A DNA stretch of 64,000 bases from Planctomycetota bacterium (GCA_016873165.1 VGXV01000018.1:1-64000); one strand, 5' to 3'. Shown: positions 1 to 64,000, numbered from the stretch's first letter. Program-made: numbers and translations. Notes: generated by a model not told the origin, from the letters alone.

Positions 1-1078
1 AAACTGCTCTTTTGCATTGCTATCGGATTGTTTACCCTCATACAACTGTTCATCTTTACCGACAAGCAAATATTTAAACTCTATCACTTTCACATTAATG
101 GATTCGTCTGGAACCTTATTATCACTCCGGGGGGGATAGAGTCGATGGGAAACAGCAGTTCAACTATTCTTAGCACGGTGAAAATCATTGCCGGATTTAT
201 CGGCCTGCAAATAGCGCTTTTTTTTATTGCAATGTCGGAAATCGGACAAAAAATCTCATTTGCAATGCAAAAAATTCAGTTCAAAAAAGCGTTTGTTGGT
301 TTTATTATTCGTAACACTTTAGCTTTTTGAAAATTGCCCATGTCTTAACCCCATGCTTCAGCATGGGGTTAAGGGAAGAAACAATCATGGGCTTCAGCCC
401 TGAGGTAAAGTTAGCCCAATATCTTTTACTGCACCAGGTTGTAGAGACAGGTTTCAAACCTGTCTCTACCAAAGCCGGTGTATTTATTGTGGATATCTCC
501 GCACTAAAGTGCGGAGTTAATGGAGGTGAAATTTGCTCCATACGTCAATATTAGAGATGCCTTATAAAATAAAGGGAATCGAAGTCTTTTTCAAAAAGCT
601 AAAGTGTTACTATTATTCTGATCTTTAACTTTCAATTCTTTACTTACGGCATCAGCCATCTGGAGGCAAATACCCCGGTATTGTCGGCATCAGGCGCCCT
701 TCCTCTTTACATACCCGTTACTTTTAAAAGATGGGCGAAGAAATTTGGTGTTGCTCCTAAGAGGACTACGCAGCTTAAACTGGATAAAAAGAATTCACAA
801 CTCCATTATCCGTTGCACCCAATGCAGTATGATTGGACGGAATCAAACTATAATATCGTCTGGCTTGTTGCCGAATCATGGCGGGCAGATATTGGGATAG
901 CCTTTGTTATATCAATCATCACTACAAAGCGGTCTTTCCGCTGCAATCGTACAACTTCCTTAAGCAGACAGTTACGGACGAAGCAGACCGTGAAATTGCA
1001 AACAAAGCAGTGTTCTTTCGGGCGTCGCAAAATGATCTTGCGCTTGTAATGACAGAAATAAAGAAATTCAACAAATAA
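1..1078 (+). pseudogene. Broken membrane-anchored sulfatase (YejM/LtaS-like), open at left edge
   Basis: The reading frame enters from the left edge and encodes hydrophobic helices (for example FIGLQIALFFIAMSE) of the N-terminal membrane part of an alkaline-phosphatase-fold sulfatase. It is interrupted at 310 by a 300-bp miniature element flanked by an 8-bp duplication (TATTATTC). Removing the element and one duplication copy joins the frame exactly: it continues from codon 310/619 through HLEANTPVLSASGALPLY to VWLVAESWRAD, the start of the sulfatase domain. Just after ESWRAD, near position 890, the sequence jumps in another frame to RYWDSLCYINHHYKAVFPLQ, which I read as the C-terminal end of the same family, stopping at 1078. 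Most of the catalytic domain is therefore missing. The gene carries two independent lesions. The family assignment is from recall of the ESWRAD motif and overall layout. Confidence 0.75.
311..610. mobile_element. MITE family A, copy A1
   Basis: Perfect terminal inverted repeats of 23 bp begin GTAACACTTTAGCTTTTTGA and are mirrored at 588-610. The 8-bp target duplication TATTATTC is at 303-310 and 611-618. The interior has no credible gene. It holds several hairpins: TTAACCCCATGC...GCATGGGGTTAA near 345-370, GTAGAGACAGG...CCTGTCTCTAC near 440-470, and CTCCGCAC...GTGCGGAG near 498-516. The GTAA end plus an 8-bp duplication is like the IS66 family, but no transposase is present here, so the parent is unknown. 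Confidence 0.9.
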
Positions 1079-1266
1079 TGAGGATAGCGCAGTTTTTTAA
1101 CAAAGTTTCCGGTTTCTGGAAAAGTGTATTTTCGGAAAACAGTTCATTACAATACAGAAAGATATTTGTTTCCCTTATATTTCTCCTCCGGTATACTCTG
1201 ATTACAAGGTGGGAGTATTTGAAGGTTTGGGAGGGGCTCGTTCCATTGATCAAAAACCGCAGGTGA
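1078..1266 (+). CDS. Small hydrophobic protein of unknown function
   Basis: A 62-residue frame whose ATG overlaps the stop of the broken sulfatase (TAATG) and which ends four bases before the methyltransferase start. It contains one hydrophobic segment (IFVSLIFLLRYTLI) and many basic residues. I do not recognise a family. It could be a real small gene coupled to its neighbours or another remnant left by the deletion that damaged the sulfatase. Confidence 0.35.
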   Translation: MRIAQFFNKVSGFWKSVFSENSSLQYRKIFVSLIFLLRYTLITRWEYLKVWEGLVPLIKNRR

Positions 1267-1270
1267 ATCT

Positions 1271-1954
1271 ATGGATAATGTAACAAAAACCTATAATGAC
1301 TTTTGGTCGTCAGAGTTAAAGGATAGCCGAAAGCAGAGAAACAAAAGCTGGTTTCGGCGTAAGCGGTACAAATGGTTAAGCTATGTGTTTCCCCGATTAG
1401 CCCTGAAGCGCGGCTTTGCAAAAAAATACCATCAGGGTGTGGTGTCTGTTGCGGAAGGATTTTTTTGTGATCTGGGATGCGGTTTGGGGGCCTGCGTCGG
1501 GCTGTATGCGGCATCCTCCGGATTTTCTGCCGTAGGTTTGGATGCCTCTCTCAACGCCCTTTCATTTGCCCGTTCAGAGAAAGAAAGGTTGCATTTTGAT
1601 CAGATTCACTTTATCGCCGGCAATCTCTTTGACACGCCATTTAAAAACGATTATTTTGATACCGTCTATCTCGGACAAGTATTGGAACATGTTGAAAATG
1701 AGGAAGAAGTGGTAAAAGAAGCCGTTCGCATACTCAAACCCGGTGGAAAATTAATTATCACGGTGCCCAAAGAAGACCTCTTGCCGAGTCCCTATCATGT
1801 AAGAACCTACACTGCAAAAGATTTAGAATCACTTCTCAGCCCGTATGCTCAGGGAAAAATACAATTTTATCCCTTTGATATGAGAAGATTTGCGGTATCA
1901 TTGAAAGTTGTTAAAAATAAGAGTGTAAAAGACAAAACAGGAAAACAGCCATGA
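1271..1954 (+). CDS. Class I SAM-dependent methyltransferase
   Basis: A 227-residue protein of the Methyltransf_11 type. Motif I is CDLGCGLGACVGLYAA (about residues 60-75) and is followed by the acidic strand end GLDAS. The post-motif NLFDTPFKNDYFDTVYLGQVLEHV and RILKPGGKLIITVPKED are typical of small-molecule, quinone or sugar methyltransferases. The substrate cannot be told. The start has AGGTGA six bases upstream. Its stop overlaps the ATG of the aldo/keto reductase by four bases (ATGA), so the two are probably translated together. Confidence 0.85.
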   Translation: MDNVTKTYNDFWSSELKDSRKQRNKSWFRRKRYKWLSYVFPRLALKRGFAKKYHQGVVSVAEGFFCDLGCGLGACVGLYAASSGFSAVGLDASLNALSFARSEKERLHFDQIHFIAGNLFDTPFKNDYFDTVYLGQVLEHVENEEEVVKEAVRILKPGGKLIITVPKEDLLPSPYHVRTYTAKDLESLLSPYAQGKIQFYPFDMRRFAVSLKVVKNKSVKDKTGKQP

Positions 1955-2766
1955 AAATACCATCATTTATTTACGGAACGGCCTGGAAGGAAGGCGCGAC
2001 TGCTGATCTCGTTAGAACGGCTCTGTCGGCGGGCTTCAATGCAATTGATACCGCAAACCAACCGAGACATTATCAGGAACACCTTGTAGGCGAGGCATTG
2101 CAATCCATCTTTGACGGAGAAATCAGGCGTGAAACGTTATTTCTTCAAACCAAATTTACCCCTGCCGACGGCCATGACCGGAGAATCCCTTACGATAAAA
2201 AGGCAAACCTTGCAACGCAGGTAGAACAATCATTTGCGAATTCCCTGGAACATTTACATACGGACTATGTGGATTCATATTTGCTGCATGGGCCATATTC
2301 CCATGCCGGACTGGGGAAGTCAGACTGGGAGGTATGGCAGGCAATTGAAGAACTTTGCCGGTCAGGGAAGGCAAGGATGATTGGCATCAGCAACGTCAGC
2401 AGGGAGCAATTGGAAATGCTTGTTGCTAAGGCTGAAATCAAACCAATGATAGTGCAAAACAGATGTTTCGCGAATCAAGGATGGGATAGAGAGGTGAGGG
2501 AATATTGTCAGTCCAATGACATTATCTATGAGGGGTTTTCTCTTTTAACGGCGAATACGTACCTCTTTCAAAACAGCAAAATCAAAAAGATTGCCAGAGA
2601 GAAGGGAATGACGATTCCACAGGTGATATTCCGGTTTGCATTGCATGTGGGAATACTACCGCTTACCGGCACTACCGACAAACAGCATATGAAGGAAGAT
2701 TTGAAGATTTTTGATTATGAACTCACAAAAGAAGAAGTTCGGGAGATTGAAACAGCAGCGGAGTAA
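1951..2766 (+). CDS. Aldo/keto reductase
   Basis: A 271-residue protein of the NAD(P)H-dependent aldo/keto reductase superfamily with the usual TIM-barrel length. Catalytic positions are visible: Asp in NAIDTAN, Tyr in RHYQEHLVGEAL, Lys in LFLQTKFTP and His in VDSYLLHGP. The cofactor region includes GISNVS and the late segment PLTGTTDKQHMKEDL. The sequence between Asp and Tyr is longer than in classical members, so the placement of the Tyr is the least certain point. It follows the methyltransferase with a four-base overlap. The substrate is unknown. Confidence 0.85.
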   Translation: MKIPSFIYGTAWKEGATADLVRTALSAGFNAIDTANQPRHYQEHLVGEALQSIFDGEIRRETLFLQTKFTPADGHDRRIPYDKKANLATQVEQSFANSLEHLHTDYVDSYLLHGPYSHAGLGKSDWEVWQAIEELCRSGKARMIGISNVSREQLEMLVAKAEIKPMIVQNRCFANQGWDREVREYCQSNDIIYEGFSLLTANTYLFQNSKIKKIAREKGMTIPQVIFRFALHVGILPLTGTTDKQHMKEDLKIFDYELTKEEVREIETAAE

Positions 2767-2811
2767 TGTCAATTGCCGGTGAACTTTTCGGTAGGGTATT
2801 AATAAAAATAC

Positions 2812-2880
2812 TTGAAATCCCAAAATATTCCTATATAATCTACCGAAATTATAGACTTAATAGGATAAGTAGTCATTATG
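2812..2880 (+). promoter_or_regulatory. Promoter and possible operator of the Rrf2 regulator
   Basis: A sigma70-like promoter is visible: TTGAAA at 2812-2817, 16 bp, then TATAAT at 2834-2839. Just downstream, around 2849-2876, is an AT-rich partly symmetric stretch containing TATAGACTTAA and TAAGTAGTC. The arm TATAGACT recurs in the perfect palindrome after the gene at 3349-3373. This suggests an autoregulatory site, which is an inference. Confidence 0.6.
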
Positions 2881-2893
2881 GTATATAAATGCG

Positions 2894-3334
2894 ATGATTT
2901 CAAAAAAGGTTAAATACGCTATTATTGCGCTTATTAAATTGGCCAGAGAACACAATAGAGGGCCAATACTCATACGGGATATTGCAGAAAGCGAAAAAAT
3001 TCCTCAAAAGTTTTTAGAGGCGATTCTGAACGACCTTAAACATGCCGGCATTCTTGCCAGCAAAAAGGGAAAGGGGGGAGGATATTATTTGTTAAAAAGT
3101 CCTGACGAAGTAAACCTTGCTACCGTTATCCGGTTGTTTGACGGCGCAATAGCGCTTTTGCCGTGCGTTACGTATCAATATTATGAACGGTGTGAAGAGT
3201 GTAAAGATGAAGAAACATGCGGCATTCGCGATGTCTTTAAAGAGGTGCGGGATGAGACTGTTGAATTACTGAAAGCGGCGACTCTGAGCGAGATAATCAG
3301 GAGGGAATCAAAATTAGAGAGAAAAAAACAATAA
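2894..3334 (+). CDS. Rrf2-family transcriptional regulator
   Basis: A 146-residue winged-helix regulator. The N-terminal MISKKVKYAIIALIKLARE, the recognition region IPQKFLEAILNDLKHAGIL and the wing KGKGGGYYLLKSP are Rrf2 hallmarks. Four cysteines (C91, C100, C103, C109) lie where IscR and NsrR hold an iron-sulfur cluster. The spacing is not identical to IscR (C92, C98, C104), so cluster type and signal are open. It is transcribed alone from its own promoter. The next gene downstream, beyond a repeat element, is an SLC13 permease that may be its target. Confidence 0.88.
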   Translation: MISKKVKYAIIALIKLAREHNRGPILIRDIAESEKIPQKFLEAILNDLKHAGILASKKGKGGGYYLLKSPDEVNLATVIRLFDGAIALLPCVTYQYYERCEECKDEETCGIRDVFKEVRDETVELLKAATLSEIIRRESKLERKKQ

Positions 3335-3348
3335 AAATTTTTGGCCGC

Positions 3349-3373
3349 ATAGTCTATAAATACTATAGACTAT
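3349..3373. promoter_or_regulatory. Perfect palindrome, candidate Rrf2 operator
   Basis: Ten-base arms ATAGTCTATA and TATAGACTAT are separated by AATAC. It is too AT-rich and lacks the T-run of a terminator. The arm matches TATAGACT in the regulator's own upstream region. It could be an operator for the downstream permease, now separated from it by an inserted repeat element. Confidence 0.5.
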
Positions 3374-3411
3374 ATCAGATGGACAGTGGCGCTTCAGTTT
3401 CGGTTCGAAAA

Positions 3412-3817
3412 TATAGTCAAACAAATCTGGTTTTCGATGAGCCTTTTAATGCTTCGACTGCGCTCAGATGACGAAGCTGTCACCCTGAGCCCTTCGCTTA
3501 TGTCATGCTGAGCGGAGTCGAAGGGGAGCATTCCCAAATTTTTGCAAAATTCCAAAAGAGACCATGGCTCGTTCCAAAGCTCCAGCTTTGGAACGTAATT
3601 GCTTGAGAAGCTTCGCTTCTCATAACAGAAAGCATGAGCTTCCTTCGCAATTGTGTTCCCAAGCAGGAACTTGGGAACAAGAATGATGGATTTTCAAAAA
3701 TTTGGGAATGCTCCCAGTCGAAGCATCTTTTACCGCTCAGGGTAAACTCCGTCGAAGGGTTGTGTTTCTGAGTAAAAACTTATTTGATATTTCGAAAACC
3801 AGATTTGTTTGACGGTA
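3412..3817. mobile_element. MITE family B, copy B1 (carries nested copy C1)
   Basis: The ends are inverted copies of TATAGTCAAACAAATCTGGT (left from 3412, right ending about 3817 with GACGGTA in place of GACTATA). The interior AGCCTTTTAATGCTTCGACT... and ...GTGTTTCTGAGTAAAAACTT matches copy B2 (28936-29085), interrupted by element C1. It contains the CTTCGACT/AGTCGAAG palindromes. The TATA at the ends would fit a TA target, but this is not proven. Confidence 0.8.
3524..3715. mobile_element. MITE family C, copy C1, nested in B1
   Basis: The ends GGGAGCATTCCCAAATTTTT and its inverse are flanked by the 8-bp duplication AGTCGAAG (3516-3523 and 3716-3723). It lies inside B1, so it inserted later. 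The interior carries the palindromes GTTCCAAAGCTC...TTTGGAAC and GTTCCCAAG...CTTGGGAAC, also found at 45063-45198. Confidence 0.85.
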
Positions 3818-3884
3818 AATGTTTTAAACAAAGAAATTTTTTGGAAGTTTATCTTAGCGCAAATTCAGTGAAGGAGGTATTTGT

Positions 3885-5660
3885 ATGGGTTACGAAGCAT
3901 GGATAACCTTAGCGGTTGTTGCAGGTATTTTTGTATGTCTTGCCAGAAACCTTGCACCGCCGGACTTGCTGTTTTTAGGAGCAACAGCCTCTCTGGCGGC
4001 GCTTGGCATTATTACACCTACCGAGGCTTTTGCCGGGTTTTCAGATTCGGGCATGATGACAGTGGCTGCTTTATTTGTCGTGACGGCCGGACTCCGTGAA
4101 ACAGGAGTATTGGATTACATCGGGCATCATGTTCTCGGAGGGGCGAAAACGGAAAAAAGCGCCTTGGGGAGATTGGCAGTGGTGGTGCTGCCAATGTCGG
4201 CTTTTTTGAATAATACCCCCATTGTCGCAATGTTTATGCCGGTAGTATTGGATTGGTGCCGGAAACATCTGGTCTCGCCCTCAAAATTATTGATTCCGCT
4301 CTCGTATTTGGCAATTCTTGGCGGAACGTGCACGTTGATAGGCACATCAACCAATCTTGTCGTACAGGGTTTGATGATCAAGCATGGATTGCCAGGACTG
4401 CGTCTTTTTGAGATTGCGGTGGTAGGAATTCCCTATGCCATTGTCGGTTTTATATATTTGTTCTTTGCAGGTTTTAAATTGCTTCCCGACCGTAAAGAAT
4501 TTCTTGAGCAGCTTGGTGAAACGAGGAGAGAATATTTAGTGGAAATGATGGTACAGTCTGGATGTAAATTGGTCGGGAAAACGGTTGAACAGGCCGGACT
4601 GAGAAAACTTCCAGGGTTGTTCCTTATAGAGATTGACCGCGCCGGCAAAATTATCAGCCCGGTAAGCCCGGATGATGTGATAGAGGCAAATGACCAGTTG
4701 GTTTTCACAGGGGTTGTAAGCAGCATTATTGAGCTGGAAAAAATTCCCGGCATTATACCCATTGCAGATACCGCCTATGAGGTATCTCCAAAGCAGCAGC
4801 GCAGACGCCGTTTGTGCGAAGCGGTAATATCTGAAAATTCTCCCCTCATCGGAAAAACCATCCGCAACGCAGATTTCCGCGCCTCGTATGGCGCTGCTGT
4901 GGTGGCTGTCCATCGTGGCAGCAGGCGGGTTGAAAAAAAGATTGGCGATATACGGCTGAAACCAGGCGATACCCTCCTTCTGCAGGTAATGCCGCATTTT
5001 TTGAGAGTGCATCGGAATGATCCGTCATTTTATCTCGTCAGCAACGTTGAGGGATGGCGTCCGTTGCGCAGGGACCGGGCATGGATATCTGTGTCTTTAT
5101 TTCTAGCATTGATAGGGTTCATGACAACAGGATGGGTTCCGATTCATATCGTATCTATCCTTACGGCTCTTTTTATGGTAGGTCTCGGATGTATTTCCGG
5201 AGGAGATGCGCGGCAAAGTATTGAATGGAAAGTTCTCATTACGATAGCCTCTGCATTCGGCATTGGCGCTGCCATACAGAACTCAGGGCTGGCGACAACC
5301 GTTGCCACCCACCTTGTTGAAATGACACAGGTCTATGGGCCTATTGCGGCATTGGTTGTTATTTATTTCCTCGGATCGTTTATGACGGAACTCATTACCA
5401 ATAATGCAGTGGCAGTTTTGGTTTTTCCGTTTTGCCTTGAAACGGCAAGGCTCTACGATACAAGTCCCCGCCCCTTCCTTGTTGCGTTGCTTTTTTCTGC
5501 ATCTGCAAGCTTTATGACGCCTATCGGCTACCAGACGAATATGATGGTTTACGGGCCGGGAGGATATCGGTTTATCGATTTTGTAAGAATTGGCGGCCCG
5601 CTGCACCTGCTGCTCTGGAGTATAGCAATGGTGTTAATTCCGTTTTTCTGGAAATTCTGA
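3885..5660 (+). CDS. SLC13/DASS-family permease with two RCK_C domains
   Basis: A 591-residue inner-membrane transporter. The two membrane halves (about residues 1-195 and 395-591) flank two cytosolic TrkA_C (RCK_C) domains (about 205-290 and 300-385, the second including GDTLLLQVMP). Family signatures are GTSTNLVVQGLM in the first half and PIGYQTNMMVYGPGGY in the second, the paired sodium/substrate hairpins of the divalent anion:Na+ symporter group. Relatives move sulfate, phosphate or dicarboxylates. Which one applies is not visible. The start has GGAGG seven bases upstream. It sits between the Rrf2 regulator and the phosphate locus, and its stop is 13 bases before the Pho-box-like repeats. 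Confidence 0.85.
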   Translation: MGYEAWITLAVVAGIFVCLARNLAPPDLLFLGATASLAALGIITPTEAFAGFSDSGMMTVAALFVVTAGLRETGVLDYIGHHVLGGAKTEKSALGRLAVVVLPMSAFLNNTPIVAMFMPVVLDWCRKHLVSPSKLLIPLSYLAILGGTCTLIGTSTNLVVQGLMIKHGLPGLRLFEIAVVGIPYAIVGFIYLFFAGFKLLPDRKEFLEQLGETRREYLVEMMVQSGCKLVGKTVEQAGLRKLPGLFLIEIDRAGKIISPVSPDDVIEANDQLVFTGVVSSIIELEKIPGIIPIADTAYEVSPKQQRRRRLCEAVISENSPLIGKTIRNADFRASYGAAVVAVHRGSRRVEKKIGDIRLKPGDTLLLQVMPHFLRVHRNDPSFYLVSNVEGWRPLRRDRAWISVSLFLALIGFMTTGWVPIHIVSILTALFMVGLGCISGGDARQSIEWKVLITIASAFGIGAAIQNSGLATTVATHLVEMTQVYGPIAALVVIYFLGSFMTELITNNAVAVLVFPFCLETARLYDTSPRPFLVALLFSASASFMTPIGYQTNMMVYGPGGYRFIDFVRIGGPLHLLLWSIAMVLIPFFWKF

Positions 5661-5673
5661 TACGAGGGGAAAT

Positions 5674-5728
5674 CTTAACACAATCTTAATAATTTCTTTA
5701 TATTTTCTTAATATTTGCATTTTACAAT
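5674..5728 (+). promoter_or_regulatory. Pho-box-like array of four 11-bp direct repeats with -10 element
   Basis: Four consecutive 11-mers, each beginning CTTAA or CTTTA, start at 5674, 5685, 5696 and 5707: CTTAACACAAT, CTTAATAATTT, CTTTATATTTT, CTTAATATTTG. A TACAAT at 5723-5728 can serve as the -10. Tandem 11-bp repeats with a CTTAA core resemble the cyanobacterial PhoB/SphR box and the repeat periodicity of PhoB boxes in general. The position directly upstream of the phosphate porin and pst genes supports phosphate-starvation control. Confidence 0.7.
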
Positions 5729-5790
5729 CCCTGCGTTTTTATAGTAGTTAGTTTCTTATGATGACAATTTAAGAAAGGGAGCAATTGTAT

Positions 5791-7242
5791 ATGATCGGTG
5801 GTAAATGGCGTAATTGTATGTTGTTAAAGTTCTTTGTTTTATATGTGGTATGCACCGGCGGTGTATCTCCGGCAGTGTTTGCACAGGAGGGCGTAAAACA
5901 CACTGCCGCTGCCAATCGTGAAGTGGAGGAATTGAAGCAGCAATTAAAACTGATGGAAGAAGCATTCGCACGGCAGCAGCAGCAGATGGAGACATTGCGA
6001 AATCGCATAGAGTCAATAAGCACGGAAACGAAGGTCGTTGTGAAAGAGGAGACAAGGCAGGCAGTGCAGGAATATTTATCTACCGATGAGGCAACGAAGG
6101 TTGTCGTGAAGGAAGAGGCAAAGCAGGCGGTGCAGGACTATCTTTCCACGGATGAGGCAAGGGAGATTCTGGGCGTTGGCATGCCGAATATGATCGTTGA
6201 ATTTACTCCGGACGATAAAAAAGCTTCATTAAGCATCAGAACTCCCGATGACAGATATTCCCTTAATATCGGCGGCCGGTTGCAGATGCAATACGAATAC
6301 AAGGATAAAGACGATGATTTCGGAGAGTCGGATACGCAAACCATCGATGTCCGCCGCGCGAGGCTCAATTTTGGCGGTAATATTTACAGCAAAGACCTGC
6401 ATTATTATGTTGAAATAGACGGGGATAAATTTGACATAGGGGTGAGGGATTTTTACGTGTACTGGACGCCGTATGAAGAATTAAATACCAAAGTCGGGTA
6501 TTTTAAGGTGCCGTTTAACAGGCAGAGGATGGCATCCTCTGCGGTACTCTTGCTTCAGGAGAGGTCTATTGCCAGCGAGTATTTTGACCAGGATCGTGAT
6601 TACGGTGTGGATTTGTATGGAAATCCCTTTGCCGGAAAGATGGAATATCACGTGGCAATGTTTCAGGGAGCGGGAGAGGATCAGGCGGACTGGTTTCAGG
6701 GCAGGGAGAATTTTGACAACGAACTTATGTTTGTCCTGAATGCACGGTATAATCCGTTTGGAAAATATAATTATTATGATGAGACGGATATTGCATATTC
6801 TGAAAAATTGAAAGCTACTATCGGTGCGGCGGTTGCGTTCAACGGAAAACGCAGAGATGTGAAAGAGGAGAATTATGACAATATTACGGGGACTGTTGAT
6901 TGCGGGTTGGTGTATAAAGGGATTTCGTGGAATAATGAATATTATCTTATGTCAAGGGATCCCGAATCTGGCGGGGAATCCCTGGAATCTGAAGGTTTTC
7001 ATACACAGTTAGGATACTTTATCCTTCCGAAGAAGTTGGAACTGGCAGGCCGCTATGCGATGATCGATCCCGACGATGACGTTTCAAATGACACGCAAAG
7101 GGAATACACCTTTGGCGCTAACTATTATTTTCGCGGTCATCGCTCAAAGGTTCAGGCAGATTTCGGCCATTTTGTGACGGAGGGTGATGAAGAAGATGAA
7201 AATGAAAATAAGTTCAGGGTGTTATATCAGATTATGTTCTAA
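5791..7242 (+). CDS. Phosphate-selective porin (OprO/OprP-like)
   Basis: An outer-membrane beta-barrel of about 483 residues. A signal peptide (LKFFVLYVVCTGGVSPAVFAQ) is followed by a coiled-coil of about 100 residues (EVEELKQQLKLMEEAFARQQQQ) with a duplicated segment, TKVVVKEE..QAVQ.YLSTDEA, occurring twice. The Porin_O_P barrel then runs from LNIGGRLQMQYEYKD to the terminal aromatic FRVLYQIMF. The coiled coil may trimerise the porin or attach it to the cell wall. The chosen ATG has AAGAAAGGGA upstream; a TTG two codons earlier is possible. It heads the phosphate locus immediately downstream of the Pho-box-like repeats. Confidence 0.88.
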   Translation: MIGGKWRNCMLLKFFVLYVVCTGGVSPAVFAQEGVKHTAAANREVEELKQQLKLMEEAFARQQQQMETLRNRIESISTETKVVVKEETRQAVQEYLSTDEATKVVVKEEAKQAVQDYLSTDEAREILGVGMPNMIVEFTPDDKKASLSIRTPDDRYSLNIGGRLQMQYEYKDKDDDFGESDTQTIDVRRARLNFGGNIYSKDLHYYVEIDGDKFDIGVRDFYVYWTPYEELNTKVGYFKVPFNRQRMASSAVLLLQERSIASEYFDQDRDYGVDLYGNPFAGKMEYHVAMFQGAGEDQADWFQGRENFDNELMFVLNARYNPFGKYNYYDETDIAYSEKLKATIGAAVAFNGKRRDVKEENYDNITGTVDCGLVYKGISWNNEYYLMSRDPESGGESLESEGFHTQLGYFILPKKLELAGRYAMIDPDDDVSNDTQREYTFGANYYFRGHRSKVQADFGHFVTEGDEEDENENKFRVLYQIMF

Positions 7243-7320
7243 AAAAAGAGAAAAATAGTCGATTTTCAGTATAAATTCGAGTAATATATCGCTCATATAA
7301 TTTTAGGAGGAATAAGTATA

Positions 7321-8469
7321 ATGAAGAAAAAATTATTATTGTTTGCAGTAATATGTTGTGGGGTAATGGGCGCCACCTTGACTGAAGTATCTTCAACGGT
7401 TGCGTCTGAAATCAAATTTTATAGCACCACAGGGAGCATACCTGTAAATTTCAACAACATTGGCACGGATATCACGGACAGCCTTATTGCATTCAGGAAG
7501 GAAGGTTGCAGCGAGTGGTGTTCAGATGCAGAGATTCGGTTAACCTGTGCCGGCTGCGCTGAAGAATCCACAATGGCTGAACCGGAAATCAAATCGTATA
7601 ACAAAGTAGGCGGCGTTTCGGGAAATCTGAGCAGCATCGGTTCCGATACCATGAACAACCTCATGACATTCTGGGCGGAAGGATTCAACAAGTTGTATCC
7701 AAATGTAAAAATTCAGATAGAGGGGAAAGGCTCCACAACCGCTCCTCCATCCCTGATAGCAGGCACTGCACAAATAGGGCCGATGAGCAGGGCTATGAAA
7801 CCTACGGAAATCGACGCCTTTGAAAAGAAGTATGGTTACAAACCTACGGAGATAAAAACATCGCTTGATGCTTTGGCGGTATATGTTAACAAAGATAATC
7901 CCATAAAAGGACTGAGTCTGCCGCAGGTAGACGCTATTTTTTCAAGCACCCGAAGGGGCGGATATAAAGAAGATATCAGGACGTGGGGGCAGCTTGGCCT
8001 GACGGCAGATTGGGAGGCAAAACCGATAAGTCTCTACGGGCGTAATTCCGCTTCCGGCACCTACGGATATTTCAAGGAACATGCGCTTTTTAAGGGTGAC
8101 TTTAAAAATACGGTGAAAGAACAACCCGGGTCTGCTTCTGTCGTTCAGGGGGTTACCGAAGACCGTTACAGCCTCGGTTACAGCGGCATAGGATACCAGA
8201 CATCGGGCATCAAGTCCGTTCCCATTACGCTGAAAGAGGGAAGGCATTTTGTAGAGGCAAAAGAGGAGAACGTGCTGAATGGCTCTTATCCCCTTGCGCG
8301 GTTCCTCTATATCTACATTAATAAAAAACCGGGACAACCTCTTGATCCCCTGGTGTGTGAATTTGTCCGGTTTATTCTGAGCAAAGAAGGACAGGAAATA
8401 GTGCTAAAAGACGGATATCTGTCGTTGCCGGCGTCAATCGTTGAAAAAGAACTGAAAAAAATAGAATAA
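7321..8469 (+). CDS. pstS: Phosphate ABC transporter substrate-binding protein PstS
   Basis: A 382-residue exported protein with an N-terminal signal (LLLFAVICCGVMGATL). The mature domain from about residue 87 has the PstS ligand signatures GSDTMNNLM, EGKGSTTAPPSLIAGTAQIGPMSR and NSASGTYGYFKEH. Unusually, residues about 30-75 look like a second, diverged copy of residues 86-133: EIKFYSTTG..NNIGTDITDSLIAFRKEG against EIKSYNKVG..SSIGSDTMNNLMTFWAEG. The extra segment also carries four cysteines. It has an AGGAGG site upstream and is followed by pstC after a hairpin, consistent with higher PstS output. Confidence 0.93.
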   Translation: MKKKLLLFAVICCGVMGATLTEVSSTVASEIKFYSTTGSIPVNFNNIGTDITDSLIAFRKEGCSEWCSDAEIRLTCAGCAEESTMAEPEIKSYNKVGGVSGNLSSIGSDTMNNLMTFWAEGFNKLYPNVKIQIEGKGSTTAPPSLIAGTAQIGPMSRAMKPTEIDAFEKKYGYKPTEIKTSLDALAVYVNKDNPIKGLSLPQVDAIFSSTRRGGYKEDIRTWGQLGLTADWEAKPISLYGRNSASGTYGYFKEHALFKGDFKNTVKEQPGSASVVQGVTEDRYSLGYSGIGYQTSGIKSVPITLKEGRHFVEAKEENVLNGSYPLARFLYIYINKKPGQPLDPLVCEFVRFILSKEGQEIVLKDGYLSLPASIVEKELKKIE

Positions 8470-8533
8470 CATTTTGTTTGTTTTCTTTGTGTTCTCTGCA
8501 CCCTCTGCGGTGAACTATTACCAGTGTTTTAAT

Positions 8534-8588
8534 AATCACCCCTTGATATCCCTAAAGTAAAAAGCCGGGGAAAAGGGGTGGTTTTCTT
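8534..8588 (+). terminator. Hairpin between pstS and pstC, probable attenuator
   Basis: An AATCACCCCTT arm at 8534-8544 pairs with AAGGGGTGGTT at 8573-8583, followed by TTCTTTTC. A leaky terminator here would give more PstS than permease, as is usual in pst operons. The functional role is inferred. Confidence 0.5.
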
Positions 8589-8614
8589 TTCTCCTGCATA
8601 ATGTACCCGTAATT

Positions 8615-10879
8615 ATGAAAAGCCTGAAAAGCAGAAAACTTACCGATAAAACTGCCCGTTGGCTGATTACATGCAGCGGCGCAGCTACCATATGTGTGAT
8701 ACTTGCCCTGTTTGTCTTTATCTTTATGGAAGTTTTTCCTCTTTCAAAAGGCGCAAAAGTCGTAAAAGAAAATGCATTTTCCATTTGTAAAGATGCGGTG
8801 TGTATTGGCGTTGATGAACGGATGGGGGCTGCTTATGTGCTTTCTCAGGAGGGTAAAGTAGATTTTATTTCATTACGGGATGGAAATAGTATCAGGAAAC
8901 ATGATCTCTCCGAAGTCGGAAATGCGTATATAACATCGGTTGACATATATAAAGACCGTCATGTTATGGGAACGGATGACGGAAGAATTTTGACGGTTTC
9001 TATCGGGTTTGCCGAATCGTTTGAAAACGGAGAAAGGGTGATACACCCGGCAGTTTCTGTGCAGGAAGTGACTCATGTGGAAGAAAACGGCGGTTCTCTC
9101 CCTTTCGCGGCAAAGCACATTGTATCAAGGGGTGATGAAGAAACAAGCGTTACTGCAGTTCATACGGACGATGGCCGGCTGTTGCTCCTTGCTTCAATAA
9201 CGGAAGCATCGCTTTTCGGAGAGGGAGAAAAGAGAGAGGTAAAAAAAGATATTACCGGCCTTATAAAACGTCTGACACCGGAAGCCACACCTTCTGCATA
9301 TGATGATACAACATATTCACCGCAGGAAGGAACATGTGCCATTACTGCTCTTGCAATGGATCTTTTTATGGAAAATCTTTATGTTGGCACCGATTCAGGG
9401 GAAATAATAAACATTGGCATACGAGAAAAAGATGAACCTGTTGTCCTGGAGAGAGTGAAAGTTTCCGATGACGCGGTTACCGCGCTGAGATTTTTGCTGG
9501 GCGATATTTCTCTGGTGGTCGGCGACTCCGGCGGCAGCGTTGCTGCCTGGATGAAAGTAAGAGATGCATCAACCTCCGCGGGTTGGTCATTAAAAAAAAT
9601 ACACACATTTCAATCCCATGATGCTCCGGTTGTTGCTATTGCCTGGTCTATGAGAGACAAGGGCTTTGTCACTGCCGCATCGAATGGCTCGATACACCTC
9701 AGCCACGCCACGTCGGAACAAACATTATTAAAGGTAAAGGCACATTCCGCGGCGATTGCACTCGTTTTCTCTCAAAAGGCAGATGGCATTTTGGCGGCTG
9801 ACTCAACAGGCACTCTATCTCTGTGGAATATTTCAAATCCTCATCCTGAAACCACGCTGAAGACTTTGTTTGGAAAAGTCTGGTATGAAGGGTATGAGAA
9901 ACCGGAATACATATGGCAATCAACCGGCGGCACCGATGATTTTGAACCGAAATTCAGCCTCATACCCCTCATCTTCGGCACGATTAAGGGCACGATGTAC
10001 GCTTTGCTTATTGCCGTGCCGATTGGCATATTCGGGGCGCTGTATACTTCGCAATTCCTCCACCGGTCTTTGAAAGTGATCAAACCCGTCGTTGAACTGA
10101 TGGCGGCACTTCCCAGCGTAATCCTCGGGTTTCTCGCGGGATTATGGCTTGCCCCGCTGATTGAGAAAATATTTCCCGCCCTGGTAATCATGCCGGTTTT
10201 TATTTTGCTTTCTATTGTTGCTGCAATAATGACCTGGAAAACAATTCCCTTTTTCGGTGGCGGTAAATATAAGCATGGCACAGAGGCGGTATTTTTGATT
10301 CCGTTTATTATTGGCGCATTTTTTGTGTCGATTTGCCTTTCGGGGATATTTGAATCGTTTGCTTTCGGGGGAGATTACCGGCAATGGCTGCTTAATATTT
10401 TAGGACTGCCCTACGACCAGAGAAACGCCGTTGTCGTGGGATTTGCTATGGGTTTTGCAGTGATACCCCTTGTTTTTACCATATCCGAGGATGCGATGAG
10501 CAATGTTCCCAGAAGTCTTGTTTCCGCTTCTTTGGCGCTTGGAGCAACGCCGTGGCAAACTGCGGTAAGGATTGTTTTGCCGACGGCGAGTCCGGCTATT
10601 TTCTCAGCGGTGATGATTGGTTTTGGCAGGGCAGTGGGGGAAACTATGGTCGTTCTCATGGCAACGGGCAATACACCTATTATGGATTTGAATCTGTTTA
10701 ATGGTTTCCGGGCGCTTGCCGCAAATATTGCCGTGGAAATACCTGAAGCTCCGTTTGGCGGGACGCTGTACCGGGTGCTTTTTCTTGCCTCGCTCCTGCT
10801 TTTTGTGACAACATTTATCGTGAATACCCTGGCAGAAATAATCCGGCAGAAAATGAAGAAGAAATATAGCAAGCTATAA
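8615..10879 (+). CDS. pstC: Phosphate ABC permease PstC with periplasmic beta-propeller-like insert
   Basis: A 754-residue inner-membrane permease, more than twice the length of the E. coli protein. One membrane helix (about residues 17-40) is followed by about 400 residues outside the membrane with WD40-like repeats (VGTDSGEIINIGI, VVGDSGGSVAAWMK, VTAASNGSIHLSH, LAADSTGTLSLWN). The BPD_transp_1 permease core begins near residue 445. The EAA loop that docks on PstB is LALGATPWQTAVRIVLPTAS, near 638. Long N-terminal extensions exist in some proteobacterial PstC proteins. The start has a poor ribosome site. A family D repeat begins at its stop codon. Confidence 0.9.
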   Translation: MKSLKSRKLTDKTARWLITCSGAATICVILALFVFIFMEVFPLSKGAKVVKENAFSICKDAVCIGVDERMGAAYVLSQEGKVDFISLRDGNSIRKHDLSEVGNAYITSVDIYKDRHVMGTDDGRILTVSIGFAESFENGERVIHPAVSVQEVTHVEENGGSLPFAAKHIVSRGDEETSVTAVHTDDGRLLLLASITEASLFGEGEKREVKKDITGLIKRLTPEATPSAYDDTTYSPQEGTCAITALAMDLFMENLYVGTDSGEIINIGIREKDEPVVLERVKVSDDAVTALRFLLGDISLVVGDSGGSVAAWMKVRDASTSAGWSLKKIHTFQSHDAPVVAIAWSMRDKGFVTAASNGSIHLSHATSEQTLLKVKAHSAAIALVFSQKADGILAADSTGTLSLWNISNPHPETTLKTLFGKVWYEGYEKPEYIWQSTGGTDDFEPKFSLIPLIFGTIKGTMYALLIAVPIGIFGALYTSQFLHRSLKVIKPVVELMAALPSVILGFLAGLWLAPLIEKIFPALVIMPVFILLSIVAAIMTWKTIPFFGGGKYKHGTEAVFLIPFIIGAFFVSICLSGIFESFAFGGDYRQWLLNILGLPYDQRNAVVVGFAMGFAVIPLVFTISEDAMSNVPRSLVSASLALGATPWQTAVRIVLPTASPAIFSAVMIGFGRAVGETMVVLMATGNTPIMDLNLFNGFRALAANIAVEIPEAPFGGTLYRVLFLASLLLFVTTFIVNTLAEIIRQKMKKKYSKL

Positions 10880-10968
10880 ATTAGGTTTTCGGCTACTTTC
10901 AATAACGTTGCGGTGACAAGGCGCGCCTTGCCATTACATGAACAGTTTGAAATTTCTGAATATTAAAC
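10878..10968. repeat. Repeat family D, copy D1
   Basis: Element ends TTAGGTTTTCGGCTACTTTC and AAATTTCTGAATATTAAAC surround the palindrome CAAGGCGCGCCTTG. It fills essentially the whole gap from the last base of the pstC stop region to the pstA ATG. Other copies are at 20137, 43195, 50033 and 60141-60359. Confidence 0.7.
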
Positions 10969-10969
10969 T

Positions 10970-12568
10970 ATGAAAAAATTTTTTAAGACGGGAAATCCTT
11001 ATGTGTGGCTGACTGCAAGCTCACTGACCGTATGTCTTTTAATGGTCTGCGGACTGGTCGCACTTATTATGGTAAAGGGGCTCGGTATATTTTGGCCGCA
11101 CGAAATCGTTCGCTTTCACCTCAAAGACGAAACAGTGGTTTTGGGGGAACTGGTGAAAAAGGAGCCTATTCCTTACGAGAAAAACGGATACCGCACAAAA
11201 CTGAAAGTCGGAAACCGTGATAGTTACGGTCTTGATTTCCGATGGATTAATGACGATGAAATCGTTTCCGGGGAATATCCCGCATCGGTAGTTGCTATTG
11301 AAAGGCGCGAGTGGGGGAATATGTACGGGTTCTTGCATGGCATTCGAAAGAATGGCAAAACAGAAACAATACAACCGGACGGCGCAAGTGAAGTTATCGA
11401 TGCACACAAAAAGCTTTTCCGGAAGATACGGCGATTGGAGAAAAAGGAAATTGGCGACATTAATCATCAAATGGAGAAGAACCGGCTTAAATTAAAACAA
11501 TTAATGGCACCGCCAGCATCGGATACTTTGCAGCGGAAAGCCGATAACGTAAAAGCAAAAATAGCCATTCTCGAAAAAATGTATTCTGAAAAAGAAATAT
11601 TGCTTTCAGAACTGTACCGACAGGCAAAAGAGAAAGAGTTTATTATACACCTTGCCGGAGGAGAAGAAAAAATACTGCCCGTTTTTGAGGTGGTGCGCAT
11701 GTATACTCCCAATAACATGCACGTGTTTGCAAAAATGGGATTTTATCTGTCGAAACTGTGGGAGTTTATCACGGATGAACCGAGAGAAGCCAATACGGAA
11801 GGTGGTATTTTCCCGGCAATTTTCGGCACGATTATGATGGTGTTTCTCATGAGTATTGCAGTTGTCCCCCTTGGAGTATTGACGGCAATCTATTTGAAAG
11901 AATATGCGGGAGATAATTTTATCTCCCGCATCGTGCGTATTTCGGTCAATAACCTGGCAGGCGTCCCCTCGATTGTTTTCGGGGTATTCGGACTCGGATT
12001 TTTTATCTATCTTATAGGCGGGGCCGTAGACAATGTATTTTTCAAATCCGCATTGCCGTCTCCGACATTCGGAACGGGGGGTATTTTATGGGCTTCTCTT
12101 ACGTTATCGCTATTAACGGTGCCGGTTGTGGTTGTTTCCACGGAAGAGGGGTTATCTTCCGTGCCCGGATCAATAAGGGAAGGCTCTTACGCCCTTGGAG
12201 CGACAAAATTTGAAACATTGTGGCGCGTAGTGCTTCCCCAGGCAACCCCGGGCATACTTACCGGCACGATTCTGGCAATGGCAAGGGCTGCGGGAGAGGT
12301 AGCGCCGCTCATGATAACAGGCGTTGTAAAGCTTGCGCCTTCCCTTCCGATAGACCACCATTTTCCCTTTATTCATCTGGAAAGAAAATTTATGCACCTT
12401 GGTTTTCATATTTATGACGTAGGATTTCAATCCCCTAATATTGAAGCGGCAATTCCCATGGTGTATGCCACAACCCTTGCATTGCTCTTTACCGTGCTTG
12501 CATTAAATATTACGGCAATCATAGTGCGGAACAAATTGAGGAAAAAATACAGGACGTCTTCTTTATGA
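10970..12568 (+). CDS. pstA: Phosphate ABC permease PstA with periplasmic coiled-coil insert
   Basis: A 532-residue inner-membrane permease with an N-terminal helix (about 14-36), about 240 residues outside the membrane and the BPD_transp_1 core from about residue 283. The insert includes a charged coiled-coil (KKLFRKIRRLEKKEIGDINH to EKEILLSELYRQAKEKE, about 142-220). The EAA loop is YALGATKFETLWRVVLPQAT near 407. Such an extension is uncommon in PstA and pairs with the extended PstC next door, so the two may form one periplasmic structure. The ribosome site appears displaced by repeat D1. Its last codons and stop lie in the left arm of a long palindrome. Confidence 0.9.
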   Translation: MKKFFKTGNPYVWLTASSLTVCLLMVCGLVALIMVKGLGIFWPHEIVRFHLKDETVVLGELVKKEPIPYEKNGYRTKLKVGNRDSYGLDFRWINDDEIVSGEYPASVVAIERREWGNMYGFLHGIRKNGKTETIQPDGASEVIDAHKKLFRKIRRLEKKEIGDINHQMEKNRLKLKQLMAPPASDTLQRKADNVKAKIAILEKMYSEKEILLSELYRQAKEKEFIIHLAGGEEKILPVFEVVRMYTPNNMHVFAKMGFYLSKLWEFITDEPREANTEGGIFPAIFGTIMMVFLMSIAVVPLGVLTAIYLKEYAGDNFISRIVRISVNNLAGVPSIVFGVFGLGFFIYLIGGAVDNVFFKSALPSPTFGTGGILWASLTLSLLTVPVVVVSTEEGLSSVPGSIREGSYALGATKFETLWRVVLPQATPGILTGTILAMARAAGEVAPLMITGVVKLAPSLPIDHHFPFIHLERKFMHLGFHIYDVGFQSPNIEAAIPMVYATTLALLFTVLALNITAIIVRNKLRKKYRTSSL

Positions 12569-12677
12569 AAATCATACCTTACGAGTTCACATTACGAAAT
12601 GCGGAGCGAAGAGTCTCTTCGCTCTACAACTGAAATCACAACGTGCGAACCCGTAAGGTATGATTTTCATAAAGAAG
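12558..12677. repeat. 120-bp inverted repeat at the end of pstA
   Basis: The arms CTTCTTTATGAAAATCATAC (from 12558) and its inverse (ending 12677) extend about 40 bp with few mismatches. They enclose a second palindrome, AGCGAAGAG-TCT-CTTCGCT. The pstA stop codon lies in the left arm. It may be an inserted element or a strong transcript-processing hairpin separating pstA from pstB. The remaining gap to pstB (12678-12790) shows nothing else. Confidence 0.75.
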
Positions 12678-12790
12678 GAATATTAAAAACAACAATTGAA
12701 ATACCTCCAGGTTACGGATAAAATCTTTTTGTGTCATCTGCCATTTTCAAAAAAGCGGCATTGTGTTAAGCATAATAATACTATTTCAGC

Positions 12791-13585
12791 GTGAGGTGTG
12801 CTATTTCATCCAGTAAACTGAAAAAAAAATCTAATCCGGCAGTGAATGTCATAGACTTAAAATTCTATTACGGCGATAATTTAGCCCTGAATGGGATAAC
12901 TCTTGATATTTCGGAAAAAATGATCACGGCGTTTATCGGACCCTCCGGGTGCGGAAAGTCCACGTTAATCCGGTGTTTAAACCGCATGAATGACCTTATC
13001 GAAGGGGTAAGAATTGAGGGATGCATCAAGATCGCCGGAAAGGATATATACGACCCGGCAATCAATGTTACCGAACTCAGAAAGCGGGTAGGCATGGTAT
13101 TTCAGAAGCCAAACCCGTTTCCGAAAACAATCTATGAGAATGTGGTGTACGGGCCGCGCGTATTGGGGGTAAAGAAAAAAAGCATATTGGATGATATATG
13201 CGAAAAGGCGCTTACAAGGGCGGCCTTATGGAGTGAGGTGAAAGACCGCCTTCATTTCAGTGCGCTTGAATTATCGGGCGGGCAGCAGCAGAGGGTGTGT
13301 ATTGCCAGGGCAATTGCCATGGAACCGGAAATTGTGCTCCTTGATGAGCCGTGTTCTGCATTAGACCCCATTGCAACGGCAAAAATTGAAGATATGCTGG
13401 TTGAATTGAAAAAAGATTACACGGTAGTCATTGTAACGCATAATATGCAGCAGGCGGCAAGGGTTTCCGATTATACCGGTTTCTTCATGATGGGGGAGCT
13501 TGTGGAGTATGATGAGACGACCGAATTGTTTACGAAACCGAAGAAACAAAGGACGGAAGATTACATAACGGGCAGATTCGGATAG
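12791..13585 (+). CDS. pstB: Phosphate ABC transporter ATPase PstB
   Basis: A 264-residue cytosolic ABC ATPase with Walker [10 protein letters not shown] (about 50-58), Q-loop VFQKPNPFP (the Pro-Phe-Pro is typical of PstB), signature LSGGQQQR, Walker B IVLLDEP, D-loop SALDP and switch [18 protein letters not shown]. The start is uncertain. The GTG at 12791 gives a usual length but has no clear ribosome site, and the GTG in AVNVIDLKF is an alternative. It is separated from pstA by a long palindrome. Confidence 0.93.
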
Positions 13586-13730
13586 GAAAACATGAAAAAA
13601 GGTTTTCGTTACCGAAGAGAGTCCTTTTTTACGTATTTTATTTTGGAAGAATAGTTCCCTTATTCAGGTGTTGAATAGGGGGCGCTTTTTTGCTGGTTGA
13701 AAAAAGTGCGGGGGGAGGAGGGGAGTTTTT

Positions 13731-14396
13731 ATGGTACGTGAAGCATATCACAAGGCTTTAAAAGAACTGCAGGACGACGTACTTGAAATGGGAAAACTGG
13801 TATCTCAGGCAATACAGAGTTCCATTGAGGCATTAAAAACCAGAGACATAGAGACCTCGAAGGAAATCATAAAAAAAGATCAGGAAATAAACAGAATGCG
13901 GTTTGATATTGAGGAAAAATGTATCGTGCTTATTGCGACGCAGCAACCGCTGGCGGTTGATTTAAGGACATTAACCGCTATTTTGAGCATTATAACCGAC
14001 CTGGAACGCATGGGTGATCATGCGGAGGGAAACGCCAAGATAAATATTATGATCGGCGAGGAACCTCTGATAAAACCCCTGGTCGATATTCCCAGAATGG
14101 GAGAGATAGGCATTGCCATGCTGGAAAAATCTCTCAAGGCATTTATCGAAAGAGACGTGGAAGCGGCAAGGAGGGTATGCAACGAAGACGATAAAGTTGA
14201 CGCGCTTCACGACCAGATTTATCATGAGCTTTTGCTGCTGATGATGAACAATCCGAAGATAATCCATCTTGCAACATACCTGACATGGGTTTCTCACAAC
14301 CTTGAGCGCATTGCGGACAGAGTGACAAACATCGCGGAAAGGACGGTATATATGGTTACGGGAGAGATGGAAGAATTAAACGTTTCGAAATATTAA
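13731..14396 (+). CDS. phoU: Phosphate transport regulator PhoU
   Basis: A 221-residue all-helical protein with two PhoU repeats: the metal-binding motif ITDLERMGDHAEGNAK in the first and VSHNLERIADRVTNIAE in the second. PhoU restrains Pst uptake and Pho signalling through a PhoR-type kinase. No phoB/phoR pair is present in the window. It has a strong GGAGG site and ends the phosphate locus. Confidence 0.93.
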   Translation: MVREAYHKALKELQDDVLEMGKLVSQAIQSSIEALKTRDIETSKEIIKKDQEINRMRFDIEEKCIVLIATQQPLAVDLRTLTAILSIITDLERMGDHAEGNAKINIMIGEEPLIKPLVDIPRMGEIGIAMLEKSLKAFIERDVEAARRVCNEDDKVDALHDQIYHELLLLMMNNPKIIHLATYLTWVSHNLERIADRVTNIAERTVYMVTGEMEELNVSKY

Positions 14397-14435
14397 TGGA
14401 AGTTGCAGGAACGGATTTCAATAATTGAAAAATTT

Positions 14436-14504
14436 GGAACGCTTTAGTCTTTTGAAACGGGAAATAAACATTTGCTGGAGTTTTTCAAAAGACTAAAGTG
14501 TTGC
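14436..14504. mobile_element. MITE family A, short diverged copy A2
   Basis: The left end GGAACGCTTTAGTCTTTTGA and right end (inverse of GCAACACTTTAGTCTTTTGA) match family A with a few changes. It is only 69 bp long and no target duplication is left. It abuts the stop codon of the small minus-strand gene at 14508. Confidence 0.75.
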
Positions 14505-14507
14505 AGT

Positions 14508-14765
14508 TTATGAAACAAAGTCTATCTTGGGAATAGGATCTTCGTTGCCGCTTGATTTGTTTTCAGAACCTTGCGGTGTTAAATATGCTGCGCGTGGCAG
14601 TTCCGGTTCACCTTCGGCGTTTACCCTTGATTTGTTTGAGTTGTTCGTTGATTGTATCTGGGTTCTCTTACGAATTGATTCTTTTTTCGGGTCGTATTTG
14701 GGAGTAAGAGCGGCAATATTCGCTGCAACGGCGATGTAATTCGTTTTTCCCATTGCGTCTAACAT
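14508..14765 (-). CDS. Small hydrophilic protein of unknown function
   Basis: An 85-residue protein, MLDAMGKTNYIAVAANIAALTPKYDP..., followed by a Ser/Asn/Lys/Glu-rich, probably disordered tail. The start has AGAGAGG upstream on the minus strand, which supports a real gene. I do not recognise the family. Its last codon touches element A2, so the C-terminal end may have been altered by that insertion. Confidence 0.5.
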   Translation of the reverse strand: MLDAMGKTNYIAVAANIAALTPKYDPKKESIRKRTQIQSTNNSNKSRVNAEGEPELPRAAYLTPQGSENKSSGNEDPIPKIDFVS

Positions 14766-14909
14766 GATAACCTCTCTTTAAAATGTTTCTCTCCTGATTT
14801 ACTAAAATTAATTTATCTTATCGGATTCTAAAAGTAACTTTTCCGCTATGATTTATTTATCGGCAGAATAGAGACAGATATTAGTAAATTTACGTTCATG
14901 TTGAGAAAA

Positions 14910-15482
14910 TTATAACGGTTCATAGATACCGGTTTTTCTTACCATAAAAAAATGCATTCCCATAAAGAGCGCCATTGCAAGCGGAATACCGGCGATGTGC
15001 AATGCATACGAACACGTAAGTTGAAATTTGGATAATTCAGCAGCATTATGTGCAGTTAAAAAACTCCCGGTATAATACATCAGCAATGTTAAAATAAGGA
15101 GGCTTGCCCCTGACACCCAATGCAATTCTCTTGGATGCCGGTAAATTCTCTTGAAAAAAATCCTGAGCATGTGGCTGAAAACCATTCCGATCATAATATG
15201 CGGGCCGACGGAATGAATACGCTGAATCAGCCATCCATAAGGGACTCTATGGCTCACATGCTGAAAACTTGCCGCCGCCTCATCGGGGCTTGGAATAAAA
15301 TAGAACATAAGGAATATCCCTGTGCCCAACTGGATAATAAATGCAAGGAGTGAGAGTCCTCCCATACAACCGAACCAGCTTAATCCTTTGGGAATCAGTT
15401 TCCGTGTTATGTTTGTTTCGATGATTTCCTTTAAAATACCCGCGTTTTGCGATTCACTTACCGATGTGCCATGTTTAGACAT
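14910..15482 (-). CDS. Orphan cytochrome b (b6-type N-terminal domain)
   Basis: A 190-residue inner-membrane protein with four helices. All four haem ligands of the cytochrome b/b6 N-terminal domain are present: RIHSVGPHIMIGMVFSH gives His-X13-His, and LHIAGIPLAMALFMGMH gives His-X14-His, the spacing of b6 rather than mitochondrial b. The usual GYxLPW motif at the quinol pocket is replaced by YYTGSFLTAHNA. No Rieske protein, subunit IV or cytochrome c gene adjoins it, so its redox partner is unknown. Its start has an AGGA site on the minus strand. Confidence 0.88.
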   Translation of the reverse strand: MSKHGTSVSESQNAGILKEIIETNITRKLIPKGLSWFGCMGGLSLLAFIIQLGTGIFLMFYFIPSPDEAAASFQHVSHRVPYGWLIQRIHSVGPHIMIGMVFSHMLRIFFKRIYRHPRELHWVSGASLLILTLLMYYTGSFLTAHNAAELSKFQLTCSYALHIAGIPLAMALFMGMHFFMVRKTGIYEPL

Positions 15483-15561
15483 GTAAATCCTGCACCCTCC
15501 CGCAAAGCCGCTTTTGCAATGGGAAAAAACCTTTTTCCGTAATCAAGGCAGCGTTCATTTT

Positions 15562-16836
15562 CTATATTTTTGATAAGATTCTTTCTAATACAACGTAAAG
15601 GTGGTCGATGTCATTTCGTGTAATCACCAGAGGCGGCTGGAAGGTGAGGACATTCCTGGATATGCCGGTTTTTCCTGCGAGAATTCCCGCGTCTTTTAAT
15701 TGCTCCAGAATATTGTCAATTTCTTCTGACGCGGGGATTTTATCTTCTTTTACCAGTTCCACGCCCAGCATGAGTCCCTTGCCTCTCACATCGCCCATGA
15801 TGCGGTATTTTTGCCGGAGTTCGATCAGTTTGTTTCTGAAATAATTTCCCATGTCTTTTGCCTTTTCAACAAGGCGATGTTTTTCAATAAAATCAATTGT
15901 TGCCAGCGCCGCGGTAGCCGATACGGGGTTGCCTCCCGTTGTTGAAGCTCCCGGCCTGGTATATGACGCCGCAACAGTATCGTTTGTTATGAAAGCCCCA
16001 AGAGGAGTTCCGTTTGCCAATGCCTTTGCCATGCTCATTATATCAGGAACCACATCCCAGTGTTCGATGGCAAACATTTTTCCTGTGCGGCCAAAACCTG
16101 TCTGTACTTCATCTGTTATTAAGAGCACATTATATTTATTGAGAATTTCCCTTACAAGCTGAAAATATCCGGGAGGAGGGGTAATAATTCCCCCATTCCC
16201 CTGTATAGGTTCAACAATGAAAGCGGCAAAATCCCCGTTTTTAACAATATCTTCAAGACGCCTTGCACATTTCAAGTCACAATTCGGGTATGTAAGATTG
16301 TAAGCACAGCGGTAACAGTACGCTGCGGGGATATGTACAACATTATCAGATGGATATGGATCTGTCCTCCACATGGGAATGCCGGTAAGGTTCATTGTCA
16401 GTTTGGTGCGCCCGTGAAGTCCCTGCTCAATAGAGGCAAATTTGCTTTTTTTTGTAAATAGCTGCGCAAGGAGCGCGGCTCCTTCATTTGCTTCCGAACC
16501 GCTGGCGCAGAAAAACGACCTCTTGAGGTCTCCCGGTGTGATTTCATATAATTTTTCCGCAAGGTCTGCAATCGGCTGTGTCAGGTATATTGTTGTGGTA
16601 TGCTGAAGGGTATTTGTTTGAGCGCATATTTTTTCAACGATTTCGGGATTGCAGTGCCCCGCATTCATTACCGAGACGCCGCCATAAAGATCCAGATATT
16701 TTTTCCCTTTATGATCGTAAAGGTATTGCATCTCTCCCCGAACAATTTGCATGGGGTTTTTGTAGAAGTGATACAAACATGGAATAAGATATTCCTTTTT
16801 CTTTTTAAGAATGGCTTCAGGCCCTATATAGTTCAT
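15562..16836 (-). CDS. Class III PLP-dependent aminotransferase
   Basis: A 424-residue enzyme related to the AGXT2, 4-aminobutyrate and acetylornithine aminotransferases. Visible marks are the cofactor loop CASGSEANEGAALLA, the catalytic Asp in LLITDEVQTGFGRTGKMFA, the PLP lysine in SMAKALANGTPLGAF and the C-terminal GKGLMLGVELV. A cysteine-rich insert, YCYRCAYNLTYPNCDLKC, is noteworthy. The ATG at 16836 is preferred over upstream starts because GGGAGAT precedes it and homology begins there. It lies 20 bases after the U32 gene, in the same direction. The amino donor is not predictable. Confidence 0.88.
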   Translation of the reverse strand: MNYIGPEAILKKKKEYLIPCLYHFYKNPMQIVRGEMQYLYDHKGKKYLDLYGGVSVMNAGHCNPEIVEKICAQTNTLQHTTTIYLTQPIADLAEKLYEITPGDLKRSFFCASGSEANEGAALLAQLFTKKSKFASIEQGLHGRTKLTMNLTGIPMWRTDPYPSDNVVHIPAAYCYRCAYNLTYPNCDLKCARRLEDIVKNGDFAAFIVEPIQGNGGIITPPPGYFQLVREILNKYNVLLITDEVQTGFGRTGKMFAIEHWDVVPDIMSMAKALANGTPLGAFITNDTVAASYTRPGASTTGGNPVSATAALATIDFIEKHRLVEKAKDMGNYFRNKLIELRQKYRIMGDVRGKGLMLGVELVKEDKIPASEEIDNILEQLKDAGILAGKTGISRNVLTFQPPLVITRNDIDHLYVVLERILSKI

Positions 16837-16856
16837 TATCCGGCATCTCCCTTTTT

Positions 16857-18881
16857 CTATCTGAGACTCTTCATAACCTCCGCAGTGCTCTTTGAATGTG
16901 TTATGTCCTTTACGTAACTTCCCAGGTTGCATTCCCTGGGGCTATTTTTCGACAAAATATCCCAGTCTTTTTCCGATATCGGCATGGAAAGCTTCGGATG
17001 TTCTTGTGCTACGTCAAGGTATTTTCGGTATAAACCCGCTACTATTTTAGTAAAAGGCGCTTTGTAAAATTGAGCTTCAATTCTCAGTATGCTGATTTTC
17101 GTTTTTATAAATGACTGAAGATACGGCAATATACAGATATCCCTGGCAAGTAAAATGTGATTGCGGCAGTATTGATCTGTTTCGATAGGGCGTATTTCTC
17201 CCCTTTCATCTTTCAGCGCGTACCCCATGTACTGGCAAACCTGACGGCAATGGTCTTTTTTGTGAGATTTCGATGTAAGCATGGAGGGAATGCAGTGTTC
17301 AAGAATCATGCCGGTAACCGGACCGTGGGCAATGCATTCGACAGGCACAACCGCATTCTCCGTCAATTGTTTCAGATGCACATACGAACATTCCAGAGAG
17401 GCGGTGACGCCGCAGATGCCTGCTTTTTCTAAAAATTTCAATGCGGCGGAGTTAAGTATGTTTAACGAATAATCTGCAACCGGTTTCAGGCCATACTCTT
17501 TTGCCAGGCGCAAAGTTCCGAGGTTGTGAACAAGAACATCCTCCACTTCCAGCAAAAGCGCCTGCTCGTACAACCATCGTACGTCATTCATTTCTATTGC
17601 GGTTGTTATGCGCGGCGTGCCAAATTGTATTATCTTTCCCGCGTCTCTTGCCCTGTCCCGTGCTTCTTTTAATAATATTTTCGTCCATACCCTCTTTTCC
17701 AGTTGCGAACCTTCGGCATGGATGATTATTTGGTCTGCTCCTTCCTCTAATGCGGCTATTAAAGAGTTCATGGAACCTACTTTTACGGATAACTGAGGGA
17801 TAGGTATAGGGGTTATTTCATTCTCCGTCAAATCGTGTTCAGCCGTTTCGAACGGATTATCGCTGATGTCTTCTTTTGCAAGCGATCTTTCTTTTGCCGC
17901 GCGGCTTAAAAAAAGCGGTTCCCGCTCACCGGAGATATCAACAAGAGACACGGAAGAAGGCGTAAAGGACATTGCCGTTGTGAAATCACGCACCCGGCTT
18001 TGATAGAGATGCTCGTACGAGGCGGAATTCATGTAGTAGGACATGGGATCCTCCCGGTAAGTGTCAATGGCGTTACGATAGATACCCACGATTTCCCTCA
18101 AATAATCCGCGTGTCTCATTCTTCCTTCAATTTTAAAGGAACATACCCCCGCATGGATAAGGTCGGGAATATATTTCAGCAAACACATGTCTTTAATTGC
18201 CAGCAGATAACCGGAAGGCAAATTGCCTATTGCTTGCCCGGAATTGCTTTCCACTATCGTGTATTGCCACCGGCAGGGTTTCATGCACTCACCGCGATTC
18301 GCGCTTTTTCCAAAAAGCACTCCGCTGGAGTAACATTGCCCGCTCTGGGAGATACAAAGATCTCCATGGATAAAATATTCAACCTCAATGTCCGCCTTCT
18401 CATGAATTTCCTTCACAAGGGAAAGGGGGATATCTCTTGAGGTAACAATGCGTTTGACCCCCTGTTCCTTCAACGTCAGTGCGGATTCGACATTATGAAT
18501 GTTCATCATGGTGCTGATGTGAATTGGTATTGAAATGCCCATGTTTTGTATCGTGTAAAGCGCCCCTAAATCCTGCACTATTATCGCATCAACGCGTACA
18601 TCCCGTAAAAATGCAAGATAATCGGTCAATGTTTCAAATTCTCCATTGCCGAGAAGGTTATTGACGGTAATGTATAATTTTACCTTTCTTGAGTGTGCGT
18701 ATTCGACCGCTTCGGCAATCTGTTCATCAGTAAAATTAAAATCTGATCTGTGCAGTCTCATGTTGAATTTTTTCCCGCCGATATATACGGCATCCGCCCC
18801 GGCATCTATCACCGCGGTGAAAGCATCCCACCGGCCAGCCGGCGCAAGTAATTCGACGTTGTTGTTGTGTGTAAATTTCAT
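16857..18881 (-). CDS. Peptidase U32 family protein (RlhA/TrhP-like), long form
   Basis: A 674-residue protein. It begins VELLAPAGRWDAFTAVIDAGADAVYIGG, the TIM-barrel start of U32 proteins. The family signature is EYFIHGDLCISQSGQC near residue 165, followed by GKSANRGECMKPCRW, which supplies cysteines for a probable Fe-S cluster. A second half (from about 380) includes more cysteines (CRQVCQYM). Characterised relatives hydroxylate 23S rRNA or tRNA or act in anaerobic ubiquinone synthesis, rather than being proven proteases. The ATG at 18881 has AAAGGAAC upstream. It is followed closely by the aminotransferase. Confidence 0.85.
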   Translation of the reverse strand: MKFTHNNNVELLAPAGRWDAFTAVIDAGADAVYIGGKKFNMRLHRSDFNFTDEQIAEAVEYAHSRKVKLYITVNNLLGNGEFETLTDYLAFLRDVRVDAIIVQDLGALYTIQNMGISIPIHISTMMNIHNVESALTLKEQGVKRIVTSRDIPLSLVKEIHEKADIEVEYFIHGDLCISQSGQCYSSGVLFGKSANRGECMKPCRWQYTIVESNSGQAIGNLPSGYLLAIKDMCLLKYIPDLIHAGVCSFKIEGRMRHADYLREIVGIYRNAIDTYREDPMSYYMNSASYEHLYQSRVRDFTTAMSFTPSSVSLVDISGEREPLFLSRAAKERSLAKEDISDNPFETAEHDLTENEITPIPIPQLSVKVGSMNSLIAALEEGADQIIIHAEGSQLEKRVWTKILLKEARDRARDAGKIIQFGTPRITTAIEMNDVRWLYEQALLLEVEDVLVHNLGTLRLAKEYGLKPVADYSLNILNSAALKFLEKAGICGVTASLECSYVHLKQLTENAVVPVECIAHGPVTGMILEHCIPSMLTSKSHKKDHCRQVCQYMGYALKDERGEIRPIETDQYCRNHILLARDICILPYLQSFIKTKISILRIEAQFYKAPFTKIVAGLYRKYLDVAQEHPKLSMPISEKDWDILSKNSPRECNLGSYVKDITHSKSTAEVMKSLR

Positions 18882-18915
18882 AGTGTTCCTTTCGGAGTAG
18901 TGTAGAGTTTCTTTC

Positions 18916-20136
18916 CTAATAAACCCCAATTTTGGAGTTTGCTTCAAGGCCGGTCAGCAGTGCGGGATTTCTAATGCCGTCCTGAAAAATACCAAGCGAT
19001 TTTGCCGTTTTTGTCGGCGCGATGCGTATGGCTTCATCCCTCTCAAACATGTTTGGGATAAAAAAGGATTCATCCAGTCTGTGACATACTACCTGTCCTT
19101 TTTCTCCATATTCAACTATTTGGTTAAGGCGGTTTTTGTCCGGCTGCACACCGTCTTTTGTTGAGATGCATTCCACTATCATGCGGGGACCAGGGGGAAA
19201 ATACTCCAAATCTCCGTTCGTCAAATCCTCCAGTTCCATACACAAGCCGAAAAGGGTATTTCCATAACCTGCAATATGCACTGCATTCGGGAAAAGATTA
19301 TTTCTGAAATGCCGGTATTGTTCCGGTTTTATGGCTACCCCGCCATAATGGACGCCGCGTATTTTCATTCGTTGTTCCTGATTCATTTCTCCTGCCAGTC
19401 GTTCCAGCAAAGGAGGGGTTGTATAAAGAACTTCTATGTGTTGCCGCTGCACTATATCAAGCGCCTGATCAATCACGTGGTTTATATAACGCTTATACCC
19501 CAGGGACTCAGGGTTTAACTTTTTTAACCATCGGGGATCAAGATCAATGGAAAACGGATCCATACTGCCCATACTGCTGGCAACCGGGCCTACGGCTTTT
19601 CCTATGATATGGGGTCCGCCAGGGCCTGCCCACAACCAGTTTGCCTTTTTAGGAAACCCTCTCTTTTCCGCGATATACCTGAACCAGTCTACAAAAATAA
19701 CGGCAAATTCTTCTTTCAAATATGCGGTTACTTTCGGCTGTCCCGTTGTGCCGGCTGTTTCTCCTAAAATAAAATTTTCTTTATTTTTGTGATGCGATTG
19801 CGGAATGAAATATTCCAGCGGAAATTTCCGGAGATCCTGTTCTTTCATAGGGCCAAGCAGTTTCAGATCATCAAATGCCGAAATATCTCTTTTGGCATTG
19901 ATGCCTGATTCTTTTTCCTTTTGAAGCCAGTATTGAGAACCGGCACATGGGTCGAAATGAAGAGAAACAACATGCCGGACCCATGCGTCTAAAGGCATTC
20001 CGTGCCATTTGGCATTCCGGAGAGGCTGAATAGATGAATGCTGATGAGCGGCAGCGTGTGCATCCTGCTTTGGAGAAAAATCATACGGTAGCGTATCAGT
20101 TACTATAGTGGTATTTTTATTTTCTTTTACGTGCAT
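18916..20136 (-). CDS. Adenylate-forming ligase (PaaK/LuxE-like)
   Basis: A 406-residue protein of the AMP-binding superfamily. The P-loop-like motif LGETAGTTGQPKVTAYL (about 115-131) matches phenylacetate-CoA ligase and acyl-protein synthetase types. Later segments IEVLYTTPPLLERLAGEM, GVHYGGVAIKP and VECISTKDG fit the same fold. It would activate a carboxylic acid as acyl-AMP. I start it at MHVKENK (20136), because upstream in-frame sequence is encoded by a repeat element. No good ribosome site is seen, so the insertion may have moved its start signals. Its likely partners are the reductase and SCP2 genes further upstream on the same strand. Confidence 0.75.
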   Translation of the reverse strand: MHVKENKNTTIVTDTLPYDFSPKQDAHAAAHQHSSIQPLRNAKWHGMPLDAWVRHVVSLHFDPCAGSQYWLQKEKESGINAKRDISAFDDLKLLGPMKEQDLRKFPLEYFIPQSHHKNKENFILGETAGTTGQPKVTAYLKEEFAVIFVDWFRYIAEKRGFPKKANWLWAGPGGPHIIGKAVGPVASSMGSMDPFSIDLDPRWLKKLNPESLGYKRYINHVIDQALDIVQRQHIEVLYTTPPLLERLAGEMNQEQRMKIRGVHYGGVAIKPEQYRHFRNNLFPNAVHIAGYGNTLFGLCMELEDLTNGDLEYFPPGPRMIVECISTKDGVQPDKNRLNQIVEYGEKGQVVCHRLDESFFIPNMFERDEAIRIAPTKTAKSLGIFQDGIRNPALLTGLEANSKIGVY

Positions 20137-20208
20137 ATTAAAGAATTTCAATCTTTGTAGGGTGGGCATTGCCCACCAAAACAACTGAAAATAGCAGTAA
20201 TGCCTAAT
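20137..20208. repeat. Repeat family D, copy D2
   Basis: The left end ATTAAAGAATTTCAATCTTT, palindrome GGTGGGCATTGCCCACC and right end GCAGTAATGCCTAATTAA match other D copies. It is followed at once by ATGTATAGGGATTTCAAA, the left end of a second D copy, so D elements can stand head to tail. It lies against the start of the ligase gene. Confidence 0.65.
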
Positions 20209-20243
20209 TAAATGTATAGGGATTTCAAAGTTTCTCATTATGC

Positions 20244-20350
20244 CTTTTACCCACCCCTTACCCCTCCCAAGAGGGGAATATTAGAAGTCCCCTTTTGGGA
20301 AGGGCATATTAAAAGTCCCCTCTTGGGAGGGGTAAGGGGTGGGTAAAAAG
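20244..20350. repeat. GC-rich palindrome between ligase and transporter genes
   Basis: The arms CTTTTACCCACCCCTTACCC (20244 on) and its inverse (ending 20350) are nearly perfect over about 33 bp. They enclose a smaller AGAAGTCCCCTTTTGGGA unit. It is an REP-like palindrome and may act as a terminator for the minus-strand transporter transcript. Confidence 0.75.
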
Positions 20351-20400
20351 AAAAGTCGTTGGATTTTTGTCTTTTAAAACCCAACCTAATTAAATGGTAT

Positions 20401-22680
20401 TCATACAAATTGTTTTACGTTTTTTGGTTTAAGCAGCATCAGACAACTTGGCGATAGCAACAAATTCGACACGAGTGTGGTGAACATTGTAATGCTGGTG
20501 AGTATGCCGAAATATTGTATTGGTTTAAAACCGGAAAAGGAAAAAACCATAAACCCAAACACAGCGGTTAATGAGGTAAAGACGGTGGATCTTCCTATCC
20601 TGAATATTGTGCGGCATATTGCTTCCTGATAATTGCCGTCAAAGGCCAGTTCTTTTTTGAACTGATAAAAAATATGTATTGTGTCATCAATCGATATTCC
20701 CAGGGCTATGCTTGCGATCATAATCGTGGCTGCATCAAGTTTCATACCGGCAAATCCCATCAGGCCAAGAGTCATCGTTATAGGGATCAGATTAGGAATA
20801 ATGCTGATAAGACCGATGCGAACGGATTTCAGAACGATTGCCGTGGCAAAGAACATGAGAATAAAGGCCAGAGAAAACGATTGTATCTCACTCCGGAGGA
20901 TATTGTCCTGCACATTGATTAAAAGAGGAACAATACCCGTTATGTGCCATGAAAGTGAAGCGGTATTTAAGCGGGTATGAATAAATTCTTTTATCGATTC
21001 AATAATGGATTGATATCTGTTTGAACCTACCTGTTTTATTTTTACTGAAATCCTGGCATCCGAACGTTCCTGCGTGTAAAGGGTGTCAACGTATTTATCG
21101 CCGTACATTGATGCCAGTTTTAAGTAATCCGCAGAATGTTTTTCTGACGCAGGAAGTGCGTAAGATTCGGTTCCGTTATTATTTAATATCCGGTGGGTTT
21201 TCCGGATATAATCAGCGATAGAAATTGAATGTGTTATTTCAGGGATTCCGTTCATGTATTTTTGCAGCGCAACAATATCATGAAGGATATTTGGGTGAAA
21301 TATACTTGTGCCGCCGGCTGTTTCGGCGACAATTTCTACGGGGAGTAATCCCATAAGGTGTTTTTCAATATAATTATTATCTCGTAAAATACTGCTGTTT
21401 TGCGGAAAAGAAGTCATAAGATCCGATTCCAGCTTTAGTCTTGTGACGCCGACTACGGAAGCAATGAAAACAGCAATGCCTGTTGAAAGGATAATAGTTT
21501 TGTTTTTAACGGTAAACTGTCCCATTTTAAAGAACGGGGATAAGGGGTATTGATTACGGGAAAATATATTTTCGCTATTCTCTTTGTGTGCGGGAATAAA
21601 AGAAAGCAAAATCGGCACAAATGTTATACTGACAAAATAAGAAAGAATTGAGCAGCCGCTCATAAATAAGCCCGTAATAAAGACAGGCGGAATGCTGCTT
21701 GTGGTAAGTGACGCAAAACCGATAGCAGCCGTAATGCTTGCCATGAGAATTGGTATACTAACGTGTTGCAGTGTTTTGTCTATCTGCCTTTCGTAGTAAT
21801 AGTAATTAATCAACCGGATAGAGGTAGAAAGCGAAATGATAAATGTCAGCGGGATCAGCATGTTTGCTATCATGTTCATTGTCTGCCCCATCAATACAAA
21901 AATTCCGGTAATCCAGGAAACACAAACACCAATTGTTAAAACAGGGATTACGATTCCTGAAATAGTCCGAAATAAACAGCCAAGCACAATAATGGAAATG
22001 ACAAACATAATCGGGGTAAATTTTTCCATGTCTCTTTTTGACATACGGTCAAGTTCCGCGTTTACCACAGACGGTCCCGCAAGGTGATACGGATGCTGTT
22101 TCTTTTTTGCCTCAACCGGTTTTATGGCCATTTCCTGAAGCGCTTTTTTTACACTGGCCGTCAGTTCCTTTCGCGCTTCAGGACCGGCGCATTTTACGGT
22201 GGCGATAATCGCCGTGGTTCTCCCATTTTTGGAAATAATGGTGTTTTGGTAAACAGGGTCGCCGAGGACTTCCTGTTTGAAAATATTCATTACCTGACGG
22301 TTTCCGTTCTTCTTCATCTTTTCTTTAAAAAGCGGAGAGGTAATCTTGCCTTTAAATACATCCGCCAATGAAGCTACCCTGACAACGCCTTCAATGCCTT
22401 TTATCTTTTCTGCAAGTGTGCTGATCTGCCGCATATATTCCTTTTGAAAGAGATTGACAGCGCTAAACGCGATCACCAGGAACTCTTCATCTCCGAATTT
22501 CTTCAAAAATTCGTTGTAGTATTTCAGATTTTTATCGTCTTCGGAAAGCCATGTTTCTATGGAATTGTCCGTCTTCATCCCTATTGCGCAGAAACCAAAA
22601 AACGCAGTGGTGACAAAGATAAACAACAGAATGGCAATCCTGTATTTAAGAAGAGTATGAAGATAGTTTTTTGTTAACAT
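20401..22680 (-). CDS. MMPL/RND-superfamily exporter
   Basis: A 759-residue inner-membrane protein with two similar halves, each one helix, a large periplasmic loop and five further helices. Landmarks are MKTDNSIETWLSEDDKNLKYYNEF after the first helix, the sterol-sensing-like block VISIIVLGCLF..LIPLTFIISLSTSIRLINYYYYE, and the second-half SIALGISIDDTIHIFYQFKKE. Such proteins export lipids, hopanoids or other hydrophobic compounds using the proton gradient. The start at 22680 sits five bases after the stop of the exported OB-fold protein, so the two are coupled. With SCP2 and reductase genes upstream, a lipid substrate is plausible. Confidence 0.85.
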   Translation of the reverse strand: MLTKNYLHTLLKYRIAILLFIFVTTAFFGFCAIGMKTDNSIETWLSEDDKNLKYYNEFLKKFGDEEFLVIAFSAVNLFQKEYMRQISTLAEKIKGIEGVVRVASLADVFKGKITSPLFKEKMKKNGNRQVMNIFKQEVLGDPVYQNTIISKNGRTTAIIATVKCAGPEARKELTASVKKALQEMAIKPVEAKKKQHPYHLAGPSVVNAELDRMSKRDMEKFTPIMFVISIIVLGCLFRTISGIVIPVLTIGVCVSWITGIFVLMGQTMNMIANMLIPLTFIISLSTSIRLINYYYYERQIDKTLQHVSIPILMASITAAIGFASLTTSSIPPVFITGLFMSGCSILSYFVSITFVPILLSFIPAHKENSENIFSRNQYPLSPFFKMGQFTVKNKTIILSTGIAVFIASVVGVTRLKLESDLMTSFPQNSSILRDNNYIEKHLMGLLPVEIVAETAGGTSIFHPNILHDIVALQKYMNGIPEITHSISIADYIRKTHRILNNNGTESYALPASEKHSADYLKLASMYGDKYVDTLYTQERSDARISVKIKQVGSNRYQSIIESIKEFIHTRLNTASLSWHITGIVPLLINVQDNILRSEIQSFSLAFILMFFATAIVLKSVRIGLISIIPNLIPITMTLGLMGFAGMKLDAATIMIASIALGISIDDTIHIFYQFKKELAFDGNYQEAICRTIFRIGRSTVFTSLTAVFGFMVFSFSGFKPIQYFGILTSITMFTTLVSNLLLSPSCLMLLKPKNVKQFV

Positions 22681-22684
22681 GAGC

Positions 22685-23251
22685 TTAATGGCAGAAATTA
22701 CAGCTTTTTGAACTGATTTCCATTGTTTTGGCAACTAATTTCTCATTTTTGACGGAAACATTTACATATACCTCCACGCCTGCCACCATTTTATCAAATG
22801 GAATCGTTCGTGAACCCATGGAGATTCCCGAGAGGCTGCCGGCATCTATTTCCTGCCCAAGGAGTTCGAATGTCTTTTTTGACGTGTTTACCTTTTTTGT
22901 TTCCCCTGAAAATCTTCCGTCATATTTTTTATTCAATTTTACCGGTTCTTTTATCTTGGTTGCATCAATGACGCTTGAACTGTCTGCATCTCCCTTTATT
23001 TTTACCGTGTCGCCCACTTCAAGGTCTGTGAATGCCGGATCATCCACCCCTTTTATGCGCAATTTTGCATCAGTGCAATTTACCTCCACGAGATCATCCA
23101 TCAGCATGATTGTTTCCGTAGTCTCGTCAAGACTGCTGATCTTTCCGACCACCGTTCCTTTGTCTGCCGCATACAGAGGAAATGCAGCAGCAACGATACA
23201 TGCGCCGGTAATTATAGTATTGCGTGAAATACGTTTTAAATGATTCAACAT
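22685..23251 (-). CDS. Exported OB-fold-like protein ending in a CxxCH haem c motif
   Basis: A 188-residue protein with a clear signal peptide (NTIITGACIVAAAFPLYAADKG). Two repeated beta-rich units (GTVVGKISSLDETTETIMLMDD..VEVNC and GRFSGETKKVNTSKKTFELLG..) resemble DUF5666-type OB folds. The last five residues before the stop are CNFCH, a perfect haem c attachment motif, so the protein may be a monohaem cytochrome with its haem at the very C-terminus. An axial second ligand is not obvious. It immediately precedes and is probably coupled to the MMPL exporter. Confidence 0.7.
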   Translation of the reverse strand: MLNHLKRISRNTIITGACIVAAAFPLYAADKGTVVGKISSLDETTETIMLMDDLVEVNCTDAKLRIKGVDDPAFTDLEVGDTVKIKGDADSSSVIDATKIKEPVKLNKKYDGRFSGETKKVNTSKKTFELLGQEIDAGSLSGISMGSRTIPFDKMVAGVEVYVNVSVKNEKLVAKTMEISSKSCNFCH

Positions 23252-23309
23252 GGTATTTTTCTCCTATTGAAAATGTTTTCTTAATATTTTATCTGTTTTA
23301 ATTATTTGA

Positions 23310-23675
23310 TTACATATACCCGACCAGTACATTCATCTTTAATGCCAGCAAAATATTCCCTTTAATATCCACTTTCCCTCCAAAAAAGGCCTGCTGCGGG
23401 GTTATTTCCCGTTTTACTATGGAGATGAACGTTGTGCTGTCCAGAAGAAAGATGCATGTCGGATTAACAATCGTTCTTTTTGTCACTTCTATCACCAGGC
23501 CGTTTTCTATTACAACATTCCACACCCCTTCATTATCATCAGTTATGCAGAATTGGATAATTGCATTAAGGGTATCTATTTTTGGCAGGGGGGATCTGTT
23601 TACCCTCTCCTTGAAAAGGGACTCAAAATATTCCCTGTGTGTAATGCCTGCGGGTATTTCCGGTCTTTCATTCAT
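23310..23675 (-). CDS. SCP2 sterol-carrier domain protein
   Basis: A 121-residue single-domain protein. The pattern IIQFCITDDNEGVWNVVIENGLVIEV followed by PTCIFLLDSTTFISIVKREITPQQAFFGGKVDIKGNILLALKM is characteristic of SCP2, a soluble lipid-binding fold that carries fatty acyl chains or sterols. Its ATG overlaps the stop of the reductase gene (ATGA), indicating an operon. It probably presents the acyl substrate to neighbouring enzymes, an inference from context. Confidence 0.85.
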   Translation of the reverse strand: MNERPEIPAGITHREYFESLFKERVNRSPLPKIDTLNAIIQFCITDDNEGVWNVVIENGLVIEVTKRTIVNPTCIFLLDSTTFISIVKREITPQQAFFGGKVDIKGNILLALKMNVLVGYM

Positions 23676-24919
23676 TTGCTCACCACCAAACCATTGTTAT
23701 GCATTTTATTGTGGTTTGTTTCTGTTTCTCTGTGTTTCCTTGTCTCTCCTTTCTTTCCCCAGTTTGCATCTGTTGCGTATTGAATAATACGGCTGATAAG
23801 TTCCTGTGTTATTAATGGACAGTCTATATTCGAACCTGCAAGAAATTCTCTTGTGTTTGCGGCGTCAAAATAGGCTTCTCCAAACATGTATGGCTGGAAT
23901 GCCGCGGTTTTCTTTAAAAAATTTTTTTCCAGGATATTTGGCGCGGACGCATGGAATTCATGCCGGGGAACGATGCTTACGCTGTAAATACCGGTGGCAA
24001 CTTTTAACCATTCTGCAATTTCTTCTATTGTGGGAGGGGTAGGGTTCACAATATGAAATGTCTTGCCGGCGGCTTTCTTATTTTTGGAAATGTGAAAAAT
24101 TGCGCTTGCCGCATAATTTATCGGAATAAGATTTATCGTGCTGTGTTTATCGCCGGGGATTCTTAACGAAACAGGGCGATCCGTCTGCCTTCCCGGAGTA
24201 AGGATGTCTCCTCTCAACTTCTTTTTTGTTTCATAATTACCAAGACGAACGAGTTCCCTGCAAAAGGCATAAATATTATCATAGTTTTGTGTGTATCCTG
24301 TTTTAGAATCGCCTGTAATGATGCTGGGGCGGTAAACGGTTAATGGAATTCCCTGCTGTTCTGCAAAAGAAGACACGCTTTTTTCCGCCTCACATTTTGA
24401 TTGTTCATAGTTGTTATTAAATTTCTGTCCTTTTCCCAACTCATTCTCAAAAACAGTTCCTCTTCTTTTTCCCGCTACATACGCGGTGCTTACATAGTGA
24501 AAGTGTTTGATTTTTTGCCTGGCACAGAATCTGGCCACGTGCAATGAACCATATATATTTGTCAGGGTAAGTATATCGTTCCTGTCGTTTTCGAATTTTG
24601 TGGCGGCGGCGCAGTGAAGCGCTTCGTCAACGGTATTGGCAAGCCGCAAGTAATCGCTTTCCGGAAGTCCCATATTCTCCATTGAAATATCACCTGCGAT
24701 TATTTCAATCTTGCCGGAAAATGCACGAAGTTCCTCCCGTGTTTTCTCCGGAAAGATTTCATACATCGTTTCCTTCAAAGACATGTTCCGGCAAGTTCTT
24801 ACCATGAGTATGAGATTATATCCTTCTTCAAGGTATTTGCCCGCAAGACGGCCTCCAAGGAAACCGGTTGATCCTGTAATAAGCAGTGTTTTCTTTCTCA
24901 TGGTATTCATTGCTGACAT
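23672..24919 (-). CDS. Fatty-acyl reductase / thioester reductase-like NAD(P)-binding protein
   Basis: A 415-residue extended short-chain dehydrogenase of the NAD_binding_4 type. The Rossmann motif TGSTGFLGGRLAGKYLEEG is at residues about 15-33. The catalytic YxxxK lies in NNYEQSKCEAEKS, preceded by HFHYVSTAYVAGKR. Family members reduce acyl-CoA or acyl-carrier thioesters to aldehydes or alcohols. The C-terminal part includes FLAGSNIDCPLI and is less conserved. The start is uncertain between three close Met codons. It heads the minus-strand cluster with SCP2, exporter and ligase genes. Confidence 0.82.
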   Translation of the reverse strand: MSAMNTMRKKTLLITGSTGFLGGRLAGKYLEEGYNLILMVRTCRNMSLKETMYEIFPEKTREELRAFSGKIEIIAGDISMENMGLPESDYLRLANTVDEALHCAAATKFENDRNDILTLTNIYGSLHVARFCARQKIKHFHYVSTAYVAGKRRGTVFENELGKGQKFNNNYEQSKCEAEKSVSSFAEQQGIPLTVYRPSIITGDSKTGYTQNYDNIYAFCRELVRLGNYETKKKLRGDILTPGRQTDRPVSLRIPGDKHSTINLIPINYAASAIFHISKNKKAAGKTFHIVNPTPPTIEEIAEWLKVATGIYSVSIVPRHEFHASAPNILEKNFLKKTAAFQPYMFGEAYFDAANTREFLAGSNIDCPLITQELISRIIQYATDANWGKKGETRKHRETETNHNKMHNNGLVVSK

Positions 24920-24954
24920 TATTTTTTTTGATTAATAAAAAGTATGCCTTCGAT

Positions 24955-25110
24955 ATGAGCAATGATAGTGCCAGAGATTTTTTCGAAATCGTTACAGAGC
25001 TGCAAGATGAAATTGCATTACTACTTATAGAAAACGGTTTTTATTTTCCCGATGAAGCAGGGGGCTTCCTGGAGGTAAAAATGTGTAACTATTACATTGG
25101 GTATTTGTAA
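24955..25110 (+). CDS. Possible small acidic protein
   Basis: A frame of 51 residues, MSNDSARDFFEIVTELQDEIALLLIENGFYF..., divergent from the reductase gene. The composition looks protein-like, but no ribosome site is visible and the last codons lie inside a palindrome (25099-25124). I do not recognise it. Confidence 0.25.
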   Translation: MSNDSARDFFEIVTELQDEIALLLIENGFYFPDEAGGFLEVKMCNYYIGYL

Positions 25111-25169
25111 TTATTACAAATACCCTGGGAAAAATAACCCTGACAGTGTTCTAAAACCCTGTCAGGGTT
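25099..25169. repeat. Two adjacent palindromes
   Basis: GGGTATTTGTAA-TTA-TTACAAATACCC at 25099-25124 is followed by AACCCTGACAG...CTGTCAGGGTT at 25136-25169. The second recurs at 52049-52082 and 53016-53049, so it is an REP-type sequence. It lies downstream of the minus-strand glycosyltransferase end and may terminate that transcript. Confidence 0.7.
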
Positions 25170-25201
25170 AACAAGACGTAAGGATATGATGTGCGATAGC
25201 A

Positions 25202-26740
25202 TTAATTATCAAATTGGTAAAGCAATATATTTTCATTAAGGCAGGTGGTTGTGTGCGGAAAGCTTTCGAATGTAATTTTCAGGGAAAATTGCTTGTCGGG
25301 CAGGACGGTATTTTTACCTGTTTGCACAACAAGAATAGTTTCGGGATTCATAAGTGATGACTGGAGGTCAAAATGGATATCCGACACATTTTTTGCTTCT
25401 CTTATATCCCATTGTGGTAAATAGTATTTCAGGAGCCTTTTTTCGCCAGGACAGCAATAGATTCGTACAGACGTGTTTTTATAGTGTGTTTCAATGTGCC
25501 GAAGTAATTGTATGGAGGATGGAACATGGCAATGGTATTGAATAACCATTGTGAAAGAGTGGAGAGAAGTCGTGACAATGAGTGTTGCAACAAGCATCAA
25601 AAAAAGTTTTTTCCCCAAAATTTCATATATTTTCATTAATCCCCATGCAGCACTGAGTATTATCACCGGAAGCAGCGGCAAAAGGTGGCGTGAGTTTGCC
25701 ACGTTCTGACCGAATGCTATCCAAAGCGTGTAAGGGATTGCGTAGAGTATACAGAAAAATCGCTTGCTGCCGGAAGGGAAGTATCGAAACGCAAATGATA
25801 AGGAAAATAATAGTATCATCGGGGGAATGTCACGGGAATACCGATAATTGTGCCGGCAGGCGCCTAAACCATATTCCCAAAAAGATTGCATAAGGCACAC
25901 AGCCCGTCCCCATCCGCCGAATGTGAGGGCAGAACCCCCCCAGTCCGTAAAATGTCCCCGGGTAAAGAAAAGGGCATGATGAAAGAACTGGTTTATTCCC
26001 GTGCAATATAGTTGGGGAATAAACCAGAGACCTATGCCAAAAAAAAGCCCGGAGAACCCGGAAAAAATACCATTCGTTTCAAGATGTATCCGGTAAAAAG
26101 CGTAATACAGCAAAACCCCCATCCATAAAAAAACAAAAGGAAAATACGAAAGCCTTGCTCCGAGGCTTATGCCTAAAAATAAACTGCCCAGAAATAGGCA
26201 GTATCCGCCGTATGAAGCCGCCTCTTTTTTCTCAAAAGGAAAAGATTGGGAAGCGGGATTCAATTTTTTATAATGCGGGGTACATGTTCCGCAACCGGCG
26301 ATGAAAAAGGCCGAAAAAAGGAATTGTGCGGACAGCATAATAAAAAACAGCCCTGTGGCGTCTGAGGCCGGTCTTTCCGACTGTAACCAGCACAAAGGAT
26401 TTATTTTGTAAAGGATTGCCGCCAGGATTGTAGTTTCTTCCGTAAATAACCGGCGGGAAATGAAAGAAAGGGGAAAAATCGTAAGGCTGCCAAAGAACAC
26501 GCCCGGCATTACCAGCGCGGTGACATCGTTGTGAAACAATTTGAAAAACAGGGACGAGATAAAAATATATACCGGATAGCCGGGAAAGTGCGGCTGGAGA
26601 AGAGAAATATCATAATCATGAAGCCCCAGGGCGAAGTTAATGCTGTCTTCATTTTCCAGGTATTTACCGGCAAAAAAAAAGCGCAAAAGCAGGCAAACGA
26701 AGAAAAGGAGAGTTATTTTAATGTTAAAAGAAAATTTCAT
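25202..26740 (-). CDS. GT39/PMT-like membrane glycosyltransferase
   Basis: A 512-residue protein with about eleven membrane helices. The first periplasmic loop carries the acidic motif YLENEDSINFALGLHDYD and then LQPHFPGYPVYIF, as in lipid-linked-sugar transferases of the GT39/ArnT/PMT clan. The C-terminal roughly 100 residues are outside the membrane. It would transfer a sugar from a polyprenyl-phosphate donor to a lipid or protein. It lies near the lipid-type cluster but is separated from it by palindromes, so the link is uncertain. Confidence 0.8.
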   Translation of the reverse strand: MKFSFNIKITLLFFVCLLLRFFFAGKYLENEDSINFALGLHDYDISLLQPHFPGYPVYIFISSLFFKLFHNDVTALVMPGVFFGSLTIFPLSFISRRLFTEETTILAAILYKINPLCWLQSERPASDATGLFFIMLSAQFLFSAFFIAGCGTCTPHYKKLNPASQSFPFEKKEAASYGGYCLFLGSLFLGISLGARLSYFPFVFLWMGVLLYYAFYRIHLETNGIFSGFSGLFFGIGLWFIPQLYCTGINQFFHHALFFTRGHFTDWGGSALTFGGWGRAVCLMQSFWEYGLGACRHNYRYSRDIPPMILLFSLSFAFRYFPSGSKRFFCILYAIPYTLWIAFGQNVANSRHLLPLLPVIILSAAWGLMKIYEILGKKLFLMLVATLIVTTSLHSFTMVIQYHCHVPSSIQLLRHIETHYKNTSVRIYCCPGEKRLLKYYLPQWDIREAKNVSDIHFDLQSSLMNPETILVVQTGKNTVLPDKQFSLKITFESFPHTTTCLNENILLYQFDN

Positions 26741-26765
26741 GAAAAGAGAGAGTTTATGAGCTTAT

Positions 26766-27243
26766 GAGTTAGGGAGTTTAGGAGTTTAGGAGTTAGGGAG
26801 TGGAAGAGTTGTTGAGATAGTTCATAAAACCTTGTATCATTTTTGAAACTTCGTCGGCCTTCTGATAAAGAGTTTTAAAGTCTTCTTTAGTGATATAATT
26901 CATATCCAATGCGATATACAAATGACATTGCACTTCTGCCGCTGAGCCATGCGCCATATTTAAGAAATTTGAAAACTCTTTGCTGCTTTTTCTGCCAAAT
27001 CCTTCGGCGATATTTGCCATAATGGAAACCGATGCCCTGCGGATTTGATCTTTAAGGGAGAAATCTTTTGAGAAAGAAGAATTCATCGTTACTTTAGAAA
27101 TATCCTTATTCAATTCTCTCGACTTTTGCCATGCCTGAATATCCGCAAACCTCTCAATCTTTGCCATTTTAAATTTCCTTTATTATTATTGAAATTCCCC
27201 CAGTCCTTCAACACCCCAACTCTTTAACTCCGTAACTCCCTCA
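26766..27243. repeat. Imperfect inverted G/A-rich repeats bordering the four-helix-bundle gene
   Basis: Left (26766-26810) reads GAGTTAGGGAGTTTAGGAG with short tandem GGAGTTTA units. Right (27202-27243) is an inverted relative, CTTTAACTCCGTAACTCCCT. Both lie just outside the gene at 26793-27167 (the left one overlaps its last codons). They are degenerate, and no target duplication was found. Confidence 0.45.
26793..27167 (-). CDS. Four-helix-bundle protein (23S rRNA intervening-sequence family)
   Basis: A 124-residue protein with the family core FADIQAWQKSRELNKDI, LKDQIRRASVSIMANIAEGFGRKSSKEFSNFLNMAHGSAAEVQCHL and YITKEDFKTLYQKADEVSKMIQGFMNYL. This family is encoded within 23S rRNA intervening sequences and, as here, as stand-alone genes. 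Its biochemical role is unknown. It is bordered by related inverted G/A-rich repeats (about 26766-26810 and 27202-27243), suggesting it moved as a unit. Confidence 0.88.
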   Translation of the reverse strand: MAKIERFADIQAWQKSRELNKDISKVTMNSSFSKDFSLKDQIRRASVSIMANIAEGFGRKSSKEFSNFLNMAHGSAAEVQCHLYIALDMNYITKEDFKTLYQKADEVSKMIQGFMNYLNNSSTP

Positions 27244-27350
27244 CAGTCATTAATAGTAAAACCTCTATTTTGCCGCAATAGTAGCAGTTTCTTTTCCTGT
27301 GTCAAGGTGCATTTTGTTTACAATGAAAAGGGTATGGAAAACCAGGAAAC

Positions 27351-27406
27351 AAAAAAGGCCAACTGTCTGGGGAGTAGGAGGTGAGTTTGGACAGCCGGCC
27401 TTTTTT
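27351..27406. ncRNA. Isolated terminator-like hairpin, possible end of a small RNA
   Basis: AAAAAAGGCC at 27351-27360 pairs with GGCCTTTTTT at 27397-27406, and inner CTGTC pairs with GACAG. This is a strong symmetric intrinsic terminator. The flanking genes point away from it on both sides, so no known transcript ends here. A short RNA beginning around 27270-27340 (TACAAT at 27329) would explain it. Confidence 0.4.
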
Positions 27407-27604
27407 GAATTATTGTCACAACATTTCCACTAAGAGTTCTTCATAATGTGCGACAATTTTTGTTGTGTGTAGAATTATAGATGCAAAATCAGTGCCGCAC
27501 GGCAAATTGTGTCCCCAGTGAAAAGGCAGATTTTATAACATTTGTTAATACAAATAGTTATGATTTTATGATAATTTTGTGTGATGGAAAAGCAGGTTAA
27601 AAAA

Positions 27605-27650
27605 GTGTGTCATAAAGTGTGTCATGACACACTGTGTGTCACATGTGTCA
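27605..27650. repeat. Cluster of TGTGTCA motifs
   Basis: Four direct copies of TGTGTCA (27606, 27618, 27635, 27644) and one inverted copy (TGACACA, 27625) lie within 46 bp. The second and inverted copies abut to form TGTGTCATGACACA. This looks like a multi-site regulator-binding region upstream of the small genes at 27718 and 27960. No protein can be named. Confidence 0.5.
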
Positions 27651-27717
27651 CTGTGCCACACTTTTGCACTTAGAGGTTTTTTGTGATAAAAAATTTTAAG
27701 TTTTACCGGGGAGAAAA

Positions 27718-27789
27718 ATGACAAAAAGGCAGGGAATGTTCTTTCGTTTTCAAATGTATGCATGTGATACTATTTCGTGTTGTCCATAA
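27718..27789 (+). CDS. Possible 23-residue peptide
   Basis: MTKRQGMFFRFQMYACDTISCCP follows CCGGGGAG at a good distance from the ATG. It is too short to judge from composition. It could be a leader peptide or chance. Confidence 0.2.
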   Translation: MTKRQGMFFRFQMYACDTISCCP

Positions 27790-27959
27790 TGGAAAATGTT
27801 GATTTTTCCTTCATTATTTTTTGTAGTATGTTATAAAGTATATGTTGTATAGGTGATGGTTTCATATCTGTTTAAAGAGTGGATAGTGGTTTCTCGTTCA
27901 GGGTAGGGTAATTGCACTGATAGGTTCTTTTCTCTTGTTCTTTTTTTAGGAGGTTGAAT

Positions 27960-28238
27960 ATGGCGATTGGATATGATGGTAAACCACTCAGCGGTTATAT
28001 GGGGGTATATGGCGATCTTGTGGAGAAGTATAACGCCAGGGATGCTTCGGTAACAAAAAATACTTTTATTCAATTAGTAAAGGATCTCGAGGCTTTTATG
28101 GACGCCCATGAGACTGATGGTTTCGGTTCAAAATCTTCTATTGAGGGGAAAAGCGCCAGTTTGGGGTTTCCGAAGATTACAACATCCGAGGCGCAGGCAT
28201 TACGCACCAAAATTAAAACAACCGTATTGAAAGAGTGA
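27960..28238 (+). CDS. Small protein of unknown function
   Basis: A 92-residue hydrophilic protein, MAIGYDGKPLSGYMGVYGDL..., without signal peptide or membrane helix. The AGGAGG site directly upstream gives high confidence that it is translated. The ATG at 27960 is chosen over a TTG two codons earlier for spacing. A hairpin (AGAGAGAAA/TTTCTCTCT, 28252-28280) follows it. Family not recognised. Confidence 0.6.
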   Translation: MAIGYDGKPLSGYMGVYGDLVEKYNARDASVTKNTFIQLVKDLEAFMDAHETDGFGSKSSIEGKSASLGFPKITTSEAQALRTKIKTTVLKE

Positions 28239-28304
28239 TCAGAAGATATGGAGAGAGAAAGGGGGGACATTTTTCTCTCTTATTCTGCAATACGATGTAT
28301 TATG

Positions 28305-28447
28305 GGGAGCATTCCCCATTTTTTGTAAATTAAAATAAAGCCGACCATAAAGGATCGGCGCTACCGTGCAATGTGTGTCGTAGCGCGGGTGGTTTATCCC
28401 CCGCATAATACCTGCTCCACGTTTTACAAAAAATTGGGAATGCTCCC
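28305..28447. mobile_element. MITE family C, copy C2
   Basis: The ends GGGAGCATTCCCCATTTTTT and its inverse are flanked by a perfect 9-bp duplication, TGTATTATG (28296-28304 and 28448-28456). The right duplication contains the stop codon of the ankyrin gene. The interior holds palindromic GATCGGCGCTACC/GTAGCGCGGG sequence and no gene. Confidence 0.9.
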
Positions 28448-28451
28448 TGTA

Positions 28452-28793
28452 TTATGTGTCTTCGCCTTGTTTTTTTCCGGGGTGTTTGCTATCTTCTTCC
28501 AGGATATTTACAACTATAAGATGGTTCCTCTTTTTTGCGATATCCAGGGGTGTTTCCCCGTTTTTTGCCCGGGCATGAATATCCGCGCCATGAGAAATGA
28601 GCACTTTTACAATAGCTTTTTGTCCTTCATGTGCCGCAAGATGAAGGGCGGTATAATTGTTTTGATATGTAGCGGTCACTAATGTTGGGTTCGTTTTGAG
28701 AAGTTTTTTTATCTCAGTTATGTTTCCTGCTTCAATTTCGATTTGAAGTTTTGTTTTCTGTAATCTGTTTTGAAATCCTGAAAAAATTCCCAT
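28452..28793 (-). CDS. Ankyrin-repeat protein
   Basis: A 113-residue protein with three ankyrin units: AGNITEIKKLLKTNPTLVTA, YTALHLAAHEGQKAIVKVLISHGADIHA and GETPLDIAKKRNHLIVVNIL. The consensus TALHLAA and GADI are intact. It is probably a cytosolic binding protein. There is no signal peptide. Its stop codon lies within the target duplication of element C2, which inserted precisely at the gene end. Confidence 0.85.
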   Translation of the reverse strand: MGIFSGFQNRLQKTKLQIEIEAGNITEIKKLLKTNPTLVTATYQNNYTALHLAAHEGQKAIVKVLISHGADIHARAKNGETPLDIAKKRNHLIVVNILEEDSKHPGKKQGEDT

Positions 28794-28935
28794 TTTCTTT
28801 CGTAATCAAGAAATTTGCAAAAGAAGATAATCCGTCTTAAGGGTATACAATTGACAGTACGTTGTTTACTTGAACCATTAATAGCGAGTCTTTTCTATTT
28901 GTCAAGGGACAATTTATATATTCCCATCATTAAAA

Positions 28936-29085
28936 TATAGTCAACCAAATCTGGTTTTTGATTAGCCTTTTAATGCTTCGACTCCGCTCAGCATGACGAA
29001 ACTGTCATCCTGAGCGGAGTCGAAGGGTTGTGTTTCTGAGCAAAAACTTATTTGATATTTCGAAAACCAGTTTTGTTTGACTATA
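28936..29085. mobile_element. MITE family B, copy B2
   Basis: The ends TATAGTCAACCAAATCTGGT and inverse of TATAGTCAAACAAAACTGGT enclose AGCCTTTTAATGCTTCGACT and AGCGGAGTCGAAGG palindromes. The copy is 150 bp and has the same interior as B1 without the nested element. Confidence 0.85.
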
Positions 29086-29147
29086 CATGAAATGTAGAAT
29101 TGTAATGGAATAGTGTCTTTCTTGTTTTCTGACAGGGATGTAAGCGT

Positions 29148-29669
29148 ATGAGAAGTAAATATGGTATATTCCCGTTTACTTTATTTGCTATCACATTATT
29201 TCTGTCGTCAGCATCATATGGCGACAGAAAACAAGAAGTGACCGTCGTGAAAGTAGTGGATGCAGAAACGTTGCAAGTGCTTTATTATGGAAAAGAAGAG
29301 CTTTTGAGGCTTATTGGGGTTAATACTCCTGAAATCTATCCAAACAAAGAGGCAAGGCGTGAGGCAGAGAAAACAAAGCAGGATGTACGATTAATTATTA
29401 TGAAGGGGAAACTGGCAATAAAATTCGTAAAGAGTCTTGTAAGAGAGAAAGACACCGTTCTTTTGGAATTTGATGTTCAAAAGCGTGATGAAAACAAGAA
29501 ACTTCTGGGGTATGTGTATCTGGATAACGATAAAATGCTTAATGAGGAAATAATAAGAGAAGGGTATGGGAGTCCGAGGGTAGAGAAACCGAATACGAAG
29601 TATCAGTCGAATTTTTCAAAGGCATACGATGATGCAAGGAAGGCGAAACGGGGATTATGGAATTATTAA
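29148..29669 (+). CDS. Exported staphylococcal-nuclease-like protein with altered active site
   Basis: A 173-residue protein with a signal peptide (FPFTLFAITLFLSSASYG) and an SNase OB fold. VVKVVDAETLQVLY, LLRLIGVNTPEIYP and QKRDENKKLLGYVYLDN align to the calcium and catalytic loops. Relative to S. aureus nuclease numbering, Arg35 and Glu43 are kept. Asp21 is Glu (DAETL), Asp40 is Asn (GVNTPE) and Arg87 appears to be Lys (DENKKLLGY). The protein may be a weak nuclease or a non-catalytic binder. The alignment was done by eye. Confidence 0.8.
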   Translation: MRSKYGIFPFTLFAITLFLSSASYGDRKQEVTVVKVVDAETLQVLYYGKEELLRLIGVNTPEIYPNKEARREAEKTKQDVRLIIMKGKLAIKFVKSLVREKDTVLLEFDVQKRDENKKLLGYVYLDNDKMLNEEIIREGYGSPRVEKPNTKYQSNFSKAYDDARKAKRGLWNY

Positions 29670-29735
29670 GGAAGATAGGATGTCCGTTTATCAGAAAAGT
29701 TGATATTAAAAGACAGTATTTCAAAAAAGGGGGGG

Positions 29736-31082
29736 TTACAAATCAATATCATAAATTTTCATTTTATTATAGAGGGTTTTCAGGGAGATGCCCAGTGTTT
29801 TTGCGGCAAGGGGTTTATTCCATTTTTTTTCATTCAATACCCGGGTAATGTGGTTTTTTTCTACCTCGGAAAGCGCTGCATCCCCCTTTTTGCTATGGGG
29901 ATCATACGTTCTTCCCAGAATATTGTCCGGCAAATCATCTATGGCAAGAGAATTTCCATCCGCGAGCACTACCGACCGCTCGATGGTATTTTCCAGTTCC
30001 CGAATGTTTCCCGGCCAGTCGTATAACATCATGGCACGTAATGCCTCCGGCTGTATTTCGAGGGTTTGCCCTGCTTTGCAGAATTTTTGGAGGAAATGAT
30101 GAATTAAATCGGTTATATCTTCTTTCCTTTCGCGTAATGGGGGAAGGTGCAGGGTGATTACATTTAAACGAAAATAGAGGTCTTCTCTGAATCTGCCCTC
30201 TTTAACTTCGAGAGGCAAATTTTTATGTGTGGCTGCGATAATTCTCGTATCTACCGTAATTACTCTATTATCGCCAACACGCCGTATTTCACCCGATTGT
30301 AATACCCGAAGCAGCTTTGCCTGTGTGTTAACGGTTAATTCTCCGATTTCGTCGAGAAAGAGGGTTCCTCCCTCAGCAATTTCGAATAACCCTACTCTGG
30401 ATTCCGTTGCGCCGGTAAAGGAGCCTTTTACGTGACCGAAGAGTTCGCTTTCCAAGAGGGTTTCCTGCAACGTGGCGCAATTTACTATTACAAATGGTTT
30501 GTCGGCTCTCTTGCTGTATTGATGGATCATTTTGGCGACAAGTTCCTTTCCGGCGCCGCTTTCACCTTGTATCAATACTATGGCATCCGATGGCGCAGTT
30601 TTGTCAATCATTTTAAATACGGATTTGATTGCAGGGCTGTTTCCGATCATTAAAGAAGGTTTTTGTACGTCCCTGACCAGCGCCTTAAGATGTGAATTTT
30701 CCCTGTTGAGTTTCCTTTTTTCCAGCGCCCTTTGCAATAACAAATCCAGTTCTTTTAACTGACAAGGTTTTGTCAGATAATCATATGCCCCTGACTTTAT
30801 TGCTTGTACGGCATTCTCGATAGAACCCTGTCCGGTCAGTATTATCACTTCTGTTGTGGGTTCGATGGCTTTTACCTTTTTTAAGGTCTCGATTCCATCC
30901 ATTACCGGCATATTCATATCGAGTATCGCAACATCATAATCCCGTTCGTTCAGCTTCTTTATCGTTTCCTGTCCGCTGGAACAACACGTTACGTTATATC
31001 CCATTCGACTGAGCTCTTTTGACATAATGTTTCTAAAGGTATCTTCATCGTCGGTAAATAAGATATTCGGTTTTTTATTCAT
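29736..31082 (-). CDS. Sigma54-dependent response regulator (NtrC family)
   Basis: A 448-residue regulator: receiver (1-120, phosphoacceptor Asp in VAILDMNMP), AAA+ sigma54 activation domain (Walker A GESGAGKE, GAFTGA loop as GSFTGA, Walker B GGTLFLDEIGEL) and Fis-type helix-turn-helix at the C-terminus (LAAKTLGISLKTLYNKMKIY). The GSFTGA form at the sigma54-contacting loop is a mild variation. The start at 31082 (MNKKPNILF) is chosen by homology and AGGATA upstream. The gene starts seven bases after the stop of the adjacent kinase gene, which is clearly its partner. Confidence 0.92.
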   Translation of the reverse strand: MNKKPNILFTDDEDTFRNIMSKELSRMGYNVTCCSSGQETIKKLNERDYDVAILDMNMPVMDGIETLKKVKAIEPTTEVIILTGQGSIENAVQAIKSGAYDYLTKPCQLKELDLLLQRALEKRKLNRENSHLKALVRDVQKPSLMIGNSPAIKSVFKMIDKTAPSDAIVLIQGESGAGKELVAKMIHQYSKRADKPFVIVNCATLQETLLESELFGHVKGSFTGATESRVGLFEIAEGGTLFLDEIGELTVNTQAKLLRVLQSGEIRRVGDNRVITVDTRIIAATHKNLPLEVKEGRFREDLYFRLNVITLHLPPLRERKEDITDLIHHFLQKFCKAGQTLEIQPEALRAMMLYDWPGNIRELENTIERSVVLADGNSLAIDDLPDNILGRTYDPHSKKGDAALSEVEKNHITRVLNEKKWNKPLAAKTLGISLKTLYNKMKIYDIDL

Positions 31083-31089
31083 ACGATCA

Positions 31090-32673
31090 TTATCCTGTTC
31101 TTTCGTTAGTATCCTGAGCATCCTGTTTTTCCGCCAAGGGAAGGGTAATTTCAAAGACAGCGCCTTTTCCCTCGCCTTCGCTGAATACATCAATCCTTCC
31201 GCCATGCATGTCAATGATGCCGTAGCATATGGATAATCCTATGCCCGTGCCTTTTCCCGTCGGTTTGGTGGTAAAGAACGGATCAAATATCCTGTCCATG
31301 TGTTCGGGTTTTATTCCGATGCCGGTATCCTTGAAAATGATCTGTACGGTTGTTTTTTTAAGTTTGGTCATAATGATGATTTCGCCTCCGCTCTCTGTTG
31401 CGTGAAAGGAATTTGTGAGCAGGTTTATAAAAACTTGTTTTATTTGATGGGGGTCTCCGATTATTTCGCAAGGCCCTTCTGATAAATTGGTTTGGATATT
31501 CTGTTTTGTCTTGTTTGCCGGATATTGATACTGAACGGTGGCAACCGTGTCATTAATAATCTGATTTACATCTATTCGTTCAAACACGGGTTCCGATTGC
31601 CGGGAAAAGTTAAGCAGGTTTGATAGTATGGATTTACAACGATATGTTTCCTTAGAGATAATTTTTAAATAATCGGAGAAAATTTCCAGTTCTTCCTTAT
31701 CCGTATGTTTTTCCTGATGATTTAAAATGGAGATAAGCCTTTCGTTCAAACCTTCCGCACATCCTGCAACGGAGGCAAGCGGATTGTTTATTTCATGGGC
31801 AAGTCCCGTCGCAAGGGTTCCGATGCTTGCCAATTTTTCGGATTGTACTAATTTTCGCTGAGTATGTTGCAGTTTTTTGTATGCCTCCCTGATTTCAAGG
31901 GTTCTTTCTTCAACTTTCTGCTCCAGGGTATTTCGTGCTTCGGTTAACTGCCGTGTTCTGGCATCAATAATTTTCGCCGCCTTCAGGACGATAAGATAGA
32001 GGGCAATGAATAGCCCTCCCATTGCAGACCCTGTCATAATGGTGGCTTTTTGATGTGCTTTTATTATTTGCTTCTTCAACTCGGACATATCCTGGTAAAT
32101 TTCCAATACACCGACTTGCGCTTTTTTTGTTCCCTTCTCATCCATTTCATAAAAGGGATAATAGCTTTCGAGCAGCGTTTCAGCAACAATGGCGCCTTTT
32201 GAGTCCACAGCGCCCGCAAGTCGCAGAGCGGATGCGGGGGCGCCGTTAATGGCAGAATCCAATTTTTTATTCTCACCCCGGTTTAAGGCAAACCCGATAT
32301 GCTCCAATACGGTGCTGTAAATGATATTTCCCTCCAGATCATACAAATACAACTTTTTTACATTCAGGCCGTATAAATTCTCTCTTATGATATTGTCCAG
32401 CTTTTTCAATTGCCTGCGGTTGTTTTCCAAATCGATGTTTTCCGACTTTTTCAGGATGGGGATAAGAAAGTCTTTATAAAGTTCATAATTTATGTGTGTG
32501 ATGAAATTATGCGCATACTTTTCGCTTCGTTTAATCAACGCCTGACTTTCCATTCCGGCAAATATTTTTCCCATAACGAAACTCAGGATGCCAATGATTG
32601 CAAAACTGGTGATGGTATAATATAAAATCAGATTAAATTTCTCAGGATGTAAAATTTTTCTGAATTTCGGCAT
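31090..32673 (-). CDS. Membrane sensor histidine kinase
   Basis: A 527-residue kinase. Helix 1 (about 15-37), a periplasmic sensor of about 170 residues (single-Cache-like, including LYLYDLEGNIIYSTVL), helix 2 (about 213-235), a coiled coil (TLEQKVEERTLEIREAYKKLQ), HisKA with LATGLAHEINNPLASVAG (His phosphoacceptor) and a HATPase (FINLLTNSFHA, KDTGIGIKPEHMDRIFDPFFTTK, GKGTGIGLSI). It is of the NtrB/ZraS/AtoS type and pairs with the adjacent sigma54 regulator. The ligand is unknown. The adjacent porin could belong to the same circuit. Confidence 0.92.
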   Translation of the reverse strand: MPKFRKILHPEKFNLILYYTITSFAIIGILSFVMGKIFAGMESQALIKRSEKYAHNFITHINYELYKDFLIPILKKSENIDLENNRRQLKKLDNIIRENLYGLNVKKLYLYDLEGNIIYSTVLEHIGFALNRGENKKLDSAINGAPASALRLAGAVDSKGAIVAETLLESYYPFYEMDEKGTKKAQVGVLEIYQDMSELKKQIIKAHQKATIMTGSAMGGLFIALYLIVLKAAKIIDARTRQLTEARNTLEQKVEERTLEIREAYKKLQHTQRKLVQSEKLASIGTLATGLAHEINNPLASVAGCAEGLNERLISILNHQEKHTDKEELEIFSDYLKIISKETYRCKSILSNLLNFSRQSEPVFERIDVNQIINDTVATVQYQYPANKTKQNIQTNLSEGPCEIIGDPHQIKQVFINLLTNSFHATESGGEIIIMTKLKKTTVQIIFKDTGIGIKPEHMDRIFDPFFTTKPTGKGTGIGLSICYGIIDMHGGRIDVFSEGEGKGAVFEITLPLAEKQDAQDTNERTG

Positions 32674-32846
32674 ACAATAAAAAAACTGTTAAATGATAAT
32701 AACAAAAACTTTGACCGCCGGAATTTATGAAGGAAAAACATATTGTAACGGCGTCTTTTATAATTTTATGTGCCATAAAAATGTAAAGCAAGGAATAATA
32801 TTTCATCAAAATGGTGTATGGCCATTATGTATAGTGCCGCAGTTTC

Positions 32847-34001
32847 TTACCATTGAAATATTGCCTGAACAAACGATTTGCCATGAATGCCTTCTCCGGG
32901 TTCATTTTCTACCTCATATTCAAATTTAAACACTACATGTCCCATGGGTGAATAATTTATGCCAAATGCAACCCGGTCGGCTTCATTTCCGTCGGTAATG
33001 TCTTTGTTCGGATCGACAGAGTCAAATCGTACAACCCCTTCAAGATACTTTAAATAATCCAGATTGAACGGATATTGGTAGGAGGATTGAATGTAGTAAC
33101 CGTTTCGGTAATAATTTCCCCCATCTGCTGACTTTTGCTCTACCCTGCTTGTGATATATTCTCCGCGAATTTCCACATTACCCCTTTTCAGGAGGAAATC
33201 AGCTCCCAAAAATTCGATATCGCGTTTGCTGTCTTCATCGTATTTTCCCCTTGAATAGGAACTTCCCACTTCAATCCCCGGAAAACATTCGATGGCGGTT
33301 CTCCCCCCTAATGTCTTATTGCTGTTATTATCCCATAATTCCTGCACATCGTTTGGTTCAGGGCCTTCCAGTCCGTTTGTTACCGCAAATTCATATTTAA
33401 ACCGGGTGTTCAGCAAAAAGGGAAGTGTGCCATACAACATTCCTCCAATGTCTGAATATCTTCCGGGAATAATTCTAATAGAGGGCAAAGGGCGGTCCAC
33501 AAGTTTGTTAAAAGTGCTTTCTTCCGCGAATCTCTCAATACCAAAGGGGTACAAAAATTTGCCCACACGTAATTTCAGTATTTCCGTTACCAGATCATAA
33601 TTAAATTCGAATTTTTCCAGTCCATATTTCCGGAATCCTTCTTCAATCTCGATTTCCGATGTAAAAGAGAGTTTTTTTGTTATTTGTCTGCCGATCCAGA
33701 GAACGAGTTCATTCTCCTCCGGAAATTTTGAAGACGGTTGTTGAGAATCATCATCCCGGCCATGTAACGGGGAAGTGATTTCGAAAAACCCATGAATTTC
33801 AAATTTATTCTCCTCCTCTTTTTTTAGGGAAATGGCATCGGCATCAAAATAAAAATCCTGGGGTAAAGATATGTGTTTTTCTTCCGGAATTTCCGACGTT
33901 TCAGGGGTGACAATTTCTGTTTCTCCTTTTTCAGCAGATGCCGCATCGGATAAGAAAAAGAAGGCAAGTAATACGAAAAATAAGTGCAAGTACAATTTCA
34001 T
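32847..34001 (-). CDS. Outer-membrane porin (OprP/Porin_O_P-like)
   Basis: A 384-residue protein with signal peptide (HLFFVLLAFFFLSDAASA), a short acidic linker and a beta-barrel ending in FVQAIFQW. Segments KFEIHGFFEITSP, LKLRVGKFLYPFGIERFAEES and KFKFEYEVENEP are of the phosphate/pyrophosphate porin type, which also includes uncharacterised barrels. The substrate is unknown. It is transcribed in the same direction as the kinase-regulator pair and lies just upstream of them. Confidence 0.75.
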   Translation of the reverse strand: MKLYLHLFFVLLAFFFLSDAASAEKGETEIVTPETSEIPEEKHISLPQDFYFDADAISLKKEEENKFEIHGFFEITSPLHGRDDDSQQPSSKFPEENELVLWIGRQITKKLSFTSEIEIEEGFRKYGLEKFEFNYDLVTEILKLRVGKFLYPFGIERFAEESTFNKLVDRPLPSIRIIPGRYSDIGGMLYGTLPFLLNTRFKYEFAVTNGLEGPEPNDVQELWDNNSNKTLGGRTAIECFPGIEVGSSYSRGKYDEDSKRDIEFLGADFLLKRGNVEIRGEYITSRVEQKSADGGNYYRNGYYIQSSYQYPFNLDYLKYLEGVVRFDSVDPNKDITDGNEADRVAFGINYSPMGHVVFKFEYEVENEPGEGIHGKSFVQAIFQW

Positions 34002-34043
34002 AGAAGATGAATAACGTTGTTTTAACGGAACAGGTCGTCGAGA

Positions 34044-34670
34044 TTATTTCCGGTTTATCTCAAAGTAGGGAAATGCCTGTAAAAGCAGGGATTCTATTTC
34101 ACCTGCTATTCTGTTGAATTCATAGACATTTGGCTCTTTCGCCCCGGCGCCGAGAAAACCGGTGCTGCCAATGGTACTTCGTAAATCTGTAAATTTTTCA
34201 AATATCTCCTTATGCAGTGATGTAGCATGCCGTTCGTCATACGCCAGCACGTTTCCCGCCAGCAAAGCGGTGTAATACTCTTCTGCCAGTCTGATCCGCA
34301 CTTTTGCGCGGATAAAAATTTTCAAATCTTCTTTCCGGTTGAAAAAAAATTTTTCCTTTATTGCAAAAAAAACGAAAGTAGCCATTTGATTGCACAAATT
34401 GGGAAAGTTCTGATCTTGTACCGCAGCGGTAAGCAGTGGCTTAAAATCTATGCTGAATATAGCGTTGATGTCGTTTATGCGATCATTAATATTTTCTATT
34501 TCGCTCTGCGCCACTTTCCAATTATCTTGTTTTCCATGAAAGATAATAGACCTGAAGGAAGTGATCAAAGGGTCTTCTTCCTTTTTGTAGCCGTAACCAT
34601 AACCTGTTTTATCAACTGATAAAACAATACCGGCCAAAAAACAAAGAGAAATAATAATGAAAATTTTCAT
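34044..34670 (-). CDS. Exported protein of unknown function
   Basis: A 208-residue protein with signal peptide (MKIFIIISLCFLAGIVLSVD) and a largely helical mature part (SEIENINDRINDINAIFSI, LKIFIRAKVRIRLAEEYYTALLAGNVLAYDERHATSLHKEIFEKF). It resembles helical-bundle periplasmic proteins, but I cannot assign a family. It precedes the porin by about 40 bases on the same strand and probably shares its transcript. Confidence 0.65.
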   Translation of the reverse strand: MKIFIIISLCFLAGIVLSVDKTGYGYGYKKEEDPLITSFRSIIFHGKQDNWKVAQSEIENINDRINDINAIFSIDFKPLLTAAVQDQNFPNLCNQMATFVFFAIKEKFFFNRKEDLKIFIRAKVRIRLAEEYYTALLAGNVLAYDERHATSLHKEIFEKFTDLRSTIGSTGFLGAGAKEPNVYEFNRIAGEIESLLLQAFPYFEINRK

Positions 34671-34891
34671 CCCTATCTTCCCCTATCTTCACTTCATAAA
34701 ACGGTAAAAAATATCCGGAGTGGTAATTTATGGATGTTTACTTGCCTGTCATCATTCCTGAATAATTAGTATTCCGGAGAAAACCATGATTGGTAAACAT
34801 AATATATTTGCATGTCCATCATAAAATAAGAACTGTTTGCATTCAACAATAAACGTATGGTATATTTCACGAGTTAGCAGGAAAAAAGATG

Positions 34892-35077
34892 GGGTGCATT
34901 CCCGATTTTTTGTAACTTCTGCCATGTTTTAATAAAACGTACAGCCTTGTGGGGTGGATTAAGCGGAGCGAATCCACCATTCATGCGATAATCGCTGGTG
35001 GATACGGCGCAAAAACCAGCGCCTTTATCCACCCACACCGATCCCATAAACGGTTACAAAAAATCGGGAATGCACCC
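34892..35077. mobile_element. MITE family C, copy C3
   Basis: The ends GGGTGCATTCCCGATTTTTT and its inverse are flanked by a perfect 9-bp duplication, AAAAAGATG (34883-34891 and 35078-35086). The interior carries the GGGTGGATTAAG...AATCCACC palindrome, and its reverse complement makes up copy C4 at 41051. Confidence 0.9.
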
Positions 35078-35173
35078 AAAAAGATGTCCGTACCTCAGTT
35101 TTCATGATCTTGCGGACATATTTAACAAATACCATTCTCTTTTATGATACTTTTTTTAAGGGAGGGAATACCG

Positions 35174-35341
35174 TTGGATATCTTAAAACAGGTTGCCGAA
35201 TTAAAAGAATTCTTAGGAAAACTTTACTGCTTTATCGAAGATAATGAAGACTCATTCAAAGATGGCGTAGAGGCGGAAGAAATGAAAAACGGGATTTGGA
35301 ACTGGATGCAGGAGTTGACAAAATTTTTGCCGGAACCGTAA
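35174..35341 (+). CDS. Small acidic protein of unknown function
   Basis: A 55-residue protein starting at TTG: DILKQVAELKEFLGKLYCFIEDNEDSF...WNWMQELTKFLPEP. AGGGAGGG stands eight bases before the TTG, and this site decides the start. Predicted amphipathic helices only, no known domain. Confidence 0.5.
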   Translation: MDILKQVAELKEFLGKLYCFIEDNEDSFKDGVEAEEMKNGIWNWMQELTKFLPEP

Positions 35342-35511
35342 ATTTTGTCACAGGAAGAGTATTTTATGATACTGCGGAAACAGGAAAAAGACGAAGATGA
35401 GATTTTTAAACACTTGACAAAACGCATGTATCCGCTTAGAATACCTTGTCTTTTTTCGGCAAAAAACTGCCCTTTTTATAGAGCGTAATTATAAGTGAAA
35501 TAAGTATTTAG

Positions 35512-36540
<1,029 letters not shown>

Positions 36541-36713
36541 TGAGACGCGTTATTCCTTTTCGCAAGAAAAACAACGATTTATCACAGATTATTGAGCATT
36601 TGTATAAATGGTTTATGTCCCGTGCTTTCCAGTAAGGTTTTTCGCAATTCAAAGACAGTTTCTCTCCTGAATTATTTCAAGTAAACCTCAATTTACGGCG
36701 GTAGAATACTTAA

Positions 36714-37910
36714 ATGGAAAAACTATTTATAAAAGATTTAGCAGTAAGAAAAAAACGAGTGATGGTGCGGACGGATTACAATGTGCCGTTGGACGATGAT
36801 GGCAACATCACTGACGATACGAGAATTCGCGCGACACTGCCAACTATTAACTACTTATTGGATGAGGAAGCAAAGGTTATCATAGCATCTCATTTAGGAA
36901 GGCCTGGCGGAACGGTAAATCAAAAATACAGCTTAAAACCCGTGGCAAGACGCCTGCAACGTTTCCTTACCGACAAGGTAAAGGTCACGCTTGCTGAGGA
37001 TTGTATCGGAGAAAATGTAAAAAAACAGGTTGAGGCAATGGATTATGGCGATGTGCTCTTGCTGGAAAATTTAAGATTCCATCCCGGAGAAGAAAAGAAC
37101 GATACTGAATTTGCGAAAGAGCTTGCAGGGTTATGCGATGTGTTCGTACAGGATGCTTTCGGGAATTGCCATAGAAAACATGCTTCGATGGTAGGAACCT
37201 CCCGGTTTATACCATCGGCGGCCGGATTTTTGCTCAAAAAAGAGCTGGATTATTTTGAAAAATCCGTTAACAATCCTATGCATCCGGTTATTGCCATTTT
37301 GGGAGGCGCCAAGGTATCCGATAAAATAAAGATCATTGAAAATCTTGCTAAAAAGATGGATAAGATCATCATTGGCGGGGCAATGGCTTTCACCTTCCTG
37401 AAAGCGCAGGGCATATCTGTCGGAAAATCATTGGTTGAAGACAGTATGATTGAAACGGTAAATAATTTAATGGAATATGCAAAGGAAACCGGTACAAAAT
37501 TATATTTGCCGGTGGATTTTGTCGTTGCGGAAAAATTTGACAGAATGGCGGAAACAAAAGTAGTGCCGTTCAAGGAAATACCGGAACGATGGATTGCCCT
37601 TGATATTGGCCCTGCAACAACAAAGCTGTTTTCCGAGGTGCTGCAGGACGCAAAGACTATTTTATGGAATGGCCCTATGGGGGCATTTGAAATTGATGCG
37701 TTCAGCAGGGGAACGTATGCCATGGTTGAAATGGTGACAAGCTCTCATGCATCTACCATCGTGGGAGGAGGCGATACCGATATGGCCTTCCACAAAGCAG
37801 GCAAAGCACATGAAGTGACGTTCATTTCCACCGGCGGGGGAGCGTTTCTGAAATTACTGGAAGGCGGAGACCTGCCAGGAATCGCCTCCCTTACTGATAA
37901 AAAAACGTAA
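36714..37910 (+). CDS. pgk: Phosphoglycerate kinase
   Basis: A 398-residue enzyme with RTDYNVPLDDDGNITDDTRI near the start, ASHLGRPGG, LENLRFHPGEEKND, the nucleotide motif IVGGGDTDMAFHK and the ending FISTGGGAFLKLLEGGDLPG. Normal family length. It follows gap by 173 bases in which I see no further feature, and it precedes rpe. Confidence 0.97.
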   Translation: MEKLFIKDLAVRKKRVMVRTDYNVPLDDDGNITDDTRIRATLPTINYLLDEEAKVIIASHLGRPGGTVNQKYSLKPVARRLQRFLTDKVKVTLAEDCIGENVKKQVEAMDYGDVLLLENLRFHPGEEKNDTEFAKELAGLCDVFVQDAFGNCHRKHASMVGTSRFIPSAAGFLLKKELDYFEKSVNNPMHPVIAILGGAKVSDKIKIIENLAKKMDKIIIGGAMAFTFLKAQGISVGKSLVEDSMIETVNNLMEYAKETGTKLYLPVDFVVAEKFDRMAETKVVPFKEIPERWIALDIGPATTKLFSEVLQDAKTILWNGPMGAFEIDAFSRGTYAMVEMVTSSHASTIVGGGDTDMAFHKAGKAHEVTFISTGGGAFLKLLEGGDLPGIASLTDKKT

Positions 37911-37963
37911 TACATGATTTTTCTTCTTTATGGATAAATTCCGGGCAAAAGAAAAGATAAAAA

Positions 37964-38662
37964 ATGCGCAACAAAATTAAAATTTCAGCATCGATATTGT
38001 CTGCAAATCCAATGCGTTTTGAGGAAGAGATTAAACGTATCGAAGCGGCGGGAATAGACCTCATTCATATTGATGTCATGGACGGTCATTTTGTCCCGAA
38101 TATCACCATGGGACCATTCATTGTAAAGGGCATAAAGAGCATTACAAAGGTGCCGTTGGATATACATTTGATGATAGAACATCCAGAACGTTATATAGAT
38201 GCCTTCGCGGAGGCAGCGGAAGGCAGTGGCATAATCACATTTCATATTGAAACAGTCAAGAACCCCAAAGAGATTATTGCTCAGATAAAAAATAAGGGAA
38301 TGAATGTCGGCATTTCGCTGAATCCTGATACACCAGTTGAAATGGTGGAAAATTTTGTGGATCAGGTGGATATGGTGCTTGTTATGTCGGTAAATCCCGG
38401 GTTTTCCGGGCAGAAATTTATCCCAAAAGCCTTGCCGAAAATTGCCAGGCTCCGCGATATTGCTCCCGATAAAATGGATGTCCAGATAGACGGAGGCGTT
38501 ACTCCTGACAACATTTCCGAAATAGTGAAGGAAGGTGCAAACATCATCGTTGCCGCTTCCGCTATTTTTAAGGCAAAAGATCCATGCAATGCGATTAAAA
38601 CCTTGAGGTATATTGCCGAACAAGCGATTGAAAAAGACGCGGATAATCTTGTAAATATATAA
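37964..38662 (+). CDS. rpe: Ribulose-phosphate 3-epimerase
   Basis: A 232-residue TIM-barrel enzyme: SASILSANPMRFEEEI, the metal/catalytic HIDVMDGHFVPNITMGP, HLMIEHPERYI, MSVNPGFSGQKFIP and the second catalytic Asp in VQIDGGVTPDN. It interconverts ribulose 5-phosphate and xylulose 5-phosphate. It is 53 bases after pgk and probably co-transcribed. Confidence 0.96.
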   Translation: MRNKIKISASILSANPMRFEEEIKRIEAAGIDLIHIDVMDGHFVPNITMGPFIVKGIKSITKVPLDIHLMIEHPERYIDAFAEAAEGSGIITFHIETVKNPKEIIAQIKNKGMNVGISLNPDTPVEMVENFVDQVDMVLVMSVNPGFSGQKFIPKALPKIARLRDIAPDKMDVQIDGGVTPDNISEIVKEGANIIVAASAIFKAKDPCNAIKTLRYIAEQAIEKDADNLVNI

Positions 38663-38873
38663 AAATTTCTTATTAAATGGATTGCTGAAAATTATACAAA
38701 AAATAGCTTGTTTTTTAGTTAAAAGATTATAAACTATCACTTGATTTAGTAATTTTTTTCTGTGCTTTAAATTTGTACATCTGATATTTTAAATAGGAAC
38801 TAACTAAGCACGGAAAGCTGCATTTTTTTGATAATGAGGCGAAAATCCTGTTTTAAGGGGGCATGGTATTTCA

Positions 38874-39722
38874 ATGGTATTCTTCAGAAAAAAGAAAGAC
38901 ATGCCGAATGGCTTGTGGATCAGTTGCGATGGATGCAAGAGCCTGGTGTATAAAAAAACCGTTGAAGAAAGTCTTTTGGTGTGCCCGGAGTGCGATTATC
39001 ATTTTCGCATTTTCAGCAGAGACAGATTAAAGCTGTTGCTTGACGAAAATAGTTTTGAAGAATACTGGCCTGATATGACGCCATGCAATCCGTTGAATTT
39101 CTTTGATCGCATGTCATACCCGGAAAGGGTTTCCGCAGACCAGCAGAAGTCAGGGCTGAAAGAAGCCGCTATTGTTGGAAAAGGAAAAATCAATGGTCAT
39201 GAAACCATGATAGGGATAACCGACCCGACATTTATTATGGGAAGCATGGGATCGGTAGTGGGAGAAAAGATTGCAAGAATAACGGAAAAGGCTATAAAAG
39301 AGAGATTGCCTTTGGTGATTATTTCCGGTTCCGGCGGAGGCGCGCGCATGCAGGAAGGAATTTTTTCTCTCATGCAAATGGCAAAAACGAGCGCTGCCAT
39401 AGCGAAATTTCAAAAGGCGGGAGGACTATACATATCGGTTTTGACAGACCCTTCTCTGGGAGGCGTGATGGCAAGCTTTGCTTCATTAGCTGATATTACG
39501 ATTGCCGAACCAAAAGCACTCATTGGTTTTGCAGGCCCCAGAGTTATTCAGGAAACAATAAAGCGGACACTACCCAGTAATTTTCAAAAAGCGGAGTTTT
39601 TACTTGAGCATGGTTTTCTTGATATGATCGTTCACCGGAAAAACATGAAAAATGAATTATCCCGCTTAATTGAATATTTGCATGTTCGCCGGCAAAATCC
39701 TTCCCCGGTAGCTCAATGGTAG
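38874..39722 (+). CDS. accD: Acetyl-CoA carboxylase carboxyltransferase subunit beta
   Basis: A 282-residue subunit. The N-terminal zinc ribbon is CDGC...CPEC (about residues 19-41). The crotonase-type core includes GKGKINGHETMIGITDP, ISGSGGGARMQEG and VLTDPSLGGVMASFASLAD. It transfers the carboxyl group from biotin to acetyl-CoA with AccA, which is not in the window. The last six codons and the stop (encoding SPVAQW) coincide with the first 21 bases of tRNA-Asn. Confidence 0.96.
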   Translation: MVFFRKKKDMPNGLWISCDGCKSLVYKKTVEESLLVCPECDYHFRIFSRDRLKLLLDENSFEEYWPDMTPCNPLNFFDRMSYPERVSADQQKSGLKEAAIVGKGKINGHETMIGITDPTFIMGSMGSVVGEKIARITEKAIKERLPLVIISGSGGGARMQEGIFSLMQMAKTSAAIAKFQKAGGLYISVLTDPSLGGVMASFASLADITIAEPKALIGFAGPRVIQETIKRTLPSNFQKAEFLLEHGFLDMIVHRKNMKNELSRLIEYLHVRRQNPSPVAQW

Positions 39723-39776
39723 AGTGGGTGGCTGTTAACCACTAGGCTGTAGGTTCGAATCCTACCCGGGGAGCCA
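39702..39776 (+). tRNA. tRNA-Asn (anticodon GTT)
   Basis: A complete cloverleaf: acceptor TCCCCGG (39702-39708) with CCGGGGA (39766-39772), D arm GCTC...GAGT, anticodon loop CTGTTAA, T arm GTAGG-TTCGAAT-CCTAC, and encoded CCA. The 5' part overlaps the end of accD, so RNase P processing would cut the accD message before its stop codon. Confidence 0.95.
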
Positions 39777-39788
39777 AAAATCAAAAAA

Positions 39789-39814
39789 GACCCGCCAAAT
39801 ATGGCGGGTCTTTT
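39789..39814 (+). terminator. Intrinsic terminator after tRNA-Asn
   Basis: GACCCGCCA (39789-39797) pairs with TGGCGGGTC (39802-39810) and is followed by TTTT. It ends the accD-tRNA transcript. Confidence 0.85.
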
Positions 39815-39855
39815 CATTTCACCAAATATTTTTTTAAAACAGGGATTATCACGGG

Positions 39856-39869
39856 AACTAAAGTGTTAC
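39856..39869. repeat. Fragment of a family A terminal repeat
   Basis: AACTAAAGTGTTAC is the terminal part of a family A right end, and a GTAAC follows at 39877. No partner end is seen, so it is a relic. Confidence 0.4.
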
Positions 39870-40176
39870 GAAAAAAGTAACAGACGCTAACGCAATAGAA
39901 AAAGGTGAAGCTATAAAATGGTCACTATTATCCCAATAGATAAAACCTGTTCAACATCTTCCGCGTTGAATTGAATAATGATGGCATCACCCCATACTTC
40001 CCGTTTGGCAGAAGGCATCAAAAAAAGCTTGCTTTCTTCCTCCTTTTGGTATAATTTCTCCCCAGACTACTCCAGGTTATTACAACAATTTCCCATCATC
40101 TTTCCTATTATCTAAAACGAGGGCCAGGAGGATAAACCCATGAACGATCTTGAAGTAATCCGGCGGAAGGCAACTG

Positions 40177-40806
40177 GTGTGGCGGTACGGCGCTCTCTTT
40201 GAAAGAGAGGGTTGCACGGCGGAGGTAATACAGACCAGTTTTTCCGGCGAGGGGAACAAGGACATCTCCGTCCGTGTTGTCGGAAGGGATTACCGGAAAA
40301 AAGAGTTGTTAACCATTATCGGAAACGAAATTGAGGCAATCCACCGGAAGTCGTTCAGGCACATCAGTTTTAAAATCCTCATCCCCTGCACTACCGCAAA
40401 GTGTGCCTCTTCAGGAAATCCAAAGCTGTTTCCATTGGATGAACTCAACAAGTTGGCAGGCTACGGTGATACTGCTCTCCGTTGCACTGAATGCGGCGAA
40501 AAAGAAGACCTGCCGATTTATGTTCAGGATGATAGTAAACGGCAACAGATGGAAAATGAACTGGAACTGGTGAAGAAGGCATTGGAGGAGATTAAAAAAG
40601 TTCCTAAGGCAGAAGCCAAAGAATCAAAGCCTTTAAGGCGGATTAAACAATTTATCGAAAAACTGGAAAATGCGGATACAAACATCGGCAAGGTAATAAA
40701 AACTATTGATAACGGGATAGAATATGCGCGAAAGTTTGCAGGGTACTATAACGACATCGCCCAATGGTGCGGCCTGCCGCAGGTGCCGAAACCGTTTACA
40801 AAATGA
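40177..40806 (+). pseudogene. C-terminal remnant of a Roco (LRR-Roc-COR) GTPase
   Basis: A frame of 209 residues beginning WRYGALFEREGCTAEVIQTSFSGEGNKDISVRVVGRDYRKKELLTIIGNEIEAIHRK, which I read as the end of the COR domain of bacterial Roco proteins. A Cys-rich stretch (CTTAKC, CTECGEKEDL) and the common tail NGIEYARKFAGYYNDIAQWCGLPQVPKPF follow. An in-frame stop lies just upstream, and no Roc GTPase or LRR part is present, so the gene is a fragment. Whether the fragment is still expressed is unknown. It lies in a gene-poor patch after tRNA-Asn. Confidence 0.6.
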
Positions 40807-41050
40807 GGGAGAGAGCAAAGAATCGTATCTTAAATATTACGGAATCATTGAAAAAAGAACAGAAAAAAGTAAATGCTTAACCAACTACGGACAAACAAAG
40901 TTTGTCCATGCCACCCAATCAAATTTCGTTAAAAAAGGCAGATATCTTGTTGTAATATCCTGTTTGCCTTTTTTTTCGCTTTTGTTATTTTCAGCTATTA
41001 TTGCCTGATGCCCGATTAATAAGAATCGTCAGGCACTGTTTCTTGATTAC

Positions 41051-41190
41051 GGGTGCATTCCCGATTTTTTGTAACTGTTTATGGGATCGGTGTGGGTAGG
41101 GTGGATAAAGGCGCTGGTTTTTGCGCCGTATCCACCAACGATTATCGCATGAATGGTGGATTCGCTCCGCTTAATCCACCCTACAAGGCT
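41051..41190. mobile_element. MITE family C, truncated copy C4
   Basis: The left end GGGTGCATTCCCGATTTTTT is present. The following 110 bp are the reverse complement of the interior of C3 (GTGGATTCGCTCCGCTTAAT and GCGCCGTATCCACC). The right terminal repeat is missing, so the copy is truncated near 41190, just before the antitoxin gene. Confidence 0.8.
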
Positions 41191-41224
41191 AAAAATAATT
41201 CACTGAAGAAACAAGGAGATTAAT

Positions 41225-41476
41225 ATGACAACACAGTCAAGTTTAATTTCAACAATTGAAAGAGAAGGCAAGATATGTGATTTGGCGCTACAAGAGTTAA
41301 AAAACAGATGCAGAATTTTTGAAAACAAATACCATCTTTCTTCAGATGAATTTTATACCCTTTTTCAGGAAGGAAAAATTGGTGATGAAGAAGACTTTTT
41401 TGAGTGGAAGGCGCTGATTGATGGAATTAAAGAATGGGCGCATACAAAGGAAAACTTAAAAGGGCTTATTAAGTGA
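41225..41476 (+). CDS. Putative antitoxin of a two-gene toxin-antitoxin system
   Basis: An 83-residue acidic helical protein: LISTIEREGKICDLALQELKNRCRIFENKYHLSSDEFYTLFQEGKIGDEEDFFEWKALIDG. I recall this type as the upstream partner of DUF6516-like toxins. AAGGAGAT precedes the ATG. Its stop overlaps the toxin's GTG start, as in many toxin-antitoxin operons. Confidence 0.6.
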   Translation: MTTQSSLISTIEREGKICDLALQELKNRCRIFENKYHLSSDEFYTLFQEGKIGDEEDFFEWKALIDGIKEWAHTKENLKGLIK

Positions 41477-41670
41477 TAGATGAATATCTGGATGAAATAG
41501 AGAAACTAATAAAAGATGACCATTTAATAATATTCTCCGATGTTCAAAAAGTTTTTACAAGCCAAAATACCGCATACACAAAGGTAAAAGCCAAATTTAT
41601 AGACAATTCCTTATATTTATTAATGGATTATTATCTAAATAAACTAACGACATTCGGCAGACTGAGTTGA
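41473..41670 (+). CDS. Short DUF6516-like toxin, probably truncated
   Basis: 65 residues, MIDEYLDEIEKLIKDDHLIIFSDVQKVFTSQNTAYTKVKAKFIDNSLYLLMDYYL, then an unrelated tail LNKLTTFGRLS. The N-terminal half fits DUF6516-type toxins, which are normally about 110-120 residues and continue through a histidine-rich segment missing here. It is probably inactive, leaving a relic pair. It starts with GTG overlapping the antitoxin stop. Confidence 0.55.
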   Translation: MIDEYLDEIEKLIKDDHLIIFSDVQKVFTSQNTAYTKVKAKFIDNSLYLLMDYYLNKLTTFGRLS

Positions 41671-41807
41671 ATATATGTGAACCCCGACATTTATCATTTA
41701 ATTTTCCGGCGCCTTGTTGACTTTCTATTTCATTTCTGTTACCTTCAGAAAAACCGAAGCGAATCTTTTCGAAATCATAAGAACAATCATTGTTAACTCC
41801 AAAATAA

Positions 41808-42293
41808 ATGACACAACTCACACATTTTGACGAGCAAGGGGCATCACGGATGGTGGACGTTGGCAGTAAAGACGACACTGCCAGGGTTGCTGTTGCCCAC
41901 GCAAAGATCACAACAAATCCCGAAACGTTCCGCCTTATTATGGACAAAAAAATGCACAAGGGAGACGTCCTTGAGGTTGCGAGAATTGCCGGAATTATGG
42001 GGGCAAAACAAACTTCGCAGCTTATCCCGATGTGCCATCCGCTCAATATTACCAGCGTGAAGATAGATTATACGGACAATGCCACGGACACTATTGAGAT
42101 ATACGCAGAAGTAAAAGTTTCCGGGAAGACGGGAGTAGAGATGGAAGCCATTACCGCCGCGTCCATCTGCGCAATTACCATATATGATATGTGCAAATCC
42201 GCAGATAAGGAAATGGTGATAAGCGACATCCACCTGGTAAAAAAATCCGGCGGGAAGAGCGGGACATTTACTTTTGGTAAAAATCACGACTGA
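41808..42293 (+). CDS. moaC: Cyclic pyranopterin monophosphate synthase MoaC
   Basis: A 161-residue enzyme of molybdenum cofactor synthesis. MVDVGSKDDTARVAVAHA, IAGIMGAKQTSQLIPMCHPL, VSGKTGVEMEAITAASICAITIYDMCKSADKEMVI and HLVKKSGGKSG are all conserved. It acts after MoaA to form the cyclic phosphate. It stands alone here, with no other moa genes nearby. The 137 bases before it show no clear promoter. Confidence 0.95.
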   Translation: MTQLTHFDEQGASRMVDVGSKDDTARVAVAHAKITTNPETFRLIMDKKMHKGDVLEVARIAGIMGAKQTSQLIPMCHPLNITSVKIDYTDNATDTIEIYAEVKVSGKTGVEMEAITAASICAITIYDMCKSADKEMVISDIHLVKKSGGKSGTFTFGKNHD

Positions 42294-42338
42294 AAATACA
42301 CCAGAAGAATTCTGGCACGCCGGGCAAACAAGCAATAA

Positions 42339-43148
42339 TTACACGATCGCTTCCAATTCTTTCTTTAATACTTCCGCGGAATGTATGCGATTCAGCGGAT
42401 TCTCCTCCAGTAATCCCAAAACCACCTTGTTGAGTTTCTCGGGAATTGACGGATTTAATTCTACCGGCGAAACGGGATTTTCCTGCCATAGTTTATTTGT
42501 GAGGGCTTCGTAAAGAATCAATCCTACCGCATATAAATCGGATGCAGCCCCGACCTTAATTTTTTTCAATACCTCTTTTTCTCCCTCATTTTTCCTTAAG
42601 AGTTGTATCATCTGCTTCTGTTCCGGAGAGGCGTATTCCTTGCTCATGCCAAGAATTACCTCACCTGTCTTAATCGTACATTCAAGATCTATGAGCGCCA
42701 TTATGCCCGTATTTGCATTTAATATAAGGTGACCGGGTTTAATGTCAGAATGAATGTATCCTTTCGAATGCATATGCGTCAATGGCAATGTCACACTCTC
42801 AAAATGCCGGATCAGATTTTCGATTTCTTTCCGGTCGGACATGTTCCTCTTTTTATAATATTCAGGCACTCCCTCACCTTCAAAATGAGTCATAATGAGA
42901 TAATGCTGCGCCAGAACAAACTTGCCCTCCTTGTGCATGGTATCCCGCCCCACATTATATCGGACAGGAATTTGCGGATGTGAAAAGAGAGAAAGTATCT
43001 TATATTCCCTCGTGTAATCGTTGGAGGGATGATATTTTATGCCCCACTGATTTTCTTTGAACTCAGGATTGCAAAGAATTGCATAATTTGCCCTGTGGCC
43101 CGGCGTAATCCTGAACTCATTAAACTTATATTTGTTAATAGTATACAT
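42339..43148 (-). CDS. Atypical Ser/Thr protein kinase A
   Basis: A 269-residue compact kinase without membrane helix. The beta3 lysine is probably K38 in WGIKYHP, with E48 as its helix-C partner. The catalytic loop is HSDIKPGHLI (133-142), where the usual Asn is His. The DFG position reads DLE (154-156), the activation segment ends EYASPEQ, and SDLYAVGLILYE follows. No glycine-rich loop is obvious. The ATG at 43148 has GGGAGGAG upstream. It is a paralogue of the kinase at 44233 and the two flank a phosphoesterase. Confidence 0.85.
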   Translation of the reverse strand: MYTINKYKFNEFRITPGHRANYAILCNPEFKENQWGIKYHPSNDYTREYKILSLFSHPQIPVRYNVGRDTMHKEGKFVLAQHYLIMTHFEGEGVPEYYKKRNMSDRKEIENLIRHFESVTLPLTHMHSKGYIHSDIKPGHLILNANTGIMALIDLECTIKTGEVILGMSKEYASPEQKQMIQLLRKNEGEKEVLKKIKVGAASDLYAVGLILYEALTNKLWQENPVSPVELNPSIPEKLNKVVLGLLEENPLNRIHSAEVLKKELEAIV

Positions 43149-43194
43149 TCTATCTCCTCCCAACAAGAATATCATGCCTGCTGAATTTGTTTTA

Positions 43195-43287
43195 TTAATG
43201 AGGCATTTGGAGACTTTCAACAATGCAGTGGCAAGGCGCGCCTTGCCGCTGCATAAACAATTTAAAATTCCTTACACATTAAATTAA
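43195..43287. repeat. Repeat family D, copy D3
   Basis: TTAATGAGGCATTTGGAGAC at the left, GTGGCAAGGCGCGCCTTGCC in the middle and AATTCCTTACACATTAAATT at the right. The right end includes the stop codon of the phosphoesterase (43284-43286). Confidence 0.7.
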
Positions 43288-44207
43288 ACCCCTTTTAATA
43301 CCCTCTGAGCCAACTCATTCGGCAATTTTGCTTCGGTTATTCTTTTCGATGCGGCTTCTGCATTATATTTTACTCGCCGGAAACTTATCTGATTTGAAGC
43401 AGAATCAAAAACAACATAACACCCGTCAGGATTTCCATCCCGTGGCTGTCCCAGTGATCCTACGTTGACGTAATATTTCCAGTCATTGTTTTGTTCTACG
43501 GTGAAAGACTCTGTCTTATCGGCGCATTCCTTTTCTATCATCATCAATCGTATATCATAGTTATCCGTAGGAATGAGGACAGAAGCATTTATATCCCTCT
43601 TCTCTTTTGTGTAAATGTACACCGCGGGGCGGTGTGTATGACCTCCAAAGGTGATCGTTGACCATAGGGTAGTGTACTTTAGCACGCTTGCGTTTTTCGC
43701 ATATTCATAGCCACGCGGATAAGAAGGGGTGCCGTGCACTATTTCAAACCGTTCTTTTTTAAATTTTTTCCTCAATGGCAACCATTTCAAAAATCTAAAA
43801 TTTGCTTTTGTTAATACCTCCCTTGTCCAATCGGCGGCTTTTTGCGCAACGGGATTCATTTCCGAAGTGTACGAGGGTTCGCCAACAACCTGTTTATCGT
43901 GATTGCCACCGATAACCACACATTTTCTTTCCATCGATTGAATGGCGTCTGTCATATTCCCATTAAGAGATGCGCCCGGATTCATTTGCCCGAAAATTTC
44001 ACATATTCTTTCCAGCGGCACTTTTCTTTTTCCATACTTCAGGTAGCGCACAATGTCGCAGCATTCATTGGGAGAAGCGCCATACCCGACAATATCACCC
44101 GCGATAAGCAGCCGGTCAACAGTATTTTCCTTCTCTGCTATTTCTTTGATAAATGCCACAAGGGAATCGGCATTTCCATGAATATCTGATATGATAATAT
44201 TTTTCAA
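43284..44207 (-). CDS. Calcineurin-like metallophosphoesterase
   Basis: A 307-residue cytosolic enzyme with the complete two-metal motif set: ISDIHGNADSL, LIAGDIVGYGASP, VIGGNHDKQV, FEIVHGTP and FGGHTHRP. VNVGSLGQPRDGNPDGCYVV near the end is typical of the PPP-like bacterial subgroup. It could be a protein phosphatase opposing the two adjacent kinases, which is an inference from position. Nucleotide or lipid phosphates are alternatives. It lies 25 bases downstream of kinase B in the same transcript direction. Confidence 0.88.
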   Translation of the reverse strand: MKNIIISDIHGNADSLVAFIKEIAEKENTVDRLLIAGDIVGYGASPNECCDIVRYLKYGKRKVPLERICEIFGQMNPGASLNGNMTDAIQSMERKCVVIGGNHDKQVVGEPSYTSEMNPVAQKAADWTREVLTKANFRFLKWLPLRKKFKKERFEIVHGTPSYPRGYEYAKNASVLKYTTLWSTITFGGHTHRPAVYIYTKEKRDINASVLIPTDNYDIRLMMIEKECADKTESFTVEQNNDWKYYVNVGSLGQPRDGNPDGCYVVFDSASNQISFRRVKYNAEAASKRITEAKLPNELAQRVLKGV

Positions 44208-44232
44208 GAGCGCTCTTTCATTACAAATCGTA

Positions 44233-45039
44233 TTAAATATCTAACAACATTTTTTCCAGTTTTTCCGCAGAAGAAATCCTGTTCGAAACGCTTTCTTCCA
44301 AAAGCCTCATTATAATCTCTTCCAATTTTTGAGGGATGCATTTGTTAGTTTTCCGCGGCAAATCCGCCCCTTTCTGCCATACTGTTTTCGTAACTATTTC
44401 ATATAGCAAAAGCCCAATAGAGTACAGATCAGTCCTGCCATCCAGTTGCATTGCGGGGGGAAGGGAGTTTTTATCAGAATCTTCTTTTCGGCTCCTCAAA
44501 TACGCAAGAATCTGCAACTGTTCAGGCGAGGCATACTCTCTGCTGATTCCCCGTAAAGTCTCTCCCTGTTTAATGGCCAACTCAAAATCAATAATATGCC
44601 CCAGACCTGTTTCCTGGTTATAAATCAAATGACCAGGCTTTATATCGCAATGCAAATAATTCATAGCATGCAAATACGATAAGGGATTACATAAAGTGAC
44701 AAATACCTTTACCACCTCATCTATCGTCTCAGAACTTTCTACATTTTTCTCTCTAAAATATTTCACGAGGTCATAACCGCCAATATGTTGCAACACGATA
44801 AAGTTCTGTTTTATTAAAAACTTCTCATCTCTGTATAATTTACCCTGCCCGATATCATACACTTTAGGAATTTGTCTATGGTCAAGTTCCTTAAGAATAT
44901 TATATTCTCCGGAAAAATCGGCATAGGGGGCGTATTTTATTCCCTTTCCGGCGGAATTAGCCAAAACGGCATAATTGGACTTATGTAAATTTGACTCGCA
45001 TTTAAAATCTTGAAAACAATAATTATTAATTGTATACAT
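44233..45039 (-). CDS. Atypical Ser/Thr protein kinase B
   Basis: A 268-residue kinase, a clear paralogue of kinase A: both start MYTINxYxFxxF. K35 in GIKYAP and E45 form the likely Lys-Glu pair. The catalytic loop is HCDIKPGHLI (130-139), again with His for Asn. DFE (151-153) replaces DFG, and EYASPEQ and TDLYSIGLLLYE are conserved. It is read first in the kinase-phosphoesterase-kinase series. No receptor domain is attached. Confidence 0.85.
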   Translation of the reverse strand: MYTINNYCFQDFKCESNLHKSNYAVLANSAGKGIKYAPYADFSGEYNILKELDHRQIPKVYDIGQGKLYRDEKFLIKQNFIVLQHIGGYDLVKYFREKNVESSETIDEVVKVFVTLCNPLSYLHAMNYLHCDIKPGHLIYNQETGLGHIIDFELAIKQGETLRGISREYASPEQLQILAYLRSRKEDSDKNSLPPAMQLDGRTDLYSIGLLLYEIVTKTVWQKGADLPRKTNKCIPQKLEEIIMRLLEESVSNRISSAEKLEKMLLDI

Positions 45040-45062
45040 ATATTAAACTATCTGAGTTCTTC

Positions 45063-45198
45063 TTGTTCCAAAGCTCTTGCTTTGGAACGCCTGTCTGCCG
45101 GGAGACAGGTTTGCTTCTAATAACAGGAAATAGAGACACGTTTCAAACCTGTCTCTGCAATAATTGCGCTCCCAAGCCGTGAACTTGGGAACGAGCCA
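45063..45198. repeat. Palindrome cluster upstream of kinase B
   Basis: GTTCCAAAGCTC/GCTTTGGAAC, a GAGACAGGTTT...AAACCTGTCTC pair and CTCCCAAG/CTTGGGAAC. The same palindromes occur inside MITE copies A1 and C1. From 45199 to 45700 the sequence is AT-rich with nothing else I can name. Confidence 0.7.
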
Positions 45199-45709
45199 TG
45201 TAACATTTACGCCGAATAGTTACGATTTTAGCATAAAAAATGCCAAATATTACATTTACAATCAAAAAACTTTCTCTTTCTTGTCTTGTTCCATTTCCAT
45301 ACACTAATTTATGGAATAAGAACATCTTCTTTCCCTTTAAAACACGCACTCATTTTATACTACACGTCACATCTAAAATAATTTTTCCTTATTGCCGAAA
45401 AGAAAACAAATCTAAATTTTTTTATGGAAAAAAAACAAATAAACTACACCATTTTCCCGTTATGGCTGAAATAGACCAATGCTGCATTTTAAAATTAAAT
45501 AATAATCAATCTGTAATTATTTATATTTAAAATAGTTAGAAATTTTTTTTATAAATATAGTCAAATTCGTTACTTTTAAGATATTCTTGCCATAAATTAT
45601 TACAGAACCATAATTTGCCAGAGTGTATTGTGCTATCTATTTTATCTATAAACAGTTACAGTCTTTAATACTTTATGCAGTTGTCTGAAAAAATTGTGCA
45701 GTAAATAGA

Positions 45710-45724
45710 TGGAATAATAATTGC
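45710..45724 (+). promoter_or_regulatory. Weak sigma54-like promoter candidate upstream of the first amt
   Basis: TGGAATAATAATTGC has GG and GC separated by exactly ten bases, as in -24/-12 promoters, but lacks the CAC of the consensus. It lies about 250 bases before the ATG of the first amt gene. The region is very AT-rich, so chance is a real possibility. Confidence 0.3.
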
Positions 45725-45972
45725 GATATTATGCTAAATTTAAGAAAAATGGTTTTTATCATCACCTAATTATTAACAAAGGTACATTCGTTAAAAGAAC
45801 ACGATAACTTATCCACTTAACCACAACGCATTGGAATGTGTTATTTTTTCCTTTTTAAATCTTTAATTTTGGGAAGGAGGGATTATTGAAAATATAATTT
45901 TAGACATAAAGTAATACATTGTGGAAAATAAGTAAATTTAGAGAGGTGATTAAAAGGAGAGGTGCTAAATCT

Positions 45973-47505
45973 ATGAAATACATTTATAACAAATTTATGA
46001 TCGGTATTTGGCTTTTACTAATAATAGGCCTGTTTATGTTTGGCATGGGGGTTGTTGAAGCGGCCGGAGATCCGAACGGATCAAATACGTATTCCGACAG
46101 TATTGAAGGGTTAAAGATTTCAATTAACGTTGTGTGGACTTTGGTCGGTGCGTTTCTCGTATTCAGCATGCAGGCAGGTTTTGCCTTCTTGGGAGGTTTT
46201 TTACGCCAAAAGAATATGCTTAATTACCTTGCGCACTGCTTCATTGATTCCACGCTGGGTGCGTGCGTTTTCTACTTTTTCGGCTTTGCGGTAATGTTTG
46301 GCGGGGCAAAAACATATTCAGGGCTTGACATAGGATGGCCCGGTCTCGGATGGGACGGTTTTATGCTTTTAGGAGACGCATATGACGTTAAAACCGTTAT
46401 GTTCTGGCTCTTCCAGATGGTATTTGCGACAAAGACAGTGACAATCATCGCAGGCGCCGTTGCGGAAAGAATGAAATTTTTGCCTTACGTAATTTATAGT
46501 TGTTTAATGTGCGGTATTATCTATCCGCTTTATGGTCATTGGGTCTGGGGTGGTGGTTGGCTGAGCACCCTTCCCATCGGCCGCGGGGTAATTGACTTTG
46601 CCGGCTGCGCTGTCGTTCATACCGTTGGCGGCATTATGGCATTAATGGGTGCTTGGGCAGTAGGACCAAGAAAGGGAAAATACAACCCTGACGGCACTCC
46701 CAATGCAATTCCCGGACACAATATGACATATGTTGTCGTTGGATGTTTTATTCTTGCCTTCGGCTGGTTTGGTTTTAACGCCGGCAGCACTGTGGCAGGA
46801 ACCGATTTACGTATATCAATAATTGCAACAAATACCTTCCTTGCAGCCGCAGCAGGCGCTGCGATCATGCTGTTCTTCACATGGGGCAAACAAGGGTTTG
46901 CCGATATTTCTTTTGTTTGCAACGGGGCTTTGGCCGGTTTGGTTGCCATTACCGCTCCTTGTGCTTATGTACCCCCATGGTCTGCTGTAGTTATCGGCGT
47001 ACTCGCAGGACTTATCATGAGAGGCACGGTATCCCTCGTGGAAGTAAAATTGAAAATTGACGACCCTCTTGGCGCAGTTGCAGTGCATGGCGCAAACGGC
47101 ATGTGGGGTATGATTGCCGTGGGATTATTTGCAGACGGAACTTATGGTGTAAACGGTTTGATACTCGGCACCGGCCAGCAGTTGCTTGCCCAATTTATCG
47201 GAACCGTTGTGGCTTTTGCATATGCAATGGCATTCGGAGGCGCAGTATTCTTCGGATTGAAGGGAACAATCGGCTTAAGATCCTCTGACATGGAAGAAGA
47301 AGAGGGACTGGATATCGCATATCACGGCACTTCCTGCTATCCGGTTGAAGAAGGATTGTTTGGCGCCGTAGGAGAACACCTCATCGATGTTAAAGCAGAA
47401 AAAGAACAATTATCTCTGCTTGAAGATGCTATCAGCAAGGACAAGTCACGAGAAAAAATTTATTCCGAGAAACTTGGCAGATGGGTTTATGGTAAGGTAA
47501 AATAA
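45973..47505 (+). CDS. amt: Ammonium transporter Amt (first copy)
   Basis: A 510-residue Amt/Rh channel protein with an N-terminal signal-like helix and eleven membrane helices. The pore residues are present: Trp in YGHWVWGGGWL, Asp and first twin His in IDFAGCAVVHTVGG, Phe in GWFGFNAGST and second twin His in VHGANGMWGM. After the last helix there is a longer tail than usual, including GLFGAVGEHLIDVKAEKEQLSLLEDAISKDK. AAGGAGAGG before ATG 45973 favours this start over an upstream TTG. It is followed by glnK 85 bases later. It imports or senses ammonium, the anammox substrate. Confidence 0.93.
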   Translation: MKYIYNKFMIGIWLLLIIGLFMFGMGVVEAAGDPNGSNTYSDSIEGLKISINVVWTLVGAFLVFSMQAGFAFLGGFLRQKNMLNYLAHCFIDSTLGACVFYFFGFAVMFGGAKTYSGLDIGWPGLGWDGFMLLGDAYDVKTVMFWLFQMVFATKTVTIIAGAVAERMKFLPYVIYSCLMCGIIYPLYGHWVWGGGWLSTLPIGRGVIDFAGCAVVHTVGGIMALMGAWAVGPRKGKYNPDGTPNAIPGHNMTYVVVGCFILAFGWFGFNAGSTVAGTDLRISIIATNTFLAAAAGAAIMLFFTWGKQGFADISFVCNGALAGLVAITAPCAYVPPWSAVVIGVLAGLIMRGTVSLVEVKLKIDDPLGAVAVHGANGMWGMIAVGLFADGTYGVNGLILGTGQQLLAQFIGTVVAFAYAMAFGGAVFFGLKGTIGLRSSDMEEEEGLDIAYHGTSCYPVEEGLFGAVGEHLIDVKAEKEQLSLLEDAISKDKSREKIYSEKLGRWVYGKVK

Positions 47506-47575
47506 GGAAAATACGTTTGAACATTTAAAACATTCGGCCCTTTTTGTGGTCGAACAAGCATATTGTATTAACTAA

Positions 47576-47929
<354 letters not shown>

Positions 47930-47959
47930 TCGGAACTCAATAAAGCGCTCAATGCAGAG

Positions 47960-47993
47960 CTGGCGCTATCATGTGTAATTATGATAGCGCCAG
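47960..47993 (+). terminator. Hairpin after the first glnK
   Basis: CTGGCGCTATCAT (47960-47972) and ATGATAGCGCCAG (47981-47993) form a perfect 13-bp stem, followed by TTATTCTTTC. Likely an intrinsic terminator of the amt-glnK unit. Confidence 0.7.
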
Positions 47994-48134
47994 TTATTCT
48001 TTCATTGCGACAGTTACTATGTTTAAAAAAATTTTTATTTAAAAACATCCATGACAAAAATTTCATTAAAAATATCCTCAAAATTATCCATCAATCTCAG
48101 CAGAAGTTTGGTTAATTGGCAATTTACAAGCATA

Positions 48135-48314
48135 TATAGTTAAAAGCATCTGGTTTTCGAAAGTTTTATACTATAATATGCTTCGACTCCGCTCAGCATG
48201 ACATGTTTTTCATAGATGACTTTTATTGTCACCCTGAGCGGAGTCGAAGGGTATTTCTATTTGTAAAAGGAAGACTCTGTTTAATGTTTCGAAAACCATA
48301 TTTGTTTTGCTATA
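48135..48314. mobile_element. MITE family B, copy B3
   Basis: The ends TATAGTTAAAAGCATCTGGT and inverse of TATAGCAAAACAAATATGGT, 180 bp, with the CTTCGACTCCGCTCAGCATG and GAGCGGAGTCGAAG palindrome inside. It lies immediately upstream of the second amt gene, so promoter elements upstream of it are pushed away from the gene. Confidence 0.82.
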
Positions 48315-48371
48315 TAAATTTTTTTCCATTATTGTTATAGTATTTATAAAATATTTATCAGGGCTAACCTA

Positions 48372-49730
48372 TTGAAAAAATATCTCCTTTGTATCATTTC
48401 AATCGCTATAACAGCATTCCTGGCAAACGATGCGTCCGCAGGTGATCCCAGCGGAGCGCTAACCTACTCTGACAGCATACAGGGATTAAAATTCTCAGTA
48501 AATTTTGCATGGACTTTGATGAGCGCCTTCCTGGTTTTCAATATGCAGGTGGGTTTTGTCTTCCTCGGTGCAGGTTTTGTGCAAAAGAAAAACACGCTGA
48601 ATTACGGGGCCATGAGCTTTATGGATTTTTGTGCGGGCACAATAGTTTTCTGGCTCTTCGGCTTCGCTTTAATGTATGGCGGCTCTCAGCTCGCCCCCGG
48701 CCTTGCACACGGAAACAAATTTATCGGCTATAGCGGATTTTTGCTGATAGGGGAAGCATACGACGTGCATATTTCCGTGCTCTGGCTCTTTCAAATGATG
48801 TTCGCCTCTACCGCTTCCACGATTGTGACCGGCGCTATCGCCGAAAGATGTAAATTCCATGCACACCTCCTGAACAGCATATTTCTTTGCGGCATACTCT
48901 ATCCGGTTTATGGCCACTGGATGTGGGGATACGGCTGGCTTGAAACGCTGCCATTTGGGGTAGGGGCAAGAGATTTTGCCGGCTCGGGGGTAGTGCACGG
49001 AGTCGGAGGACTGATTGCCTTTGTTGCCGCATGGATCATCGGGCCGAGATACGGAAAGTTCAATCCCGATGGCAGTTCAAATGTCATCCGGGGACATAAC
49101 CTCCTGTATATTATCATCGGAACACTCATCCTGATTTTTGGCTGGTTTGGCTTTAATGCCGGCAGCACACTCGCCGTCACAGAACTGCGCGTATCGATTA
49201 TAGCGACAAACACCTTTTTAGCCGCTGCGGCCGGCGCTATCGTCATGCTCTATATTTCTTACTTCAGAACAAAAACGTTTGGCATAAGCATGGCCTGCAA
49301 CGGAGCCCTTGCAGGCTGCGTTGCCATTACGGCATCCGGAGCATACGTTCCTCACTGGGCTGCCATTGTAACAGGAGGTATCGGCAGCGCTCTTACAAGC
49401 GTATGCCTGGATATCATCGAGAACAAATTAAAAATTGATGATCCTGTAGGCGCCATATCGGTACACGGTGTTAACGGACTCTGGGGATTGCTTGCTGTGG
49501 GAATTTTTTCCGACGGAACATATGCCAATGTAAAAGGATTAATTACCGGATCGGGCTGGCAACTGCTCGCCCAATTTATCGCGTGTATCACCCTCATCGC
49601 ATGGTGTTTGGGCATGGGTTTTCTTTTTCTCTCTTTTCTGAAACGTATTATAGGCGGATTAAGAGACCCCATCAGCGCGGAACAAAAAGGACTGGATATA
49701 TATGAACATGGGACAGGTTGTTATCAATAA
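48372..49730 (+). CDS. amt: Ammonium transporter Amt (second copy)
   Basis: A 452-residue protein close to the first Amt (shared SDSIQGLKFSVNFAWTL, FLVFNMQVGF). Pore residues: Trp in YGHWMWGYGWL, Asp and His in RDFAGSGVVHGVGG, GWFGFNAGST, and His in VHGVNGLWGLLAVG. It lacks the long tail of the first copy. It begins at TTG with CAGGG upstream; no ATG fits the signal helix. No glnK follows directly; the next gene is glnK of the third amt. Confidence 0.92.
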   Translation: MKKYLLCIISIAITAFLANDASAGDPSGALTYSDSIQGLKFSVNFAWTLMSAFLVFNMQVGFVFLGAGFVQKKNTLNYGAMSFMDFCAGTIVFWLFGFALMYGGSQLAPGLAHGNKFIGYSGFLLIGEAYDVHISVLWLFQMMFASTASTIVTGAIAERCKFHAHLLNSIFLCGILYPVYGHWMWGYGWLETLPFGVGARDFAGSGVVHGVGGLIAFVAAWIIGPRYGKFNPDGSSNVIRGHNLLYIIIGTLILIFGWFGFNAGSTLAVTELRVSIIATNTFLAAAAGAIVMLYISYFRTKTFGISMACNGALAGCVAITASGAYVPHWAAIVTGGIGSALTSVCLDIIENKLKIDDPVGAISVHGVNGLWGLLAVGIFSDGTYANVKGLITGSGWQLLAQFIACITLIAWCLGMGFLFLSFLKRIIGGLRDPISAEQKGLDIYEHGTGCYQ

Positions 49731-50032
49731 CCTGCGAAATAAAGACGAAAAACACACATCTTCATCTTTTCTCCTATCAATATATTACGTACCTTGTTCA
49801 TAACTATTTTCAGCAACCTTCCTCTTTGTTTGTAAATCATTCATCAGACAAATATTTTTAAATTTTCCTTGACATCAAAAACAGATAATGTAACATTCTT
49901 TTCTAAAATTTCATTATATATGAATAATTTATATATAATAATTATACATGGAATTTTCTTGTAACGGTGCAGCATTACATGCTGTACCGTTTGTTCCCAA
50001 TTTAGGAACAAACTGTGTTTTGCCCTTTGATA

Positions 50033-50175
50033 GTTTAACAAGGAATTTCACTCTTTGTAGGGTGGGCAATGCCCACCGTCTCGCGTTGCCTGTAGAGACG
50101 CATAGCAATGCGTCTCTACGTTTGATGGGCAATGCCCACCCTACTCTGGTAAAAGTTGCCGAAGGCCTGATTAAA
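50033..50175. repeat. Repeat family D, copy D4
   Basis: The left end TTTAACAAGGAATTTCAC, palindromes GTAGGGTGGGCAATGCCCACC and GTAGAGACGCATAGCAATGC with its inverse, and right end GTTGCCGAAGGCCTGATTAA. It is closely related to D6 (60212-60359), including both inner palindromes. The preceding stretch 49731-50032 is AT-rich, with a GGTGCAGCAT/ATGCTGTACC hairpin and nothing else recognised. Confidence 0.75.
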
Positions 50176-50262
50176 TATATTACGCTGATTTTTTCACGAA
50201 AGGAGGTTTTCTTTTTTTATCATAATAAAGAACATTCTTTTTCCCTTTTTTATTTTTATTAA

Positions 50263-50616
<354 letters not shown>

Positions 50617-50676
50617 GCTTTTTCCCCTTTAACGAGAAAATAAGGGATATTAACCGGTTAAAAGGAGGTTTCAAAA

Positions 50677-52023
50677 ATGAAAAAATTCTGTTGCCTGATA
50701 ATTTTGAGCTTTATAGCGGTAATGGCCGCTTCATCCGCAGCATGGGCGGGAGAAAATGTTTTGGATACGGGAAACAATGCATGGATACTTATGTCATCGG
50801 CATTAGTGCTTCTTATGACTCCAGGACTTGCTTTCTTTTACGGAGGAATGTGTTCCTCAAAAAATATCATCAATATGCTGATGATGGTCTTTATGTGCAT
50901 GGCCGTCGTCAGCATCCAATGGGTATTCTGGGGATACTCCCTCTCATTTGGAGAAGATCGCGGCAGTTTTATCGGAAGTCTGGCAAAGGTTGGTCTGCGG
51001 GGCATAACGCCTGAAACGCTCTCCGGCACCATTCCGGAATACACCTTTCTGGCATTCCAGGCAACGTTTGCCATTATTACTGTGGGGCTTATGATGGGCG
51101 CTGTTGAGGGACGCATGAAATTCAGCACATTTTTAATATTCATCCCTCTGTGGGCAACCGCCGTATATGACCCGGTATGCCACTGGGTATGGGGCGGGGG
51201 ATTTCTCCAAAAATGGAAAGTGCTGGATTTTGCAGGCGGAACGGTGGTGCATATAAATTCAGGAGCCGCTGCGCTTGCCCTTGTAATATTGCTCGGAAAA
51301 CGCAGGAAACAAAACATACGCCCCCCCTGCAATGTTCCCATGGTGCTCCTCGGCACCGGACTGCTCTGGTTCGGCTGGTTCGGTTTTAATGCGGGCAGCG
51401 AACTTGCCTCCGACGGAAGGGCTGCGTTTGCATGGGTAATAACAAACTCTGCTGCCGCCACCGCTTGCTTCGTATGGATGGTATGCGAATGGATTCACCG
51501 GAAAAAACCCACGCTTATCGGAGCGGCATCGGGAGCGGTCGCCGGTCTTGTCGCCATAACCCCGGCATCCGGTTTTGTCGGCCCGCTGGGCGCCATACAG
51601 ATCGGAATTATGGCAGGCGTCGGATGTTACTTCGCCAGCATGAAATTGAAGGCGCTCTTTGGGTATGATGACGCGCTGGATGTGGTTGGCGTTCATGGAA
51701 TTGGCGGCACGATAGGCGCATTTGCCACAGGACTCTATTGCACCAAAATGGTGATGGGACCAGGCGGAGTTGACGGTTTATTCATTGGCTGGAGCATTGA
51801 AGGAGGCAGACAATTAGGTTTGCAGTGCATTGGTTTCATAATCTCATGGGCATATGCATTTGCGGTGACCATGTTCATCGGAGTGTTTCTCAAATATACC
51901 ATAGGGTTAAGAACCACAGAAACACAGGAAGACACCGGCCTCGATATTACACAGCACGGCGAGATCGGCTACCATCTTGAAATGGAATCCACAAGCACCC
52001 TGAAAGTTCCGGCAGGCCATTAA
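50677..52023 (+). CDS. amt: Ammonium transporter Amt (third copy)
   Basis: A 448-residue protein of the other Amt subgroup in this window (WILMSSALVLLMTPGLAFFYGG). Pore residues: FQATFAII, Trp in CHWVWGGGFL, Asp and His in LDFAGGTVVHINSG, GWFGFNAGSEL and His in VGVHGIGGTIGAFATG. Signal-like N-terminus (MKKFCCLIILSFIAVMAASSAAWAG). AAAGGAGGT gives a strong start. Probably co-transcribed with glnK 60 bases upstream. Confidence 0.94.
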   Translation: MKKFCCLIILSFIAVMAASSAAWAGENVLDTGNNAWILMSSALVLLMTPGLAFFYGGMCSSKNIINMLMMVFMCMAVVSIQWVFWGYSLSFGEDRGSFIGSLAKVGLRGITPETLSGTIPEYTFLAFQATFAIITVGLMMGAVEGRMKFSTFLIFIPLWATAVYDPVCHWVWGGGFLQKWKVLDFAGGTVVHINSGAAALALVILLGKRRKQNIRPPCNVPMVLLGTGLLWFGWFGFNAGSELASDGRAAFAWVITNSAAATACFVWMVCEWIHRKKPTLIGAASGAVAGLVAITPASGFVGPLGAIQIGIMAGVGCYFASMKLKALFGYDDALDVVGVHGIGGTIGAFATGLYCTKMVMGPGGVDGLFIGWSIEGGRQLGLQCIGFIISWAYAFAVTMFIGVFLKYTIGLRTTETQEDTGLDITQHGEIGYHLEMESTSTLKVPAGH

Positions 52024-52048
52024 TTCGAACCTTAAGGAAAAGAGGCAC

Positions 52049-52130
52049 AACACTGACAGGGGTTCAGAACCCTGTCAGTGTTTATGCTATATTCGCATTT
52101 TCGTGCTGTCAGGAGCTTCCTCCTGACAGT
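52049..52130. terminator. Two hairpins after the third amt
   Basis: AACACTGACAGGG/CCCTGTCAGTGTT at 52049-52082 and CTGTCAGGAG-CTTC-CTCCTGACAG at 52106-52129. The first belongs to the AACCCTGACAGGG palindrome group also at 25136 and 53016. They probably end both the amt transcript and the converging minus-strand gene. Confidence 0.55.
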
Positions 52131-52144
52131 ACTTCAAAATTAAG

Positions 52145-52627
52145 TTACCGGTTGTCTTTTGAAAGAGGTCTGAGTTTTCTCAGGCTGTGATTGCAATAAG
52201 GACACCTTCTTATAAAAAGATACATAAAAAAGAGAAGGATCGCCCAAATCCCCGCCGTAAAGAAAAAAAGCATAACGTCTCCAAAATCCAATTTATGAAT
52301 CCTCACGGGAACGACTCGCTTTTCACAATACCGGCAAAAAACCGCCTCCTGTTTTTTTGCCGACCGTTGACCGCCAAAAACTCTTCTCAAATTTTTAAAT
52401 GAAATTGTGTTAAATCTTTTTTCCTCCCGCCAGCCTCTCTTCACGATATAATGTATGCATTCATACTCTTTAAGATTATTGCGTACTGTATTAAACTTCC
52501 TCGCTAAAAATAATTCTACACGAAATCCTTTCGGAGGTTTTTCCCCGGAGTATTTCTTTAATAGAAAACATTCCGGATCATCGAATATTTCTATGATAGT
52601 TTTCCTGATCTTCTCTTTATCGATCAT
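52145..52627 (-). CDS. Membrane protein with zinc-ribbon-like cysteines
   Basis: A 160-residue protein. The N-terminal basic domain is followed by FCRYCEKRVVPV (CxxC), one membrane helix (VMLFFFTAGIWAILLFFMYLFI) and CPYCNHSLRKLRPL (CxxC). The two CxxC pairs on either side of the helix suggest a zinc ribbon split by a hydrophobic segment. Function unknown. It converges with the third amt gene. Confidence 0.6.
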   Translation of the reverse strand: MIDKEKIRKTIIEIFDDPECFLLKKYSGEKPPKGFRVELFLARKFNTVRNNLKEYECIHYIVKRGWREEKRFNTISFKNLRRVFGGQRSAKKQEAVFCRYCEKRVVPVRIHKLDFGDVMLFFFTAGIWAILLFFMYLFIRRCPYCNHSLRKLRPLSKDNR

Positions 52628-52748
52628 CGCTCTTTATAGATGTGTCAATGTTCTTAAATTTATCAATGCAATTCTCCGAATAAATTATATAAAATATGAA
52701 ATCGTTCGCCACAAATAAAAAAACTTATTTTCAGAAAGGACTGTACCC

Positions 52749-52973
52749 TTGCAAAACAAAACAAAATTACCCAAAAAACCGGGAAGGTGCCCCGCAATTC
52801 CTGTCTGCGAACACATTGGCAATCTCAGAAAAGAGTGTGTCACCCTGAAACACCATTCTTTTCTTGGGACAAAAGACATCGAGCCGTGCCTTGCAAGCAT
52901 TGTGATACTTTTAGGCAGGAGCAACGGAATCGAAATAGAGCATTCTGCCCCAGATAATCCGAAAAATGCGTAA
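52749..52973 (+). CDS. Small cysteine-containing protein of unknown function
   Basis: A 74-residue frame from TTG with AAAGGA upstream. Residues RCPAIPVCEHIGNLRKECVTL hold three cysteines and a fourth is in EPCLAS. This could be a metal-binding peptide. It diverges from the gene at 52627. No family recognised. Confidence 0.4.
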   Translation: MQNKTKLPKKPGRCPAIPVCEHIGNLRKECVTLKHHSFLGTKDIEPCLASIVILLGRSNGIEIEHSAPDNPKNA

Positions 52974-53015
52974 CGCTTTGGTTTTTTAAAAAACATGGTT
53001 TCTCAGCTATTTTGC

Positions 53016-53049
53016 AACCCTGACAGGGTTTCAGAACCCTGTCAGGGTT
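53016..53049. repeat. AACCCTGACAGGGTT palindrome
   Basis: AACCCTGACAGGGTT-TCAG-AACCCTGTCAGGGTT. Related to 25136-25169 and 52049-52082. The rest of 52974-53284 is AT-rich, and no promoter could be picked confidently. Confidence 0.7.
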
Positions 53050-53284
53050 AAACCAGCAAGCTGAAATACGTCATTGTGGCTGATTAAGCGTCAAAAATTT
53101 GACATTTCCTGCAATCATACTCCATAAAAAAACAGGAACGGCTCTTTTTTTTTATTCTGCATCTCTCATAAAATAGCCACTTATGTAAATTATCTTCTCT
53201 CTGCCTCTCCCCCCTTGCTGAATGGCATAACTATTGCTCATTATTTATAAATAATTCAGTATATATGAAATTTCAAAAAAAACC

Positions 53285-56236
53285 ATGTCTGATAATTTAA
53301 AACTATTAACCGAACTCATACATGAAATAATAAGAGCAAAGGATTTCGATTCCGCCCTTTACACGGTATTGCGTCAGATATGCGAGGCTACGGAATGGGT
53401 ATACGGAGATGTATGGCTGCCTTCTTCAGACGGAACGTATCTGGTATTGCATCAGGCATACTGTCAGTATGAAAAGCTGGAGATTTTTAAAGAGAAAGGC
53501 AAAGACCTCTCTCTCCCTCCCGGAGTCGGCCTTCCCGGACGCATATGGTCTTCTAAAAAACCCGCATGGATATTGGACGTCACCTGCGATGCCAATTTCC
53601 CGCGCGCCCCGATTGCCAGGGAATGCGGTTTAAAAGCAGGCATGGGTGTTCCGATACTTGACAATGAAGAAGTTGTAGCGGTAATGTCGTTTTTTATCTT
53701 CGAACGAAAGGAAGAAGACGAACAAATGGTTGCCCTCGTGGCCGCGGCTGCCGCGGAATTGGGAAATATACTCAAATACAAACAAATGGAGAGGAAGCTC
53801 GTGCAGTTATCCAGCGCGGTAGAACAAAGTGTTTGCAGCGTTATCATCACCGACACGAACGGAACGATAGAATACGTAAACCCAAAATTCATACAAATGA
53901 CCGGATACACACCTGACGAAGTTATTGGAGAAAATCCGTGCATATTAAAATCAGGAGTGACCGGGCCGGAGGAATATAAAGATTTATGGAAAACAATTAC
54001 CGGAGGGGACAATTGGCAGGGCGTGCTTTGCAACAGGAAAAAAAACGGCGAATTGTACTGGGAACTCGCAAACATCTCACCGATAAAGGATCGCAACGGC
54101 AATATCACTCATTTTCTGGGATGCAAAGAAGATATTACCGCGCGCAAGAGAAGCGAATGGCGGTTGCGGGCGCAATATCACGTAACATGCATTCTGGCGG
54201 AGTCTGACTCTCTCTCCGAATCATTCCAAAAAATTCTCAAGGTCGTCTGCGAATGTCTGGAGTGGGATATCGGTGAAATTTGGTTAACAGACCATAACGC
54301 AAATGTATTGCGTATCGCGGAAACATGGTGCACGCCTGCAAGAAAATTTCCCAAATTTATGGAATTGACAAAACAAATCACCTTTTCAAAAAGCATCGGT
54401 TTGCCAGGAAGCATCTGGAATAGCAAAAAAACAATCTGGATTGAGGATGTTACACGGGAAACAAATTTTCCGAGATCAATTCTTGCGGAAAGAGAAGGAT
54501 TGCACAGCGCCTTTGGTTTTCCCATTATCAGCAATGAAGATTGCTTCGGGGTAATGGTTTTTTTAACTCACAAAATACAATCACCCGACAATGAAATACT
54601 CGACATGATAAACGCCATCAGCAATCAAATTAGCCAGTTCATCATGCGAAAACATGCGGAAGCACAGCTCCATAAGCTATCACAGGCCGTAGAACAAAGC
54701 CCAAGCACTATCATCATCACCAACACAAACGGTTGCATCCAATACGTAAACCACGGATTTACCCAATTAACCGGTTACACACTGGAAGAAGTCATCGGAA
54801 TGACGCCTTCTTTTTTGGATTCGGGCATCACCCCTCCTGAAGATTACAAACGGCTATGGGGCTCTATCAGTTCCGTAAAAGAAGGCGAAGGGGAAGTAAT
54901 CAGCAAAAAGAAGAACGGAGAATTTTATTATGAAAAAATCCGCATTTCCTTAATAAAAGACGAAAGAGACCTTGTTACAAATATCCTCATAACGGGAGAA
55001 GACATCACCTCCATAAAAGAAGCGGCGGAGGAACAGGAGAAACTGAAAGAACAACTGTACCACGCGCAAAGACTGGAATCTATCGGTCAGCTTGCCGGAG
55101 GCATTGCCCATGACTTTAACAATATCATAATGGCAATCACGGGATATGCGAATATCTTGAAAATGGAACTGGCGGAAAACGACCCGCTGCAGCAATACAT
55201 AACAAAACAACTCTCCGCCACTGAAAAGGCAACCGCATTAACAAACGGACTCCTTACCTTCGGCAGAAAACGCGCGTTCAGCCTCCAATTAACCGGCGTC
55301 AACGGCATCATAAAAAGCGCCGGGGGTTTTATTGAAATGCTTATGAGAAAAAATATCCGACAGGACATTGTTCTTTCGGAAGAAGACTGTTTTGTTATGG
55401 CAGATAAAAATCAGATAGAACAGGCAATAGTAAATCTTTCCACAAATGCGAGGGATGCCATGCCTGACGGGGGCGTTTTAAGCATATGCTCAAAAAAAGT
55501 AACAATGGATGGAGCATTTATAAAGGCACACGGGTACGGCAAAGAAGGAAAGTATGCCCTGATATCCGTTGCCGATTCCGGAATTGGCATGGATGAAAAA
55601 ACGAAAAAAAGAATTTTTGAACCCTTTTTTACCACCAAGGAAATAGGGAAGGGAACCGGACTGGGCCTTTCAATTGTGTATGGCATTATAAAGCAGCATA
55701 ATGGATTTATTGATGTTCAAAGCAGGCCGGGGAAAGGCACGACATTTCATATGTATCTCCCCCTGTCCAATGCTCCCTCATTGCCCGATGAACCGGTTCC
55801 AAAGATTCGCAATGTTATTGAACACAACAGCATTCCGGAACCAAACCCTGATTCTCTAAAGGGCAGAGAAAAAATACTTCTTGCGGAGGATGACGAAGGA
55901 ATTCGAATGCTTCTTGAAAACGTGCTGAAAAGGAATGGCTACAGGGTAATAGTTGCCGTGAACGGAGAAGACGCGGTAAACAAATTCACGGAAAATCAAA
56001 ATTCAATTCAGCTCCTCTTATTCGATGTGGCCATGCCTGTATTAAACGGGAAGGACGCGTATGGCAAAATTAAGAACATACGGCCGGATATAAAGACCAT
56101 TTTCATGAGCGGATTTTGTGATGATTTTTTTCATAAAAAATGCTTTTCAGGCGAAGAAGAATTTCGTTTTGTCACAAAACCTATTTTGCCAGGCAAACTT
56201 TTGGCAATTATCAGAGAAGTCATAGATAAACAGTAA
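53285..56236 (+). CDS. Cytosolic hybrid histidine kinase (GAF-PAS-GAF-PAS-HisKA-HATPase-REC)
   Basis: A 983-residue protein without membrane helices. GAF1 (about 15-165), PAS1 (about 178-295, ITDTNGTIEYVNPKF), GAF2 (about 305-460), PAS2 (about 470-595, ITNTNGCIQYVNHGF), HisKA with LAGGIAHDFNNIIMAITG, HATPase with IVNLSTNARDAM and EPFFTTKEIGKGTGLGLSIVYG, and a receiver (about 865-983, Asp in LLLFDVAMP). The two GAF-PAS units are internal duplications. No DNA-binding domain is attached. It heads a co-directional signalling group placed among the amt genes, suggesting sensing of nitrogen or redox state, unproven. Confidence 0.93.
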   Translation: MSDNLKLLTELIHEIIRAKDFDSALYTVLRQICEATEWVYGDVWLPSSDGTYLVLHQAYCQYEKLEIFKEKGKDLSLPPGVGLPGRIWSSKKPAWILDVTCDANFPRAPIARECGLKAGMGVPILDNEEVVAVMSFFIFERKEEDEQMVALVAAAAAELGNILKYKQMERKLVQLSSAVEQSVCSVIITDTNGTIEYVNPKFIQMTGYTPDEVIGENPCILKSGVTGPEEYKDLWKTITGGDNWQGVLCNRKKNGELYWELANISPIKDRNGNITHFLGCKEDITARKRSEWRLRAQYHVTCILAESDSLSESFQKILKVVCECLEWDIGEIWLTDHNANVLRIAETWCTPARKFPKFMELTKQITFSKSIGLPGSIWNSKKTIWIEDVTRETNFPRSILAEREGLHSAFGFPIISNEDCFGVMVFLTHKIQSPDNEILDMINAISNQISQFIMRKHAEAQLHKLSQAVEQSPSTIIITNTNGCIQYVNHGFTQLTGYTLEEVIGMTPSFLDSGITPPEDYKRLWGSISSVKEGEGEVISKKKNGEFYYEKIRISLIKDERDLVTNILITGEDITSIKEAAEEQEKLKEQLYHAQRLESIGQLAGGIAHDFNNIIMAITGYANILKMELAENDPLQQYITKQLSATEKATALTNGLLTFGRKRAFSLQLTGVNGIIKSAGGFIEMLMRKNIRQDIVLSEEDCFVMADKNQIEQAIVNLSTNARDAMPDGGVLSICSKKVTMDGAFIKAHGYGKEGKYALISVADSGIGMDEKTKKRIFEPFFTTKEIGKGTGLGLSIVYGIIKQHNGFIDVQSRPGKGTTFHMYLPLSNAPSLPDEPVPKIRNVIEHNSIPEPNPDSLKGREKILLAEDDEGIRMLLENVLKRNGYRVIVAVNGEDAVNKFTENQNSIQLLLFDVAMPVLNGKDAYGKIKNIRPDIKTIFMSGFCDDFFHKKCFSGEEEFRFVTKPILPGKLLAIIREVIDKQ

Positions 56237-56276
56237 TATAACAGGGGTTCAAAAAAGTCATTTATAGGGTCAATTT

Positions 56277-57365
56277 ATGATTACCGAAAAAGAAAAAAGT
56301 CCGGCAAAACAACCGGCTGATAACGGAACCTTCAGCCCCGAACGCATCACCAATCTGGCAATACAGCTATCTTCAAAAATGGACAGCGCAATCAAGGATA
56401 TTCAAAAAATCACTTTCCAGTCCAAAATTCTCTCGCTTAACGCAAAAGTAGAAGCCGCAAGAGCCGGAGAAGTTGGCGCGGCATTTTCCGTTGTGGCAAC
56501 GGAAATGGGTTCCTTATCGCAGGAAATTTCAGGCCTGGTGGAAAATCTGGAAAAAGATGCTTCGAAAGATTTTAAGGAAATTGCAAAAATCAACGAAAAT
56601 ATCTCAACCAATTACAAAGGTCTCCGGTTATCAGACCTGGCTTTAACGAATATAGACTTAATTGACCGGAATTTGTACGAAAGATCATGCGACGTCCGGT
56701 GGTGGGCAACGGACAGCAGCTTCGTTGATGCCCTGTCGAAGAAAACCCCTGAAGTATATAATCTCGCTTCACAGCGAATGGGCATTATCCTCAACGCCTA
56801 CACCGTATACTTTGACCTTGTTTTATGCAATCCGGAAGGCATGATCGTGGCGAATGGAAGAAGCGACCGCTACCGTTCCGTAGGGGAAGATGCTTCCCGG
56901 TCAAAATGGTTTCAGGAGGCGATGAAATGTGCGACAGGAGATGATTTCGGATGGGGAGTTGTGCATCGCTCTCCGCTCGTGAATAACGAACTTGCTTTAA
57001 TATACACAACCGCCGTGCGTGAAAACGGAGACAAATACGGCAATATCATTGGCGCGCTGGGAATTATTTTTAAATTTTCAGCGCTTGCGCAAACCATTGT
57101 AGAAAATACTCCTTTAAGCAAGGAAGAAAAACCAAAAAGCCGTGTCTGTGTCGTTGATGCAAAAGGGCTTGTCCTGGCTGACACACATCACAGGAATCTT
57201 GAAGACACTATCGATTTCCCCAACAAATTTACCTTATTTGAAGGGAAAAAAGGATTCATCATCACCGATTACAATAACACAAAATGTTGTATTGCGCATG
57301 CCAGAGCTCCCGGTTATGAGACATATACCACCGGCTGGCATTCATTAATTATTCAGACAATGTAA
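56277..57365 (+). CDS. Inverted chemoreceptor-like protein (MCP signalling hairpin then Cache)
   Basis: A 362-residue soluble protein. Residues about 20-90 contain the methyl-accepting-protein hairpin tip ILSLNAKVEAARAGEVGAAFSVVATEMGSLSQEIS. A linker and a Cache-like sensor follow from about 130 to the end (YFDLVLCNPEGMIVANGRSDRY, SKWFQEAMK, VCVVDAKGLVLADTHHRN). No signal peptide or membrane helix is seen, and the order is opposite to ordinary chemoreceptors. It lies 41 bases after the hybrid kinase and ten before the HD-GYP regulator. No che genes are nearby, so the output is unclear. Confidence 0.75.
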   Translation: MITEKEKSPAKQPADNGTFSPERITNLAIQLSSKMDSAIKDIQKITFQSKILSLNAKVEAARAGEVGAAFSVVATEMGSLSQEISGLVENLEKDASKDFKEIAKINENISTNYKGLRLSDLALTNIDLIDRNLYERSCDVRWWATDSSFVDALSKKTPEVYNLASQRMGIILNAYTVYFDLVLCNPEGMIVANGRSDRYRSVGEDASRSKWFQEAMKCATGDDFGWGVVHRSPLVNNELALIYTTAVRENGDKYGNIIGALGIIFKFSALAQTIVENTPLSKEEKPKSRVCVVDAKGLVLADTHHRNLEDTIDFPNKFTLFEGKKGFIITDYNNTKCCIAHARAPGYETYTTGWHSLIIQTM

Positions 57366-57375
57366 TTCTTGCATT

Positions 57376-58596
57376 ATGCTTTATACACAAAAATTTGACT
57401 CATTTGTAAAAATTACGCATTTAAACCACCCGCCAACAGCGGCGCCGGAAACCCTGCATACAAAAACGAAGATCCTCGTTGCAGATGACGACACTTTTGT
57501 CTTAGATTCCGTTTCCATATTACTCAAAAAATCCGGTTACACCTTCGATGCGTATGATAACGCGACAGAGGCGCTTGCAAAGCTGCAGGCATCCGCCGAT
57601 ATTGATGTCGTATTAACAGATTTTCAAATGCCTGACGTTTCCGGAATTGAATTTCTCGAAAAAATACGGGCGTTCAACCCGGAAATACCGGTAATCATAA
57701 TGACGGCATATGCGGAATTAAACATCGCTATCAACGCGATAAAAAGAGGTGTTTTTGATTTTTTACTGAAACCCTTCCAGCCGGATCAATTATATCACAC
57801 GATAAAAAAGGCCGTTAAATATTATAAACTCACACAATTAGAAAAAAATTATACAACTACCCTGGAAAATATGGTCTCTGAGAAAACAAAAGAATTGGCA
57901 AATGCCCTGGAAATAAACAGAAAAATGAGCAGTGAACTAATACAACGCCTGTCGCTTGCGACAGAATACAGGGATTTCAAAACAGGCGCGCATATTTCCA
58001 AATTAGGATTATATACCGAAAGAATATCGCACGTTTTAGGCCTTCCCGGGAAATTTACGAAAACCATACAATGCGCAAGCGCAATGCATGATATCGGCAA
58101 AATCGGGATACCCGATGAAATCCTTCTGAAGAACGGCTTACTATGCCATGAAGAATTTGAAACTATGAAAAAGCACACCCTTATCGGCGAAAAAATTCTT
58201 TCAGGGTCATCATATTTCACCATACAAATGTCGGCAAGCATCGCATTAAATCACCATGAGAGATGGAACGGAACCGGTTACCCGAGAGGATTAAAGGGAG
58301 AAGATATTCCCATCGAAGGCAGAATAACCACGATTTGCGACCAATATGATGCTTTGAGAAGCGAAAGACCATACAAATCGCCCTGCACTCACAGGGAAGC
58401 ATTTGAAATACTAACAAAAGGTGATGGCAAAACAATGCCGGAACATTTCGACCCAAAGGTATTAAACGCATTCATTGAAGTTGCTTCTGATTTTAATGAT
58501 ATTTTTCACACGAAGCATCCGTGGCCCGATCAGTCACAAGGGAGGAAGAAAGCCCTCTTTTTGAATAATCATGAACAATATATTAATAGTAGATGA
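57376..58596 (+). CDS. Response regulator with HD-GYP domain
   Basis: A 406-residue protein. The receiver (about 33-150) has acidic pocket VADDD, phosphoacceptor in VVLTDFQMP and Lys in LLKPF. A helical linker leads to an HD-GYP domain: MHDIGKIGIPDEIL, KKHTLIGEKIL, NHHERWNGTGYPRGLKGEDIP and ICDQYDALRSERPYK. HD-GYP proteins hydrolyse cyclic di-GMP. The motif is complete, so it should be active. The next gene starts inside its last 26 bases. Confidence 0.93.
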   Translation: MLYTQKFDSFVKITHLNHPPTAAPETLHTKTKILVADDDTFVLDSVSILLKKSGYTFDAYDNATEALAKLQASADIDVVLTDFQMPDVSGIEFLEKIRAFNPEIPVIIMTAYAELNIAINAIKRGVFDFLLKPFQPDQLYHTIKKAVKYYKLTQLEKNYTTTLENMVSEKTKELANALEINRKMSSELIQRLSLATEYRDFKTGAHISKLGLYTERISHVLGLPGKFTKTIQCASAMHDIGKIGIPDEILLKNGLLCHEEFETMKKHTLIGEKILSGSSYFTIQMSASIALNHHERWNGTGYPRGLKGEDIPIEGRITTICDQYDALRSERPYKSPCTHREAFEILTKGDGKTMPEHFDPKVLNAFIEVASDFNDIFHTKHPWPDQSQGRKKALFLNNHEQYINSR

Positions 58597-58954
58597 CGAA
58601 TGTCAAATCCGTGAGGTGATAAAATTTTTTCTGGAGAAACAAGGATACAGGATATTTGAAGCCTCAAACGGTTTTAAGGCCATTGAATTATGCAAATTAA
58701 ATGAATTTGATGCAGTAATTGCTGATATTTATATGCCGGGAATGGATGGTATAAAATTTATTGAGGAATTGCTGAAATTTTCCCCAAAAACAAAGGTCAT
58801 CGCTATTTCCGGCGGCGAGCAATGTCACTTTTTTTCATCAGGTTTGCCACTCGCTTCCGCAATGCACAGGGGTGCGCTCTACTCATTAAAGAAACCCATT
58901 AATATGGAAGAATTGCTGAACATTATTAAAGAAATTGTAGTATCGGAATCGTAA
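58571..58954 (+). CDS. Single-domain response regulator (CheY-like)
   Basis: A 127-residue receiver: NILIVDDECQIREVIKFFL, phosphoacceptor Asp in AVIADIYMPGMDG, Ser/Thr switch in VIAISGGEQ and Lys in SLKKPINMEELL. It overlaps the HD-GYP gene by 26 bases and ends the signalling group. It probably shuttles phosphate from the hybrid kinase. Confidence 0.92.
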   Translation: MNNILIVDDECQIREVIKFFLEKQGYRIFEASNGFKAIELCKLNEFDAVIADIYMPGMDGIKFIEELLKFSPKTKVIAISGGEQCHFFSSGLPLASAMHRGALYSLKKPINMEELLNIIKEIVVSES

Positions 58955-58966
58955 GAAAAAAGTAAC

Positions 58967-59100
58967 TATTCAGCGAAATAATCATCGACTGAATCCCCCT
59001 TAAAAAAGGGGGACTCAGGGGGTTGTAAGAAAACATTAAAATGTAAGACAACCCCCTAACCCCCTTTATTAAGGGGGAACATGGTAAATTTCGCTGAATA
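58967..59100. repeat. 134-bp palindromic element with 13-bp terminal inverted repeats
   Basis: TATTCAGCGAAAT at 58967 and its perfect inverse ending 59100 enclose nested palindromes of CCCCCTTAA/TTAAGGGGG and AACCCCCTAACCCCC/GGGGGACTCAGGGGGTT. No target duplication was found. It begins 12 bases after the receiver gene and probably also ends its transcript. Confidence 0.75.
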
Positions 59101-59171
59101 GATACAGAAAAAAATCTTTCTTAAAAAACCCGACATAGCAACATTGTATAGTGAACAAAATGAAAAAAATC

Positions 59172-59350
59172 GTAACAATTTAGTTTTTTGAAAAGGATAT
59201 TTATATGGCGCCTGTTATATAACGGAAGAAAATATTTTCGTAGTGGCAAGGCGTGCCTTGCCTCGTAAAATATCCTCAATGGCAAGGCACGCCTTGCCAC
59301 TACAAATCATATCCATTATAGGCGGATTTTTCAAAAAACTAAATTGTTAC
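59172..59350. mobile_element. MITE family A, copy A3
   Basis: Perfect 23-bp terminal repeats beginning GTAACAATTTAGTTTTTTGA, flanked by the 8-bp duplication AAAAAATC (59164-59171 and 59351-59358). The interior carries two CAAGGCGTGCCTTGCC-type palindromes also present in family D. Confidence 0.9.
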
Positions 59351-60029
59351 AAAAAATCTGACATGGGAAAACCTCTCCTTTTGACAGACCACAACTGTCA
59401 AAATACCTCTCAAAAGGTATGTCAGACGGATGGTTCATTTGAGGCGGTAGCGTTGGCAATTCACCTCCCTCCTGCCGCCTCAAAAACCATCATATTTCCA
59501 CGAACAAAATCCCCGCATATCGAGACATCCTCCCTATTCCGGCTACGACATCTTTTTATTCATAAAAATACGCAAAAATTAAAAGTCGAACACTTTTGTG
59601 GAGATTATTGGTTTAAATCAACCGATTTTGTAATTATTTTATAACACCGAAAATACTATTCATCCCTCTCAAAAAAGCTCTATATTTCATATTATCAGGT
59701 AGTTATAAAATACTTTTTTCACAAAAGTTTTTAGGCATGCTACGTGCTTTTTCATCAGCCATGTGATTATTTTAAATAAATATTTCATATATACTAAATA
59801 TATTTGCTTAGATAAATATTCGGGGTCGTTTGAAAAGTTTTAGTAAGTCGCAATGATTATTATCTTAATCTATTGCAGCATGTAACAGATAGAAAATCCA
59901 ATTACTTGACTTTTTTGGCGGCCCCACCCCACTTTAATAAAATTAGCTGGCAATGATTATTTTTTTTATTACAATGCCATAAAAATTTGGAAGACAAATA
60001 TTATGTTCTAATGTAAGGAATTTTAAACA
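59351..60029. other. Gene-free AT-rich stretch
   Basis: About 680 bases without a credible gene, promoter or repeat. A frame at about 59360-59644 lacks a start signal and family features. It may be the decayed remains of a gene split by element A3. Confidence 0.4.
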
Positions 60030-60140
60030 GTAGGGTGGATTAAGCGACAGCGACTCGAAGAGAAAGGGAACCGCATCCACCTTTCCTGTTCATATTATTG
60101 GTGGATTCGGCGTAAAATACAATGCCTTAATCCGCCCTAC
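60030..60140. repeat. 111-bp repeat F, copy F1
   Basis: GTAGGGTGGATTAAGCGACA at the left and its near inverse CTTAATCCGCCCTAC at the right, with CGACTCGAAGAGAAAGGGAA inside. An almost identical copy is at 63329-63439. The flank AATGTAAGGAATTTTAAAC at 60010-60028 is a family D left end, so F is a core carried by D ends. Confidence 0.8.
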
Positions 60141-60359
60141 CTTAACTTAATGACATTGAGTGGCAAGGCGCACCTTGCCACCACAACATTATTAAAAGTT
60201 GGCAAAGGCATAATTTAATGTTTAGGAAATTCAATTATAGCAGGGTGGGCATTGCCCACCGTCTCACGTCGCTTGTAGAGACGCATAGCAATGCGTCTCT
60301 ACGTTTGGTGGGTAATGCCCACCCTTACTCTGTTAAAAGTCGCCAAAGGCCTAATTTAT
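60141..60359. repeat. Repeat family D, copies D5 and D6 in tandem
   Basis: D5 (to about 60215) has core GTGGCAAGGCGCACCTTGCCAC and right end TTGGCAAAGGCATAATTTAA. D6 (about 60212-60359) has left end TAATGTTTAGGAAATTCAAT, cores GGTGGGCATTGCCCACC and GTAGAGACGCATAGCAATGC with inverse, and right end GTCGCCAAAGGCCTAATTTA. D6 covers the first codons of the cytochrome frame at 60218. Confidence 0.75.
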
Positions 60360-61282
60360 TTCCCCTTTTCACAATATTCTTTCTTATTACTTTTTCCTTT
60401 CATTCTGACGGAATCTGTCAGAATTTTGTGATTAACGGAGAGTTGCAAAACAGCGGGGCGGAAGAAACTCTTAAAAATAGCATTGTTCGAAAGGAATCCC
60501 TCATCATTAAAGACAAAAGGGTTTATATACAGGTGATAATAGATCAGGGGGCAAAACACCTTACGGATCATAACCGGTACAAAAAAATGATGTATGTATT
60601 GCCAAAAGAAATCACGTATGATGATATGAGCAAACGCATCTATTATTACACCGAAGATACAGAAATCGAAATCGGGCAGATGAAGGACTTTTTAGGGTTT
60701 ATGCCTTATATAGGCTTATCGGAAGGTGTGAAAATCGTAAGTTCTCCTGCTGATGCAAAATTATTGATTTCTTCTGACAACAATAAAGATATTTCCCTGC
60801 CGGTAATACATTCTGATGAAAACATGAACGATACCTTGAGCAAGAAATGCGGACAGTGCCATCTGTTAGAATATATTTTTTCTCACAAAGACTGGACGGA
60901 GGAAGACGTCCTGCACGCATTCAACCGATTGCAAACGGAACGGGAAGAGAGGTTCACGAACGATGAACTTGAAATAATTACGCTATTCAAAAAATACCAA
61001 AAAGGCGAAATAGACAAAAAAAAACTCACTGAATTTCAGTCTCTGAAACATATGGCAGAAAAAGATATTAAAGACGTCACCGAAGGTGTGTATAGCAATA
61101 ATTGCATCCCATGCCACAATCCATCCAAAATGAACGACATTACATTATTATATTCAACACAAAGATGCAAAAGTATTGTGGAGAGAATGAAGGAGAAAGA
61201 GCCTTCTCTTTTTTTAGGCACGGACATGGACAGATTAGCCAGTTATCTATGGGAAATAAAACTTAAGCCTTGTGAAAATTAG
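60218..61282 (+). CDS. Exported dihaem c-type cytochrome, 5' end altered by a repeat
   Basis: A frame of 354 residues. Two haem c motifs, CGQCH (about residue 211) and CIPCH (about 299), lie in the C-terminal half. The preceding part is a beta-rich domain of unknown family (FVINGELQNSGAEETLKNSIV..). A signal peptide, LFPLFTIFFLITFSFHSDGICQ, begins only at about residue 48. The first 47 residues come from repeat D6, so the original start has been replaced. Translation may now begin in the repeat or at a non-ATG codon near 60359. It precedes the fourth amt, so electron transfer linked to ammonium status is conceivable. Confidence 0.7.
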   Translation: MFRKFNYSRVGIAHRLTSLVETHSNASLRLVGNAHPYSVKSRQRPNLFPLFTIFFLITFSFHSDGICQNFVINGELQNSGAEETLKNSIVRKESLIIKDKRVYIQVIIDQGAKHLTDHNRYKKMMYVLPKEITYDDMSKRIYYYTEDTEIEIGQMKDFLGFMPYIGLSEGVKIVSSPADAKLLISSDNNKDISLPVIHSDENMNDTLSKKCGQCHLLEYIFSHKDWTEEDVLHAFNRLQTEREERFTNDELEIITLFKKYQKGEIDKKKLTEFQSLKHMAEKDIKDVTEGVYSNNCIPCHNPSKMNDITLLYSTQRCKSIVERMKEKEPSLFLGTDMDRLASYLWEIKLKPCEN

Positions 61283-61408
61283 GGAGGTGAAAAATGACGT
61301 AAACAAACAATTAAGTCCTTATTCCATAGCAGTAAAATAATCGGTTTCAGTTAAGGCGATAGGGTAGTATTGAAAATAAGAATAAAACATATTTAAAAGG
61401 AGATGGAA

Positions 61409-62746
61409 ATGAGAAAAGGAGTGTATGCTGGCCTTTCATCGATTTTCTTTTTATCAATATTGGCATTCTTCGCTTCAAATGCGATGGCAGGAGATGCGCC
61501 GGGTATTGATAGAGGAGACCATGCGTGGATGCTCGTATCTACCGCTTTAGTATTAATTATGACGCCCGGCCTTGCCCTGTTTTACGGCGGCATGGTGCGC
61601 GCGAAAAATATGGTAAATACCCTGTGGCTGAGCTTCATTTGCATGGGCGTAGTCGGCGTAATGTGGGTGCTTTGGGGCTACAGCCTGAGTTTTGCTCCCG
61701 GCTGCTGGTTTATCGGGGGGCTTAAATGGTGCTTGCTTGGATCAGGCATAGTCGGACAGGCTCCGAGCGATCTTTACGCAACATCAATTCCCCATTTGAC
61801 ATTCATGATGTTTCAGGGCATGTTTGCCATTATCACCCCCGCTTTGATAACGGGCGCTTTTGCCGAGAGAATGAAGTTTAACGCATGGCTGCTGCTGATA
61901 CTCCTGTGGTGCACTGCCGTTTATCCGCCGATAGCACACTGGGTATGGTCTTCCGAAGGCTGGCTTCTCGGCATACAATCACTGGATTTTGCCGGAGGAA
62001 CGGTCGTGCATATTTGTTCCGGAGCCTCCGCCCTTGCCGTAATTCTGATTCTCGGAAGAAGGAAAGGACATCCGAAAGAAGCAAAACCCCCTCACCACCT
62101 GCCCTTCGTAATGCTGGGAACAGGTTTACTGTGGTTTGGCTGGTTTGGCTTTAATGCGGGCAGCGCGTTGGTCGCCGACGGATTGGCCGCCAATGCATTT
62201 GTTGTTACCAATACCGCCGCAGCCGCAGGCGCTGTGACATGGAGTTTTATTGAATGGGCATTCCACAAGAAACCAACCATACTTGGCGCATGTTCCGGAG
62301 CGGTGGCCGGACTGGTTGCGATAACCCCGGCAGCGGGCTTTGTAGGGCCTATGGCTTCTATCGGCATAGGAGTGCCGGCTGCGATCTTATGCAGCCTTGC
62401 CGTAATGAAAATGAAGAAGGCATTGGGATATGACGATGCACTGGATGTCATCGGAGTGCATGCGGTCGGCGGAACATGGGGGGCATTCGCAACGGGGCTC
62501 TTTGCCGATTCATTGGTAAATCCCGCCGCTCCCAACGGATTATTCCATGGGAACCCAAGCCTGTTAGGAAAACAAATAATTGGAATTTTTGCCGCATGGG
62601 CATGGGCATTTTGTGTCACCGCCCTTTTAACATGGTTTGTTAAAGCAGTAGTGGGATTGAGGCCTACTGAAACCGAAGAAGAGACTGGCATGGACCTTAC
62701 CCAGCACAAAGAAATTTCATATCATTATTATGAAGCTCAGAGCTAA
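61409..62746 (+). CDS. amt: Ammonium transporter Amt (fourth copy)
   Basis: A 445-residue protein closest to the third copy (WMLVSTALVLIMTPGLALFYGGMVRAKN). Pore residues: FQGMFAIITP, Trp in AHWVWSSEGWL, Asp and His in LDFAGGTVVHICSG, GWFGFNAGSAL and His in IGVHAVGGTWGAFATG. The second ATG is chosen because AAGGAG stands seven bases before it. It pairs with the third glnK. Confidence 0.94.
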   Translation: MRKGVYAGLSSIFFLSILAFFASNAMAGDAPGIDRGDHAWMLVSTALVLIMTPGLALFYGGMVRAKNMVNTLWLSFICMGVVGVMWVLWGYSLSFAPGCWFIGGLKWCLLGSGIVGQAPSDLYATSIPHLTFMMFQGMFAIITPALITGAFAERMKFNAWLLLILLWCTAVYPPIAHWVWSSEGWLLGIQSLDFAGGTVVHICSGASALAVILILGRRKGHPKEAKPPHHLPFVMLGTGLLWFGWFGFNAGSALVADGLAANAFVVTNTAAAAGAVTWSFIEWAFHKKPTILGACSGAVAGLVAITPAAGFVGPMASIGIGVPAAILCSLAVMKMKKALGYDDALDVIGVHAVGGTWGAFATGLFADSLVNPAAPNGLFHGNPSLLGKQIIGIFAAWAWAFCVTALLTWFVKAVVGLRPTETEEETGMDLTQHKEISYHYYEAQS

Positions 62747-62840
62747 TTTAATGTTAAGGATTTTCAAAGTCGGGATTCTTCGTCGCTTCACTCCTCAGAA
62801 TGACAGTGTTTGTCATTCTGAGCGCAGCGAAGAATCTAAT
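62747..62840. repeat. Family D left end with CGAAGAATC hairpin
   Basis: TAATTTAATGTTAAGGATTT at 62747 on is a family D left end, overlapping the amt stop. A palindrome follows: GATTCTTCG...CAGAATGACA / TGTCATTCTG...CGAAGAATC (about 62777-62838). It lies between amt and glnK and could reduce read-through. Confidence 0.65.
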
Positions 62841-62881
62841 TTACTATTGTACGGCACAAAACGTACAAAATGATCAGATAA

Positions 62882-63262
<381 letters not shown>

Positions 63263-63328
63263 GCATCTGCATCCATTTTTTAGAGGGTAGGGTAGGCAAT
63301 GTCATTAAGTTAAGCAACCCTGACAGAA

Positions 63329-63439
63329 GTAGGGTGGATTAAGCGACAGCGACTCGAAGAGAAAGGGAACCGCATCCACCTTTCCTGTTCATATTATTGG
63401 TGGATTCGGCGTAAAAAACAACGCCTTAATCCACTCTAC
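63329..63439. repeat. 111-bp repeat F, copy F2
   Basis: Same length and almost the same sequence as 60030-60140 (GTAGGGTGGATTAAGCGACA...). A GTAGGGCAGGCAATGCCTGC palindrome follows at about 63472-63498. The pair F1/F2 flanks the cytochrome-amt-glnK unit as direct repeats. Confidence 0.85.
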
Positions 63440-63506
63440 CTTAACTGGCACGTTCATTTGTTTCTTAGAGAGTAGGGCAGGCAATGCCTGCCCTACTTTT
63501 ATTTTT

Positions 63507-64000
63507 ATGTTTACCTACAACAAAAACACTTTTCTCAACATCAACAAAATCATCTTCTCCAGTCTTGATATTCGCGAAGTATATCAGACCATGAGCAATG
63601 AGCTGTCTAAAATAATTGATTTTGACAGATTAACCATTACCCTTATCACCGAAGACAATGATCTGTATGAAGCCTTCGTGGTACAGTCAAAAATGTATGA
63701 AAATACCGATATTAAGAAAGGCGACCTATATCCCATGAAGGGCAGCTTAATGGAGAAAGTAGTGCAATCCAATAGTCCTGTAATAGTGGACGATACCGCC
63801 AAAAGCCAGTTTGTAAGCGACACCGTTTTGTTTAAAGAAGGAATTCGTTCACGGATGGGCTTTCCTCTTGTTTACAAAGGCTGCATAATGAAACATCAGA
63901 AATTATTCCATATAGATGAAAAAAAATATCCCATTGAATTCAGGGAACGCATAATAGGCAGTATAAATTTCGGCAGTAAACGCAGAAAATATTATTCAAA
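63507..64000 (+). CDS. GAF-domain sensor protein, open at right edge
   Basis: An open frame of at least 164 codons from ATG 63507, running off the window. LNINKIIFSSLDIREVYQTMSNELSKIIDFDRLTITLI to PVIVDDTAKSQFVSDTVLFKEGIRSRMGFPLVYKG is a GAF domain. Probably the N-terminus of another histidine kinase or diguanylate cyclase, to be judged from the next window. Confidence 0.75.
   Translation, partial: MFTYNKNTFLNINKIIFSSLDIREVYQTMSNELSKIIDFDRLTITLITEDNDLYEAFVVQSKMYENTDIKKGDLYPMKGSLMEKVVQSNSPVIVDDTAKSQFVSDTVLFKEGIRSRMGFPLVYKGCIMKHQKLFHIDEKKYPIEFRERIIGSINFGSKRRKYYS

Follow-up and report, generated by a model that had tools for sequence, protein, structure and literature searches.

The T-loop of PII plugs the pore of Amt channels, and in proteobacteria the uridylylation of Tyr51 frees PII from the channel. 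In cyanobacteria, the eraser of PII phosphorylation is PphA, a PP2C-type enzyme. This phosphorylation takes place at Ser49 in some cyanobacteria, and the kinase has been reported as unidentified (PMC4285133, PMC11863333). In actinobacteria, glnD is found in an amtB-glnK-glnD operon (PMC4285133). Furthermore, fungal and plant ammonium transporters are under the control of C-terminal phosphorylation (PMC4852598), and for prokaryotic ammonium transporters a keyword search of a review found phosphorylation only for KsAmt5, which is fused to a histidine kinase (PMC10433425).

Here, two Hanks-type kinases, KinA and KinB, and a calcineurin-like metallophosphoesterase (MPPE) are described, for which we see an even chance that they form a writer/eraser system for the Amt1-PII1-Amt2 ammonium-uptake unit, the predicted substrate, and replace GlnD. 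The window, i.e., the whole stretch of DNA that was analysed, comprises 64,000 nt of a Planctomycetota bacterium (GCA_016873165.1 VGXV01000018.1:1-64000). Among named relatives, Ca. Kuenenia hertensis is the closest (84% identity for KinA), and the window is part of a Kuenenia-like anammox genome. All three genes are encoded on the minus strand: KinA (44233..45039, 268 aa), MPPE (43284..44207, 307 aa, TTG start), which starts 25 nt downstream of KinA, and KinB (42339..43148, 269 aa), a paralogue of KinA with 41% identity. The gap between MPPE and KinB contains a 16-nt inverted repeat. For KinB, the ATG at 43148 was favoured over the upstream TTG at 43223 of the ORF list and is the most likely start, since GGAGGAG is present just upstream and this start is kept in relatives. 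The divergent neighbour of KinA is the ammonium transporter Amt1 (PF00909; 45919..47505, plus strand) with a C-terminal extension ending in ...REKIYSEKLGRWVYGKVK. On the same strand follow PII1 (GlnK; 47591..47929), Amt2 without the tail extension (48372..49730), the GlnK paralogue PII2 with Thr43 and Tyr51 (50269..50616) and Amt3 (50677..52023), which scores above the TIGR00836 cut-off. An identical Amt/PII order, amt_1, nrp_1, amt_2, nrp_2, amt_3, is known from K. stuttgartiensis (PMC7438415).

Both kinases score above the Pfam Pkinase cut-off (PF00069; 60.3 bits for KinA and 51.7 bits for KinB against 31.7 bits). By fold as well as by sequence, the PDB entries nearest to the two proteins are Ser/Thr kinases of the PknB and StkP group, with which KinA and KinB share the Hanks-type fold, the HxDxK motif, an APE-like SPE and the F-helix Asp; the AlphaFold (AF2) model of KinA displays a kinase fold with a pLDDT of 91.6, and its top PDB match is PknB. 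In contrast to PknB/StkP, KinA and KinB have neither a membrane nor a PASTA part, occur as two fixed paralogues and differ within the active site, where the Gly-rich loop is lacking, His replaces Asn and DxE replaces DFG. In place of GxGxxG, a feature on which the first-pass annotation was silent, a conserved H[KR]SNYA (KinA; HKSNYA in the window) or PGHRANYA (KinB) is found. The catalytic loop reads HCDIKPGHLI in KinA and HSDIKPGHLI in KinB, followed by DFE and DLE, respectively, and the key residues of KinA are K35, E45, D132, K134, H137 at the position of Asn and D151-F-E153. That two paralogous kinases share HxDIKPGHLI, with His for Asn and DLE or DFE, had been noted at first pass and is confirmed, since all KinA (41/41) and KinB (31/31) orthologues have both HxDxKPGH and DxE; the exchanges of Asn for His and of the DFG Gly for Glu are signatures of the family. 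Equally invariant in these 41 and 31 proteins are the beta-3 Lys, the alpha-C Glu, the HxD Asp and the DFG Asp. A codon-pattern search for HxDIKPGH, which covers the Ile form only, matched solely KinA and KinB in 392 Planctomycetota genomes, and the reversed-pattern control gave 0 matches. KinA and KinB are two of the three Hanks-type kinases in the genome of the window; the third is canonical with HKDIKPSN and DFG.

Between Kuenenia species, the dN/dS values of KinA, KinB and MPPE are 0.05-0.16, which indicates purifying selection. The core Lys, the HRD Asp and the DFG Asp, the loss of which marks a pseudokinase, are all kept. Due to the retained Lys, Glu and both Asp residues, KinA and KinB appear active, and since the lost Gly-rich loop, Asn and DFG Gly are canonical sub-features, they are placed in a divergent Hanks-type subfamily that is probably active, as far as can be inferred from sequence. 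A role in defence was rejected as well: for the anti-phage kinase MADS6 / PD-T4-6 the MAD6 score of 52.8 bits stayed far below the cut-off of 460, the PADLOC matches reflect general kinase similarity, and the neighbours are Amt and PII genes and no defence genes. Searches of phages and plasmids yielded only distant Ser/Thr kinases with <30% identity.

The sample of the order comprised 62 genomes of the families f1 (Brocadiaceae), f3 (Scalinduaceae, as inferred), f94, f2 and f95. Of these, 49 have KinA, 50 have MPPE and about 46 have KinB, and within the order all three are confined to f1, f3 and f94. The family f2, by inference the Bathyanammoxibiaceae, harbors the hydrazine synthase and none of the three genes, which rules out an anammox-wide trait. 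A phylum-wide search of 294 genomes at E 1e-25 gave zero matches outside the order. Scanning 84,980 species revealed 13 close relatives, 12 of them named Planctomycetota or Brocadiaceae; the remaining one, a KinA resembling that of Scalindua, is encoded on a contig labelled 'Parcubacteria group NP996' (L042), probably a case of mis-binning. Phylogenetically, KinA and KinB form two clades with 100/100 support, and according to the tree their divergence is older than the split of the families. In the literature searched, neither an earlier description of this system nor a paper naming the probable Kuenenia locus tags of the three genes was found.

The neighbour search suggested by the first-pass annotation led to the Amt1-PII1-Amt2 unit. 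In 32 of 48 testable genomes, belonging to three families, an Amt is the immediate upstream divergent neighbour of KinA. In three Scalindua genomes the KinA-MPPE pair is rearranged and Amt1 is still located within about 1.2 kb, and in G267 and G292 other members of the Amt cluster occupy the neighbour position. KinA is unlinked from Amt in ten Brocadia genomes and in G318. KinB caps the far end of the Amt1-PII1-Amt2 block in f3 and f94. In most Brocadiaceae it is not linked to KinA, and only in Kuenenia and G267 do the two adjoin. The proposal of a 'self-contained' switch is therefore not upheld, since KinB is mostly unlinked in Brocadiaceae and the Amt1-PII1-Amt2 unit adjoins across three families; a closed switch of three genes is also argued against by an MPPE that is intact in a genome (G070) without the kinases. 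The remaining neighbours vary by family, c5 being present only in f3 and f94 and MoaC only in Brocadiaceae, where it lies downstream of the module in convergent orientation. MoaC, which had been suggested as a target, is thus an opposite-facing neighbour within a single family, and this suggestion was dropped. Sensor histidine kinases are encoded further downstream (53285-58954); since they are missing from the kinase loci of other genomes of the order, they were not regarded as partners.

Several further genes of these loci were recorded. The gene c4 (52145..52627, minus strand) encodes a 160-aa protein with weak zinc-ribbon similarity and no assigned protein family; in three bacterial families it is conserved next to KinB or Amt3, and in Scalinduaceae it lies between the two. 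The gene at 60218-61282 encodes a protein of 354 aa that has CxxCH haem-like motifs and matches no Pfam family; it is conserved within the Amt cluster, where it adjoins Amt4 (Brocadiaceae), and related genes are found beside Amt in f2. Between AccD and MoaC, a COR-B (Roc-COR) C-terminal fragment (40177-40806) and a small protein weakly similar to the antitoxin TumA (41225-41476) are encoded. In G295, a third KinA-like kinase lies ~4 kb from another, divergent PII gene (L104 3526-4338, 8316-8705), a possible second kinase-PII pair.

The distribution of GlnD is complementary to that of the kinases. The GlnD/GlnE domain PF08335 is present in all 10 kinase-free genomes (9 of f2 and 1 of f95), whereas a genome-wide search did not find it in any of the 52 genomes of f1, f3 and f94; one PF08335 protein of f2 scores above the cut-off for GlnD, and a second one is GlnE. 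The kinase-bearing lineages are therefore without a recognisable enzyme for PII uridylylation. This complementarity could reflect one evolutionary event seen many times. GlnD and the module described here would have the modification of PII in common, and the actinobacterial glnD has the same genomic position as KinA-MPPE. In contrast, the proteins belong to unrelated families, and within the order their distribution is mutually exclusive. In GlnD-bearing f2 genomes (L187, L188, L191), tandem divergent PII genes adjoin Amt; their T-loops are unusual, with sequences such as WQGKTYVVE and WRGHRHQEE.

Where the PII1 signature is missing, KinA is missing too; the exceptions are G313, G324 and G325, which have KinA, located at a contig edge, without PII1. 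G070, which is 99% complete, has neither a PII match nor a tailed Amt1 nor KinB, and its KinA is split over several frames. This pattern would not be explained by one deletion, since the genes are mostly unlinked in its genus Brocadia. G106 lacks KinA, MPPE, PII1 and Amt1 and has kept KinB; here the genes are linked, and the co-loss is weaker evidence. In G320, KinA, MPPE and KinB are all missing, and its best PII match comes no nearer to PII1 than PII2-type proteins do. A clean deletion of Amt1 is observed in G292, which has retained PII1, KinA, MPPE and KinB. These cases reveal that KinA follows PII1 more closely than Amt1.

MPPE scores above the Pfam Metallophos cut-off (PF00149; 49.2 vs 21.5 bits). 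Its ligand motifs DxH, GD, GNHD, H and GHxH are all present, and the ligands D8, H10, D38, N102, H103, H158, H190 and H192 are kept in 30/30 proteins, which bears out the earlier view of a phosphoesterase with all metal ligands between the kinases. MPPE directly follows KinA in 49/49 genomes of three families, so that the further proposal of a paired kinase/phosphoesterase module without a receptor domain is supported. The closest solved structure is 3rqz, followed by 3qfm (SapH, an asymmetric Ap4A hydrolase), 1nnw and 2gju. The fold and the metal ligands are common to all; MPPE differs by an inserted region of ~60 aa that is not present in 3rqz and by a kinase as fixed operon partner. PP1, PP2A and PP5 are far weaker matches (about 1e-5 to 1e-6). 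In G070, MPPE is intact and constrained despite the broken KinA and the missing KinB and PII, and due to this its dedication to KinA and KinB is unsure. With an Ap4A hydrolase among its structural relatives and its retention in G070, MPPE, a putative phosphoprotein phosphatase, is the weakest link of the switch model. In many Scalindua genomes, a second MPPE paralogue is found beside KinA-MPPE (L109 17237-18151, L113 12957-13871, L114 13662-14576).

Within the T-loop of PII1, Ser43 and Tyr51 are invariant in all 33 PII proteins adjoining a tailed Amt1. Other PII proteins mostly have Thr43, and the nearest ones of f2 and f95 have Thr43 and Phe51. As in cyanobacteria, a reversible Ser/Thr phosphorylation of the T-loop in response to the nitrogen status is proposed here. 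In contrast to the cyanobacterial protein, residue 49 of PII1 is Arg or Lys, which excludes a Ser49-type site and leaves Ser43 and Tyr51 as candidates; likewise, the proposed eraser is MPPE instead of PphA.

A second candidate site lies in the conserved C-terminal tail of Amt1 (approximately 47305..47502, plus strand; GLDIAYHG... to the end), to which the tail profile matches at 47329-47502 with E 4.6e-28. This tail is unique to Amt1 among the Amts and absent in the kinase-free f2 and f95, and the tailed Amt1 is missing where KinA is lost (G070, G106). It contains an IYS motif, R-E-x-I-Y-S-x-K-[LI]-G-x-W, that does not vary among 33 Amt1 proteins. An ammonium channel with a candidate kinase-controlled C-terminal region resembles fungal Mep2/Npr1 and plant AMT1; in contrast to these, the motif REKIYSxKLGxW is unrelated in sequence, the host is a bacterium and PII is also present. 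In Scalinduaceae, SulP/STAS permeases end in a similar motif, [RK]ExIYSx[KR]LxKW[VI], some of them beside a likely carbonic anhydrase (L213 1948-3729, L214 4923-6563, L215, L216, L218, L219, L220, L222, L225). The IYS motif is thus a portable tag shared by the C-termini of two unrelated transporters, Amt1 and SulP. Since SulP carries it in G320, a genome without the kinases, the motif may serve for docking or targeting and not as a phosphosite. Second Amt1 copies in Scalindua have a tail that ends before the IYS motif and lie in loci without KinA (L217 9219-10676, L221 3549-5009, L223 4312-5772), some near CBS-domain proteins or a PII1-type gene.

In the proposed mechanism, one or both kinases would phosphorylate a component of the Amt1-PII1-Amt2 unit, most likely the T-loop of PII1 at Ser43 and/or Tyr51, with the IYS motif of the Amt1 tail as second candidate. 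PII1 is preferred since G292 has lost Amt1 and kept PII1 together with all three genes. Phosphorylated PII would then be released from the channel under ammonium limitation, which is the predicted direction of control, and MPPE would probably strip the phosphate, so that this modification would stand in for the lost modification by GlnD. Taken furthest, KinA and/or KinB would be the first recognised dedicated PII kinases, acting on Ser43/Tyr51 of the PII1 T-loop by a divergent active site without Gly-rich loop and with His for the metal-binding Asn, and together with MPPE would have replaced GlnD in most anammox bacteria. This is put forward tentatively. Many PII proteins are never modified (PMC4285133), which counts against PII kinases, and the unlinked KinA of Brocadia, the lack of Ser49 in PII1 and the MPPE kept in G070 speak against a switch.

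It is unlikely, in our judgement, that the kinases target the IYS motif of the Amt1 tail instead of PII1, which would be a direct channel switch like that of Mep2 (Ser457) and AMT1;1 (T460). The restriction of the tail to the Amt beside KinA, the invariance of its motif, its disappearance together with KinA and the C-terminal control of Mep2 and AMT1 (PMC4852598) would fit such a switch. However, G292 keeps the three module genes without Amt1 and without a motif-bearing SulP, and in G320 the motif occurs on a SulP permease without any of the kinases, which weakens the tail as sole target. We hold it to be distinctly improbable that KinA and KinB are pseudokinases or adaptors, i.e., ATP-binding regulators which bind the Amt-PII unit without phosphotransfer. 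The replacement of the Gly-rich loop, the catalytic-loop Asn and the DFG Gly is fixed family-wide, and the missing loop together with the Asn-to-His change could mean weak or absent catalysis. Nevertheless, K35, E45, D132 and D151 are invariant, the His is fixed and not random, as would suit an altered yet working metal site, and the predicted fold is closest to that of the active PknB.

Equally poor are the chances of a reading in which MPPE has a small-molecule substrate, for instance Ap4A or a phosphodiester, and has only its operon in common with KinA, while the kinases act on each other or outside the Amt unit. SapH and uncharacterised phosphoesterases among the closest solved relatives, the far lower scores of true PP1/PP2A-type proteins and the retention in G070 are in line with it; the invariable position behind KinA and the KinA-MPPE pair following PII1 across the order are not. 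Very unlikely is an old ammonium-responsive regulon only, in which the genes would be co-expressed with amt1 and act elsewhere, e.g., in dissimilatory control. Although ammonium limitation leads to upregulation of the K. stuttgartiensis amt_1-amt_3 cluster (PMC7438415) and KinA is divergent from the amt operon and not inside it, the loss of KinA accompanies the loss of PII1 even when the two are unlinked, as in G070 of Brocadia.

For anammox bacteria, ammonium is the fuel as well as an assimilated nutrient. The regulation of their many Amt channels has been described as not known (PMC7438415), and an anammox-confined pair of kinases tied to one Amt-PII unit gives a concrete, testable answer to this. 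The fixed His within the catalytic loop and the lack of a Gly-rich loop in an apparently active family would further serve as a probe for the requirements of phosphotransfer. KinA, KinB and MPPE may thus supply the on/off control of ammonium uptake that is missing in lineages without the usual PII-modifying enzyme.
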